From positions 1-36,594 of the IMG/VR virus record IMGVR_UViG_3300036785_000510: a stretch of 36,594 nucleotides of DNA. One strand, 5' to 3'. Made by a program: the position numbers and the translations under genes. Shown here piece by piece: positions 1 through 36,594 of this stretch. This DNA comes from a virus. Each line of letters opens with the position of its first letter. Position 1 is the first letter of the stretch. The notes below the pieces were generated by a model, which ran no database searches, was not told the origin of the DNA, and saw only the letters and a program-made list of their open reading frames with translations.

Positions 1-1
1 G

Positions 2-343
2 CAAGATAAAGTGCAATTTGATTCGCGTTTGTCTGTTATTCCTGAGTACAATAAATATAGGGATCGTGTGGAACAGGTGTATCAAGATCAACTTAATAAG
101 GGTGCATACGTTTCTAGGAACATGATCCTGTCTTATTTAGTTGGAGAAGCAGATAGAGAAATTAGGGAAAAATCTTCCAAAGTAGTTAGCAAGGCAAAGA
201 GAGATGCTTCCGAGAATCTGCAACGTCAACAAACTAGGCCATCGTCTGTTAGAAGTGGCGTTTCTTCTTCTGGCGGTGAAGGTAAGAAGAGCGCGAGCGA
301 TGTTCTAAAGGAACGGTTGGAATCAGGGGCTTATAACCAGTAA
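2..343 (+). CDS. probable scaffold-like/head assembly protein, C-terminal part (5' truncated)
   Basis: The frame is open to the left window edge, so this is the end of a longer gene; the GTG at 11 need not be its start. The visible 113 residues are highly charged and predicted largely helical, with a Lys/Glu-rich middle (REIREKSSKVVSKAKRDA), a Ser/Gly-rich linker (about residues 77-92) and a last short helix. No enzyme motif is visible. It lies 23 bp before the major capsid gene, the usual place of scaffolding proteins in N4-gp56-type phages. The scaffold assignment rests on position and composition only; a head vertex or unknown virion protein is equally possible. Confidence 0.5.
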   Translation, partial: QDKVQFDSRLSVIPEYNKYRDRVEQVYQDQLNKGAYVSRNMILSYLVGEADREIREKSSKVVSKAKRDASENLQRQQTRPSSVRSGVSSSGGEGKKSASDVLKERLESGAYNQ

Positions 344-366
344 GTCTCGTAACATGGACAACGTAA

Positions 367-1722
367 ATGGCAGTCACTACAGCAGTCTCTCTAGCCGCAG
401 ATGTCTCGCGATTTTTAGCTGAAGATTTATTGGAACTTACCCATTCCGATTTGGTCTTTGACGATTTTGCAGAAAAACTAACATTGCCGCCCGGTAGCGG
501 TACAACTTATACTATGACACGGTACGCTAGATTGCCAGTGTCTTATGCGCCTACCGCCGAAGGCGTTCCTCCCGTAGCAACCCCACTACAAATTTCTCAA
601 TCGACGGTTGCTTTGCAACAGTGGACCGCTCTCGTTACCATTACGGATGTGTCTACTAGGATCATTAAACATCACGTATTCGAGATCGCTAAAGATCGTC
701 TCCGTATGTCCGCTTCGGAACTTCTCGATAGGAATGCGGCGGTTACTTTATTCGGGTTTACGCAGGTTAATTATGTCAATGCGAAGGGCGGCAGGGGCAA
801 TATAGCTGCTACCGATGTAATGAACCCGCAAGAACTTCAGCGCGCATCGTCTATGCTACAGACTTTAGGCGCTCCTATGTTTAGAGGACCTAAAGGTCCA
901 CTCGTTAAAAAGAGTGCTAAAGAGGGTCAGCCCGATGCTCTTAGCGAGCCTAGAACGCTTCCTCATTGGATCGCTATTCTGCATCCGTTCATGATGGAGG
1001 ATTTGCGCAACAATCCGCAAATTCAATTGGATTCGTTCTATTCAGGTAATCATCGGCTTTATAATATGGAAGTCGGCCAGTGGTCAGGCATTAGATTTTG
1101 CGCTTCTAACATGGTTCCGTTCTTTGTCGGAACGCCAATTGCTACAGGTATTGGTGCGATTACCGGTGGGTCTTTAGCGGCTGGCAACTATCAGATCATC
1201 GTCACTGGTTCCGATAACATCTTTCAGTACGAGACTCTTATATCTCAACAATCTGCTTCTATTAATGTTGCGTCTGGCGTCGCTGGGTCTATCTCCGTTA
1301 CCGTTCCTTCTACTCCCGGTTACACTTATTCGGTTTATATAAGCGCGGTAGGTTCTGCGGTAGTTCAGAATCTTGCGGCGTCCGTGTCCGGTCCTACTCA
1401 AGGGCCGTTGCAAGGCATGGCGACCCAGATCGCGCCCGGTGCGACCATCGTGCTGACCGGGATCGGCGCCGCCAAGGTGCCTCCCGCCGCGCCTGCGAAC
1501 GGCGTGACTGTCTATCCCATGTTTTTGTTTGGCGAACACGCTTTTGCGAGAGTGACGTTGGACGAGATAGAGGTGAATTATCTCGATTCGGCAGAGAAGA
1601 CCGATCCTGCTAATCAGTTGCGAATGGCATCGTATAAGTTCTACAATGGTTATTTCCTAAAGAATAATGCGTTTGCTATTCGTATCGAGGGTTCTTCGGC
1701 TGGCTCGTTAACGTTCAACTAA
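367..1722 (+). CDS. major capsid protein, N4-gp56 family, with inserted beta-rich domain
   Basis: 451-residue shell protein with an HK97-type fold expected for the N4-gp56 family. Family-like stretches are the N-terminal helix with LTHSDLVFDDFAE, the TYTMTRYARLP strand, the TALVTITDVSTR segment, and the C-terminal YPMFLFGEHAFARVTLDEIE block. Between residues about 258 and 377 the family-typical core is interrupted by a Gly/Ser/Thr/Val-rich stretch (AAGNYQIIVTGSD, SISVTVPS, YSVYISAVG) that reads as alternating beta strands, resembling an Ig or fibronectin-type surface domain. The end of this insert, bases about 1385-1505, is clearly GC-richer than its surroundings. ATG start; genes for other head proteins follow directly. 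Confidence 0.9.
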   Translation: MAVTTAVSLAADVSRFLAEDLLELTHSDLVFDDFAEKLTLPPGSGTTYTMTRYARLPVSYAPTAEGVPPVATPLQISQSTVALQQWTALVTITDVSTRIIKHHVFEIAKDRLRMSASELLDRNAAVTLFGFTQVNYVNAKGGRGNIAATDVMNPQELQRASSMLQTLGAPMFRGPKGPLVKKSAKEGQPDALSEPRTLPHWIAILHPFMMEDLRNNPQIQLDSFYSGNHRLYNMEVGQWSGIRFCASNMVPFFVGTPIATGIGAITGGSLAAGNYQIIVTGSDNIFQYETLISQQSASINVASGVAGSISVTVPSTPGYTYSVYISAVGSAVVQNLAASVSGPTQGPLQGMATQIAPGATIVLTGIGAAKVPPAAPANGVTVYPMFLFGEHAFARVTLDEIEVNYLDSAEKTDPANQLRMASYKFYNGYFLKNNAFAIRIEGSSAGSLTFN

Positions 1723-1732
1723 TAGGTGCAGT

Positions 1733-2050
1733 GTGCCGCTAGGAACTTTGGGGACTACAACGAATGTAATTCTCCCCGCTATTCGTTGGAACGCGGCAGG
1801 GCAGTCCATATTTCCCGCCGATTGGGCCGCGTTGAATGCGTTGGTAAAGAGTTCTCTAAGCGGTGTCGATAGTACGACTATTCAGCTAGGTACGGCCATC
1901 GGCGTAGGTCTTCTGTTCGTTCCTGGCCGAGGTCAACTAAGACTGTATGAGGGAGATTATATAGCAGTAGACCCTAATACGGGAGAAGTGATGGTTATAG
2001 GTGCTGCAACCGCCGCCGCTGCGTCTTGGCACGCAGTCGCTAACACATAG
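1733..2050 (+). CDS. small head protein, function unknown
   Basis: 105 residues from a GTG start 10 bp after the capsid stop, preceded by AGGTG. Sequence is mildly hydrophobic and Gly/Ala-rich, with a probable beta-strand section (TIQLGTAIGVGLLFVPGRGQLRLYEG split by turns) and the short motif EGDYIAVDPNTGEV, which looks like a beta hairpin. Its place immediately after the capsid gene suggests a decoration or minor head protein, but no family is recognised. A second GTG two bases upstream is out of frame. Confidence 0.7.
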   Translation: MPLGTLGTTTNVILPAIRWNAAGQSIFPADWAALNALVKSSLSGVDSTTIQLGTAIGVGLLFVPGRGQLRLYEGDYIAVDPNTGEVMVIGAATAAAASWHAVANT

Positions 2051-2059
2051 GGTAGTACG

Positions 2060-2191
2060 ATGAAGAAGCCCAAGGGGAAGAAAGCTGTAAAAGTAGAAAT
2101 AGCGAAGAGAGTGGGAAAAGGCGATAAGGAAAAAGAAAATCCATTGATGAAACATATGGGTGTTAAAAAGGCGATGAAGGGTGGCTACTAA
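2060..2191 (+). CDS. 43-residue lysine-rich protein
   Basis: Short ATG-initiated gene that fills the gap between two head genes: it begins 9 bp after the previous stop and overlaps the next gene start by 11 bp. The product is very basic (MKKPKGKKAVKV at the N-terminus, MKKAMKGGY-like end), with about one third Lys. Such small basic proteins in head operons may bind packaged DNA, but that is inference. Tight packing and overlap are the main support for it being translated. Confidence 0.6.
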   Translation: MKKPKGKKAVKVEIAKRVGKGDKEKENPLMKHMGVKKAMKGGY

Positions 2192-2594
2192 AGAACATAT
2201 CCTTTCTAAAGAAGATTGGATGCGCATCAGAGAAGATGCGGCTAAACAAGTTAACGACGAACGTAAGAAGGAGTCTATGGCTCTTGCTCTTCGCGAAGCT
2301 GTCGATGACGAAAGAGCTAAGTATGACGAGAAACTAGAGCAAATTGAAATCACAATAGATATACCTGCATATTCTAAATACATTTTGATCAATCGAAAAT
2401 ATTATTATCATGGAGAAACATATACTATATCTAGGTGCCTTGCCGATTCCATTCGAGATCAAATGGCTCAGTGTTGGAGCATAGAGAAATTAGCGGGTAA
2501 TCCTAACCTTAAAGACTATAAAGCGGTGAATATGGGAAGCGTTTCGGCTCATAGCGGTACTGCTTCTCCTCCCGGTAAATTGGTGAGAGTATGA
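2181..2594 (+). CDS. conserved-type phage head/virion protein, function unknown
   Basis: 137 residues from GTG at 2181, overlapping the preceding small gene. The first 55 residues are charged and helical (coiled-coil-like; EKLEQIEI), followed by a compact domain with IDIPAYSKYILINRKYYYHG, reading as beta strands followed by a helix and ending in a flexible Ser/Gly/Pro tail. This helix-plus-strand layout resembles uncharacterised proteins that accompany N4-gp56-type capsids, from memory only. It overlaps the next gene by 4 bp (ATGA), suggesting translational coupling. Confidence 0.7.
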   Translation: MATKEHILSKEDWMRIREDAAKQVNDERKKESMALALREAVDDERAKYDEKLEQIEITIDIPAYSKYILINRKYYYHGETYTISRCLADSIRDQMAQCWSIEKLAGNPNLKDYKAVNMGSVSAHSGTASPPGKLVRV

Positions 2595-3061
2595 CGGTAT
2601 TTTCCAAAGAAGAAGCTATGGAGGCTGCAAAAGAAAATAAAACATATTATAATGATTTACGTAAACAAGATGATCGTATTGCGATAGCCGTTGGGGTGAC
2701 ATATAAATTCGACGAGAAGGGAAGTGCAGTCAGTTGGCAAACTACTATGCCGCAAGAAGCTACAGACAGGGCAATATCGCAAGTAGTTGATAAAATTCAT
2801 AAGGCAGTTGGCAGACAAATAGGTTGGATCAGGATTCATACTATCGATAATCATTTACAAACATTATTGACACAACGCGCGCAGTTAGAGTATGATATGA
2901 AGTCTATAGAGGATAAAAATCCAGATATGGATAGAATTAGCAGAGATGCTAAAATTGCGTATAACACAAATAGAGAAAATTTGATAAGACATGATATATT
3001 GATTAACAGTTTAAAAAGGGAAAAAGGCGAGTTGTTAATAGCGTTCGGTGTAAAGGAATGA
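2591..3061 (+). CDS. hypothetical head-region protein with long helices
   Basis: 156 residues, start ATG overlapping the previous stop (ATGA). The protein is strongly charged and mostly helical: the second half (DNHLQTLLTQRAQLEYDMKS and following) has a heptad-like pattern and could form a coiled coil. No catalytic motif is visible. AT-richer codons than the neighbours. The operon position between head genes and the head-tail adaptor suggests a structural or assembly role, not demonstrated. Confidence 0.65.
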   Translation: MTVFSKEEAMEAAKENKTYYNDLRKQDDRIAIAVGVTYKFDEKGSAVSWQTTMPQEATDRAISQVVDKIHKAVGRQIGWIRIHTIDNHLQTLLTQRAQLEYDMKSIEDKNPDMDRISRDAKIAYNTNRENLIRHDILINSLKREKGELLIAFGVKE

Positions 3062-3064
3062 TTA

Positions 3065-3772
3065 GTGCCGTTAAGTGCTGCTCAAATTGTACTGAGAGCT
3101 TGTCAGATAGCAAACGTTCCTGGCATGGTTGTTCAGGCCGGCCAGTATCTTAACGATATCCTTACCGAGCTTAATCAAGAATACGATTTGAATATTGCGT
3201 TGCATACAGCTATAGTTACTATTAATGGCGCTACTGCTACAGGTCCTTATCCGTTACCCACCGATTATCTCAGGGCTTCGTCGAGAGACATAACTTATAC
3301 CATTAATGGCGTTCCATATATTCTTACGCAGATAAGTTTGGCTCAATTCGATAGTTTAATAAATACCGTCGCCGATGCCGGTTATCCTTATAATTATGCT
3401 ACCGACGTTTCTACTAAACCTGCAAGCTTATTTGTATATCCTCCCCCTGTATTAACGATACCCGTCCAATTTAGATATTGGGGGAATTTGCCGGATATAC
3501 CGACACCCGAGACTTCGCCAATCGTTCCTTGGTTCCCAAGCCAGAATTATTTAAAAGTCAGGCTTGCCGGGGAATTGATGCGGGATGCCGGAGATCCTCG
3601 CGCTAACATTTATCTTGGCGACGGTCCTTCTGGAGCGGTAGGGATATTGAGACGGTGGTTAAATTTGCAAGGTGATAAAGAAGATATTATAGAACATGTT
3701 CAATTAGACGCGAGATTTTTCGGAGCCAGTAGAGCATACTATCCGCCCAGTAAGGCCACCGGAGGGATTTAG
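3065..3772 (+). CDS. head-to-tail adaptor protein (P22 gp4-like/tail accessory)
   Basis: 235 residues from GTG at 3065, 3 bp after the preceding stop. The helical N-terminus (SAAQIVLRACQIANVPG, GQYLNDILTELNQEYDL) followed by beta segments (YPLPTDYLRASS, IPVQFRYWGNLPDIP) and a C-terminal helix (VRLAGELMRDAGDPR) is the pattern of the tail accessory factor family that seals the portal in P22-like and related short-tailed phages. In that family the protein forms a ring under the portal. It precedes the gp10-like gene, interrupted only by a homing endonuclease. Assignment is by pattern, not search. Confidence 0.65.
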   Translation: MPLSAAQIVLRACQIANVPGMVVQAGQYLNDILTELNQEYDLNIALHTAIVTINGATATGPYPLPTDYLRASSRDITYTINGVPYILTQISLAQFDSLINTVADAGYPYNYATDVSTKPASLFVYPPPVLTIPVQFRYWGNLPDIPTPETSPIVPWFPSQNYLKVRLAGELMRDAGDPRANIYLGDGPSGAVGILRRWLNLQGDKEDIIEHVQLDARFFGASRAYYPPSKATGGI

Positions 3773-3796
3773 GTCTATGCTCGAAAGGAAATTTAT

Positions 3797-4348
3797 ATGC
3801 CACCTAATAAATTGAATGATACAATCTCTGTGGATGAGGTTAGAAGATTGTTTAGTTACGATCCTGCGGAAGGAGTGCTTAGACATAAGTGCGAATATAG
3901 TAGGGATACTGGTCAACGGGGCCGTCCTCGTAAAATTGGTTCTCTGGCTGGTTATTACGATAAATCTACAGGGTATCGTAAAGTGGAAATTAACGATCAT
4001 AGTTATGCAGTTCATAGGTTGATACATTTATATGTTACAGGCGAGTGGCCCGAATACGAGATAGATCATATAGATATGAATCGAGAAAATAATAAGTGGG
4101 AGAATCTTAGGCCCGCTACTTCGTATGAGAATCAAAGAAATAGAACGGTTTATGTTAATAGTAGGTCTCAATTGAAATCTCAATTGAAAGGAATATATTA
4201 CAGTCAGGATAATGGCAAGTGGGGAGCAAAGATAAGAGTTAACGGTAAGGTTATATATTTAGGTCAATTCGACACTGGCGGAGAGGCATACGAAGTTTAC
4301 AAGAGTGCTATTGCAAGACTGCATGGCGAGTTTGCGAGGCATCAATAA
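3797..4348 (+). CDS. free-standing HNH homing endonuclease with AP2 DNA-binding domain
   Basis: 183 residues, ATG preceded by AAAGGAAA. The N-terminus (VDEVRRLFSYDPAEGVLRHK) is typical of phage HNH proteins. The HNH core lies at about residues 73-115: HRLIHLYVTG, then EIDHIDMNRENNKWENLRPAT, where the DHID and the NxxxNLR positions are the metal-binding and structural residues. An AP2-type domain follows (KGIYYSQDNGKWGAKIRVNG ... GEAYEVYKSAIARLHGEFA). These enzymes cut DNA at specific sites to spread their own gene. It sits between two essential tail genes and its TAATG overlap with the next gene shows clean insertion without loss of downstream coupling. Confidence 0.9.
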   Translation: MPPNKLNDTISVDEVRRLFSYDPAEGVLRHKCEYSRDTGQRGRPRKIGSLAGYYDKSTGYRKVEINDHSYAVHRLIHLYVTGEWPEYEIDHIDMNRENNKWENLRPATSYENQRNRTVYVNSRSQLKSQLKGIYYSQDNGKWGAKIRVNGKVIYLGQFDTGGEAYEVYKSAIARLHGEFARHQ

Positions 4349-6015
4349 TGCCTCAACCGCAGCCGCAATCGGCTCCTAGTCTTCCAAGAGTTCCTTATAC
4401 TTTTGTAGCTAAGACCGTATCGGATTCGGATTCCGATAACGAACGTACGGGAGCTATGTATGCGCTTACTAATTTAGTGCCTAATCAAGGTACTAAAGAT
4501 CAGTGGGTCCCTCGGCCAGCGGCCATTGCTTTTCCTGGTACGGTTGCACAGTTCTCTCCAGGTTTTGTGTCTGCTCAGATCGTTGTTGGCAATGTTATTT
4601 ATGGTATGGTGTCTAGTGCTTTGAATCCTGGATACGACCAACCATTTGCCTATAATATTTTAACTGATTCGTATATAGCTATCTCAGGTATTTTATCTAC
4701 TAATGTTCCTATCAGTCCACCTACTACAGGCGATTGGACGCCGCCTACTATGGATATAGTAGGTAATAAAGTTCTTGTGACGCATCCTGGATTTAGCGGC
4801 GTCGGCCAGAATTTTTTCGGTATGATAACGATTACGGACCCTACGACTTTAAGTTGGTCATGTCTTAATACGACTACTATAGTTCTTCCCGCAGTTCCTG
4901 TTTATGTAAAGAACTTTTTTAATAGAGCGTATTTTGTTTGCAACCTTTCGACGGGCGCCACTACGTATGCAAGCGATCAATTGTTAGGCGCTGTATCCGG
5001 TCAAGTTACGATGACTAATCCATATATATTAACTTATGGAGATAGCAGTAAGATTATGGCTCTAGGTGTATTAGGTCAGCATAATGTTATTGGCGGTATA
5101 ACTCAAACGCTATTGATATTCAAACAGAACAATGTATATTCTGTAACCGGAGATTTTAGTGCTGCTACTCCATTCGTTGGTTCCGTTTCGTTAAATTCTC
5201 TTAACATAGCTACAGGATGTATTGCGCCTTTAGGTATTTCTCCTATAGCAAGAGGACTTATATTTGTATCTCCAGACGGAGTTAGGATAATAGATTGGGA
5301 TGTTAAAGTTAGTCCTCCTATTGGTTTAGCTGGTACTGGAGTGAATAACCCATTTAAGAATGCTTTAGTTCCTAGTAGAATTGTAGTAGCCAGTTCTGGA
5401 GAAACCGTTAGATTTACCGTTCAAAATAATGGCGTTATAGGCCAACCTAATCAAGATTTTATTTACGATCTCGATAGGCAGGTTTGGAGCGGGCCGCATA
5501 CATTTCCGGCTAGCTTGATTTCTGCTTATTTAAGTAGCTATATAGTATCTCCTATAGGGGTTAAAGGTCTATGGCAATCGGATGTAATACCTACGAGCGG
5601 TAGTACATATACAGAAAATGGCGTAGCATTGCAGTGGACGTGGCTTACTCAATATATAGCTAATAATAATAGCGTTTTTAAACAGTCTATTAACTTGTCT
5701 ACTATTTATATAGCAGGCGATGGTAATGCTAATATATTTAGTGTTTCTGCTATAAGAGAAGATAATACGGTATTAGATACTGTATCTGTTTCAGTTATTG
5801 TAGGAACGAGCGGTTTGATATGGGATGTAGGAAAATGGGATGTAGGTCTTTGGGATAACGGCCCTCCCAGCCTTTTAAATCAAATACAAATACCATGGAC
5901 TCATGACTTAGTATTCGATAGAATAGCATTTAAAATAGTTGGGTCTTCTAGTCTAGGAGTTACTATAGGAAGTTTAAGAACGATATTCGAGTCGTTAGCG
6001 TATGTAGGTTTGTGA
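4348..6015 (+). CDS. tail hub / packaged-DNA stabilisation protein, P22 gp10-like
   Basis: 555 residues, ATG overlapping the previous stop. Almost entirely beta-strand in character, with an early NLVPNQGTKDQWVPRPA segment and repeated blades such as VIYGMVSSALNPGYDQPFAY, QTLLIFKQNNVYSVTGDFS, GLIFVSPDGVRIIDW and FIYDLDRQVWSG. The last three are the characteristic self-description blades of the gp10/tail-tubular-B type family, which extends the tail tube below the adaptor. A C-terminal repeat IWDVGKWDVGLWDNG forms a Trp-rich turn region that could contact the appendage. Length is close to P22 gp10 (about 470) and T7-like tubular B proteins. Confidence 0.75.
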   Translation: MPQPQPQSAPSLPRVPYTFVAKTVSDSDSDNERTGAMYALTNLVPNQGTKDQWVPRPAAIAFPGTVAQFSPGFVSAQIVVGNVIYGMVSSALNPGYDQPFAYNILTDSYIAISGILSTNVPISPPTTGDWTPPTMDIVGNKVLVTHPGFSGVGQNFFGMITITDPTTLSWSCLNTTTIVLPAVPVYVKNFFNRAYFVCNLSTGATTYASDQLLGAVSGQVTMTNPYILTYGDSSKIMALGVLGQHNVIGGITQTLLIFKQNNVYSVTGDFSAATPFVGSVSLNSLNIATGCIAPLGISPIARGLIFVSPDGVRIIDWDVKVSPPIGLAGTGVNNPFKNALVPSRIVVASSGETVRFTVQNNGVIGQPNQDFIYDLDRQVWSGPHTFPASLISAYLSSYIVSPIGVKGLWQSDVIPTSGSTYTENGVALQWTWLTQYIANNNSVFKQSINLSTIYIAGDGNANIFSVSAIREDNTVLDTVSVSVIVGTSGLIWDVGKWDVGLWDNGPPSLLNQIQIPWTHDLVFDRIAFKIVGSSSLGVTIGSLRTIFESLAYVGL

Positions 6016-6881
6016 TGGCTATAATTTCTCCTCTGCCGTTTATATTTCAACCTAGTACCGTTGCTTCGTCAAGTCAGGTCAACGCTGATTTTGCGCAAAT
6101 CGTGGCGAACGTCAATGCCAATGCTGCTCCGTTATCTGGAGTGGTTCCTCCCATATCGGTTGCCCCATCTGTTGTGTTTGGATTAGCTATAGGCAATTCG
6201 AGTAATGTTTCTTTAAGTGTAATAGCTGCATCGTTATTTTTATCTAATCCTTCTAATACTAGCAATGTAATATTAACATCGATCAATCAAACTCTTAACA
6301 CTGGTACTATTGGAGCAGGAGGATTAGATACCGGTACGATAGCAGCAAATACAATTTATTATATTTGGATTATATATAATCCTGTTTCTTTTGCCGTTTC
6401 AACTATAATATCGTTAAGTTCTACGGCTCCTGCGTTACCTATCGGTTATACATATCAATATCGCGTAGGTGTTATGGTAACCGATGGCAGTAATAATATT
6501 AGGCCGTTTAATCAATATGGTAAGCTTTTTCATTATATTCCTCCGGCTGGCGGAAAGCAACCTGTGGCTGCATCTGGCGTTGCGGGAAATATTTTAACCG
6601 ATCCTTCTGCTCTTATAACTGTTTCTTTAGCTACGTTAGTTCCTCCTACAGCTCATAAAATCGAGATAGTTATTGGCGGGGCTGGAGTTAATTTTGTAGT
6701 AGTTACGGGGAGTGGAACTGCCCCATTAAACGAAGCTTGCATCGTTGCTGGTTTTATTAATGCCGGTATTAGCGACTTCTATACTATTTATTTGGAGTCT
6801 AATAGCATCTATTATGGTTCGAACAGTGCATCAGGATATCTTTGTATATATGGATGGGAAGATTCGGTATTGGCGGTATGA
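6015..6881 (+). CDS. tail fibre/appendage protein
   Basis: 288 residues. ATG at 6015 overlaps the gp10-like stop (TGATG) and is preferred over the in-frame GTG at 6012. The N-terminus FQPSTVASSSQVNADFAQIV followed by NVNANAAPL is a recurrent virion-attachment start in short-tailed phage fibres. The rest is Ser/Thr/Asn/Gly-rich beta sequence with few charged residues, as expected for a trimeric fibre or knob. No depolymerase motif is visible. It likely determines host binding; receptor unknown. Confidence 0.65.
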   Translation: MAIISPLPFIFQPSTVASSSQVNADFAQIVANVNANAAPLSGVVPPISVAPSVVFGLAIGNSSNVSLSVIAASLFLSNPSNTSNVILTSINQTLNTGTIGAGGLDTGTIAANTIYYIWIIYNPVSFAVSTIISLSSTAPALPIGYTYQYRVGVMVTDGSNNIRPFNQYGKLFHYIPPAGGKQPVAASGVAGNILTDPSALITVSLATLVPPTAHKIEIVIGGAGVNFVVVTGSGTAPLNEACIVAGFINAGISDFYTIYLESNSIYYGSNSASGYLCIYGWEDSVLAV

Positions 6882-7336
6882 TCGAATTTGGCTGGGAAAA
6901 GTGGAGCAATTTGATATTAGAGGTAATGCCTTTATTTATCAGATATTGGAACGAGGAAGGGATTTTGTTCGGGAAAGAACTTCCTATGGATCCCGATTTT
7001 CAAGGCGCTTCCATGTGGGAACTGGCGGGGCGGCTGAGAATCTTCACCGCGCGGCGGGATTTGAAACTGATCGGCGTCAATGGGTTCAATTGCGGCGGCA
7101 CGCTTTTCCGGGCGCGGATCATTGTGGCAAATGGGCTTATCCTGTACCTTGTTCCCGAGGAGCGGCGTCGGCCGGAAAAGATCGGGAAGAGTTTGATCGT
7201 CGGTGCAGAGAGCGGGCTTAGGGAGATCGGAACGAGATTGATCGTGTATACGCCTTCTAGTACGGTGGATGTAGGTCCGTTACTGGAGCGTTTAGGATAT
7301 AGTCGAAGAGGCAGCAGCTACGAGAAGATGTTATAA
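6878..7336 (+). CDS. GNAT-like acetyltransferase fold protein in the tail operon
   Basis: 152 residues. ATG at 6878 overlaps the appendage stop (ATGA), which decides the start over the in-frame ATG at 6842. The central strand plus loop IILYLVPEERRRP-like segment (LILYLVPEERR) corresponds to the acetyl-CoA binding region of GNAT proteins, although the usual RxxGxG is degraded to RRRPEKIG. The C-terminal DVGPLLERLGYSRRGSSYEKML is a familiar end of a phage GNAT group. Substrate unknown; virion protein modification or a purely structural role are possible. Bases about 7020-7220 are GC-rich relative to both ends. Confidence 0.65.
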   Translation: MIEFGWEKWSNLILEVMPLFIRYWNEEGILFGKELPMDPDFQGASMWELAGRLRIFTARRDLKLIGVNGFNCGGTLFRARIIVANGLILYLVPEERRRPEKIGKSLIVGAESGLREIGTRLIVYTPSSTVDVGPLLERLGYSRRGSSYEKML

Positions 7337-7348
7337 CGGGAGATGGTA

Positions 7349-8083
7349 ATGGGTGGCGGCGGTGGAGGTGGCGGCAATCCGGCTACAGGATTTTCTCCTT
7401 CCTCGGGAGTAAGAGCATCGGCTAATGCTGCCGATCTGTCGAATTTAACGCAGGCTATGAAGGGGCCTCTGTATCAAGAAGAGAGTGCGTTTTTCGGCCT
7501 TACGCCTCAATGGAGTCCGTCTACCGGACAAGGGGGCGGGTTCGGGGGCGGGTTCGGGGGACAAGGTTTTAAAGGTGAAGGTAGCGACATTGGTACGACT
7601 ACTTTCGGTACGGCTCCGGGTCCTACGGCTTTCGGCATTCCGACTAGCAGCATAGCCGGGCAACTAGCCCTGAATGCGTTCGACCCTCAGAATGCTTTGC
7701 GTGCGCAACAAGAACAGCGATTGACGGATCAGACCAATAGCCAGCTAGCGGCGAGGGGCTTAGGCAACACTCCTATAGGAGCCGCTACTACGTCCAATGC
7801 TTTAGGCAATTTCGATATAGGATGGAACGCGCAACAGTTGCAGAACGAGATGGCGGGAGCGCAAGGGCTACAGAATTTGTATCAGGGCTTTGCCCAGACC
7901 GGTGCTACGATAGCCCAACCCGAAGAACAGGGAGCGCAGATAAATTTAGGTTTGGAGAGTATCGCTTCGCAAGCGCAGACCGAACAGAATAAGTTACAAG
8001 AACAGGCAAGAGAAGCTAATCAGAGCAGTCTCATGAGCGGGCTGAGCGGCGTAGGCGGAATGCTGGGTAAGAAAGGCGGCTAA
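7349..8083 (+). CDS. internal virion (ejection-type) protein, Gly/Gln-rich
   Basis: 244 residues. ATG at 7349 is preferred over 7343 because GGGAG at 7338-7342 then has normal spacing. The N-terminus is a run of eight glycines, followed by a low-complexity Gly/Phe section (GGGFGGGFGGQGF) and then a helical Ala/Gln-rich half with many regularly spaced polar residues (ALRAQQEQRLTDQTNSQLAA). This layout resembles P22 gp7/gp16-type or T7 internal core proteins that leave the virion with the DNA. No enzymatic motif. It heads a set of three internal-protein-like genes. Confidence 0.6.
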   Translation: MGGGGGGGGNPATGFSPSSGVRASANAADLSNLTQAMKGPLYQEESAFFGLTPQWSPSTGQGGGFGGGFGGQGFKGEGSDIGTTTFGTAPGPTAFGIPTSSIAGQLALNAFDPQNALRAQQEQRLTDQTNSQLAARGLGNTPIGAATTSNALGNFDIGWNAQQLQNEMAGAQGLQNLYQGFAQTGATIAQPEEQGAQINLGLESIASQAQTEQNKLQEQAREANQSSLMSGLSGVGGMLGKKGG

Positions 8084-8086
8084 ACG

Positions 8087-11000
8087 ATGGGCGGCCAAAG
8101 CGGCGGAACGTCCGACAGCTATTCGCCGGGTCAATCGGATTACGGTAGGCGGTTAGCGACGCGAACGCAGGGGATTGCCGAGGCGGGGTTCGGCCCGCCG
8201 CCTCCTCCCGCGCCGGTCGATCCGGCGTTCAATCGAACCATCGGGCCGTATCTTCCTACCGGGCGAGCCCCGCTCCCGCTTGCGAATCCTTTTCGTCAGG
8301 GAGATCGGCCGCCCACCGGGCAAAACGTGCCGCTTCCGCCGAGGCGTCCCGGAGAGTATGGCTCTCCACGTACTTACGCACCCGGTGTTTCGACGAGCGC
8401 AGCAGCGGGGCAACCAGGACCGGAACGGCCAGCCTATATGCCGGTGCCTCCAGGGCGGCCATTTCCGGCAGGGGCAACGAAAAAGGCGCATCCGGCGGGC
8501 GAACTTGCGGGCCATATCGGGAGCATCATGTCCGATCCCGCGATGCAAGGTTCGAAGTTTTCGTTGAGCCCGAAAGGCGCGTCCGTGTCTTTGCCCTTGC
8601 CGATTATCGGGCAACTTTTGAACGCTTTGGGATTAGGCGGCCGGGGCGGCCAGTCCGGGCAAGGCGGCGGTGTCGGCGGTCTTGCTGCGCTGCAAGGCGG
8701 CCAGGGCGGCCAGCCCGGCCAAGGCGGAATGCCTCAGTACATCCAACCGGCCGGGGGCGGCGGCATGGTTCCGATCACCAATTCGATGTACGACCCGCGC
8801 ACCGGGCAGTTCACCGGGGGAACCGGCGTAGACTGGTGGCGCCGGACTCATGGCGGCGGCGCTGCACCTGTTCCGGGTGCTGCGCCTCAACCGGGTGTCG
8901 CCTCCCGGCCGGGCGCCGCGCCCGCTTCCGGTGCTCCTCCGGGCGGTTCGACCGGTCCCGCACCGGTATTTACCGGGCAGCCGCCCCCGAGCGGGGGGTA
9001 TACGGCGCCCGATAGAGGGGCTGTAAATCCGCCAAGCATTCCTCTTGGCGGGGCTCCCGTATGGGGCGTCAAAAATATTCCCTCGATGGTTGCCGGGGAT
9101 TTATCCTCGCGCAGTACCTATGCTCATAAGGGCGAGCCGCTGGCCAGCGTCAATGGGTTCGTCGTCCATCATACGGGTGGCCGGGGGACGCCGGAAAGCA
9201 TAATGAATACCTTTAATCAACGCGGCTTTCCTGCTCAGTATATTATGGATAGGGACGGTAAAATCTATTCGGCGCTTCCAGAGGGAACTCGCGGCTCGCA
9301 TATCCAGAATGCTAAGAATGGAAGCGGCTTGAACAACCGTAACGCGCTTGGAATGGAGATCATCGCCAAGAACGATGCGGATGTGACGCCAGCGCAAAAG
9401 CAGGCGGCGGCGGCGTTCATCGAGGCGAAGTCGAAGCAGTACGGCTTTCCGAGCTCGAATGTTTATGGCCACGGGGAAGTCAATCCCGGCCACAAGGAAG
9501 CCGATGAGGGACTCTCGGTAGCGCGCATGGTTCGCTCCGGCGGCGGCGGCGGCGGCGGTGGCGTTCCGTCTCCGCAGCCTAGCGGCGGCGGCGTAGCGGC
9601 GAGGAGAGGAAGGGGCAGGGCGGGGGAATCTGGTCAAGAGGGCGGATTCAATTACGACGATTATGCTAAAAGGGTGAGCGGGGTCGAGTCTGCTGGAGGA
9701 ACCAATTTAGGCAAGCGCGGCAACGAGTATCAAATGGGTGCGCCCGAAATAGCTCAATACGGTTCCGGCCCGGAAGGAATGCGGAGAATGACCGAAGATT
9801 ATTATAGGCAAATGACAACCAATCTCGGTAGGTCTCCAACTCCTCAAGAGTTATATCTTGCTCATCAACAAGGTGTTCAAGGTGCTACTAAATTACTTAA
9901 TAACCCCGACATGCCTGCCGGGAAGGTCGTGCCGCCCAGCCATATTATCGGCAATGGCGGCGATCCGAACATGCTCGCCAAGGATTACGTCGCTAAGCAG
10001 TTTGGCAGATACGACGAGGCAAGCGGGGGAGACGCGGGCGCTGCTCCGCGTGCCGTTCCGGGCGTTTCGACGGCGGCGGGGCAACCGCAATCCGGCACCG
10101 GCTGGCAGCCTACGACGTTTCGGGGCAACACATTCCAACCGGGCGCTGGCGCAGGCGGCGTTGGCGCTCCGGGCGCGGCGGGGGCCGTCTCTCCTCCCAC
10201 GGTTCCCGCCGCCGCTCCTCCGACAGGCGACGCCGGTATGCAACCGGCTGCTTATCCTCCAGGCACTTATTATCAGCCCGGCATGGAGCCTTCGGAACGA
10301 GGCACGCTCCCGCCCATCCAACCGCAACGGCCTTATACCGAATCGCCCGATTATAGGCCGGAACCGCCTAGTCCCGGTGCCGTAGAACAACATGTATACA
10401 ACCAGCTGGAGGGACAATTGCGCCAAGAAGCGCCTGCGTATGGCGGCCGTTCGGGTGGGAGCGGCTTGTTGGGCATGTTAGGCGGGATGGACAAAAGCTT
10501 TAGAGGCAAACGTCAACAAGAGTTCGAGAGATCGAGCGAAGGTCGAATAAGAGAACAAGTTAAGCTAGCGAAGGATGAGGCTACAACAAATTACAAGGAT
10601 TGGGAGGACGGCAGGAAAGAATGGAATCGAAGGGAAGAAGATCGCGTTAAGCAAGAGAATATTTATAGGACAGACGCTTTGAGGGAAGCTAGAGGCGAAC
10701 ATAAAGAAGCCGTTACGGAGAAGCATCGAGAGCAGATCGAGGTAGATAAGGAGAGAACTCGTGCCGATGTCGAACGGAGATCGCAAAGAGCGGCGGCAAG
10801 GACATCTCTCGAAAGCAAAATTCACGATCTGGAGAACGATAGTACCCGCCTTCGAGGGGAGATAAAAGATCAGATGAAGGATGTCGAGAAGGCAAAAAAA
10901 GAGTTAGACGATAATACCGGATATTGGGCAGATAAGGATAAACATGATAAAGCTCAAGAGGACTATGATGCCCAAAAAGATTTGCTCGATGGATACAAAA

Positions 11001-11248
11001 GAACGCTCAAACGAAAAGAAGCTGCTATCGATGCAGGGGAAAAGGAACTGGAGAAGTTCGACACCGACGCCGCCAATGGTCGGGGTAATGGTGCCGCTGC
11101 TCCTAGCGGCAATGGCGCTGCAAAGAGTTTAGATAAACCTACTGGCGGAACGCTTGCCGAGGCTAGGAAAGCTATTGCTAGAGGCGCGCCCAGAGAAGCA
11201 ATTATCCAAAAGATGATAGACAACGGGATCGATCCATCGGGGTTATAA
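8087..11248 (+). CDS. large virion-associated peptidoglycan hydrolase: amidase_2 plus transglycosylase-like domain
   Basis: 1053 residues. Residues 1-340 are Pro/Gly-rich and probably disordered. Residues about 350-485 form an N-acetylmuramoyl-L-alanine amidase of the PGRP/amidase_2 type: NGFVVHHTGG supplies the first zinc His (361 or 362), VYGHGEVNPGHKEAD supplies His462 and Asp473. A Gly-rich hinge follows. Residues about 520-640 resemble a lytic transglycosylase (VSGVESAGG with candidate catalytic Glu534; ELYLAHQQGVQGATKLL). A second Pro-rich linker precedes a long charged coiled coil (about 800-1000). It probably opens the cell wall during DNA entry. The linker DNA is GC-rich, unlike the coiled-coil end. 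Confidence 0.85.
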   Translation: MGGQSGGTSDSYSPGQSDYGRRLATRTQGIAEAGFGPPPPPAPVDPAFNRTIGPYLPTGRAPLPLANPFRQGDRPPTGQNVPLPPRRPGEYGSPRTYAPGVSTSAAAGQPGPERPAYMPVPPGRPFPAGATKKAHPAGELAGHIGSIMSDPAMQGSKFSLSPKGASVSLPLPIIGQLLNALGLGGRGGQSGQGGGVGGLAALQGGQGGQPGQGGMPQYIQPAGGGGMVPITNSMYDPRTGQFTGGTGVDWWRRTHGGGAAPVPGAAPQPGVASRPGAAPASGAPPGGSTGPAPVFTGQPPPSGGYTAPDRGAVNPPSIPLGGAPVWGVKNIPSMVAGDLSSRSTYAHKGEPLASVNGFVVHHTGGRGTPESIMNTFNQRGFPAQYIMDRDGKIYSALPEGTRGSHIQNAKNGSGLNNRNALGMEIIAKNDADVTPAQKQAAAAFIEAKSKQYGFPSSNVYGHGEVNPGHKEADEGLSVARMVRSGGGGGGGGVPSPQPSGGGVAARRGRGRAGESGQEGGFNYDDYAKRVSGVESAGGTNLGKRGNEYQMGAPEIAQYGSGPEGMRRMTEDYYRQMTTNLGRSPTPQELYLAHQQGVQGATKLLNNPDMPAGKVVPPSHIIGNGGDPNMLAKDYVAKQFGRYDEASGGDAGAAPRAVPGVSTAAGQPQSGTGWQPTTFRGNTFQPGAGAGGVGAPGAAGAVSPPTVPAAAPPTGDAGMQPAAYPPGTYYQPGMEPSERGTLPPIQPQRPYTESPDYRPEPPSPGAVEQHVYNQLEGQLRQEAPAYGGRSGGSGLLGMLGGMDKSFRGKRQQEFERSSEGRIREQVKLAKDEATTNYKDWEDGRKEWNRREEDRVKQENIYRTDALREARGEHKEAVTEKHREQIEVDKERTRADVERRSQRAAARTSLESKIHDLENDSTRLRGEIKDQMKDVEKAKKELDDNTGYWADKDKHDKAQEDYDAQKDLLDGYKRTLKRKEAAIDAGEKELEKFDTDAANGRGNGAAAPSGNGAAKSLDKPTGGTLAEARKAIARGAPREAIIQKMIDNGIDPSGL

Positions 11249-11249
11249 A

Positions 11250-14200
11250 ATGGACCTGACATTCGACGAATTGATTCCTAACGGCAAGAAAAAGCCTGAC
11301 AGCTCCAATAATAAGGCAAGAGCCGCTTCGAAAGACTTGTCGTTCGACGAGTTGATTCCGGCGAAAGGGGCACTGCCTGCAGCCGCACCGCCCGTCGCCG
11401 CGCCTGCTCCCGGCCCGACTCTCGATCCTATCGAGCTAGGCAAGGAGCGACTTGGAGGGGCATGGGAGCAAATCAAGCGGGGCGCCGGGGAGCTGAATCC
11501 TTTCGCTCCCGCGCGGCACGAGCAGCCGAGCGGTATTCTAGGACGGATCGTCGGTCCCGGCTATGCGCAAACCGGACGCGGCATTGCCGACATCGTAAGC
11601 GGCGCGCTCTCGCCGCTCTCCGCTCCCTTCGAGTACGCGGGCAATGTCGCCGAGCGCGGGGCGAGCGCGGCCTTTCCGGGCCAGCGGATCGTGCGATCCG
11701 AAGACGTTCAAAAAGCTATCGAGTCGGGCCTCGCGCCCGGTCGCGCCTCGCCGGGGTTCTTGGGCGCAAAAATGCGCCTGCGCGGCCCGGAGCCCCCTGG
11801 ACCTCCCGGCGCGGGCGCAGAACCGCCTCGGCCGGGTGCCGAGCCACCACCCCAGCCGACACCCGAAACCCCCCCGCCGGCGGGCGAACCGTCGCGCGGG
11901 CCCGGTACAACAACAGGAGAGAGAAATGTTATCAAAGATCAAAGCAATGTACCGGCGCCGCCGGGAATGGCGGCAGGCCGCGCACCGGGAGGGGATCAAG
12001 TGCCCGGTGCGGGGGCTGAGACGGTTCCTCCGACGAAGCTGGGCAAACTAGCTCCGCCGTCCGCTCGCGCGCCGCACGAGCCGGATGTCGAAAAGCCGGT
12101 TTCTTCGAGCGAACTGTCCGCCGCGTCGAGACTCGCTTCCGAAGGCACCGTGAATCGCCATGTCCTGCACGACCTGGAAGGCATAGAATACCGCCGCCAG
12201 GGGCGCGAAGACGCCGTGCGCATCGAAACGAACAACGACTTGCGGAGGCTTGGCCCCGATGTCGTAGGCAGCGATATGGATCGCAGGCTCTACGGGCAGG
12301 GGGAAGGCGATGCGAGCATCTCTTTGACGCCGGAAGAACAAGCGTTCCGCGACAAAGAGATCAAGCCTTGGCTCGAAGGCAACAAAGAGTTGTGGCAGTC
12401 GATTGTCCGCACGATGAAAGGGGGCGTAAAACCGGCTTTAACTCCTGAATTAGCTAACGAGTTAGAGCACTTAAATCCCGATTACATGCACAGGATTACC
12501 GTTGATTCGGCCGATAGGCTTCTTGGCAGAAGTACCGATGTTACCGGCGAATCTATCGACGTAGGCGGCGGGCCGCGCGCTGTGCGACCCGGATTCGGAG
12601 CGGCGCCCGCGACCAAGCCGCGCCGCTTCTTTTCGGCCGAAGGAACGAACGGAGAGAAGTCCATCGTCTACGTCAAGAAAGGCAAGGTCTATAAGTTCGA
12701 TAGAAGCGAAGGGGCCGAACCGGGTGAACGCCGGAAGATAGGCGACTTGCCCAAAGGTGCCAAGGGCGAGGCAGGCAATGTTTTCGTGTCGAAGAACGGT
12801 ACGAAATATAAGTTGGGTACTGCCTTAACCAAGGATATCGAAGCGGAGACTGGTACGCAGTATGTTAAGAGTGCTTTGGTATCGACTCGCTTAAATCGCA
12901 TCCAATTGCAAAAGATGTATGATAGCATAAGAGCGACTAAAGAGTTTGAGAATTATGCTAGAAAACATGGTCTTGCCAGCGGCGTACCGGGCAAAGGGTT
13001 CATTCATACCAAGTTTCCACAGCTAGGACATTTGTATTTTAATCCTCGTGTTGCTAAGCACTTGGATGCTTTGGCTCCTAAAATAAAAGAGGGTGAAGAT
13101 TCGTTGGGATTTTTTGCAAGAATCTCGCAAACCCTAACGTCGTCTCTGTTCTTCAATCCGGTAGTGCATGCAGGCAATGTCGTCGCTCATGCGTTTTACG
13201 AGCGGGGGTGGCGGAACTTTAACCCCCTATCTTACGGGAGATATGGAAAAGCTCTTGCGCGTGCCGCGAAAGCTACTTGGACGCAAAATAAAGACTTTCA
13301 AGAGCTTATATCTGAGGGTGGTGCCCTGCAATACGGCAAGAGGCTTGCGAATAGAGAACTATCGGATCGCATGTTCTCGAACATAGCAGAGTTGCAGCGT
13401 AGCGAAGAAGGAAAAGGACTTCTAAAAAGGTGGGAAAAGCTCACTGGCATTCCGCCTATTAGTATGATAAGAACGCTATATAAATACAGTGGCGATGCTC
13501 TATGGATAGCTGGCGATACTCTTACTGCCGCTGCTTTTTACGAGAGGCAATTGGCACATGGAGAAGAGATTTTAGCGAAGTCGATAGCTAAAGTGCATAA
13601 GGACATACCTTCATATAGAAACCCAATCGAGAAGATACTGCCGGGACAAGCAGGGAGAACGATAGGCGATATTACGAGACAGAATGCTACGCGAGCTTTT
13701 AATAATTTCATGCCTTATCACGAGAACATTATCAGGGGCTTTACTAATATGTTCGACGATATGGCGCAAGGGGTAAAGCATATGGGAGATACGGAGGCTC
13801 GCGCCGATGCCAGAGAAGCGGTAGGGAAAGCCGTGGCTCTCGGCGGCGGGTTCCTCCTGTATACTATTTATGGAGATCGGGCAGCGCAAAGCGCGACCGG
13901 GAACGAGCAGGCAGAAGCCTTCAGGTTCGGCCCGTTCGGCATTATGCAGCTCGCCATGGACGCCATGACGGACAAGAAACTTAATCCTGGAGCAATAACA
14001 AGACTCGCAACGGGGGGAATGTTCTCTCCGTCGCCATTACTAGAATTAGGAGCGAATGTATATGGGTACAATGCATATAGAATGGCTCCAATTTATAACC
14101 CGAATTTGACGAAGAAAGAGGAATACGAACGATATAAAGAAGGAGGTGCCGGGGTGCCATGGAAGGAAAGGCTAGAGACTATGTTCGGTTCGGCAGTCAA

Positions 14201-14327
14201 CCCGATACAAAGAGCCCTTGAGATATATCGTTCGAAACCTAGCGAGATACCTAGTCAGTTAGGTCATTTAGCAGGAGTAACGAGTTTTAAGCGCAGAAGT
14301 GAAAAGCCGAAATATTCGGGAGACTGA
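11250..14327 (+). CDS. large internal virion protein (DNA ejection type)
   Basis: 1025 residues, ATG one base after the previous stop. Two copies of the short motif DL(T/S)FDELIP lie at residues 2-10 and 29-37, as seen at the start of other phage internal proteins. Residues about 45-330 are Pro/Ala/Gly-rich. The C-terminal two thirds is a folded, mostly helical region with SLFFNPVVHAGNVVAHAF and a hydrophobic stretch near residue 865 (AVALGGGFLLYTIYG) that could contact membrane. No peptidase or ADP-ribosyltransferase signature was recognised. Size and position match T7 gp16/P22 gp16-like ejection proteins functionally, not by detectable homology. Confidence 0.6.
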   Translation: MDLTFDELIPNGKKKPDSSNNKARAASKDLSFDELIPAKGALPAAAPPVAAPAPGPTLDPIELGKERLGGAWEQIKRGAGELNPFAPARHEQPSGILGRIVGPGYAQTGRGIADIVSGALSPLSAPFEYAGNVAERGASAAFPGQRIVRSEDVQKAIESGLAPGRASPGFLGAKMRLRGPEPPGPPGAGAEPPRPGAEPPPQPTPETPPPAGEPSRGPGTTTGERNVIKDQSNVPAPPGMAAGRAPGGDQVPGAGAETVPPTKLGKLAPPSARAPHEPDVEKPVSSSELSAASRLASEGTVNRHVLHDLEGIEYRRQGREDAVRIETNNDLRRLGPDVVGSDMDRRLYGQGEGDASISLTPEEQAFRDKEIKPWLEGNKELWQSIVRTMKGGVKPALTPELANELEHLNPDYMHRITVDSADRLLGRSTDVTGESIDVGGGPRAVRPGFGAAPATKPRRFFSAEGTNGEKSIVYVKKGKVYKFDRSEGAEPGERRKIGDLPKGAKGEAGNVFVSKNGTKYKLGTALTKDIEAETGTQYVKSALVSTRLNRIQLQKMYDSIRATKEFENYARKHGLASGVPGKGFIHTKFPQLGHLYFNPRVAKHLDALAPKIKEGEDSLGFFARISQTLTSSLFFNPVVHAGNVVAHAFYERGWRNFNPLSYGRYGKALARAAKATWTQNKDFQELISEGGALQYGKRLANRELSDRMFSNIAELQRSEEGKGLLKRWEKLTGIPPISMIRTLYKYSGDALWIAGDTLTAAAFYERQLAHGEEILAKSIAKVHKDIPSYRNPIEKILPGQAGRTIGDITRQNATRAFNNFMPYHENIIRGFTNMFDDMAQGVKHMGDTEARADAREAVGKAVALGGGFLLYTIYGDRAAQSATGNEQAEAFRFGPFGIMQLAMDAMTDKKLNPGAITRLATGGMFSPSPLLELGANVYGYNAYRMAPIYNPNLTKKEEYERYKEGGAGVPWKERLETMFGSAVNPIQRALEIYRSKPSEIPSQLGHLAGVTSFKRRSEKPKYSGD

Positions 14328-14328
14328 T

Positions 14329-14421
14329 ATGCCGAACGAAGTGTCGCTCGACCAAGACGATGACGAAGAGGTATTAGATCCTGTAGGCGAGACTGAGACA
14401 TATCCTTCGATTGCCGCTTGA
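14329..14421 (+). CDS. 30-residue acidic peptide
   Basis: ATG one base after the preceding stop, with GGGAG seven bases upstream. The product is very acidic (LDQDDDEEVLDPVGETETY). Tight spacing and the ribosome site support translation; nothing is known about function. It closes the virion gene cluster before an inverted repeat. Confidence 0.4.
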   Translation: MPNEVSLDQDDDEEVLDPVGETETYPSIAA

Positions 14422-14440
14422 TTTTTCTGGTCAAGGCCTT

Positions 14441-14468
14441 AAATTCAGGACTTGCACTGCCTGAATTT
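14441..14468. repeat. perfect 9-bp inverted repeat in a 112-bp gene gap
   Basis: AAATTCAGG (14441-14449) is mirrored by CCTGAATTT (14460-14468) with a 10-base loop, and CAGGA recurs directly after it. It lies between the virion genes and the ATP-grasp gene. There is no T-run on either side, so an intrinsic terminator is unlikely; an operator or mRNA hairpin fits better. Confidence 0.5.
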
Positions 14469-14533
14469 CAGGACACCTTAATCTTAAATGGACCTAGAGG
14501 CGGGAAGAGATTCGTAGTGGGGAGCGGCAAGTT

Positions 14534-15817
14534 TTGAAAGTATTATTTTTGGACACATGTGGTGACTGTCTCGATCTTGTAATGCGCGCACAAGCTGCGG
14601 AGCATGACTGCATCCATTTTATCTCTTATGTAAACGAAAAGTTCAGGAGGATCGGCGTAGGGCTCACCAAAGTCGTCAGAGAGTTTAAGCCGTTCCTTAA
14701 ATGGGCAGACCTCATCGTCCTTTGCGATAATATCACTTATCTCGATACTATCGATGCGTTTCGGTTCGACAATCCGCAAACCATCGTGTTCGGACCAACT
14801 AAAAAAGCTGCTAGTTGGGAGACGGATAGGGAGGTTGGAATGAGGATATTCCAAAAACATGGTATTCCTATTCCAGATTTTAAGCTCTTTACCTCGTATG
14901 AAGATGCCGTTCGATATGTTAAAAAGCATGATGAACGCCTCGTGTGCAAGCCATGTGGCGATGCAGATAAAGACTTATCCTACGTGTCTAAAGGCCCGGA
15001 AGATATGCTTTTCATGCTCGACAAATGGGAGAAAATGGGAAAGATGAAAACGCGATTTATATTACAAGAGTATATTCAAGGGATCGAGTTTGGAGTAGCT
15101 TGTTATTATGGTAAGAATGGGCCAGCCGAAACATACGAAGAGAACTTCGAACATAAGAAGCTCATGTCCGGGGAAATAGGTCCTACTACAGGCGAGATGG
15201 GGACTGTTATCCAATTCACGAAGGTCAGCAAGTTGTATGACGATATCATTGTCCCTATCGTGGACGATATTCAACGTACAGGGATGACAGGTAACATAGA
15301 TATTAATTGTATCGTCGATAGCAAAGGGCAAGCTTGGCCATTGGAGTGGTCCGTGCGCATGGGGTTTCCGAGTCTCCAAATCCAGGCTCCTCTATTTCCT
15401 GACGATCCAGTACAATGGATGTACGATCTTGTTGCTTTCGACGTGGAGCCGAAATTCGATTCGCGCGTAAGCACCGGAGTTTCCGTCGTTCTGCATCCAT
15501 TCCCTTATGGCAGTTATCCTCATGAAAAGGTTTTGGATTTTCCTATTTTTGGGCTCGATTACGGGAATTTATTCAACTCCATCTCGCCCTATCAGGTTCA
15601 AGCCGGTGCGATTACCGACTGGCGAACCGCCGGCGACTATGTTCTCGTTGCGACGGGGCGCGGGAGCAGCGTCAAAAATTCTGCTAAGAAGGCGTATGAA
15701 ACTATCGAACATATTCATATTCCCGGAGGCATGATGTATCGCGACGATATCGGCGAGAAGGTCGTAGCCGCGATCCCGGAGTTGCAGAAGCACGGCTACG
15801 CGGTAGGGTTCAAATAA
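14534..15817 (+). CDS. PurD-like ATP-grasp ligase
   Basis: 427 residues, TTG start chosen because GGGGAG at 14519-14524 is correctly spaced. Length and order match phosphoribosylamine-glycine ligase: ATP-grasp core with FILQEYIQGIEFGVACYY, ENFEHKKLMSGEIGPTTGEMGT (PurD has a closely similar HKR...GPNTGGMG loop), the Mg-binding WPLEWSVRMGFPSLQ, and the C-terminal VSVVLHPFPYG and ATGRG domains. The N-terminal loop DTCGDCLDL departs from the Gly-rich loop of PurD, so the substrate may differ. PurD joins glycine to phosphoribosylamine in purine synthesis. A phage copy could boost purines or make a modified nucleotide; it sits downstream of virion genes, not in the replication module. Confidence 0.8.
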   Translation: MKVLFLDTCGDCLDLVMRAQAAEHDCIHFISYVNEKFRRIGVGLTKVVREFKPFLKWADLIVLCDNITYLDTIDAFRFDNPQTIVFGPTKKAASWETDREVGMRIFQKHGIPIPDFKLFTSYEDAVRYVKKHDERLVCKPCGDADKDLSYVSKGPEDMLFMLDKWEKMGKMKTRFILQEYIQGIEFGVACYYGKNGPAETYEENFEHKKLMSGEIGPTTGEMGTVIQFTKVSKLYDDIIVPIVDDIQRTGMTGNIDINCIVDSKGQAWPLEWSVRMGFPSLQIQAPLFPDDPVQWMYDLVAFDVEPKFDSRVSTGVSVVLHPFPYGSYPHEKVLDFPIFGLDYGNLFNSISPYQVQAGAITDWRTAGDYVLVATGRGSSVKNSAKKAYETIEHIHIPGGMMYRDDIGEKVVAAIPELQKHGYAVGFK

Positions 15818-16026
15818 GAAGGTGGCGTCGCTCGCCTAGCCGCGTCGCCGTCGAGGTAGCCTTGGTTGTATTCGGCGCGCGCGCGGCCAGCCTGATAAGC
15901 TTCGAACGCCGAGGTCGAGACGAGGTCCGGGCGGTTGAGATCGTCATCGGCGCGGAGCCCCTCGAAGGCGCGGGTGTAGCCGTTGGCATAGGCCTTCGAG
16001 GGTCGGAATTTGCGGCTTGTTGCCAT
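15796..16026 (-). CDS. small protein with GY-repeat pattern, unknown
   Basis: 76 residues from the internal ATG at 16026 (an upstream in-frame start at 16086 would overlap the next gene end). Two related segments, KAYANGYTRAFEGLRADD and FEAYQAGRARAEYNQGYLDG, follow the pattern AYxxGxxxAxxG, as in ribosome-modulation-factor-like and other short phage proteins. It overlaps the convergent ATP-grasp gene by 22 bp at the 3' ends. Last gene of the short leftward cluster. Confidence 0.55.
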   Translation of the reverse strand: MATSRKFRPSKAYANGYTRAFEGLRADDDLNRPDLVSTSAFEAYQAGRARAEYNQGYLDGDAARRATPPSYLNPTA

Positions 16027-16040
16027 TGGCAAATCTCGTT

Positions 16041-16577
16041 TCACTCTTTCGTTCCAGCAGAAATTTGTTGCTGAAAATCGCGCCAAATATGTTGGTAGGA
16101 AACCCGATTCGTGCTTTCGAGGATTCCGCGCATTGCCTCGGAATTTAGCCCGAGATTGAGAAGCGCTTCTCGATCATGCCGTTTGATGTGTATTTCGTTT
16201 CTCTCCAACCATTCGCCAAAAGCATTATCGCTCGGAAGCCTCGCTCGCGCCTCGCAAAGAAGCGCCGCGCGCTCGATCGCTACCTCGATCCATTCGAGGC
16301 GGTTAGCAGTTTCCCTAGCGAGATTATCCTTGAGCTTGGCAATAAGATGGACGGCTGGAAATTTTATTACATTTTCCGGTTCCCTCACATGAGGTAACCG
16401 GCCTGCGTTTCTGGCGACATGCGCTGCGCGCGCGCGACACGCGAGAATTTGCCGCGTGGCTTTCGCGCCTGCGACGAGCACGTCGGCCAGATCTTTCGCC
16501 GTCAAGAGATGCGCGCCTAATGCTTTCGTAATTTCTTCGTCGGTCATTTCATGACCCCCAGGTCGAGTATAAGCCAT
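16041..16577 (-). CDS. DUF3102-like protein, tandem paralogue (short form)
   Basis: 178 residues; an internal ATG at 16547 has a better ribosome site (GGGGGT) and may be the true start. The C-terminal about 85 residues (RLEWIEVAIERAALLCEARA ... FGEWLERNEIHIKRHDREALLNLG ... QQISAGTKE) closely match the same region of the upstream gene, so the pair arose by duplication. The LLCEARA...FGEWLE pattern resembles the DUF3102/ParB-related group of phage and plasmid proteins. No HTH is obvious. A role in regulation is inferred from the neighbourhood. Confidence 0.7.
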   Translation of the reverse strand: MAYTRPGGHEMTDEEITKALGAHLLTAKDLADVLVAGAKATRQILACRARAAHVARNAGRLPHVREPENVIKFPAVHLIAKLKDNLARETANRLEWIEVAIERAALLCEARARLPSDNAFGEWLERNEIHIKRHDREALLNLGLNSEAMRGILESTNRVSYQHIWRDFQQQISAGTKE

Positions 16578-16580
16578 TCG

Positions 16581-17405
16581 CTACTCTTTTGTCTCGACGG
16601 AAATTTGCTGGAGAACGTCTTGCCATATCAGTCGGTACGATTTCCGGTCGGTGCTTTCGAGAGCCCGGCGCATTGCTTCGACGTTCGCGCCGAGGTTTAA
16701 GAGCGCGGCGCGATCCTGATGTTTTAGAGGGATTTTGTTCTCGTCGAGCCATTTGCCGAATGCATTGTCGTTTGAAAATCGCGACCGGGCTTCGCAGAGC
16801 AGCGCTGCCAATTCGATAGACGAGTCGATCCATTCGAGAGTTTGCCCGTAAGCGCGTTTGATGCGGGTTGCGAGTTCCGGTAATTCTACCGGTTTACCAG
16901 CGATGGTAAACCGTCCTAATTCGTTGATTTTGTTAGTGTTTGCGACATACGCTTCTTTTTTTCGTTGGCCGTAAGCGCGGACGGCCACGAGATTCCTCGC
17001 GCGCCGCTTTTTCTGTTCCTCGTTTTTCTGTGCCGCTTTCTTCTCGGCGGCGAGGCGCGCCTGCTCGGCGCCCCGAGCGTGCTTTGCCTCAAGCTTAAGC
17101 TTGTTCTCGGCGTCGCGCGCTGCGTTTGTTGCATCGCGTTCTTGCATCTTTTTTGCTTTGCCGATTGCGGTTGCGCGAGCAAACTCGGCTCGCGCGAGCT
17201 TGGCGTCCGTTTTACGAAGCACCCCCGTGATGTCGGTGATGACATCCATGCCGATCTGAAGATCGTACAGGCACCAATCGACGAACTTCGCATCGTTGCC
17301 GATCTCGGTATGCACATGGCCAAGCTCGGTTAGGAACGACTGGTAGAAATTACGGCCCTTGGTCCATAGGACTCTAAGCCGCGCGATTCTCTCTTGATCG
17401 ATCAT
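16581..17405 (-). CDS. DUF3102-like protein with coiled coil, tandem paralogue (long form)
   Basis: 274 residues from ATG 17405, preceded by AGGAAAAACAA; a TTG further upstream is less likely. Order: N-terminal helical domain (about 1-70), Lys/Ala/Glu-rich coiled coil (about 70-150), then AGKPVELPELATRIKRAYG and the DUF3102-like C-terminus (TLEWIDSSIELAALLCEARS, FGKWLDENKIPLKHQDRAAL, QQISVETKE) shared with the downstream gene. Its stop is 3 bp from the paralogue start. It could be a DNA- or partition-type adaptor, unproven. Confidence 0.7.
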   Translation of the reverse strand: MIDQERIARLRVLWTKGRNFYQSFLTELGHVHTEIGNDAKFVDWCLYDLQIGMDVITDITGVLRKTDAKLARAEFARATAIGKAKKMQERDATNAARDAENKLKLEAKHARGAEQARLAAEKKAAQKNEEQKKRRARNLVAVRAYGQRKKEAYVANTNKINELGRFTIAGKPVELPELATRIKRAYGQTLEWIDSSIELAALLCEARSRFSNDNAFGKWLDENKIPLKHQDRAALLNLGANVEAMRRALESTDRKSYRLIWQDVLQQISVETKE

Positions 17406-17469
17406 TTGTTTTTCCTGCAATCGACGATTGATTTGCCGGAGGCCGGTTGCCCGGCCTCCGTTTCTTTCG

Positions 17470-17790
17470 TTAGGCTGCGCGCCTATCGGTCAGCGCCTTA
17501 ACGGTCTTGCTAATTCGAGTCAGGTTTCCCTGTTTCGGCAGAAATCCCAAAATCCTTGCGATTTCCTTAGAAGACCTATCGGCAGTAGGATTCTCTTCTA
17601 CATACCGTTGCACTGCTGGTCCGATAGTTGCAGCTTCTTCTGGATTCGAGCGCCTCGATTCTTTATCCAGTTTCTCGGCTTCTCCTTGGAGATGGTAAAA
17701 AACAACAACCTTATCGAGAGATAAGCCCATTTCTTTCGCCATCTTTTCCATCCTTAAGATTGTAGCTAAGTCTTTTTCTAATAGCGACAA
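17470..17790 (-). CDS. hypothetical protein, possible winged-helix C-terminus
   Basis: 106 residues from TTG at 17790, supported by AGGAG nine bases upstream. N-terminal half is helical and charged; the second half (AVQRYVEENPTADRSSKEIA, RILGFLPKQGNLTRISKTVKAL) reads as three helices and could be a winged-helix DNA-binding domain. Same leftward cluster as the DUF3102-like pair. Confidence 0.6.
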   Translation of the reverse strand: MSLLEKDLATILRMEKMAKEMGLSLDKVVVFYHLQGEAEKLDKESRRSNPEEAATIGPAVQRYVEENPTADRSSKEIARILGFLPKQGNLTRISKTVKALTDRRAA

Positions 17791-17883
17791 ATTGTAGGTC
17801 TCCTATTGGTTGCGGGAGGGGGAAAATTATTATAAAAATAATTGCCAACTCCCATGAAAACGCTCACCATTGAACGCCTTCGC

Positions 17884-17909
17884 TTTGCCGGATCGTTAAA
17901 CCCGGCAAA
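17884..17909. repeat. 8-bp inverted repeat between two leftward genes
   Basis: TTTGCCGG and CCGGCAAA pair perfectly around a 10-base loop in the 131-bp gap between two genes. No T-run follows on the minus strand, so it is not a clear terminator. It may be an mRNA stabiliser or operator. Confidence 0.4.
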
Positions 17910-17921
17910 CCGAAAGGGTTG

Positions 17922-18128
17922 TCATTTTCTGATTCTGAACGCGAGACGCGAGGTTACTAAGTCGAGGTGACTATGAATTGCAGTCACGCAGTCCTCAATG
18001 ATGTGGTCGAGCAAATCCTCGTCCACGCCAAATTTCGCTAAGGCATCGTTGTCAGATATCTTGGAGTCATTGTTCTCGTGCATGACTTCATGAAGTTGTT
18101 GCACAAGCATTGCCTTAATGTCGATCAT
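17922..18128 (-). CDS. hypothetical acidic protein
   Basis: 68 residues, ATG 6 bp after the stop of the RHH gene, with GAGTGAAG upstream. Helical and acidic (HENNDSKISDNDALAKFGVD, EDLLDHIIEDCVTAIHSHL). No family recognised. Likely co-transcribed with and coupled to the preceding repressor-like gene; an antitoxin- or co-regulator-like role is conceivable but unsupported. Confidence 0.55.
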   Translation of the reverse strand: MIDIKAMLVQQLHEVMHENNDSKISDNDALAKFGVDEDLLDHIIEDCVTAIHSHLDLVTSRLAFRIRK

Positions 18129-18134
18129 GTTACT

Positions 18135-18332
18135 TCACTCATGATATGCTCCTGTAGTATGTTTGTCGGCGCTGTACGCTTTCGCGTCGAGCCCTGCGAC
18201 GACCAGTTTTTGGATGGTCTTCGAGAGTGTCCAATCGTGCGCCGTCGCGATCTCTCTCGCGCGCGCTTGATCGGATTCCGAGACCCGGATCGTAAAATTT
18301 TTGTAGCGCTCGGGGCCGGGAGGTCTAAGCAT
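18135..18332 (-). CDS. ribbon-helix-helix-type DNA-binding protein, probable autoregulator
   Basis: 65 residues from ATG 18332, chosen over the longer frame because AGAGGA is spaced 8 bases upstream. A short strand (YKNFTIRVS) followed by two helices (ESDQARAREIATAH, SKTIQKLVVAGLDA) matches the RHH fold used by Arc/CopG repressors, which bind palindromes through the strand. The perfect palindrome 18350-18364 overlaps this gene's own promoter, supporting autoregulation of the 18332-15796 cluster. Binding is inferred. Confidence 0.65.
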   Translation of the reverse strand: MLRPPGPERYKNFTIRVSESDQARAREIATAHDWTLSKTIQKLVVAGLDAKAYSADKHTTGAYHE

Positions 18333-18349
18333 TTCAATTATCCTCTTTG

Positions 18350-18388
18350 AGTGTATCATACACTACCATAAGAGGGTTGGTTTGTCAA
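18350..18388 (-). promoter_or_regulatory. leftward promoter with palindromic operator
   Basis: On the minus strand TTGACA (18388-18383) is followed after 17 bp by TAGTGT (18365-18360). The 15-base perfect palindrome AGTGTATCATACACT (18350-18364) covers the -10 region and start site. The first downstream gene encodes an RHH-type protein, so repression by its own product is likely. Confidence 0.6.
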
Positions 18389-18422
18389 GAGGAGAAATAT
18401 TAAATTTTGGTAATGTTCAAAG

Positions 18423-18458
18423 CTTAAGCTTAGCAATTAACTTAAGCTTGACAATTAA
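18423..18458. repeat. two tandem 18-bp direct repeats
   Basis: CTTAAGCTTAGCAATTAA is followed at once by CTTAAGCTTGACAATTAA (two mismatches). The second copy contains the stop of the leftward gene 18455-18760. They lie between that stop and the promoter at 18388; binding-site or slippage origin are both possible. Confidence 0.6.
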
Positions 18459-18760
18459 CGACGATGGCGGCGATGGCGATAATGTCTTTTCGGCGGCCGG
18501 ATCGATTCCGTCGCCGTTTTGAAGTTGACGGCTTGGCTCTTTCCGCAATCTTTTGCTTGCAAAATCTCCCCTAGAGACTTCTCGATTTTCGCGAGACGCA
18601 AGCCGATCTCGTCCAGCCTCGTCAACTCCGTAGCCAGTTCTAACTTCAACTCTGCCATTCGTTCGACACACCAAGGGAACGCCGGAGGGGGCGGCAAAAC
18701 GGCTTCGGCTCTCGCGGCGCCACCCGTCGCCAAGAGAGCCGCGCAGGCTTGTTTCAGCAT
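18455..18760 (-). CDS. exported coiled-coil protein
   Basis: 101 residues. MLKQACAALLATGGAARA reads as a signal peptide with an AxA cleavage site, followed by a Pro-rich start (EAVLPPPPAFPWC), a coiled coil (LATELTRLDEIGLRLAKIEK) and a basic His/Arg tail (KRHYRHRRHRR). ATG 18760 has no good ribosome site and lies three bases after the amber stop of an in-frame 11-codon leader, so it may be translated by restart. Antisense frames here look non-coding. Cell-envelope function such as a spanin-like role is possible but not shown. Confidence 0.5.
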   Translation of the reverse strand: MLKQACAALLATGGAARAEAVLPPPPAFPWCVERMAELKLELATELTRLDEIGLRLAKIEKSLGEILQAKDCGKSQAVNFKTATESIRPPKRHYRHRRHRR

Positions 18761-18763
18761 CAG

Positions 18764-18799
18764 CTATATCCGGCTGACGGCATACGATATGATCCTCAT
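18764..18799 (-). CDS. 11-codon leader ORF ending in TAG, in frame with the exported protein
   Basis: ATG 18799 has GGAG seven bases upstream and overlaps the preceding small gene (ATGA). It encodes MRIISYAVSRI and stops at TAG (18766-18764); one codon later, in the same frame, begins the signal-peptide ORF. It is either a coupling leader, an amber codon read through in the real host, or a nonsense mutation. Confidence 0.4.
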   Translation of the reverse strand: MRIISYAVSRI

Positions 18800-18918
18800 G
18801 GGTTTCTCCATTGGTTAGGTGCGAAATAAGCAAATGCTAGAAATACTCCTTGTTCCCCGCCATAGTCTTCCCCCCATACGACCCATTCTTCATCCCACTC
18901 GTATCTGCACATCATCAT
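18796..18918 (-). CDS. 40-residue aromatic-rich protein
   Basis: Three consecutive ATG codons (18918, 18915, 18912) open a 40-residue frame with many aromatic residues (CRYEWDEEWVVWGEDYGG, FLAFAYFAPNQW). Its stop overlaps the next start by ATGA and it fills the gap after the SSB-like gene. The ribosome site is weak. No family recognised. Confidence 0.45.
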   Translation of the reverse strand: MMMCRYEWDEEWVVWGEDYGGEQGVFLAFAYFAPNQWRNP

Positions 18919-18953
18919 GTCAGTGGACTTCGGTAGTGAGTTCTACAGGTTCG

Positions 18954-20024
18954 TTACTCATTGAATGTCGTTATCCCCATATCGCTTATGATGTCGTCTA
19001 CTTCGTTAGTAGCTTTAGGTGCGTCTTCTTTAGCAGGCGGTTTGATTGTTCTAGTGGTTCTTTGTCTTATTGATTCTATGTTAGCGTTAGCTGGTTTTGT
19101 GGAGTTTTCGGTAGCTTGTTTTGGAAAGTTTGCAACGGATTGCTTTGGTGGAGGAATAGGAGTAGTAGTAGGAATAGGAGTAGTAATATGAATAGGAGTA
19201 GGAGAAGGATTTACAACTTCTTTCGTATCTTTATTATCCCATTGATCCTTTCTAGCTTTTCCTTTAGGACCCCATAATATTGTCTGTAGTACTTCTGGGC
19301 TTCTACGTAGCTCTGTAATCTTCTCTATCTCGCTTTTATCAGATAGGTATTTTGTTGGTCTGAATCCGATGACTCCATTAACGTCGTCTACGAAAGTAGC
19401 TTGGATAATGCACGTCGATAAAGTTATTGTAGTGCGGCCATGTTTCGCTCGTTCCGTTTCTTCGATCTTTTTCATATGCTCCATTAGAGGTGACCATGGA
19501 ATAGTATTTTTAGAGGGATACGTGTTTTTATCGGAAGCGGGAGGAATGCCGAAGAGCCAAGGCCCGTCTACGCCTACGATCTTAACCACCATAGTTCTAT
19601 ACACTCTGCAAGCAGGAATTGGTTTGCCCTGTGCCGAGTGGGCAGAGCCCCATATCGCTTGCTCGCAACCGGCACATGTCGGGTGTTGTCGTTTCGGTAC
19701 GCCTTCTTCGGGAGTAACGCCATCGAACGATTGGCACTCGGGAGGAGTCGGGGGAATATCTTCATTCGGATCATACTTGTTATCTTTGCCCCAAAATACT
19801 CGGGTCTTAGGAGATTTAGTCATGATAACGACGAAATCTAACTTATGAGGGTCTGGAGGGGGTTCTCGTTGCCCATCTTTAACTAATGTAAACTTATTTC
19901 CTTTGATGGAAATAGTAGGCGGCATAGTGAAGCCGCTACTTCCATAGGATGCTTCTTCGAAATAATTGGATGTACTTTCTATTAGTTCTTTAAGCATATC
20001 TGCGATTTGGAGTTCGTTAGCCAT
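18954..20024 (-). CDS. SSB-like replication protein with Cys cluster and acidic tail
   Basis: 356 residues, ATG with AAGGAG six bases upstream. The core (about 1-240) has beta-rich stretches (TISIKGNKFTLVKDG, LDFVVIMTKSPKTRVFWG) and a Cys motif HPTCAGCEQAIWGSA ... GKPIPACRVYR that could bind zinc. Residues about 265-330 form a Pro/Thr-rich linker with TTPIPTTTPIPPP, and the protein ends in an acidic tail (VDDIISDMGITTFNE). Core plus flexible linker plus acidic tail is the usual plan of single-strand binding proteins. Location in the replication operon agrees. SSB assignment is inference. Confidence 0.55.
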   Translation of the reverse strand: MANELQIADMLKELIESTSNYFEEASYGSSGFTMPPTISIKGNKFTLVKDGQREPPPDPHKLDFVVIMTKSPKTRVFWGKDNKYDPNEDIPPTPPECQSFDGVTPEEGVPKRQHPTCAGCEQAIWGSAHSAQGKPIPACRVYRTMVVKIVGVDGPWLFGIPPASDKNTYPSKNTIPWSPLMEHMKKIEETERAKHGRTTITLSTCIIQATFVDDVNGVIGFRPTKYLSDKSEIEKITELRRSPEVLQTILWGPKGKARKDQWDNKDTKEVVNPSPTPIHITTPIPTTTPIPPPKQSVANFPKQATENSTKPANANIESIRQRTTRTIKPPAKEDAPKATNEVDDIISDMGITTFNE

Positions 20025-20184
20025 TGATAGCTCCTTTTTGAGTAGTGGGGTACGGTGCTTTTGCCTTTAGCCCCCTTGGCGCATTTCTGACCGATCACCG
20101 CTTCTAGCACAGTCCTTTTACTCAGCGATTGGACTTGCATACCCCCACATATGCTTCCTGGACGCATAACTGAGAGGGAAGAAC

Positions 20185-20532
20185 TTACGCAGTTCTATAC
20201 ACCATAATATGTTCTACTCCATCATCGGTTTTTTCGGTTCTGGTAACATATTTACGGCCCGCATGAGACTTCATGATTCCTTTCACTTTCGAACTCAATA
20301 CCCGTTGCAGGGCTGCGTGAGATTCTTTGTTCGAGTAGCTAGGGAATCCATGGCCTTCTCCCGGCTCGATCTCTTCGAGCAGTTCCGTGACTTTGCTCTT
20401 GGCGAAATGTTTCTGGATCGGGGGTGGGTCGCCGGTAAACCGAAACGTTTGGGCGAGGTCGATAGTAATTTTCGGCATTGGCGCTTTGGGCGCTTTGGGC
20501 GCGGGCGCTTCTGCCGTGACTGTGTGCGTCAT
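20185..20532 (-). CDS. hypothetical replication-operon protein
   Basis: 115 residues. The second of two adjacent ATGs (20532) overlaps the upstream stop (TGATG) and suits the AGGAG spacing. N-terminus is Pro/Ala-rich with a KAPKAPMPK stretch; the rest has FAKSKVTELLEEIEPGEG and a basic C-terminal domain (KGIMKSHAGRKYVTRTEK). No family recognised. Gene order suggests association with the SSB-like protein. Confidence 0.6.
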   Translation of the reverse strand: MTHTVTAEAPAPKAPKAPMPKITIDLAQTFRFTGDPPPIQKHFAKSKVTELLEEIEPGEGHGFPSYSNKESHAALQRVLSSKVKGIMKSHAGRKYVTRTEKTDDGVEHIMVYRTA

Positions 20533-20942
20533 CATCTACTCCTGATGTTAAGTTTCCGAAAGGTATCGACTTGAAGGCCGGGGGGGTATTCTCCCATGTC
20601 TTTAAGCGCTTCTTTCGCGACATGATTGGTTATAAGATCGAACGCTTCGTTGTCAACCACCCAGCGTAAATAAATTTCTCTATCCACAACTTTCGGTTTG
20701 AGAATGTGACTGAAATAAGCCGTACCGTACTCGGTAGGCGCATTCTTCACCCCTTGTTTATCCATTTCGTCGGCGATTGCCCCTTCGAGTTTTATCTTTG
20801 CGATTTCGAGCGGCTCGATAGCTGTCTCGTAAGCGCATTTTTGGCGGTCGATCTCTTGTGCAAGTTTTTGGACCGCGCCGATGAGCGACGATATGGAGCG
20901 GCCTTCGAGGTTCATTTGATAAATATTCTCGATCAGTGTCAT
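20532..20942 (-). CDS. conserved-type phage protein next to SSB-like gene
   Basis: 136 residues, mostly helical at the N-terminus (AVQKLAQEIDRQKCAYETAI, PLEIAKIKLEGAIADEMDKQ) and then GVKNAPTEYGTAYFSHILKP, a beta hairpin followed by VVDREIYLRWVV and a PPGLQVDTFRKLNIR end. This plan (coiled helix, T..GTAY hairpin, C-terminal PPG) recurs in phage replication clusters next to single-strand binding proteins. The biochemical role is unknown to me. Confidence 0.65.
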   Translation of the reverse strand: MTLIENIYQMNLEGRSISSLIGAVQKLAQEIDRQKCAYETAIEPLEIAKIKLEGAIADEMDKQGVKNAPTEYGTAYFSHILKPKVVDREIYLRWVVDNEAFDLITNHVAKEALKDMGEYPPGLQVDTFRKLNIRSR

Positions 20943-21118
20943 TAATAAACCCTCACAAAATATTTTTTAATTTCTGGCGATAATGTTTCCCACTTAGACT
21001 TTGGTATCGAAATTTCCCCCCATTTATCGCTTAGTATCCAAGCTAGTTCGTATGCAGTTATGTCTTTTTCTGGTGTAAACCTTATACGACAATCCTTTTC
21101 TTCAGTTTTTTCAGTCAT
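20942..21118 (-). CDS. small protein, paralogue of the next gene upstream
   Basis: 58 residues from ATG 21118, which overlaps the upstream stop (ATGA) and has GGAGATAAC before it. The segment RFTPEKDITAYELAWIL ... WETLSPEIKKYF aligns with RFYPLKEITAYELAFIV ... WSTIDECIKRHF of the adjacent gene, so the two arose by tandem duplication. Function unknown. Confidence 0.6.
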   Translation of the reverse strand: MTEKTEEKDCRIRFTPEKDITAYELAWILSDKWGEISIPKSKWETLSPEIKKYFVRVY

Positions 21119-21312
21119 GTTATCTCCATGTAATCTTCGAAATGTCTCTTTATACATTCGTCTATTGTACTCCATTGTCTTTCGGTAAACATACATTTAT
21201 CTACGGAAATTACGTTTCTAACTATGAACGCTAACTCATATGCAGTTATTTCTTTTAAAGGATAGAACCTTTTTGCTATAGTGTGTTTTGTGTAATTTTT
21301 TTTGTATGGCAT
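21115..21312 (-). CDS. small protein, paralogue of the next gene downstream
   Basis: 65 residues; ATG overlaps the helicase stop (TAATG). Shares the ITAYELA(F/W)I core and C-terminal aromatic/charged helix with the following gene. Basic N-terminus (MPYKKNYTKHTIAKRF). Both are AT-rich and probably early small effector or accessory proteins. Confidence 0.6.
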   Translation of the reverse strand: MPYKKNYTKHTIAKRFYPLKEITAYELAFIVRNVISVDKCMFTERQWSTIDECIKRHFEDYMEIT

Positions 21313-22895
21313 TAGAATTGCATGTCCTTTAGAGCCAAAATAGTACCCATCAACGACTTATTATTGTCTGTCTTCTCGTATATGTCTTCCTCGATACTAC
21401 ACCCGGACATACGAATAATGTGTCTAATTTCAGTCTGATTCACGCCGTTTATCCGGTCGTTACCATGAAGAAAATGGCTTGTCCTATCGGTGGGCGCATA
21501 CCACACTATCGTATTGGCAGCGGTGATATCCGTGCCTCTAGCGATGGGCGAGGGATGCGATATCAGATTTTTTATCTTATCAGATTGTTGGAAGGTTGTC
21601 AAGACTTCCAATTTCTTTTTCTGCGTCGCTTGGCTCGGTATCAGGATCGACTCGGGGGTTGTGTGCGAGAGCATCTGAGCAATATTGACCAGCGGGACAA
21701 ACGTAATCACTTTTCCTTCTGCTTCGCCGACAATTTTTTTATAGGCATCGACGCGAGGTTTAGCATCTATTAAATGACTAAGGTGATCTCCGTCGTAAAC
21801 TGCGCCGCACGCTATCTGAATTAATTTTAGCCGCAGTGCAGCTTGATTCACTGCATCGATTTGTGTTCCGTTAGATAACATCAACAATAACTCGTTTTGC
21901 AACTCTTTCATGCAGGCTTTCTGTTGGGCCGACATTTCCACGTGTTCGTAGCGCGGACGAAGCTCCGTCTCCTCGAAGCACAGGCGCCGAGGAACGCGCA
22001 CGGCGGGCCGCAGCAGGGCATCGACGTGCGCGGCGGCCTCGGGCCGCGCGATCCGCTTGAAGGGACTCCAGGGCTTCGTTTCCGTCGTCAAGTCGCACCA
22101 TTGGCGATAGGTAATGGGGGCCGGGTGTTGCAAAGGGACCGTCGGGTGCGCGAGTCTGTGGATCGCATAGGCATCGATAGGACCGTTGGGCGTCGGTGTC
22201 GCGGTCAGGAGCCAGACGAAGGGTTTGTTTTTTGAAAACGTATACGCAGCCCTCCATAGGTCAGTGTTGTGATGAATGTACGTATCCGCCTCGTCGAATA
22301 TAACAATTTTGATATCGCGACGAGCCATGATGGCCGAAAACAGTTTGCCTTGTTTGACCGGGTTACGGTCGTATCCGATACAGAGCCCATCCGGGTTAAG
22401 AAGGTAAAAATCGGCCGGTTTGGCGAGTTCCAGTTCCCGTCGTTTGGCGTCGGGATGATGGAGGTATCTATATGTTCGACGGCCTAACAAATTGGTTGTG
22501 ATCGTATAGGCCCATGCATCGGTAAGAGGCAGGATATTGGAGAATATCACTGCGCTCATAGGGACCTTTGCGCGCGACATAAGCCAATCGGCGGCCCATA
22601 ACGATGCGGCTGTCTTGCCTGCCCTCGTATCGGAAAAGTCGAACGAACGAGGGTTTAAAACTAAGAACTTGGACACTTCTTTTTGCGTGAGCCACGGTTC
22701 TTTATCCGGCGCTATGGGCCAGTCGTATTTTGCCATAGGGTCGGGAACAGGCAATCCTAGCGCTGTTAGCGCGACAAGGTTCGAGTAACCAGCGCGAACA
22801 AAAACGTAAGGGCTCCGGGTAGCGTATATAAGGCTACTAGGTACATTATCTCTTTCTTCATAGATAATTGTCCTACTTTTCTCGTGAAACAACAT
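21312..22895 (-). CDS. SF2/Snf2-type DNA helicase
   Basis: 527 residues. Motif I is FSDTRAGKT at residues 87-95 (Walker Lys94), motif II IFDEAD at 199-204, motif III LLTATPTPNGP at 229-239, and late motifs include ISHPSPIARGTDITAANTIV and motif VI-like HGNDRINGVNQ with Arg and Gln at Snf2-like positions. It is probably the replication- or recombination-associated phage translocase, acting with the polymerase and primase-helicase encoded upstream. The start ATG follows the stop of a 27-residue peptide by one base. Bases about 21940-22210, between motif III and the C-terminal lobe, are GC-rich relative to the rest. Confidence 0.85.
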   Translation of the reverse strand: MLFHEKSRTIIYEERDNVPSSLIYATRSPYVFVRAGYSNLVALTALGLPVPDPMAKYDWPIAPDKEPWLTQKEVSKFLVLNPRSFDFSDTRAGKTAASLWAADWLMSRAKVPMSAVIFSNILPLTDAWAYTITTNLLGRRTYRYLHHPDAKRRELELAKPADFYLLNPDGLCIGYDRNPVKQGKLFSAIMARRDIKIVIFDEADTYIHHNTDLWRAAYTFSKNKPFVWLLTATPTPNGPIDAYAIHRLAHPTVPLQHPAPITYRQWCDLTTETKPWSPFKRIARPEAAAHVDALLRPAVRVPRRLCFEETELRPRYEHVEMSAQQKACMKELQNELLLMLSNGTQIDAVNQAALRLKLIQIACGAVYDGDHLSHLIDAKPRVDAYKKIVGEAEGKVITFVPLVNIAQMLSHTTPESILIPSQATQKKKLEVLTTFQQSDKIKNLISHPSPIARGTDITAANTIVWYAPTDRTSHFLHGNDRINGVNQTEIRHIIRMSGCSIEEDIYEKTDNNKSLMGTILALKDMQF

Positions 22896-22896
22896 A

Positions 22897-22980
22897 TTAG
22901 CACCCTGCTCTTAGCATTAATAGGATTATGAATATTATTGAGAATAGTATCATGTTATTAAAATTTTGCTCTTCAATCAT
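22897..22980 (-). CDS. 27-residue single-span membrane peptide
   Basis: ATG 22980 is preceded by GGGGTG and overlaps the stop of the gene before it; its stop is one base from the helicase start. Sequence is MIEEQNFNN followed by a hydrophobic stretch (MILFSIIFIILLML) and RAGC. Its position inside a tightly coupled operon supports translation. It may act on the host membrane or only serve to couple helicase translation. Confidence 0.45.
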   Translation of the reverse strand: MIEEQNFNNMILFSIIFIILLMLRAGC

Positions 22981-23221
22981 TTTTTGCACCCCAATCTCCG
23001 TCCGTCCATCCATTTCGCGTTGCGTTACCCATGTCGCGCCTGACCAGGACCCTGGCATTCGAGACTAAGCCAGCTGCTTCGCCGCAAGCAAAGGCAGCCT
23101 CGTCCGACAACAGATCGGCGCGGCCCCGGATCGCCATGAGCAAAGCGAGCGCCTGCGTCAATAAGGCATAAACCTGTTCAAGATCAAGCGGCTGGATGGG
23201 TTTCCCCTCAGTCATTTTCAT
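22973..23221 (-). CDS. hypothetical protein
   Basis: 82 residues; ATG 23221 or 23215, both within the end of the RHH gene and near AAGGAAAC. Ala/Leu-rich helices (EQVYALLTQALALLMAIRG, FACGEAAGLVSNARVLV) suggest a small helical bundle. No recognised family. GC-richer than both neighbours, suggesting separate origin. Confidence 0.6.
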   Translation of the reverse strand: MKMTEGKPIQPLDLEQVYALLTQALALLMAIRGRADLLSDEAAFACGEAAGLVSNARVLVRRDMGNATRNGWTDGDWGAKND

Positions 23222-23399
23222 GTTTCCTTAGATAATCTTTGATTGCTAGTCGGCAGTGATAGCTTCGTGTTTTACCGGTCTTTTTTGCAAATTTATCTAG
23301 TGCTTCTAATTCGTTGCTTGACATACACATACTCCTACTTAGAGTTTTAACTTCGCCTCCCGTGAATGGAATTTTAAGAGGTTTTATTTTTGTTGGCAT
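23208..23399 (-). CDS. small RHH/CopG-like DNA-binding protein
   Basis: 63 residues starting right after the nuclease stop. A basic strand region (KIKPLKIPFTGGEVKTLSRS) is followed by two helices (SSNELEALDKFAKKTG and TRSYHCRLAIKDYLRKH), matching the strand-helix-helix pattern of CopG-type regulators. It is inside the replication operon, so it may tune operon expression or act with the nuclease. Confidence 0.6.
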   Translation of the reverse strand: MPTKIKPLKIPFTGGEVKTLSRSMCMSSNELEALDKFAKKTGKTRSYHCRLAIKDYLRKHEND

Positions 23400-23681
23400 T
23401 TATGCAACCTTATACAAATAAGCGTAAACATCTTTCCAGCTTGTCGCTACGATTCCTACTCCTCCAGACACCATAATTTTATTTAGTATGCTAGCTTGTT
23501 GTTTCGTTAACTTTTTACCTCCTATTGCTTTAGCTTCGATACCTACAAACTTCCCATTAACGCAACACAAGAAATCTACCGTTCGTTTCCCATATCCCAT
23601 TTGAACGGGACAAAAATAATATACGCCTAGCTTATCTAGGTTCCTTTTTATCTCTTCCTTAACTTCGCCTTCAGGTGTCAT
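23400..23681 (-). CDS. VRR-NUC-type nuclease
   Basis: 93 residues with GAGGA before the ATG. The motif order E (GEVKEEIKRNLDKLG), then TVDFLCCVNGKFVGIEAKA, then QQASILNKIMVSGGVGIVA fits the stand-alone VRR-NUC nuclease, with the active site D-(x)n-ExK formed by Asp and IEAK. In other phages such proteins are considered Holliday-junction or branch-resolving nucleases. Location between polymerase and helicase genes agrees. Confidence 0.85.
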   Translation of the reverse strand: MTPEGEVKEEIKRNLDKLGVYYFCPVQMGYGKRTVDFLCCVNGKFVGIEAKAIGGKKLTKQQASILNKIMVSGGVGIVATSWKDVYAYLYKVA

Positions 23682-23701
23682 TCTAATTCCTCAAATGGTA
23701 T

Positions 23702-23923
23702 TTATTCGATGATGAGGATATTTCCGTTTAGAATTGCAGCAAATTCGGCAACGGTTTGGTCTCGGATAGTTCGATAGGTTCGGATCTCTTTCGAGGTCAT
23801 TTCGCTATATTCCGGTTGTTTTGGTTCCCATTCGCAAGTCATACCCAAGCTTCCTATTGTTATCGTAACGGTGTATCTTGAGCTTAATTTTCCTGTTCTA
23901 GTTACGGTTTTATCGGTTGTCAT
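23702..23923 (-). CDS. hypothetical protein
   Basis: 73 residues from ATG 23923, which overlaps the upstream 58-residue gene by ATGA and has GAGGG nearby. N-terminal beta hairpin (KLSSRYTVTITIGSLGMT) then a helix (SKEIRTYRTIRDQTVAEFAA). No family recognised. Confidence 0.6.
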   Translation of the reverse strand: MTTDKTVTRTGKLSSRYTVTITIGSLGMTCEWEPKQPEYSEMTSKEIRTYRTIRDQTVAEFAAILNGNILIIE

Positions 23924-24096
23924 TCCTCGTGTCCCTCGGCTTTCGAGACGGCAGCCGTAAGCATTTTTACGGCGGAATCTGCGAACATATAATCGCCCCA
24001 CTTATTTTTAAAACGGCATTCAAGAAAACGTTTTGCTGTTTCGATCAGTTCGTTGCGCTGTTCGCGGCATTCTTCTAACTCTTGTTCAAGCGTCAT
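23920..24096 (-). CDS. 58-residue helical protein
   Basis: ATG 24096 has AAGGAG six bases upstream, and the stop overlaps the next start by ATGA. N-terminal helix (LEQELEECREQRNELIETA) followed by FLECRFKNKWGDYMF and a second helix. Its strong ribosome site and coupling on both sides make it a real gene; function unknown. Confidence 0.65.
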   Translation of the reverse strand: MTLEQELEECREQRNELIETAKRFLECRFKNKWGDYMFADSAVKMLTAAVSKAEGHEE

Positions 24097-24298
24097 TATT
24101 TTCTCCTTCTAAAGAAATAGAGCAATCCTCTTGTATTAGTCCTATATAATCTCCAAACTTATCATACACCTTTACGATAAATTTTTTGTTATTACGTTGG
24201 TATACAACAACTTGATTATTTAGAATTAGTGCCCAGAATGGGTCTTCCGATAATACTTTATATGCGTCCGCTAAATTGTCGAATAATTTAATGGTCAT
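24086..24298 (-). CDS. small protein with C-terminal VYDxF motif
   Basis: 70 residues, ATG three bases after the polymerase stop with GGAAG inside the polymerase gene. The end of its fold (FIVKVYDKFGDYIGLI) resembles YVIRIYDEFHYWVGSL in the small gene at 32704-32883, suggesting a shared fold duplicated across two operons. Function unknown. Confidence 0.6.
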   Translation of the reverse strand: MTIKLFDNLADAYKVLSEDPFWALILNNQVVVYQRNNKKFIVKVYDKFGDYIGLIQEDCSISLEGENNDA

Positions 24299-24301
24299 TT
24301 T

Positions 24302-26186
24302 CTATCTTCCAAGATCTCCATAGCGTTCGCTTATCTTTCCTTCCGCTTTGAACGACGGGCCGTCTGACCACCAAGGAGACGGTCTACACGCATGTTCGAC
24401 GATAATGTCCCTTGCTTCCTCGGCTCTATTGTCAGGCACTATAGTAACATATTCGTCGTGGACAAGCAAGCACGGATTTATCCCATGCTCGCGTTTCAGA
24501 GACAGCATCAAATCCGACAAACGAATCCTAGCCAGTGCTTGGCACAGAAACTCGGTGAGAGCCCCGCCCCAATAGCGGGTGTATCCCTTAGTTAATAAGG
24601 TTTGTGCGCCATCGGAACTTATGCCTTGTTGTCCATCTCCTTTATTCGTTCGTCTCCACATTTTTAATTCGGCATTGGACCACACAAGGTCGAATTTATG
24701 TTCAGTACCATTAGGCATTATAAGAGTAGAATCTTCTATAACTACGGGCAGAATAAAATGTGTATGACGAGTATCTTTATAATAATTGCTAGTCTCCATT
24801 AATTTTAATCTCTTGTCGCAATGCTCCCAAAACTCGACTACCTTATAATGATCGAACCTATATAACTCGATAGCTTTGTCCGTAATTTCTCTATGAAAAT
24901 TATACCCAGCGCCCCTTGCTGTAAAAGCGCATTTGTCTTTTCCTTGGCCATAACCGCATCCCAAAACTATTTTTTTGCTAAAATCGCGCTCGATTTTTTG
25001 GTTTTTCGTAACCTCGTACCCAAACAATTTCGTACCGAACTCGCAATAAATATCTCTCCCCTCGTCCAGTGCTTCTAACTTATCTAGCTGTCCCGATAAG
25101 GCACACAAAATGCGGTACTCGATCTGGGAAAAATCGACCTTGACGATTTTATGGCCGAGCGGCGCCGTAAGGCCCGAGCGAAGAGTGGATTTCTTAGGAA
25201 GATTGGTCATATTCGAAAGATCGCCGCCGCCCCAGCGGCCGGTCACGGCGCGAAAATAGCCGAGGTAGACCGGCATGGAGCCGCGCCGGGCCATACCAGC
25301 CAGCCGGGCCGCGCGAGTCTCTTTGATCGTGCTTTTCACGCTGAGCCGGGCGCGCGCGATCTCGCCCGCCGCATCGTCTCGCGCGGAAAGCTCTTGCATA
25401 TACATATCCGAAGCGGCAAGAGCCGGGATCGGCACGCGAATGCCGTTTTTTCGAGGGGGACCGAGTTTCATCTCGACCGTTTCCCCGGCTTCGCCGAGCA
25501 GGCGAACCATCGTGGCGCTCGATTGCAAATGTGCCTCAGTTATATCTAAATCGGATAGAAGCAGATCTTTTCTTTTTCGTTCTTCGCTAGCTTCTCTTTC
25601 GAATAACTCTACATCTCCTATAAATTTAGGTTCCGTAAACATTCTTACAGTCATATCTACGATACCATACTCTTCTTTCGGGAAATCTTTTTTCAGTATC
25701 TCGTAAAGCTGCATGGTAAGACGGCAATCGTTTAGGCAACCGTCGCACAATTCATTTTGAAGGTTTCGATCCATATCCTTCCAATGTTTTCCTATAAATT
25801 TATTGTATGGAGTTGTCTTTTCTCCTAAATTATATTTTGTACTTAACGCTTCTAAACTAGCTTTTTGCAGAGGGCCATTTACGGCTCTCGACATCGACAT
25901 AGTACATATAATACCGCGAGGTTTTATCCCAAAAATATGATTAAGAATAAAACAATCGAACTGAGCATGATGACAAATGACAACCATATCTGCCCATAAT
26001 TGGTTAGTAACCCACTCACGAATAGACACTCTACCACGAAGTACAAAACTATATTTGTTAGAAACAAAGACACCAAGACACAAAGTTTCAAACCTAGGGT
26101 CACGTATATACTCCTCCGCAGTCATCTTTTTTATCGTATATTCGCTATCGTAATAGCTCTCGAAAATCCAACACCAACTTGATCAT
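24302..26186 (-). CDS. family A DNA polymerase with 3'-5' exonuclease; +1 frameshift at the Exo I motif
   Basis: Polymerase motif A VKVDFSQIEYR, motif B RDFSKKIVLGCGYGQG and motif C LLVHDEYV are intact. Exo II is CHHAQFDCF; Exo III has GCLND where a Tyr is usual. The long open frame starts at ATG 26125 without a ribosome site and lacks Exo I. An upstream ATG (26186) behind AAGGAGGTGC encodes MIKLVLDF and then runs into TAG. Skipping the single C at 26162 (TTT-C-GAG) joins DF to ESYYDSEYTIKK and restores the D-x-E Exo I motif, giving 627 residues. The span given includes the shift. Programmed +1 frameshift, mutation or sequence error are all possible. Confidence 0.85.
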
Positions 26187-26212
26187 TGGTGCACCTCCTT
26201 ACTGGTAGGCCA

Positions 26213-28564
26213 TCAGTACTTGCATTGTTTCCAGTCCTCTTGTTCATCGTCATAGTTAACTCCAAATCTTTTCGACCAAGCGGCTCTGAGAACTTTTAGT
26301 TCCGGGAATTGATAACCTCTTGTGTTTCTATCTATACTTCTACATTTTATAAATCCATATTTTTTTAAAAAAGAAGATAGTTCCATTTTAGTTACATTAT
26401 ATTTTCGTTTAGAAGTACATTCGTTAACTTTATCGGACAGCGTAGCATAATCTACTGTATAAGGCTCCTTATAGTTATTATGCGTTGCCGGTATAGCACC
26501 TTCTTCGATCATCTCGCTAAGCCATTGTTCGAGATCGTTCATAGACGATTGTTTTTGCGACGAGAGAGCAGGATTATTTAGTATCGTAGTCGGGTGCCAA
26601 TCTCCTAAGTTGATACGTTGCAGATCGTACAACATCGCTTCTACGCCGCCGTTTTTTATTTCATGTATTAATGGAGTAAAATAAACTTTGATTTGTTCTT
26701 GTGTAGAATTTGCATTAGAATACTTATTGCATACATCGAATACTGCATATCTACGCGCATCGTAACTAGCTGGCACTACCCATTCTTTATTAGAAGCTAA
26801 AATAAGAGACATTCTATTATCAACTTCAAATGCTCCCCAAAATTTCGGCTCTATCATTATTTTTTTTTCAGTAATTCTACTGTTAAGGATACCTTTAGCT
26901 GCTTTATCGCCTGCATAATAAGCCTCGTCTACATATGCGAATAAACAATTTTGTAGGTGTCCATTAAACTGTCCTATAAAATGCCTTGGATCGGTTATAT
27001 GTAAAGCATGAATACCAAATATCGTTACTAAACATTGCACAAATATACCTTTGCCTACACCTTCTTCACCTCTAAAAACAAGGGCTACTTTGGGTAACTT
27101 TTCCGGGTTTTGAATAACCCAAGAAGCGAATTTAAGAATATACCTGGCATTTTCTTTATCACCATTAGCTAGTATGTATTTTATATGACTTTTCATTAAG
27201 TTCCAATCGCCTTGCCGTGCCTCGACGCCGAATCCCGACCATAAATTAAGTTTGTCGCCCGGTAGAATTTCTCCACCTACAGGATCGAGGTCTACTGCAT
27301 TATATTGTCTTCTCTCTTTTCTTCCAAACCATATTCTTGCAGCTTTAGCAGGTTGTAAAACGTTCTTCGCACCATTGATCCACACGGTTTCGTTTTCGTG
27401 CGCATCGAAGAAGTCTTGTTTCTTTTGCACCTTTAGAATTTTTTGCCTGCCAATCATGTCTAAATATCCTACTGCGCATTTTCCGCCATAATTCTGTATA
27501 ACGAAGAATTTCTTATTATATTTCTCTATTACTTCATCGGTTTTTAATAGCTCGGGAGGTACATCGGGAGGTACATCGAACGCTCCCGTCCAACCATGGC
27601 GGCGTGCGCGGGCTACTAAACTCCCTACCGTGATTTTAGACCCCTTGTACGGTCTGCCGAAGCTGTTCCATGTGTCGTTCTGATCTTCGGCGTCGTATTT
27701 GTGCGAAATAGACGACCAATCGGACCACAGATCGAACGCCGTTTCCCCCCACCCCAATTCGTAAAGAGCCATGCCCGTTTCGAGCCATATCTGTCTGTCG
27801 TCGCGCTCGATCAAAGGGATCGCGTCGAGCGCCGCGCGAAATTTCGCTTCGGCTTCCGGCGAATGTGCCGTAGCGCCGTTTTGACTGCTCTCACGTTTAT
27901 AATTTTTTAACTCCACGACATTATCGGGCATTATATGTTTGAACTTGTTGATATCGTAAGGTCCTCTATTAAAGAAATTATTCGATATGCCAACTTCTTT
28001 AACTTCATTATATTTATAATTATAAGTACCAGGGCAACGAAGAATACGAACGGGATCGGCTATTACGGCAGCATCCCCCGTTGGAATACCAAGATGTTTT
28101 AATGCTAGAGATTTTAAAGCGTCGGCTGTAGGTTCCCATTCTTCTTTCGAGAGAATTTGCGTTAATGGCCACCAACATTGTAACCCATGACCAGAAAATA
28201 CAAGACCGGGGAAGGGGATTTTAATTTCGTTACAGAAACTTGACAATGCTTTAAGGGTTTCTTCTGAGGATGCCCAAGTTTTTTTAGCTCCCCAATCCAA
28301 ATCCATCCTAAACGATTTAATATATCGAACATTATAAGAATTTCTACCATCTTCTACGGTATTAAATGTCGATGTTGCAAAATATGTATCGACATTTTGT
28401 GTGTGGCTCCACATTGTCTCCCATAATTCTTCTACGGAAGAACAATAACCTTCTCCCTTTACGTCTCTAGTTGTTCTTGTTAATTTCCATGTAGCGATAA
28501 AAATACCTTCGGAAGGCAATACGCGCTCTAAAAATTCAATAGCTTTCTCTTTTCGAGTTGGCAT
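26213..28564 (-). CDS. primase-helicase: archaeo-eukaryotic primase, PriCT-type and SF3 helicase domains
   Basis: 783 residues from ATG 28564, chosen for the GGGGGG ribosome site (a longer start at 28594 is possible). The N-terminal primase has FRMDLDWG (metal-binding Asp pair), FSGHGLQCWW (catalytic His) and VRILRCPGTYNYK, as in AEP primases. A PriCT-2-like helical segment follows (IERDDRQIWLETGMALYELG ... ITVGSLVARARRHGW). The C-terminal helicase has Walker A GEEGVGKG, Walker B LFAYVDEA and an Arg-finger region DARRYAVFDV (D5/DUF5906-type SF3). It primes and unwinds DNA for replication. Bases about 27570-27870 are markedly GC-rich. Confidence 0.9.
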   Translation of the reverse strand: MPTRKEKAIEFLERVLPSEGIFIATWKLTRTTRDVKGEGYCSSVEELWETMWSHTQNVDTYFATSTFNTVEDGRNSYNVRYIKSFRMDLDWGAKKTWASSEETLKALSSFCNEIKIPFPGLVFSGHGLQCWWPLTQILSKEEWEPTADALKSLALKHLGIPTGDAAVIADPVRILRCPGTYNYKYNEVKEVGISNNFFNRGPYDINKFKHIMPDNVVELKNYKRESSQNGATAHSPEAEAKFRAALDAIPLIERDDRQIWLETGMALYELGWGETAFDLWSDWSSISHKYDAEDQNDTWNSFGRPYKGSKITVGSLVARARRHGWTGAFDVPPDVPPELLKTDEVIEKYNKKFFVIQNYGGKCAVGYLDMIGRQKILKVQKKQDFFDAHENETVWINGAKNVLQPAKAARIWFGRKERRQYNAVDLDPVGGEILPGDKLNLWSGFGVEARQGDWNLMKSHIKYILANGDKENARYILKFASWVIQNPEKLPKVALVFRGEEGVGKGIFVQCLVTIFGIHALHITDPRHFIGQFNGHLQNCLFAYVDEAYYAGDKAAKGILNSRITEKKIMIEPKFWGAFEVDNRMSLILASNKEWVVPASYDARRYAVFDVCNKYSNANSTQEQIKVYFTPLIHEIKNGGVEAMLYDLQRINLGDWHPTTILNNPALSSQKQSSMNDLEQWLSEMIEEGAIPATHNNYKEPYTVDYATLSDKVNECTSKRKYNVTKMELSSFLKKYGFIKCRSIDRNTRGYQFPELKVLRAAWSKRFGVNYDDEQEDWKQCKY

Positions 28565-28583
28565 ATTATTAGCCCCCCTAATA

Positions 28584-28940
28584 TTAATTAGCATTATCTA
28601 AACGGGCTTTTTCGAAAGCCGCCTTTATTTCTTCAAGATAATTTTTGGATAATTCAGTTTCTTTTAGCGAGTTTTCATCCACTCGTATTTGAGCGGTAAT
28701 TTGTGCCGAAGCTAAAAGACCTTTAATACGTAGTACAGTTCTATAATTCTTATTGTCCTCGGCAGGCAATGGCATATCTAATATTTTTTGCGCCATTGCT
28801 AATGCAGACATTGTATATTTAGCAAATTCTCGACGAAGATGAGAAGGGTCGGCCGGAATTATATCTTGTGCTGTTGGATAACTTGGAAACAAATCTATTA
28901 TTTCGGCCAACTCTTCTAATTCGTTGTTAGAATCTGTCAT
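28584..28940 (-). CDS. hypothetical helical protein
   Basis: 118 residues with AGGGT before the ATG. Acidic N-terminus (NNELEELAEIIDLFPSYPT) followed by long helices (YTMSALAMAQKILDMP, KETELSKNYLEEIKAAFEKA). No motif recognised. It ends 19 bases before the primase start, so it is the preceding gene of the same operon and could be a loader or accessory factor, unproven. Confidence 0.6.
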   Translation of the reverse strand: MTDSNNELEELAEIIDLFPSYPTAQDIIPADPSHLRREFAKYTMSALAMAQKILDMPLPAEDNKNYRTVLRIKGLLASAQITAQIRVDENSLKETELSKNYLEEIKAAFEKARLDNAN

Positions 28941-28957
28941 GGTTCGACCCTAAAAAT

Positions 28958-29197
28958 TCATGATTCTCGATCTATCACTATTCTAGCTTCTCGCCATACG
29001 ATTAAATCGCTTTTATCGTAAAAAATCCTGCCATAAGGATAAAAATAATGTTTAGGTCCTACACCAGCACGTCGATATCTGGCCATAGTAATAGGGTGCA
29101 CACCCAAAAAGCGAGCCGCTTCAGACTCGCTCATAAGGGTTTTTTTCTCGTTGTCTTCTATTTTCTCGTTGTCTTCTATTGTACTAAATTCGCTCAT
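28958..29197 (-). CDS. excisionase/MerR-type HTH protein
   Basis: 79 residues from the second ATG (29197), which suits the AAAGGA site. The segment LMSESEAARFLGVHPITMAR followed by YRRAGVGPKHYFYPYGRIFY has the winged HTH_17/excisionase pattern. The N-terminus contains a near-exact duplication IEDNEK-IEDNEK, visible as an 18-base direct repeat. As the second gene after the main early promoter it is probably an early regulator. Confidence 0.7.
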   Translation of the reverse strand: MSEFSTIEDNEKIEDNEKKTLMSESEAARFLGVHPITMARYRRAGVGPKHYFYPYGRIFYDKSDLIVWREARIVIDRES

Positions 29198-29217
29198 CAT
29201 TGTCTTTCCTTTGTGAG

Positions 29218-29349
29218 CTATGATCGTTTTCCTCTAACCATCCATAAGTAACCATGAAACCCGCAACGAACGCACACAAATCTATTTTTGCTGTACGTTT
29301 CTAAAACTACTTCGTGTGCTTTAGAGATAACTGTGGCGGGAATTTCCAT
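29218..29349 (-). CDS. 43-residue zinc-knuckle-like protein, first gene of the replication operon
   Basis: ATG 29349 preceded by CGAGAG. The product contains VCVRCGFHGYLW, one Cys-x2-Cys pair plus His, compatible with half a zinc ribbon. The -10 box of the upstream promoter lies only 8 bases before the ATG, so the mRNA may be nearly leaderless. Confidence is limited by size. Confidence 0.5.
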   Translation of the reverse strand: MEIPATVISKAHEVVLETYSKNRFVCVRCGFHGYLWMVRGKRS

Positions 29350-29357
29350 TAGCTCTC

Positions 29358-29386
29358 GATATAGCACGCTCGTTTCGAAAAGTCAA
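29358..29386 (-). promoter_or_regulatory. main leftward promoter of the replication operon
   Basis: Minus strand TTGACT (29386-29381), 17-bp spacer, TATATC (29363-29358). It precedes an uninterrupted chain of about 20 leftward genes ending near 18455. The predicted start site falls at or just before the first ATG. Confidence 0.6.
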
Positions 29387-29422
29387 GAATAATTCGAAGT
29401 TGTCCACCGCAAAAAATGTGGT

Positions 29423-29452
29423 TTGACATTTTGCGTCACTTTCCTGTACCAT
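29423..29452 (+). promoter_or_regulatory. candidate rightward promoter of the lysis module
   Basis: TTGACA (29423-29428) with an 18-bp spacer and TACCAT (29447-29452), about 200 bases upstream of the lysozyme start. It is divergent to the leftward operon promoter and overlaps the relic HNH gene. Only sequence match supports it. Confidence 0.4.
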
Positions 29453-29476
29453 CGGCGGGGAAAAGGCTCGGCGGGC

Positions 29477-29676
29477 AAGAGCGGTCCAGGTTTTGCCTTG
29501 CCTGAGACGGTACACGGTTTTGACGCTCACACCATGTTCGACGGCGTCCGGATTCTCCCATAGCCGTAATTTGCCGGCGCTCCGTTCCGGCCCCGGCACT
29601 CGTCATCGTTGCGCTTGTCGATCTTCGCCCAAAAGCGCGCAAGGAAACTGTCGGTGAAGATGAGTCCGGCAGGCAT
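29477..29676 (-). pseudogene. relic HNH endonuclease, antisense to the lysozyme start
   Basis: One frame (29676-29527) encodes LARFWAKIDKRNDDEC and NYGYGRIR, the typical N-terminus of phage HNH enzymes (FWAKVDK..DECW.W.G....GYG) with the Trp-containing part lost. A second frame (about 29536-29477) encodes HGVSVKTVYRLRQGKTW, the typical C-terminal HTH of the same class. The HNH core between them is missing and the frames disagree, so the gene has decayed by deletion and frameshift. Its 5' end overlaps the lysozyme coding sequence on the other strand. Confidence 0.6.
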
Positions 29677-30094
29677 CGAACGCCTGAAACGGGAGGAAGG
29701 GTCCCGGTTGACAGCCTATCGGGATAGCGTCGGCGTGCTTACGGTAGGAGTAGGCCACACGTCAAGCGCCGGTCCTCCCAAAGTTGTCGCGGGTATGACG
29801 ATCACCAAGGAACAAGAACACGAAATTTTAGAGCGCGACCTCGCCCATTTCGAAAAAGCTGTGAGCAACGCAGTAAAGGTGCCGATCTCTCAAGCCCAGT
29901 TCGACGCGTTAACGAGTTTGTGTTTCAATATCGGCGCCGGCGCCTTCAAAAAATCGACCGTCGTGAAACGCCTCAACAAAGGAGGTCATCTAAGCGCGGC
30001 GGAAGCAATGCTATTCTGGAACAAACCGCCCGAAATCATGAATCGGCGAAAACGCGAATACGCTCTTTTTAAATCCGGAATTGAAGAGGCTTAA
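29654..30094 (+). CDS. phage lysozyme, GH24 (T4-type) endolysin
   Basis: 146 residues from GTG 29654, chosen because AAGGA at 29641-29645 is spaced 8 bases away; ATG 29660 is the alternative. The catalytic triad spacing matches T4 lysozyme: Glu15 in KREEG, Asp24 in YRDS and Thr30 in VGVLTVGVGHT. The QFDALTSLCFNIGAGAF segment and C-terminal WNK are family-typical. It hydrolyses the murein beta-1,4 bond at the end of infection. No signal peptide, so release depends on the holin encoded next. Confidence 0.9.
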   Translation: MKMSPAGIERLKREEGSRLTAYRDSVGVLTVGVGHTSSAGPPKVVAGMTITKEQEHEILERDLAHFEKAVSNAVKVPISQAQFDALTSLCFNIGAGAFKKSTVVKRLNKGGHLSAAEAMLFWNKPPEIMNRRKREYALFKSGIEEA

Positions 30095-30103
30095 CGGCTA
30101 GGT

Positions 30104-30406
30104 GTGGACGCGATCAAGACTCTCGAAACTCTCCCGTCGAGCGGCCCCGTGTCGCTCGTCGCGCTTTTGCTCGCGGTAGGCTTTCTCGTTTTGCTGGCGT
30201 ATCAGGCGTTTCGCCAAGGAACCTCGTTTCGAGTTCCTACTAGCGATTTCTTAGCGTTTTTCGTTGTGGCTGCATTTGCAGGAACAATAGCTTATATGTT
30301 CGTAGGCAATAAACCCAATGAAGGCGTCGATATTATGATAGGTGCTCTAATCGCAGCATTTTCTGCTATTGTTGCCGTGTATTTTAAGAATAAAGGAGAA
30401 GGATAA
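30104..30406 (+). CDS. holin, three transmembrane segments
   Basis: 100 residues, GTG start. Hydrophobic segments at about 16-34 (VSLVALLLAVGFLVLLAY), 48-66 (FLAFFVVAAFAGTIAYMFV) and 77-93 (IMIGALIAAFSAIVAVYF) with a short charged C-terminus (KNKGEG) fit a class I holin. It directly follows the lysozyme and should form the membrane lesion that releases it. No dual start motif is clear. Confidence 0.75.
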   Translation: MDAIKTLETLPSSGPVSLVALLLAVGFLVLLAYQAFRQGTSFRVPTSDFLAFFVVAAFAGTIAYMFVGNKPNEGVDIMIGALIAAFSAIVAVYFKNKGEG

Positions 30407-30408
30407 TT

Positions 30409-30447
30409 ATGGCTATTGACATCGAACGGAAATATGTCAATAACTGA
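30409..30447 (+). CDS. 12-residue mini-ORF
   Basis: ATG follows the holin stop by two bases and a good AAGGAGAAGG site. It encodes only MAIDIERKYVNN before TGA. It may be a remnant, a translational spacer, or a truncated gene. Confidence 0.25.
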   Translation: MAIDIERKYVNN

Positions 30448-30495
30448 ACGCTCGTGCGCGCTTCGCGCCGATTCCCCCTGACGAAGGAGCAATTT

Positions 30496-31005
30496 ATGGC
30501 AGGCCGTCCGGTCGTTATTGTAGGCGAAATGTACGATCCGAGCCTAAGCATCGGCGGCGGCCCGGTCTATCCGCCCGGCGGGAGCGGCGGCGAGCACCCC
30601 GCGCACCCGATTGCCCCCGGCGGTCCGCCGCCCGGCGTTTGGGTGCCGACTTTCCCGACAAATCCGATCGTGATCCCGCCCGGCTTTATCGATGGCGTCC
30701 ACCCCGCACACCCGATCGTGATCCCGCCGCCGCCAACACCGGGGCACCCTGCGCATCCCATCGTTATACCGCCGGAAATCTGGCCCCCGGACGCGAGGCC
30801 CGAGCATCCGATCGTGATCCCGCCGCCGCCGACCGTGTACCCGCCGCTCCCGACGCATCCGATCGTGATCCCCGACCCGCCGGCACCGCCGCAAGTGCTC
30901 GAAAACTGGAATGTGGTGTGCTACTGGACGGAAGAAGGCGGCTGGGCAATGGCCGTTGTTCCAAGCGAAAGCCACCCCGGCGTGCCGACACCCGCGCACC
31001 CCTAA
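30496..31005 (+). CDS. proline-rich HPIVIPP-repeat protein of the lysis module
   Basis: 169 residues from ATG 30496 with AAGGAG upstream. Residues about 30-140 contain at least five variants of (H/N)P(A/I)xxIPP, e.g. HPAHPIVIPPPP, EHPIVIPPPP, THPIVIPDPP, followed by a folded tail (VLENWNVVCYWTEEGGWAMA). It is GC-rich. Similar Pro-rich proteins accompany lysozyme-holin pairs in some alphaproteobacterial phages, from memory. It may form extended polyproline helices spanning the periplasm, a spanin-like idea without proof. Long antisense frames here are shadows. Confidence 0.7.
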   Translation: MAGRPVVIVGEMYDPSLSIGGGPVYPPGGSGGEHPAHPIAPGGPPPGVWVPTFPTNPIVIPPGFIDGVHPAHPIVIPPPPTPGHPAHPIVIPPEIWPPDARPEHPIVIPPPPTVYPPLPTHPIVIPDPPAPPQVLENWNVVCYWTEEGGWAMAVVPSESHPGVPTPAHP

Positions 31006-31290
31006 GCGAGCGCGCTCCAAGCCTAGCTATGCTAAGATTTGCGCCGATTTTCCGGAACTCGGCTTCCCGCCTCTTTCGCAAGCTTTGTCGATCGTTCGCG
31101 ACCCTATGCTCGACCGCGTCAAATGCTTTTTGCTTTCCGAGTGTCCGAATCAGCCGGTGTGCGATCCTTATCGTGCCGTTTTGAGCGTATTCGCTTCCGC
31201 GGAACTTTCGTTTCCGGTACACTACGCGGGTCATGGTGCCGGAGTCCGAGCCGCCGGTAGGTAACCGACACAAGCACGCAAGCAGCTCTC

Positions 31291-31854
31291 TTAACTATTT
31301 TCATCGGTAACTTGAACCTTGATCCCGTACTTTTTCGCATCATCGGCATTGAGCCATTGTATGGATTGCGGGCTAGGCGTAGTCATATAGACGATTGCGG
31401 ACCATCGAAACCCGAGGTCTTCGAGATAAGCCCCAAGGACGGCGTTGCCTTCGCTCGATACTGCGCCGTCGCCGTGCGAAACGGCATGGAATCCCACATA
31501 GCTGTTTTTCGACAAGGCTCGCGGGTGCCCTGCGAGCCAGGCATAAGCGCAAGAGCTGCTGCACTCGTCGCCGGAAAGGACGCCAGTTGCGAAGTTGCGA
31601 TCTCGAATGGTGTCGCCGATCAGGAGTCCCGCGCGCAGCGAACCGCCAGGCGACGAGAAAAAAACCATTCCCCAGCCCGGCGCAATCGTTTCGGCAATTT
31701 TCTTGAAGGTTTCATCGTCGCCTGCCTCCAAAGTTCCGGAGACGAAAATGCGGTCGTCGGTAGTCTTGGTGCCCGGCTTCATATCGAACGTCGCCGCGTG
31801 CGCCGTCGATGCGGCCAACATGGCGGCAAGGACGGGAAAATACTTTTTGGTCAT
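31291..31854 (-). CDS. periplasmic ClpP-like serine protease-fold protein (COG3904 type)
   Basis: 187 residues from ATG 31854 (AAAGGA upstream), which starts a clear signal peptide: MTKKYFPVLAAMLAASTAHA with AxA cleavage. The mature part has the ClpP/crotonase-like elements: IFVSGTLEAGD, SSPGGSLRAGLLIGDTIR (oxyanion Gly pair), ECSSSCAYAWLAG with probable nucleophile Ser100, and NSYVGFHAVS with His123. The acid residue is not certain. The family is a bacterial periplasmic protein of unknown role. In a phage it might act on envelope proteins or block superinfection. It is last in the element-rich operon. Confidence 0.75.
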   Translation of the reverse strand: MTKKYFPVLAAMLAASTAHAATFDMKPGTKTTDDRIFVSGTLEAGDDETFKKIAETIAPGWGMVFFSSPGGSLRAGLLIGDTIRDRNFATGVLSGDECSSSCAYAWLAGHPRALSKNSYVGFHAVSHGDGAVSSEGNAVLGAYLEDLGFRWSAIVYMTTPSPQSIQWLNADDAKKYGIKVQVTDENS

Positions 31855-31887
31855 TTTACAAATATCCTTTAATAGTCTCCTTGCAAT

Positions 31888-31938
31888 GAAGCCTTTGCGC
31901 TTCGCGACGGGGCACGAATGCCCCGCTCCGAAACTCAA
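31888..31938 (-). repeat. two-hairpin intergenic element, copy 1 of 5
   Basis: Read on the minus strand: TGAGTTTCG, hairpin A (GCGGGGCA-TTCG-TGCCCCGT), then hairpin B (GAAGC-GCAAAG-GCTTC). Its TGA is the stop codon of the 49-residue membrane protein. It precedes the ClpP-like gene by 33 bases. Confidence 0.8.
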
Positions 31939-32084
31939 CTTAGGGCAACCATAACCGCAACTACAGTATAGAAGATGATAATATACGCTGCAATCGCTAT
32001 AACTGGTTTTTTCACTTCCTTCCACCCTACATTCTTAGGCATACCGTCTTCGCCCATAGGCGGCATAATCATCGGTATTATCAC
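31935..32084 (-). CDS. 49-residue single-span membrane protein
   Basis: GTG 32084 with AGGAG seven bases upstream; the longer frame upstream is rejected because it would run through element 2. N-terminus has Met/Pro-rich IIPMIMPPMGEDGMP, then a Lys-rich section (WKEVKKP) and a C-terminal transmembrane helix (VIAIAAYIIIFYTVVAVMVA). Topology likely N-in. It could be a membrane effector or a second lysis-type protein. Stop codon lies in element 1. Confidence 0.65.
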   Translation of the reverse strand: MIIPMIMPPMGEDGMPKNVGWKEVKKPVIAIAAYIIIFYTVVAVMVALS

Positions 32085-32101
32085 TTTATTTCTCCTCGTT
32101 A

Positions 32102-32156
32102 GAAACCCGTTAATGGGTTTCGTGACGGAGCGCGAACGCTCCGCTTCGAAACTCAA
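32102..32156 (-). repeat. two-hairpin intergenic element, copy 2 of 5
   Basis: Minus strand: TGAGTTTCG, hairpin A (GCGGAGCG-TTCG-CGCTCCG), hairpin B (GAAACCC-ATTAAC-GGGTTTC). Both arms of hairpin B differ from copies 3 and 5 while keeping pairing. Its TGA is the stop of gene 32153-32380. Confidence 0.8.
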
Positions 32157-32380
32157 TCCATATGAGTATAAAGTAGCAAAGTTCCCGCCGGGAAAGGCGC
32201 TTCGTTCGATTCGCAGAACCATCGACACACTGCTAGCGACGAGTCGTTATCCGTTGTTCCTACCGTATCGTGCGTGCCTTTACCTATTACCTCGCGAACG
32301 AAGGCAAAGGGGATATTGCGTTCGCGTGCGGCTTTTGCCGCTTCGAATTTATTGCCTTTCACGACAAGAGATATTGCCAT
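32153..32380 (-). CDS. hypothetical protein
   Basis: 75 residues from ATG 32380 overlapping the upstream stop (TAATG); a longer reading to 32500 would overlap that gene. LVVKGNKFEAAKAARERNIP reads as strand then helix, followed by FAFVREVIGK and a Cys/Trp-containing section (AVCRWFCESNEAPF). No family recognised. Its TGA stop is the start of element 2. Confidence 0.6.
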   Translation of the reverse strand: MAISLVVKGNKFEAAKAARERNIPFAFVREVIGKGTHDTVGTTDNDSSLAVCRWFCESNEAPFPAGTLLLYTHMD

Positions 32381-32595
32381 TAGAGTACCTCTAAGCCGTC
32401 TAGGATCATTCCCGCTATGAGATTGTCCGCATAGCGATGCTCGATCACTATCGCGCCCCCCCAATATATAACTGACCTTGGCGTATTCTCGTCTAACCAA
32501 ACTCTCGCCTCTTGCGACAAGGGGGAGATTAACACGACCGAGCCATGATCGGATATCCGTGCGTCAGGCTCGATTGTATCTGTTGCGTACGTCAT
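32380..32595 (-). CDS. hypothetical protein
   Basis: 71 residues, ATG 32595 with AGAGGAAAC upstream. Contains VVLISPLSQEARVWLDENTP and YWGGAIVIEHRYADNLIAGM, a strand-helix-strand-strand-helix plan reminiscent of small adaptor or antirepressor folds. Preceded by element 3 and coupled to the next gene. Function unknown. Confidence 0.6.
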   Translation of the reverse strand: MTYATDTIEPDARISDHGSVVLISPLSQEARVWLDENTPRSVIYWGGAIVIEHRYADNLIAGMILDGLEVL

Positions 32596-32614
32596 TGCAT
32601 GTTTCCTCTGTTGC

Positions 32615-32668
32615 GAAGTCCATTATGAACTTCGTGACGGGGCATTAAGCCCCGCTTCGAAACTCATT
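32615..32668 (-). repeat. two-hairpin intergenic element, copy 3 of 5
   Basis: Minus strand: TGAGTTTCG, hairpin A (GCGGGGC-TTAAT-GCCCCGT), hairpin B (GAAGTTC-ATAAT-GGACTTC, one G-U pair). Here the upstream gene stops 36 bases earlier, so the TGA is not the stop codon. AGAGG for the next gene follows. Confidence 0.8.
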
Positions 32669-32703
32669 ATATATGTCTGTGTTCGTTTGCGTCTAATTAC
32701 CCG

Positions 32704-32883
32704 TTAAAGCGAACCAACCCAATAGTGAAATTCATCGTAAATTCGGATAACGTATCGCCTACTATCTTCACCTGTTTCGACCACAACATATTGCCAATCG
32801 TGATCATCGGCATTGTTTTTGGAAGCTATTGCTTCAGCCGTCGCTTTATCCGTGAAGATCGTTTCAGGTTGCCTGTTGTTCAT
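32704..32883 (-). CDS. small protein with C-terminal IYDxF motif
   Basis: 59 residues from ATG 32883, favoured by GAGGGA; ATG 32937, one base after the previous stop, would add 18 residues. FTDKATAEAIASKNNADD is a helix, followed by strands WQYVVVETGED and YVIRIYDEFHYWVG. The last strand resembles the end of the gene at 24086-24298. Function unknown. Confidence 0.6.
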   Translation of the reverse strand: MNNRQPETIFTDKATAEAIASKNNADDHDWQYVVVETGEDSRRYVIRIYDEFHYWVGSL

Positions 32884-32938
32884 TTTAGTCCCTCGATTTC
32901 GCGAATTCGTTGCAAGTGTTACTACATATGTTGTCATC

Positions 32939-33199
32939 TCATACTCTTTCGAACGAACGAAGAATAGCGTTATCGTCTTCTTCTAACTCGTTTCGTCTCA
33001 TTAACGTTGCGCTGAACACGTTAGGATCTTTTACCGCTGTATCGAAATGGAAATTTGCCCTTTCGACTGCGATAAATTCTTCTCTCGTCTCCTGCCCGTT
33101 TTTGTCTACGGTTAGCTCATAGTAATATATGCCTACTCCCGCTTGCGCATCGATCATTGCATCGGTAACGCCAGGGGGCAAGTTAGATAGCGATTTCAT
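32939..33199 (-). CDS. hypothetical protein
   Basis: 86 residues with AGGAGACTGAA before the ATG. IDAQAGVGIYYYELTVDKNG and TREEFIAVERANFHFDTA suggest a small beta domain followed by an acidic helical end (RRNELEEDDNAILRS). Directly downstream of element 4. No family recognised. Confidence 0.6.
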   Translation of the reverse strand: MKSLSNLPPGVTDAMIDAQAGVGIYYYELTVDKNGQETREEFIAVERANFHFDTAVKDPNVFSATLMRRNELEEDDNAILRSFERV

Positions 33200-33214
33200 T
33201 TCAGTCTCCTATTA

Positions 33215-33269
33215 GAAGCTAGTTATGAACTTCCTGACGTGCGCCTTTCGACGCACGCTAGAAACTCAT
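33215..33269 (-). repeat. two-hairpin intergenic element, copy 4 of 5
   Basis: Minus strand: TGAGTTTCT, hairpin A (CGTGCG-TCGAAAGG-CGCACG), hairpin B (GAAGTT-CATAAC-TAGCTTC, weaker, with a G-U pair). Most divergent copy. Its TGA is the stop of the zinc-ribbon gene; AGGAG of the next gene follows. Confidence 0.75.
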
Positions 33270-33505
33270 TTTACGCAACCCATTATAACAAGCTCTTCCG
33301 CGCCGTACACGGTCTTATGGCCGCAACTCTCGCATAGATAGCGCCTTGCATCGGGTTCGCAACCATCTTGCTCATGGCCGCAAGCGCGACAAAAACCGGT
33401 AGAATTATCATGCAGCATTACCCTTTCCAACGTTTCGAGAGCAAACTTTTTGCCCTTGATCTTACCCGCGAGTTTGTGATTGCTAGGAAAATACTCTATT
33501 GCCAT
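33266..33505 (-). CDS. small zinc-ribbon protein
   Basis: 79 residues, ATG 33505 with AGAGG nine bases upstream. Two Cys pairs, FCRACGHEQDGC and YLCESCGHKTVYG, are 17-20 residues apart and form a probable four-Cys zinc ribbon. N-terminus is basic (KLAGKIKGKKFALETLERV). Such ribbons bind nucleic acid or RNA polymerase in phage early proteins; target unknown. Confidence 0.7.
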   Translation of the reverse strand: MAIEYFPSNHKLAGKIKGKKFALETLERVMLHDNSTGFCRACGHEQDGCEPDARRYLCESCGHKTVYGAEELVIMGCVK

Positions 33506-33538
33506 TTCATATTGCCTCTTGTTCGAAGTTTCTTGTTC

Positions 33539-33594
33539 GAAGTCCGTTATGAACTTCGCGATACGGCGCGCGAACGCCGTATGCCGAAACTCAT
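33539..33594 (-). repeat. two-hairpin intergenic element, copy 5 of 5
   Basis: Minus strand: TGAGTTTCG, hairpin A (ATACGGCG-TTCGCG-CGCCGTAT, fully different stem sequence), hairpin B (GAAGTTC-ATAAC-GGACTTC). The upstream gene stops 12 bases earlier. The following CTTGTTCGAAG is repeated once before the next ribosome site. Confidence 0.8.
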
Positions 33595-33604
33595 TTACCG
33601 CGGC

Positions 33605-33808
33605 TCAATACCCCTTATTGCGCGGGCCTTCGAAATAGACAAGCCACTCTTGGTTATCCTCGTTATCCTCTTGCATCAAGTCGAGAAATTGGCGTGCCTT
33701 TTTCTCGTTGACGAAGGCGGCAATAAGCGTTCCATCGGCCAACACCCGCCAAGACAGATGTTTTCCTAGCGACGTGCGTAGCACGATAGGTTGCATCTTT
33801 GTTAACAT
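33605..33808 (-). CDS. hypothetical protein, first gene of the element operon
   Basis: 67 residues, ATG with GGAGATAAC upstream. WRVLADGTLIAAFVNEKKAR is a beta hairpin followed by a helix (FLDLMQEDNEDNQEW) and a last strand WLVYFEGP. Compact fold of unknown function. Preceded by the promoter at 33925-33897. Confidence 0.6.
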   Translation of the reverse strand: MLTKMQPIVLRTSLGKHLSWRVLADGTLIAAFVNEKKARQFLDLMQEDNEDNQEWLVYFEGPRNKGY

Positions 33809-33896
33809 GTTATCTCCATTACAGCGTTAGGAATATTGAACTATTTTCAGCAAGCAAAGTCAAAGATTGCAAAGTGCAATTTTGACTGCTTCGCAT

Positions 33897-33925
33897 AATA
33901 TCGCACGATTGATAGCGATAGTCAA
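33897..33925 (-). promoter_or_regulatory. leftward promoter of the element operon
   Basis: Minus strand TTGACT (33925-33920), 17 bp, GATATT (33902-33897), or with 19 bp TATTAT. A weaker TTGACT/TTCAAT pair follows at 33863-33835. A GATAGCGATAG iteron abuts the -35 box, and ATTGC-AAAGT-GCAAT (33866-33880) lies just downstream as a possible operator. Confidence 0.5.
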
Positions 33926-34163
33926 GAGAAGATTTGAAAAGATCGATCACAAAAGCGTGAACATGGTTTAAGTGTATGAAATCGTTTGATTGATAGCGAT
34001 ATCACATAAAAGTGAATGAAAGTTATATATATAGTCTATAGATTCTATAAATTTTACAGATTTTATAGAGGTTAACCCAAAGTAAGGGCCAGACAACTCG
34101 GAGCAAACGGCTTGTCCAGTGTAGTTCGTTGATACTAGACGAATTGCGAGCATTTTTCGACGG

Positions 34164-34340
34164 GGACAACATCTTTTAAACCTATTATATTTTGGACATT
34201 TTTAGCCGTAACAAGCCGTAACACCCCCCTTTTTTCTCGTATATGTATCCCCTTTTATGTTGTCCTAGTTGTCCTAGTTGTCCAAGTATAATAAAATCAA
34301 TACCTTCCCTCGGACAACTTAGGGGACAACCCCGGACAAC
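34164..34340. repeat. array of seven GGACAAC heptamers in mirrored orientation
   Basis: GGACAAC at 34164; three GTTGTCC in 9-bp tandem (34259, 34268, 34277); then GGACAAC at 34312, 34324 and 34334. The three-plus-three mirrored groups flank an AT-rich 28-bp stretch. A protein-binding array or a large hairpin is possible. GCCGTAACA is also doubled at 34205 and 34215. Confidence 0.7.
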
Positions 34341-34484
34341 TATATAAGCGAAAGATCGTGATAGTAAGTAAATGTCGGTAACTGCTAAAGTAAGTAATTG
34401 TCGGTAAAAGCATTTCTTAGTGGCAGATTTGTCACACTGAATCTGGAACTATTCTAAATTGGGCGAAAAAATAAGTAAGCGATA

Positions 34485-34544
34485 GATCGTGATACTTAGC
34501 GATTGATAGTGATACTTAGCGATTGATCGTGATACTTAGCGATA
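34485..34544. repeat. three tandem 20-bp iterons
   Basis: Unit GAT(C/A)GTGATACTTAGCGAT(T/A), three copies in perfect phase. Related shorter motifs (GATCGTGATAGTAA, GATAGTGAT) recur at 34353, 34552, 34583 and 34605, and ACTAATAGTAATC occurs twice (34568, 34627). The pattern resembles replication-initiator iterons. Confidence 0.75.
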
Positions 34545-34670
34545 GTTATAGATAGATAGTGATCGCTACTAATAGTAATCGATGATAGTGATATGATGTG
34601 ATTGATCGTGATAGTAACCATACACTACTAATAGTAATCAATATCGATGAAATCAGCGGGCTAAACGTGT

Positions 34671-34700
34671 TAGCGATAGATAGCGATAGATAGCGATAGT
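34671..34700. repeat. three tandem 10-bp repeats
   Basis: TAGCGATAGA, TAGCGATAGA and TAGCGATAGT follow each other without gap, one per helical turn, then ATAGATAGTGATCGATATA. They share the GCGATAG core with the 20-bp iterons. Confidence 0.7.
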
Positions 34701-34830
34701 TACAGATAGATAGTGATCGATATAGGGGGGGTAGTGGGTAAAGTCTATAGACCTACCGGAGAACTCCGAAATCGATCCGGCGGCCGGGGGGGCAACGGTC
34801 TTTTTTTGCCCCCTTCCCAATACTCGTTGA

Positions 34831-35155
34831 CTTTTTTAGAATCGTCGAGCTTGACACCAAAACCGGATTCCGACGAGGAGGGCGCGGAACTTTCGTTTCC
34901 GTATTGTCCGGTTCGGTCCGACCTGTATGCGTATTTAAGTTAACAGAGTTAACAGAGTTAACAGAATATAATAGAATCAATCACTTCGGACTGTTGACCC
35001 TTCTGTTAACTCTGTTAACCTCCTCGAACGACTTGAGCTGTAGCCGGACAAAATCAACCACTACTTTTTTAGAATCGTCGAGCTTGACTTTTTCCGGTTT
35101 CCATGGTCGAGCTTGAGTCTTCTTTCTTCGGCTTGACTTTTTCCGGTTTCCATGG
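34831..35155. repeat. dispersed direct repeats (25 bp and 24 bp)
   Basis: A 25-base sequence beginning CTTTTTTAGAATCG and ending GAGCTTGAC is identical at 34831-34855 and 35064-35088. A 24-base sequence, CTTGACTTTTTCC to TTTCCATGG, is identical at 35083-35106 and 35132-35155. In minus-strand frames the repeats read VKLDDSKK and KPWKPEKVK, so they may be copies of a gene end. Confidence 0.75.
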
Positions 35156-35223
35156 CTTGCTGCTCCAACGGATCGGCGTGCGGAGGCGCGTGCATGCCTC
35201 CTCGTCGGAATCCGGTTTTGGTG
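34855..35223. repeat. 27-bp perfect inverted repeat spanning 369 bp
   Basis: 34855-34881 (CACCAAAACCGG to GAGGAGG) is the exact reverse complement of 35197-35223. The arms enclose about 315 bp including the GTTAACAGA array and both direct-repeat families. No transposase lies between them. Confidence 0.75.
34939..35019. repeat. GTTAACAGA array, three direct plus two inverted copies
   Basis: GTTAACAGA at 34939, 34948 and 34957 in tandem; TCTGTTAAC at 35002 and 35011 in tandem. The two groups pair perfectly over 18 bp around an AT-rich middle. The plan mirrors the GTTGTCC array 600 bp upstream. Confidence 0.75.
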
Positions 35224-35343
35224 GATGTGAGAGGAGGCCGACGCGGCTGCGATCCCCGGCGTCGGTCTCTTTCCCCTGCCGCTCCTTCCTCGAATGCGAA
35301 TTAATATGGGATATGCGACGAACGGGATGCTAAGGAGATGCAG

Positions 35344-35577
35344 ATGATAGACCCTAATTCTCCCTATATTTCTCCTCCCCATATCGATCCCGATTCTTCT
35401 AATCCTGCTAGTCTCTTCCCTCGTAACCCTTCTCTCTCCATACAAAGCGAAAATGTAGAGATACGAGATGCTGTAATTGCGTTATTAAAACCCATAGAAA
35501 GAATTGCTAGCGGTACCGAGCAAATAGGGAAGATGTTGGATAACATAACTCTGCTGTTAGAACACTATTTAGAATGA
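35344..35577 (+). CDS. small protein preceding terminase
   Basis: 77 residues from ATG 35344, preferred over 35338 because AAGGAG then has normal spacing. Pro/Ser-rich, probably disordered N-terminus (DPNSPYISPPHIDPDSSNPA) and a C-terminal amphipathic helix (VIALLKPIERIASGTEQIGK). It overlaps TerL by ATGA. Position invites a small-terminase guess, but it is shorter than usual and lacks an HTH. Confidence 0.55.
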   Translation: MIDPNSPYISPPHIDPDSSNPASLFPRNPSLSIQSENVEIRDAVIALLKPIERIASGTEQIGKMLDNITLLLEHYLE

Positions 35578-36594
35578 CCGGCCCCGCTCCTACTATCGAC
35601 CGTATCGTCCTCGCCCATATGGTGCTGTCGAACCCGGTAGAGGCGCACGAGGTAGTGTTCTCCCATCGCCACTCGTCTAAGTCCAGCGAAGCGCATAAGG
35701 AGCTGATACGCCTCTATCATAGCGATCTTCCTTACGTTATCGGCATGTGCCATCGCGGGTTTGCTAAGTCTACTCTGCTCGAAGAGACGGCGGCGATCAA
35801 GGCGGCTACCGGTCAAGTCAACCATGTTCTCATCATAGGAGATACCGAGCCGAGGGCTCTGGAGCGTCTTGCCTCCATTCGTCAGGAGTTCGAAGACAAC
35901 AAGTATCTGAACTATCTATGCGGGGACTTGCAAGGAGAGAGTTGGGGCGGAAGGCGTCTTGTCTTGGCGAACGGCACTACATTTTCTGCTCTCGGCCAAG
36001 GGCAATCTCTTCGAGGGATCAAGTCCGGCTCCCGGCGTCCCGATTTCTGTATCATCGACGACCTGGAGAACGAGGAGTCGGTCGAGACGAAGGAGGCCCG
36101 CAGAAAGGTTTGGAACTGGTTCTGGAAGGTTTTGAAGCCTGCATTGCATATCAAGGACTTCAAGATCAGGGTCGCGGCGACGCCTCTTCACCCGGAGTCT
36201 TGCGCGGTGCGTCTGAGCCGAATGAAGGAGTTCAGGGCGCTCTTCGTTCCGGTCGAGTTTATTGATTATTTCGGGGACCGCCAATCGTCCTGGCCCGATT
36301 TGTTTACTCTCGACATTATCGACGAGCTACGGCGGACTTATATAAATGCCGGTCAACTCGATAAGTTCATGTCGGAGTATATGGTCGAGGCGGTAGACCC
36401 CGGCACCAGAATATTTTCCAAGGATATGTTCAAATACGACCCCGAGCTTGTACGCACTTGGCACCCAGTCTACGCCGTACTCGACCCTGCCCGTACTATC
36501 AAGTCTTCGAGTTCTACCACTGGCATTGCCGTGGCGAGTTGGGTCGGTCGCAAACTTGTTATTTGGGAGGCTAAAGGACCACGGATACTTCCAT
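35574..36594 (+). CDS. terL: terminase large subunit, N-terminal 340 residues (3' truncated)
   Basis: Open to the window end. ATPase domain: Walker A GMCHRGFAKST, Walker B FCIIDDLENEES with the catalytic Glu, coupling motif VAATP. The nuclease domain begins at VYAVLDPARTIKSSSSTTG, whose Asp is the first metal ligand of the RNase-H-like fold. TerL pumps DNA into the capsid and cuts it. Start ATG overlaps the previous stop. Remaining nuclease residues lie beyond the window. Confidence 0.9.
   Translation, partial: MTGPAPTIDRIVLAHMVLSNPVEAHEVVFSHRHSSKSSEAHKELIRLYHSDLPYVIGMCHRGFAKSTLLEETAAIKAATGQVNHVLIIGDTEPRALERLASIRQEFEDNKYLNYLCGDLQGESWGGRRLVLANGTTFSALGQGQSLRGIKSGSRRPDFCIIDDLENEESVETKEARRKVWNWFWKVLKPALHIKDFKIRVAATPLHPESCAVRLSRMKEFRALFVPVEFIDYFGDRQSSWPDLFTLDIIDELRRTYINAGQLDKFMSEYMVEAVDPGTRIFSKDMFKYDPELVRTWHPVYAVLDPARTIKSSSSTTGIAVASWVGRKLVIWEAKGPRILP

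What the first reader, a model, noticed from the sequence alone, without database searches (positions are those of the whole stretch)
26125..26186. DNA polymerase Exo I motif restored only by a +1 shift at TTT-C-GAG
The ATG behind the very strong site AAGGAGGTGC encodes MIKLVLDF, then TAG within a few codons. The long frame lacks Exo I and its first ATG lacks a ribosome site. Dropping C26162 joins LDF to ESYYDSEYTIKK, the expected phage PolA start. A Phe tRNA on UUU can re-pair with UUC in +1, and the A-site codon is CGA, often slowly decoded, so a programmed shift is plausible. Two products (with and without exonuclease) would follow. A single-base error or an exonuclease-null mutation is the simpler alternative.
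Basis: partly seen in the sequence, partly recalled or inferred. Interest (0 to 1): 0.75.

Follow-up and report, generated by a model that had tools for sequence, protein, structure and literature searches.

The report
Recurrent frameshift site in phage polymerase
Nine uncultured-phage sequences, in about seven separate lineages, carry an extra base at the same codon of their DNA polymerase gene, always in a context where the ribosome can slip forward by one base, so the proofreading site can only be made by a +1 frameshift just after translation starts.

Summary
On the minus strand, the only well-initiated start (ATG 26186, Shine-Dalgarno (SD) AAGGAGG) reads MIKLVLDFRELLR-stop. The 619-codon polymerase frame begins one base later at GAG. 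TTT-C-GAG splits the Exo I motif D-F-E. It is not a lone error. Three relative scans gave about 245 distinct relatives. All but six keep D-x-E in frame; those six, two contigs from targeted scans and the window have exactly one extra base at this codon. These nine are TTT_CGA (6) or TTT_TGA (3). Control scans for TTT+A, TTT+G and TTC+N found no polymerase. This is what P-site tRNA-Phe re-pairing (UUU to UUC/UUU) predicts. The state needs at least 7 changes on a tree of 166 polymerases. No simple frame break was seen elsewhere in 175 polymerases. Every +1 gene has an unusually strong SD (median -11.5 versus -4.8 kcal/mol), in 7 of 7 independent contrasts. Best reading: recurrently evolved +1 recoding at codon 8, like influenza PA-X (UUU_CGU) and prfB (CUU_UGA), needed for full-length proofreading polymerase. 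Regulation is inferred. No direct protein evidence exists.

The parts
26191..26200 (-). Shine-Dalgarno AAGGAGGTGC; duplex energy with anti-SD -13.4 kcal/mol, stronger than that of all 32 other genes scored in the window
26145..26186 (-). zero-frame leader ORF ATG...TAG, MIKLVLDFRELLR; supplies M1-F8 including the first catalytic Asp (D7) of Exo I
26159..26165 (-). shift site TTT-C-GAG: P-site TTT (26165-26163), skipped C 26162, +1 Glu codon GAG (26161-26159) = second Exo I residue
   Evidence: conserved as TTT_C/T GAR in 8 further contigs
24302..26161 (-). +1-frame family A DNA polymerase ORF (619 aa): Exo II, Exo III and polymerase domain
   Evidence: Pfam PF01612 and PF00476; PHROG 17
25955..25972 (-). 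Exo II motif HHAQFD (Asp conserved in all +1 relatives)
25727..25729 (-). Exo III Asp (D145 of the +1 frame), conserved; the usual Tyr four residues earlier is Gly, as in 42 in-frame relatives
26123..26125 (-). internal ATG (Met of conserved KKMT), first annotated-type start of the long ORF; no SD
26213..28594 (-). upstream gene, primase/helicase (context)
   Evidence: PHROG 1156

Best explanation
The polymerase is made by +1 ribosomal frameshifting at codon 8. Ribosomes load at a strong SD and translate M-I-K-L-V-L-D-F. [quoted passage not shown] Ribosomes that do not slip stop after a peptide of 8-44 aa (13 in the window). The strong SD probably offsets the ribosomes lost at the shift. Shown by sequence: split motif, conservation, restriction to re-pairable sites, SD association, repeated origin. 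Inferred: that the ribosome rather than RNA polymerase makes the jump, the slow A-site decoding, the efficiency, and any regulatory role.
For: Split D-F/E motif with closed upstream +1 frame. D and E of the motif are invariant in 43 homologues of the L224 branch. A same-phase extra base occurs in L122, L127, L128, L196, L215, L224, L231, L234. L122, L127, L128 and L196 were returned by scans that did not ask for a shift, as were the contigs of L215 and L224. All nine are TTT+C or TTT+T. Scans for TTT+A/G and TTC+N gave no polymerase. L224 keeps TTT although only 5% of its Phe codons are TTT. L231 and L234 are separate assemblies, 97% alike over 999 bases, both with the extra T. The frame of constraint switches at the site in L122/L128: all changes at third positions of frame 0 before it and of frame +1 after it. 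No simple frame break elsewhere in 175 polymerases. SD is much stronger in +1 genes (p 5e-6; 9/9 versus 19/157 at or below -8; 7/7 independent contrasts) and ranks first or second in its contig. Literature: UUU_CGU is the PA-X shift site, with tRNA-Phe preferring UUC, and a UUU_C class was predicted (PMC3498833). prfB uses CUU_UGA, rarely TTT TGA (PMC12421855).
Against: No protein, reporter or read-level data. The shift form is a minority (6 of about 245 relatives found by the relative scans), comes and goes (at least 7 changes), and the window's nearest relative, L204, is in frame. No prfB-like internal SD (p 0.07) and no significant downstream structure (p 0.19), so efficiency is unknown. 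CGA is not rare in most of these phages' own genes.
Confidence: 0.82

Rival explanations
1. Tolerated indel ('savior' frameshifting). A T insertion in the TTC-GAR or TTT-GAR of Exo I happens by mutation and persists only because this site slips well enough; there is no regulatory use. (This shares the +1 shift with the best explanation and differs only on purpose.)
For: Sporadic distribution with at least 7 changes. One T insertion converts either in-frame form into the observed site (codons). No dedicated stimulator found.
Against: Retained in L215 and L224 at 72% DNA identity and against codon bias in L224. Consistently strong SD suggests adaptation to the shift, though compensation would also follow a tolerated indel.
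Confidence: 0.4
2. Sequencing or assembly error.
For: The extra base lies in a short T run; no reads could be inspected.
Against: Same base at the same codon in nine contigs from different metagenomes, down to 27% protein identity. Only re-pairable types occur. No simple frame breaks elsewhere in 175 polymerases. The strong SD association cannot come from errors.
Confidence: 0.03
3. Exonuclease-null gene: translation starts inside (ATG 26125) and yields a polymerase without proofreading.
For: An in-frame ATG exists in the window. Some family A polymerases lack proofreading (general knowledge).
Against: Internal ATG lacks an SD. L231/L234 have no nearby in-frame ATG; their first start-type codon is a GTG at codon 26. 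The leader codons keep D and F. The Exo II Asp is conserved in all nine, and the Exo III Asp in seven (Glu in that column in L231/L234). Null mutations would not always fall in one slippery codon.
Confidence: 0.08
4. Transcriptional slippage: RNA polymerase skips one T, so a share of mRNAs is in frame.
For: Loss of one T gives the same protein.
Against: The run is only 3-4 T. The literature read here puts productive slippage at runs of about 8-9 or more (PMC5009743, PMC3711429).
Confidence: 0.04

Closest known systems
Influenza A PA-X +1 frameshift (UCC_UUU_CGU; PMC3498833)
   Same: P-site UUU re-pairing to UUC, Arg CGN codon in the A site, +1 direction, no known 3' structure
   Different: Eukaryotic ribosome, low-level side product deep inside an open frame. 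Here phage genes, codon 8, and the shift makes the main product
prfB (release factor 2) +1 frameshift (PMC12421855)
   Same: +1 shift near the 5' end needed for the functional protein; UGA in the A site in L196/L231/L234; rare prfB genes also have TTT TGA
   Different: No SD-like element 3 nt upstream of the slippery codon. Most sites here have CGA rather than a stop. No obvious autoregulatory product
dnaX (tau/gamma) -1 frameshift
   Same: Recoding in a replicative polymerase gene
   Different: -1 direction, heptamer plus SD plus stem-loop, makes a shortened subunit; here +1 and required for full length
Phage recoding in tail assembly chaperone (mostly -1) and Listeria phage PSA genes
   Same: Caudoviricetes recoding
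   Different: Structural genes; no replication polymerase case was found in the library searched

Membership tests
Family A DNA polymerase with DEDD 3'-5' exonuclease | Polymerase and exonuclease domains recognised | tested here: met
   PF00476 5e-17, PF01612 1.7e-10; PHROG 17; Klenow homology of the L224 family
Family A DNA polymerase with DEDD 3'-5' exonuclease | Exo I D-x-E present | tested here: met
   Only after the +1 shift
Family A DNA polymerase with DEDD 3'-5' exonuclease | Exo II and III Asp present, Exo III Tyr | tested here: inconclusive
   Both Asp present; Tyr is Gly, as in 42 in-frame relatives. Activity not testable
Programmed +1 ribosomal frameshift | Two overlapping frames joined by one functional protein | tested here: met
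Programmed +1 ribosomal frameshift | P-site codon able to re-pair in +1 | tested here: met
   TTT followed by C/T in 9 of 9; non-re-pairable types absent
Programmed +1 ribosomal frameshift | Slow or empty A site (stop, rare or poorly decoded codon) | tested here: inconclusive
   TGA in 3; CGA in 6, but CGA is not rare in most of these phages' genes and is forced by GAR
Programmed +1 ribosomal frameshift | Evolutionary conservation of the site | tested here: met
   Conserved in pairs L215/L224 and L231/L234 and recurrent across at least 7 changes; but a minority state
Programmed +1 ribosomal frameshift | Frameshift product detected | not testable with these tools
   needs reporter or mass spectrometry
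prfB-type +1 site | Internal SD 3-6 nt upstream of slippery codon | tested here: not met
   median -2.4 kcal/mol, not significantly different from in-frame relatives
PA-X-type UUU_CGN site | UUU_C with CGN A site | tested here: met
   TTT_CGA in the window and 5 relatives; it works like it, not homologous to it

The most novel reading that the evidence does not exclude
Phages have repeatedly evolved a translational gate at codon 8 of their replicative polymerase, inside the proofreading active site, paired with a strong SD, so that synthesis of the proofreading polymerase depends on the decoding state of the infected cell (Arg-CGA tRNA or RF2 availability).
Probability: 0.35. Interest if true: 0.85.

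Novelty: new variant of a known kind. Interest (0 to 1): 0.7.

Why it matters
It would be, as far as the library searched shows, the first set of +1 recoding sites in a phage replicative DNA polymerase. It would show the UUU_C class predicted from influenza PA-X working in bacterial viruses. Because the shift has arisen several times at one codon, with TTT_CGA and TTT_TGA as alternatives and in-frame sisters as controls, it is a natural experiment on what makes a +1 site. It also means automatic annotation misses the first catalytic motif of these polymerases and would call them exonuclease-deficient.

Tried and rejected
Single-protein search of IMG/VR with the window polymerase found no relative, and alignment A1 was too divergent to search; solved by DNA patterns. 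The prfB-like idea, an internal SD, was tested and rejected. Downstream stimulatory structure: no significant difference. Phage-encoded tRNA for the shift: no tRNA in the window or eight loci by ARAGORN, which would miss odd anticodon loops. Pfam score did not improve when the leader was added, because the Pfam match begins near Exo II; Exo I completeness rests on the alignments. Prophage or host occurrence: none in genome contigs. Cultured phages: nearest (Rhizobium RHph_TM, Pseudomonas KPP25) are in frame.

Full report
OBSERVATION. The window (one IMG/VR virus record of 36,594 bases) carries a family A DNA polymerase on the minus strand. Behind AAGGAGGTGC (26200-26191) the ATG at 26186 opens MIKLVLDFRELLR-TAG. 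The polymerase frame starts with GAG at 26161 and runs to 24302 (619 aa). Upstream of GAG that frame has a TGA after 8 codons and no ATG/GTG/TTG in between. Skipping C26162 gives MIKLVLDF/ESYYDSEYTIKKM, which lines up residue for residue with in-frame phage polymerases such as MKKLTLDFETYYDKEYSLKKM. The two residues joined, D and E of Exo I, are invariant in a 43-sequence alignment of the L224 branch of the family.

RELATIVES. An IMG/VR scan for the conserved block K-M-T..E.YIRDPRFE, which does not ask for any shift, gave 120 contigs. One hundred and nineteen have the motif in frame (a few with another residue in place of F). One, L122, has the same +1 extra base at the same codon, and it was then the closest relative of the window polymerase. 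A scan allowing any Phe codon and any extra base returned exactly three contigs, L122, L127 and L128, all GAY-TTT-C-GAR. Further relative searches and pattern scans raised the set to nine: TTT_CGA in the window, L122, L127, L128, L215, L224; TTT_TGA in L196, L231, L234. Classification of distinct relatives gave 165 in frame, 9 shifted and one unresolved by the script but in frame on inspection, and then 71 more in frame. Scans for TTT+A, TTT+G and TTC+any base yielded only chance matches with no polymerase.

WHY THIS IS NOT ERROR. Elsewhere in 175 polymerases there is no simple frame break; the few interruptions are contig ends, a split gene, a stop in L025, and insertions. The shift state needs 7 changes on a 98-row tree and 8, at least 7 on well supported branches, on a 166-row tree. 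It is kept in L215 and L224 at 72% DNA identity and in two assemblies 97% alike, L231 and L234. In L224 only 5% of Phe codons are TTT, yet the site is TTT. In L122/L128 all differences fall at third positions of frame 0 before the site and of frame +1 after it.

AN UNFORESEEN CORRELATE. The +1 genes have much stronger SD sites than in-frame relatives: median -11.5 versus -4.8 kcal/mol outside the L007-L126 group, p 5e-6. All nine are at or below -8 kcal/mol against 19 of 157 in-frame rows; that cut was chosen after seeing the data. In phylogenetically independent contrasts all 7 go the same way (sign test p 0.016). At a cut of -9 four of seven contrasts go that way and three do not differ. Within its own contig each is the first or second strongest. 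SD strength was not part of any search pattern. The simplest reading is that strong initiation offsets loss at the shift; this is inference.

MECHANISM. The permitted types are exactly those in which tRNA-Phe (anticodon GAA) can move from UUU to UUC or UUU. The same P-site logic was worked out for PA-X (UCC_UUU_CGU), where the authors predicted a UUU_C class (PMC3498833). For prfB, CUU_UGA is standard and TTT TGA occurs in some genomes (PMC12421855); UUU is among the next most slippery codons when that codon is randomised (PMC10885494). Because the next in-frame codon is GAR, the A-site triplet must end in GA, so CGA/TGA follow from re-pairing alone; a special role of slow CGA decoding is not separately shown, and CGA is not rare in most of these phages. 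There is no internal SD and no significant downstream structure. Zero-frame peptides are 8-44 aa with stops at different places, so the shift is not tied to one stop codon.

PRODUCTS. The internal ATG has no SD in the window, it is the conserved Met of KKMT in in-frame relatives too, and L231/L234 have no nearby ATG. In L127 the exonuclease and polymerase parts are separate ORFs, so there the shift gates only the exonuclease part.

ORIGIN AND NOVELTY. One inserted T turns GAY-TTC-GAR into TTT_CGA and GAY-TTT-GAR into TTT_TGA, so Exo I is a natural cradle for this recoding. No cultured phage, no genome in genome contigs and no paper found in the library shows it. I class it as a new variant of a known kind (+1 recoding). 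Open questions are efficiency and whether it regulates or is merely tolerated.

Noticed in passing
L128 2913-3548: Polymerase gene interrupted after MAVRG by an ORF with a GIY-YIG-like start (MLTSSGIYEIVNNVTGDCYVGSA); polymerase resumes near 3541. Possible intron or homing endonuclease insertion; no Rfam match.
   Followed up: partly
L196 from 4001: Polymerase reading frame carries two intein-like insertions, after SQIE and after KLVEN.
   Followed up: no
L127 9831-9343 and 9267-7933: Exonuclease and polymerase parts are separate ORFs in the same frame, 75 bases apart, the second behind GGGGGAG.
   Followed up: partly
L181 and L204: Polymerase gene broken by insertions of about 550 and 220 bases between homologous segments.
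   Followed up: no
window 25741-25727 (Exo III): Exo III Tyr is replaced by Gly in a subfamily (window, most +1 relatives and 42 in-frame relatives), a DEDD variant.
   Followed up: partly
L122 and L127, just after the shift site: The unshifted frame reads CGA CGA CGA because YYDDE/YFDDE codes so one base out; a possible further stall for unshifted ribosomes.
   Followed up: no
window 7501-10500: G+C about 0.60-0.63 against 0.37-0.57 elsewhere, in the amidase-domain gene.
   Followed up: no
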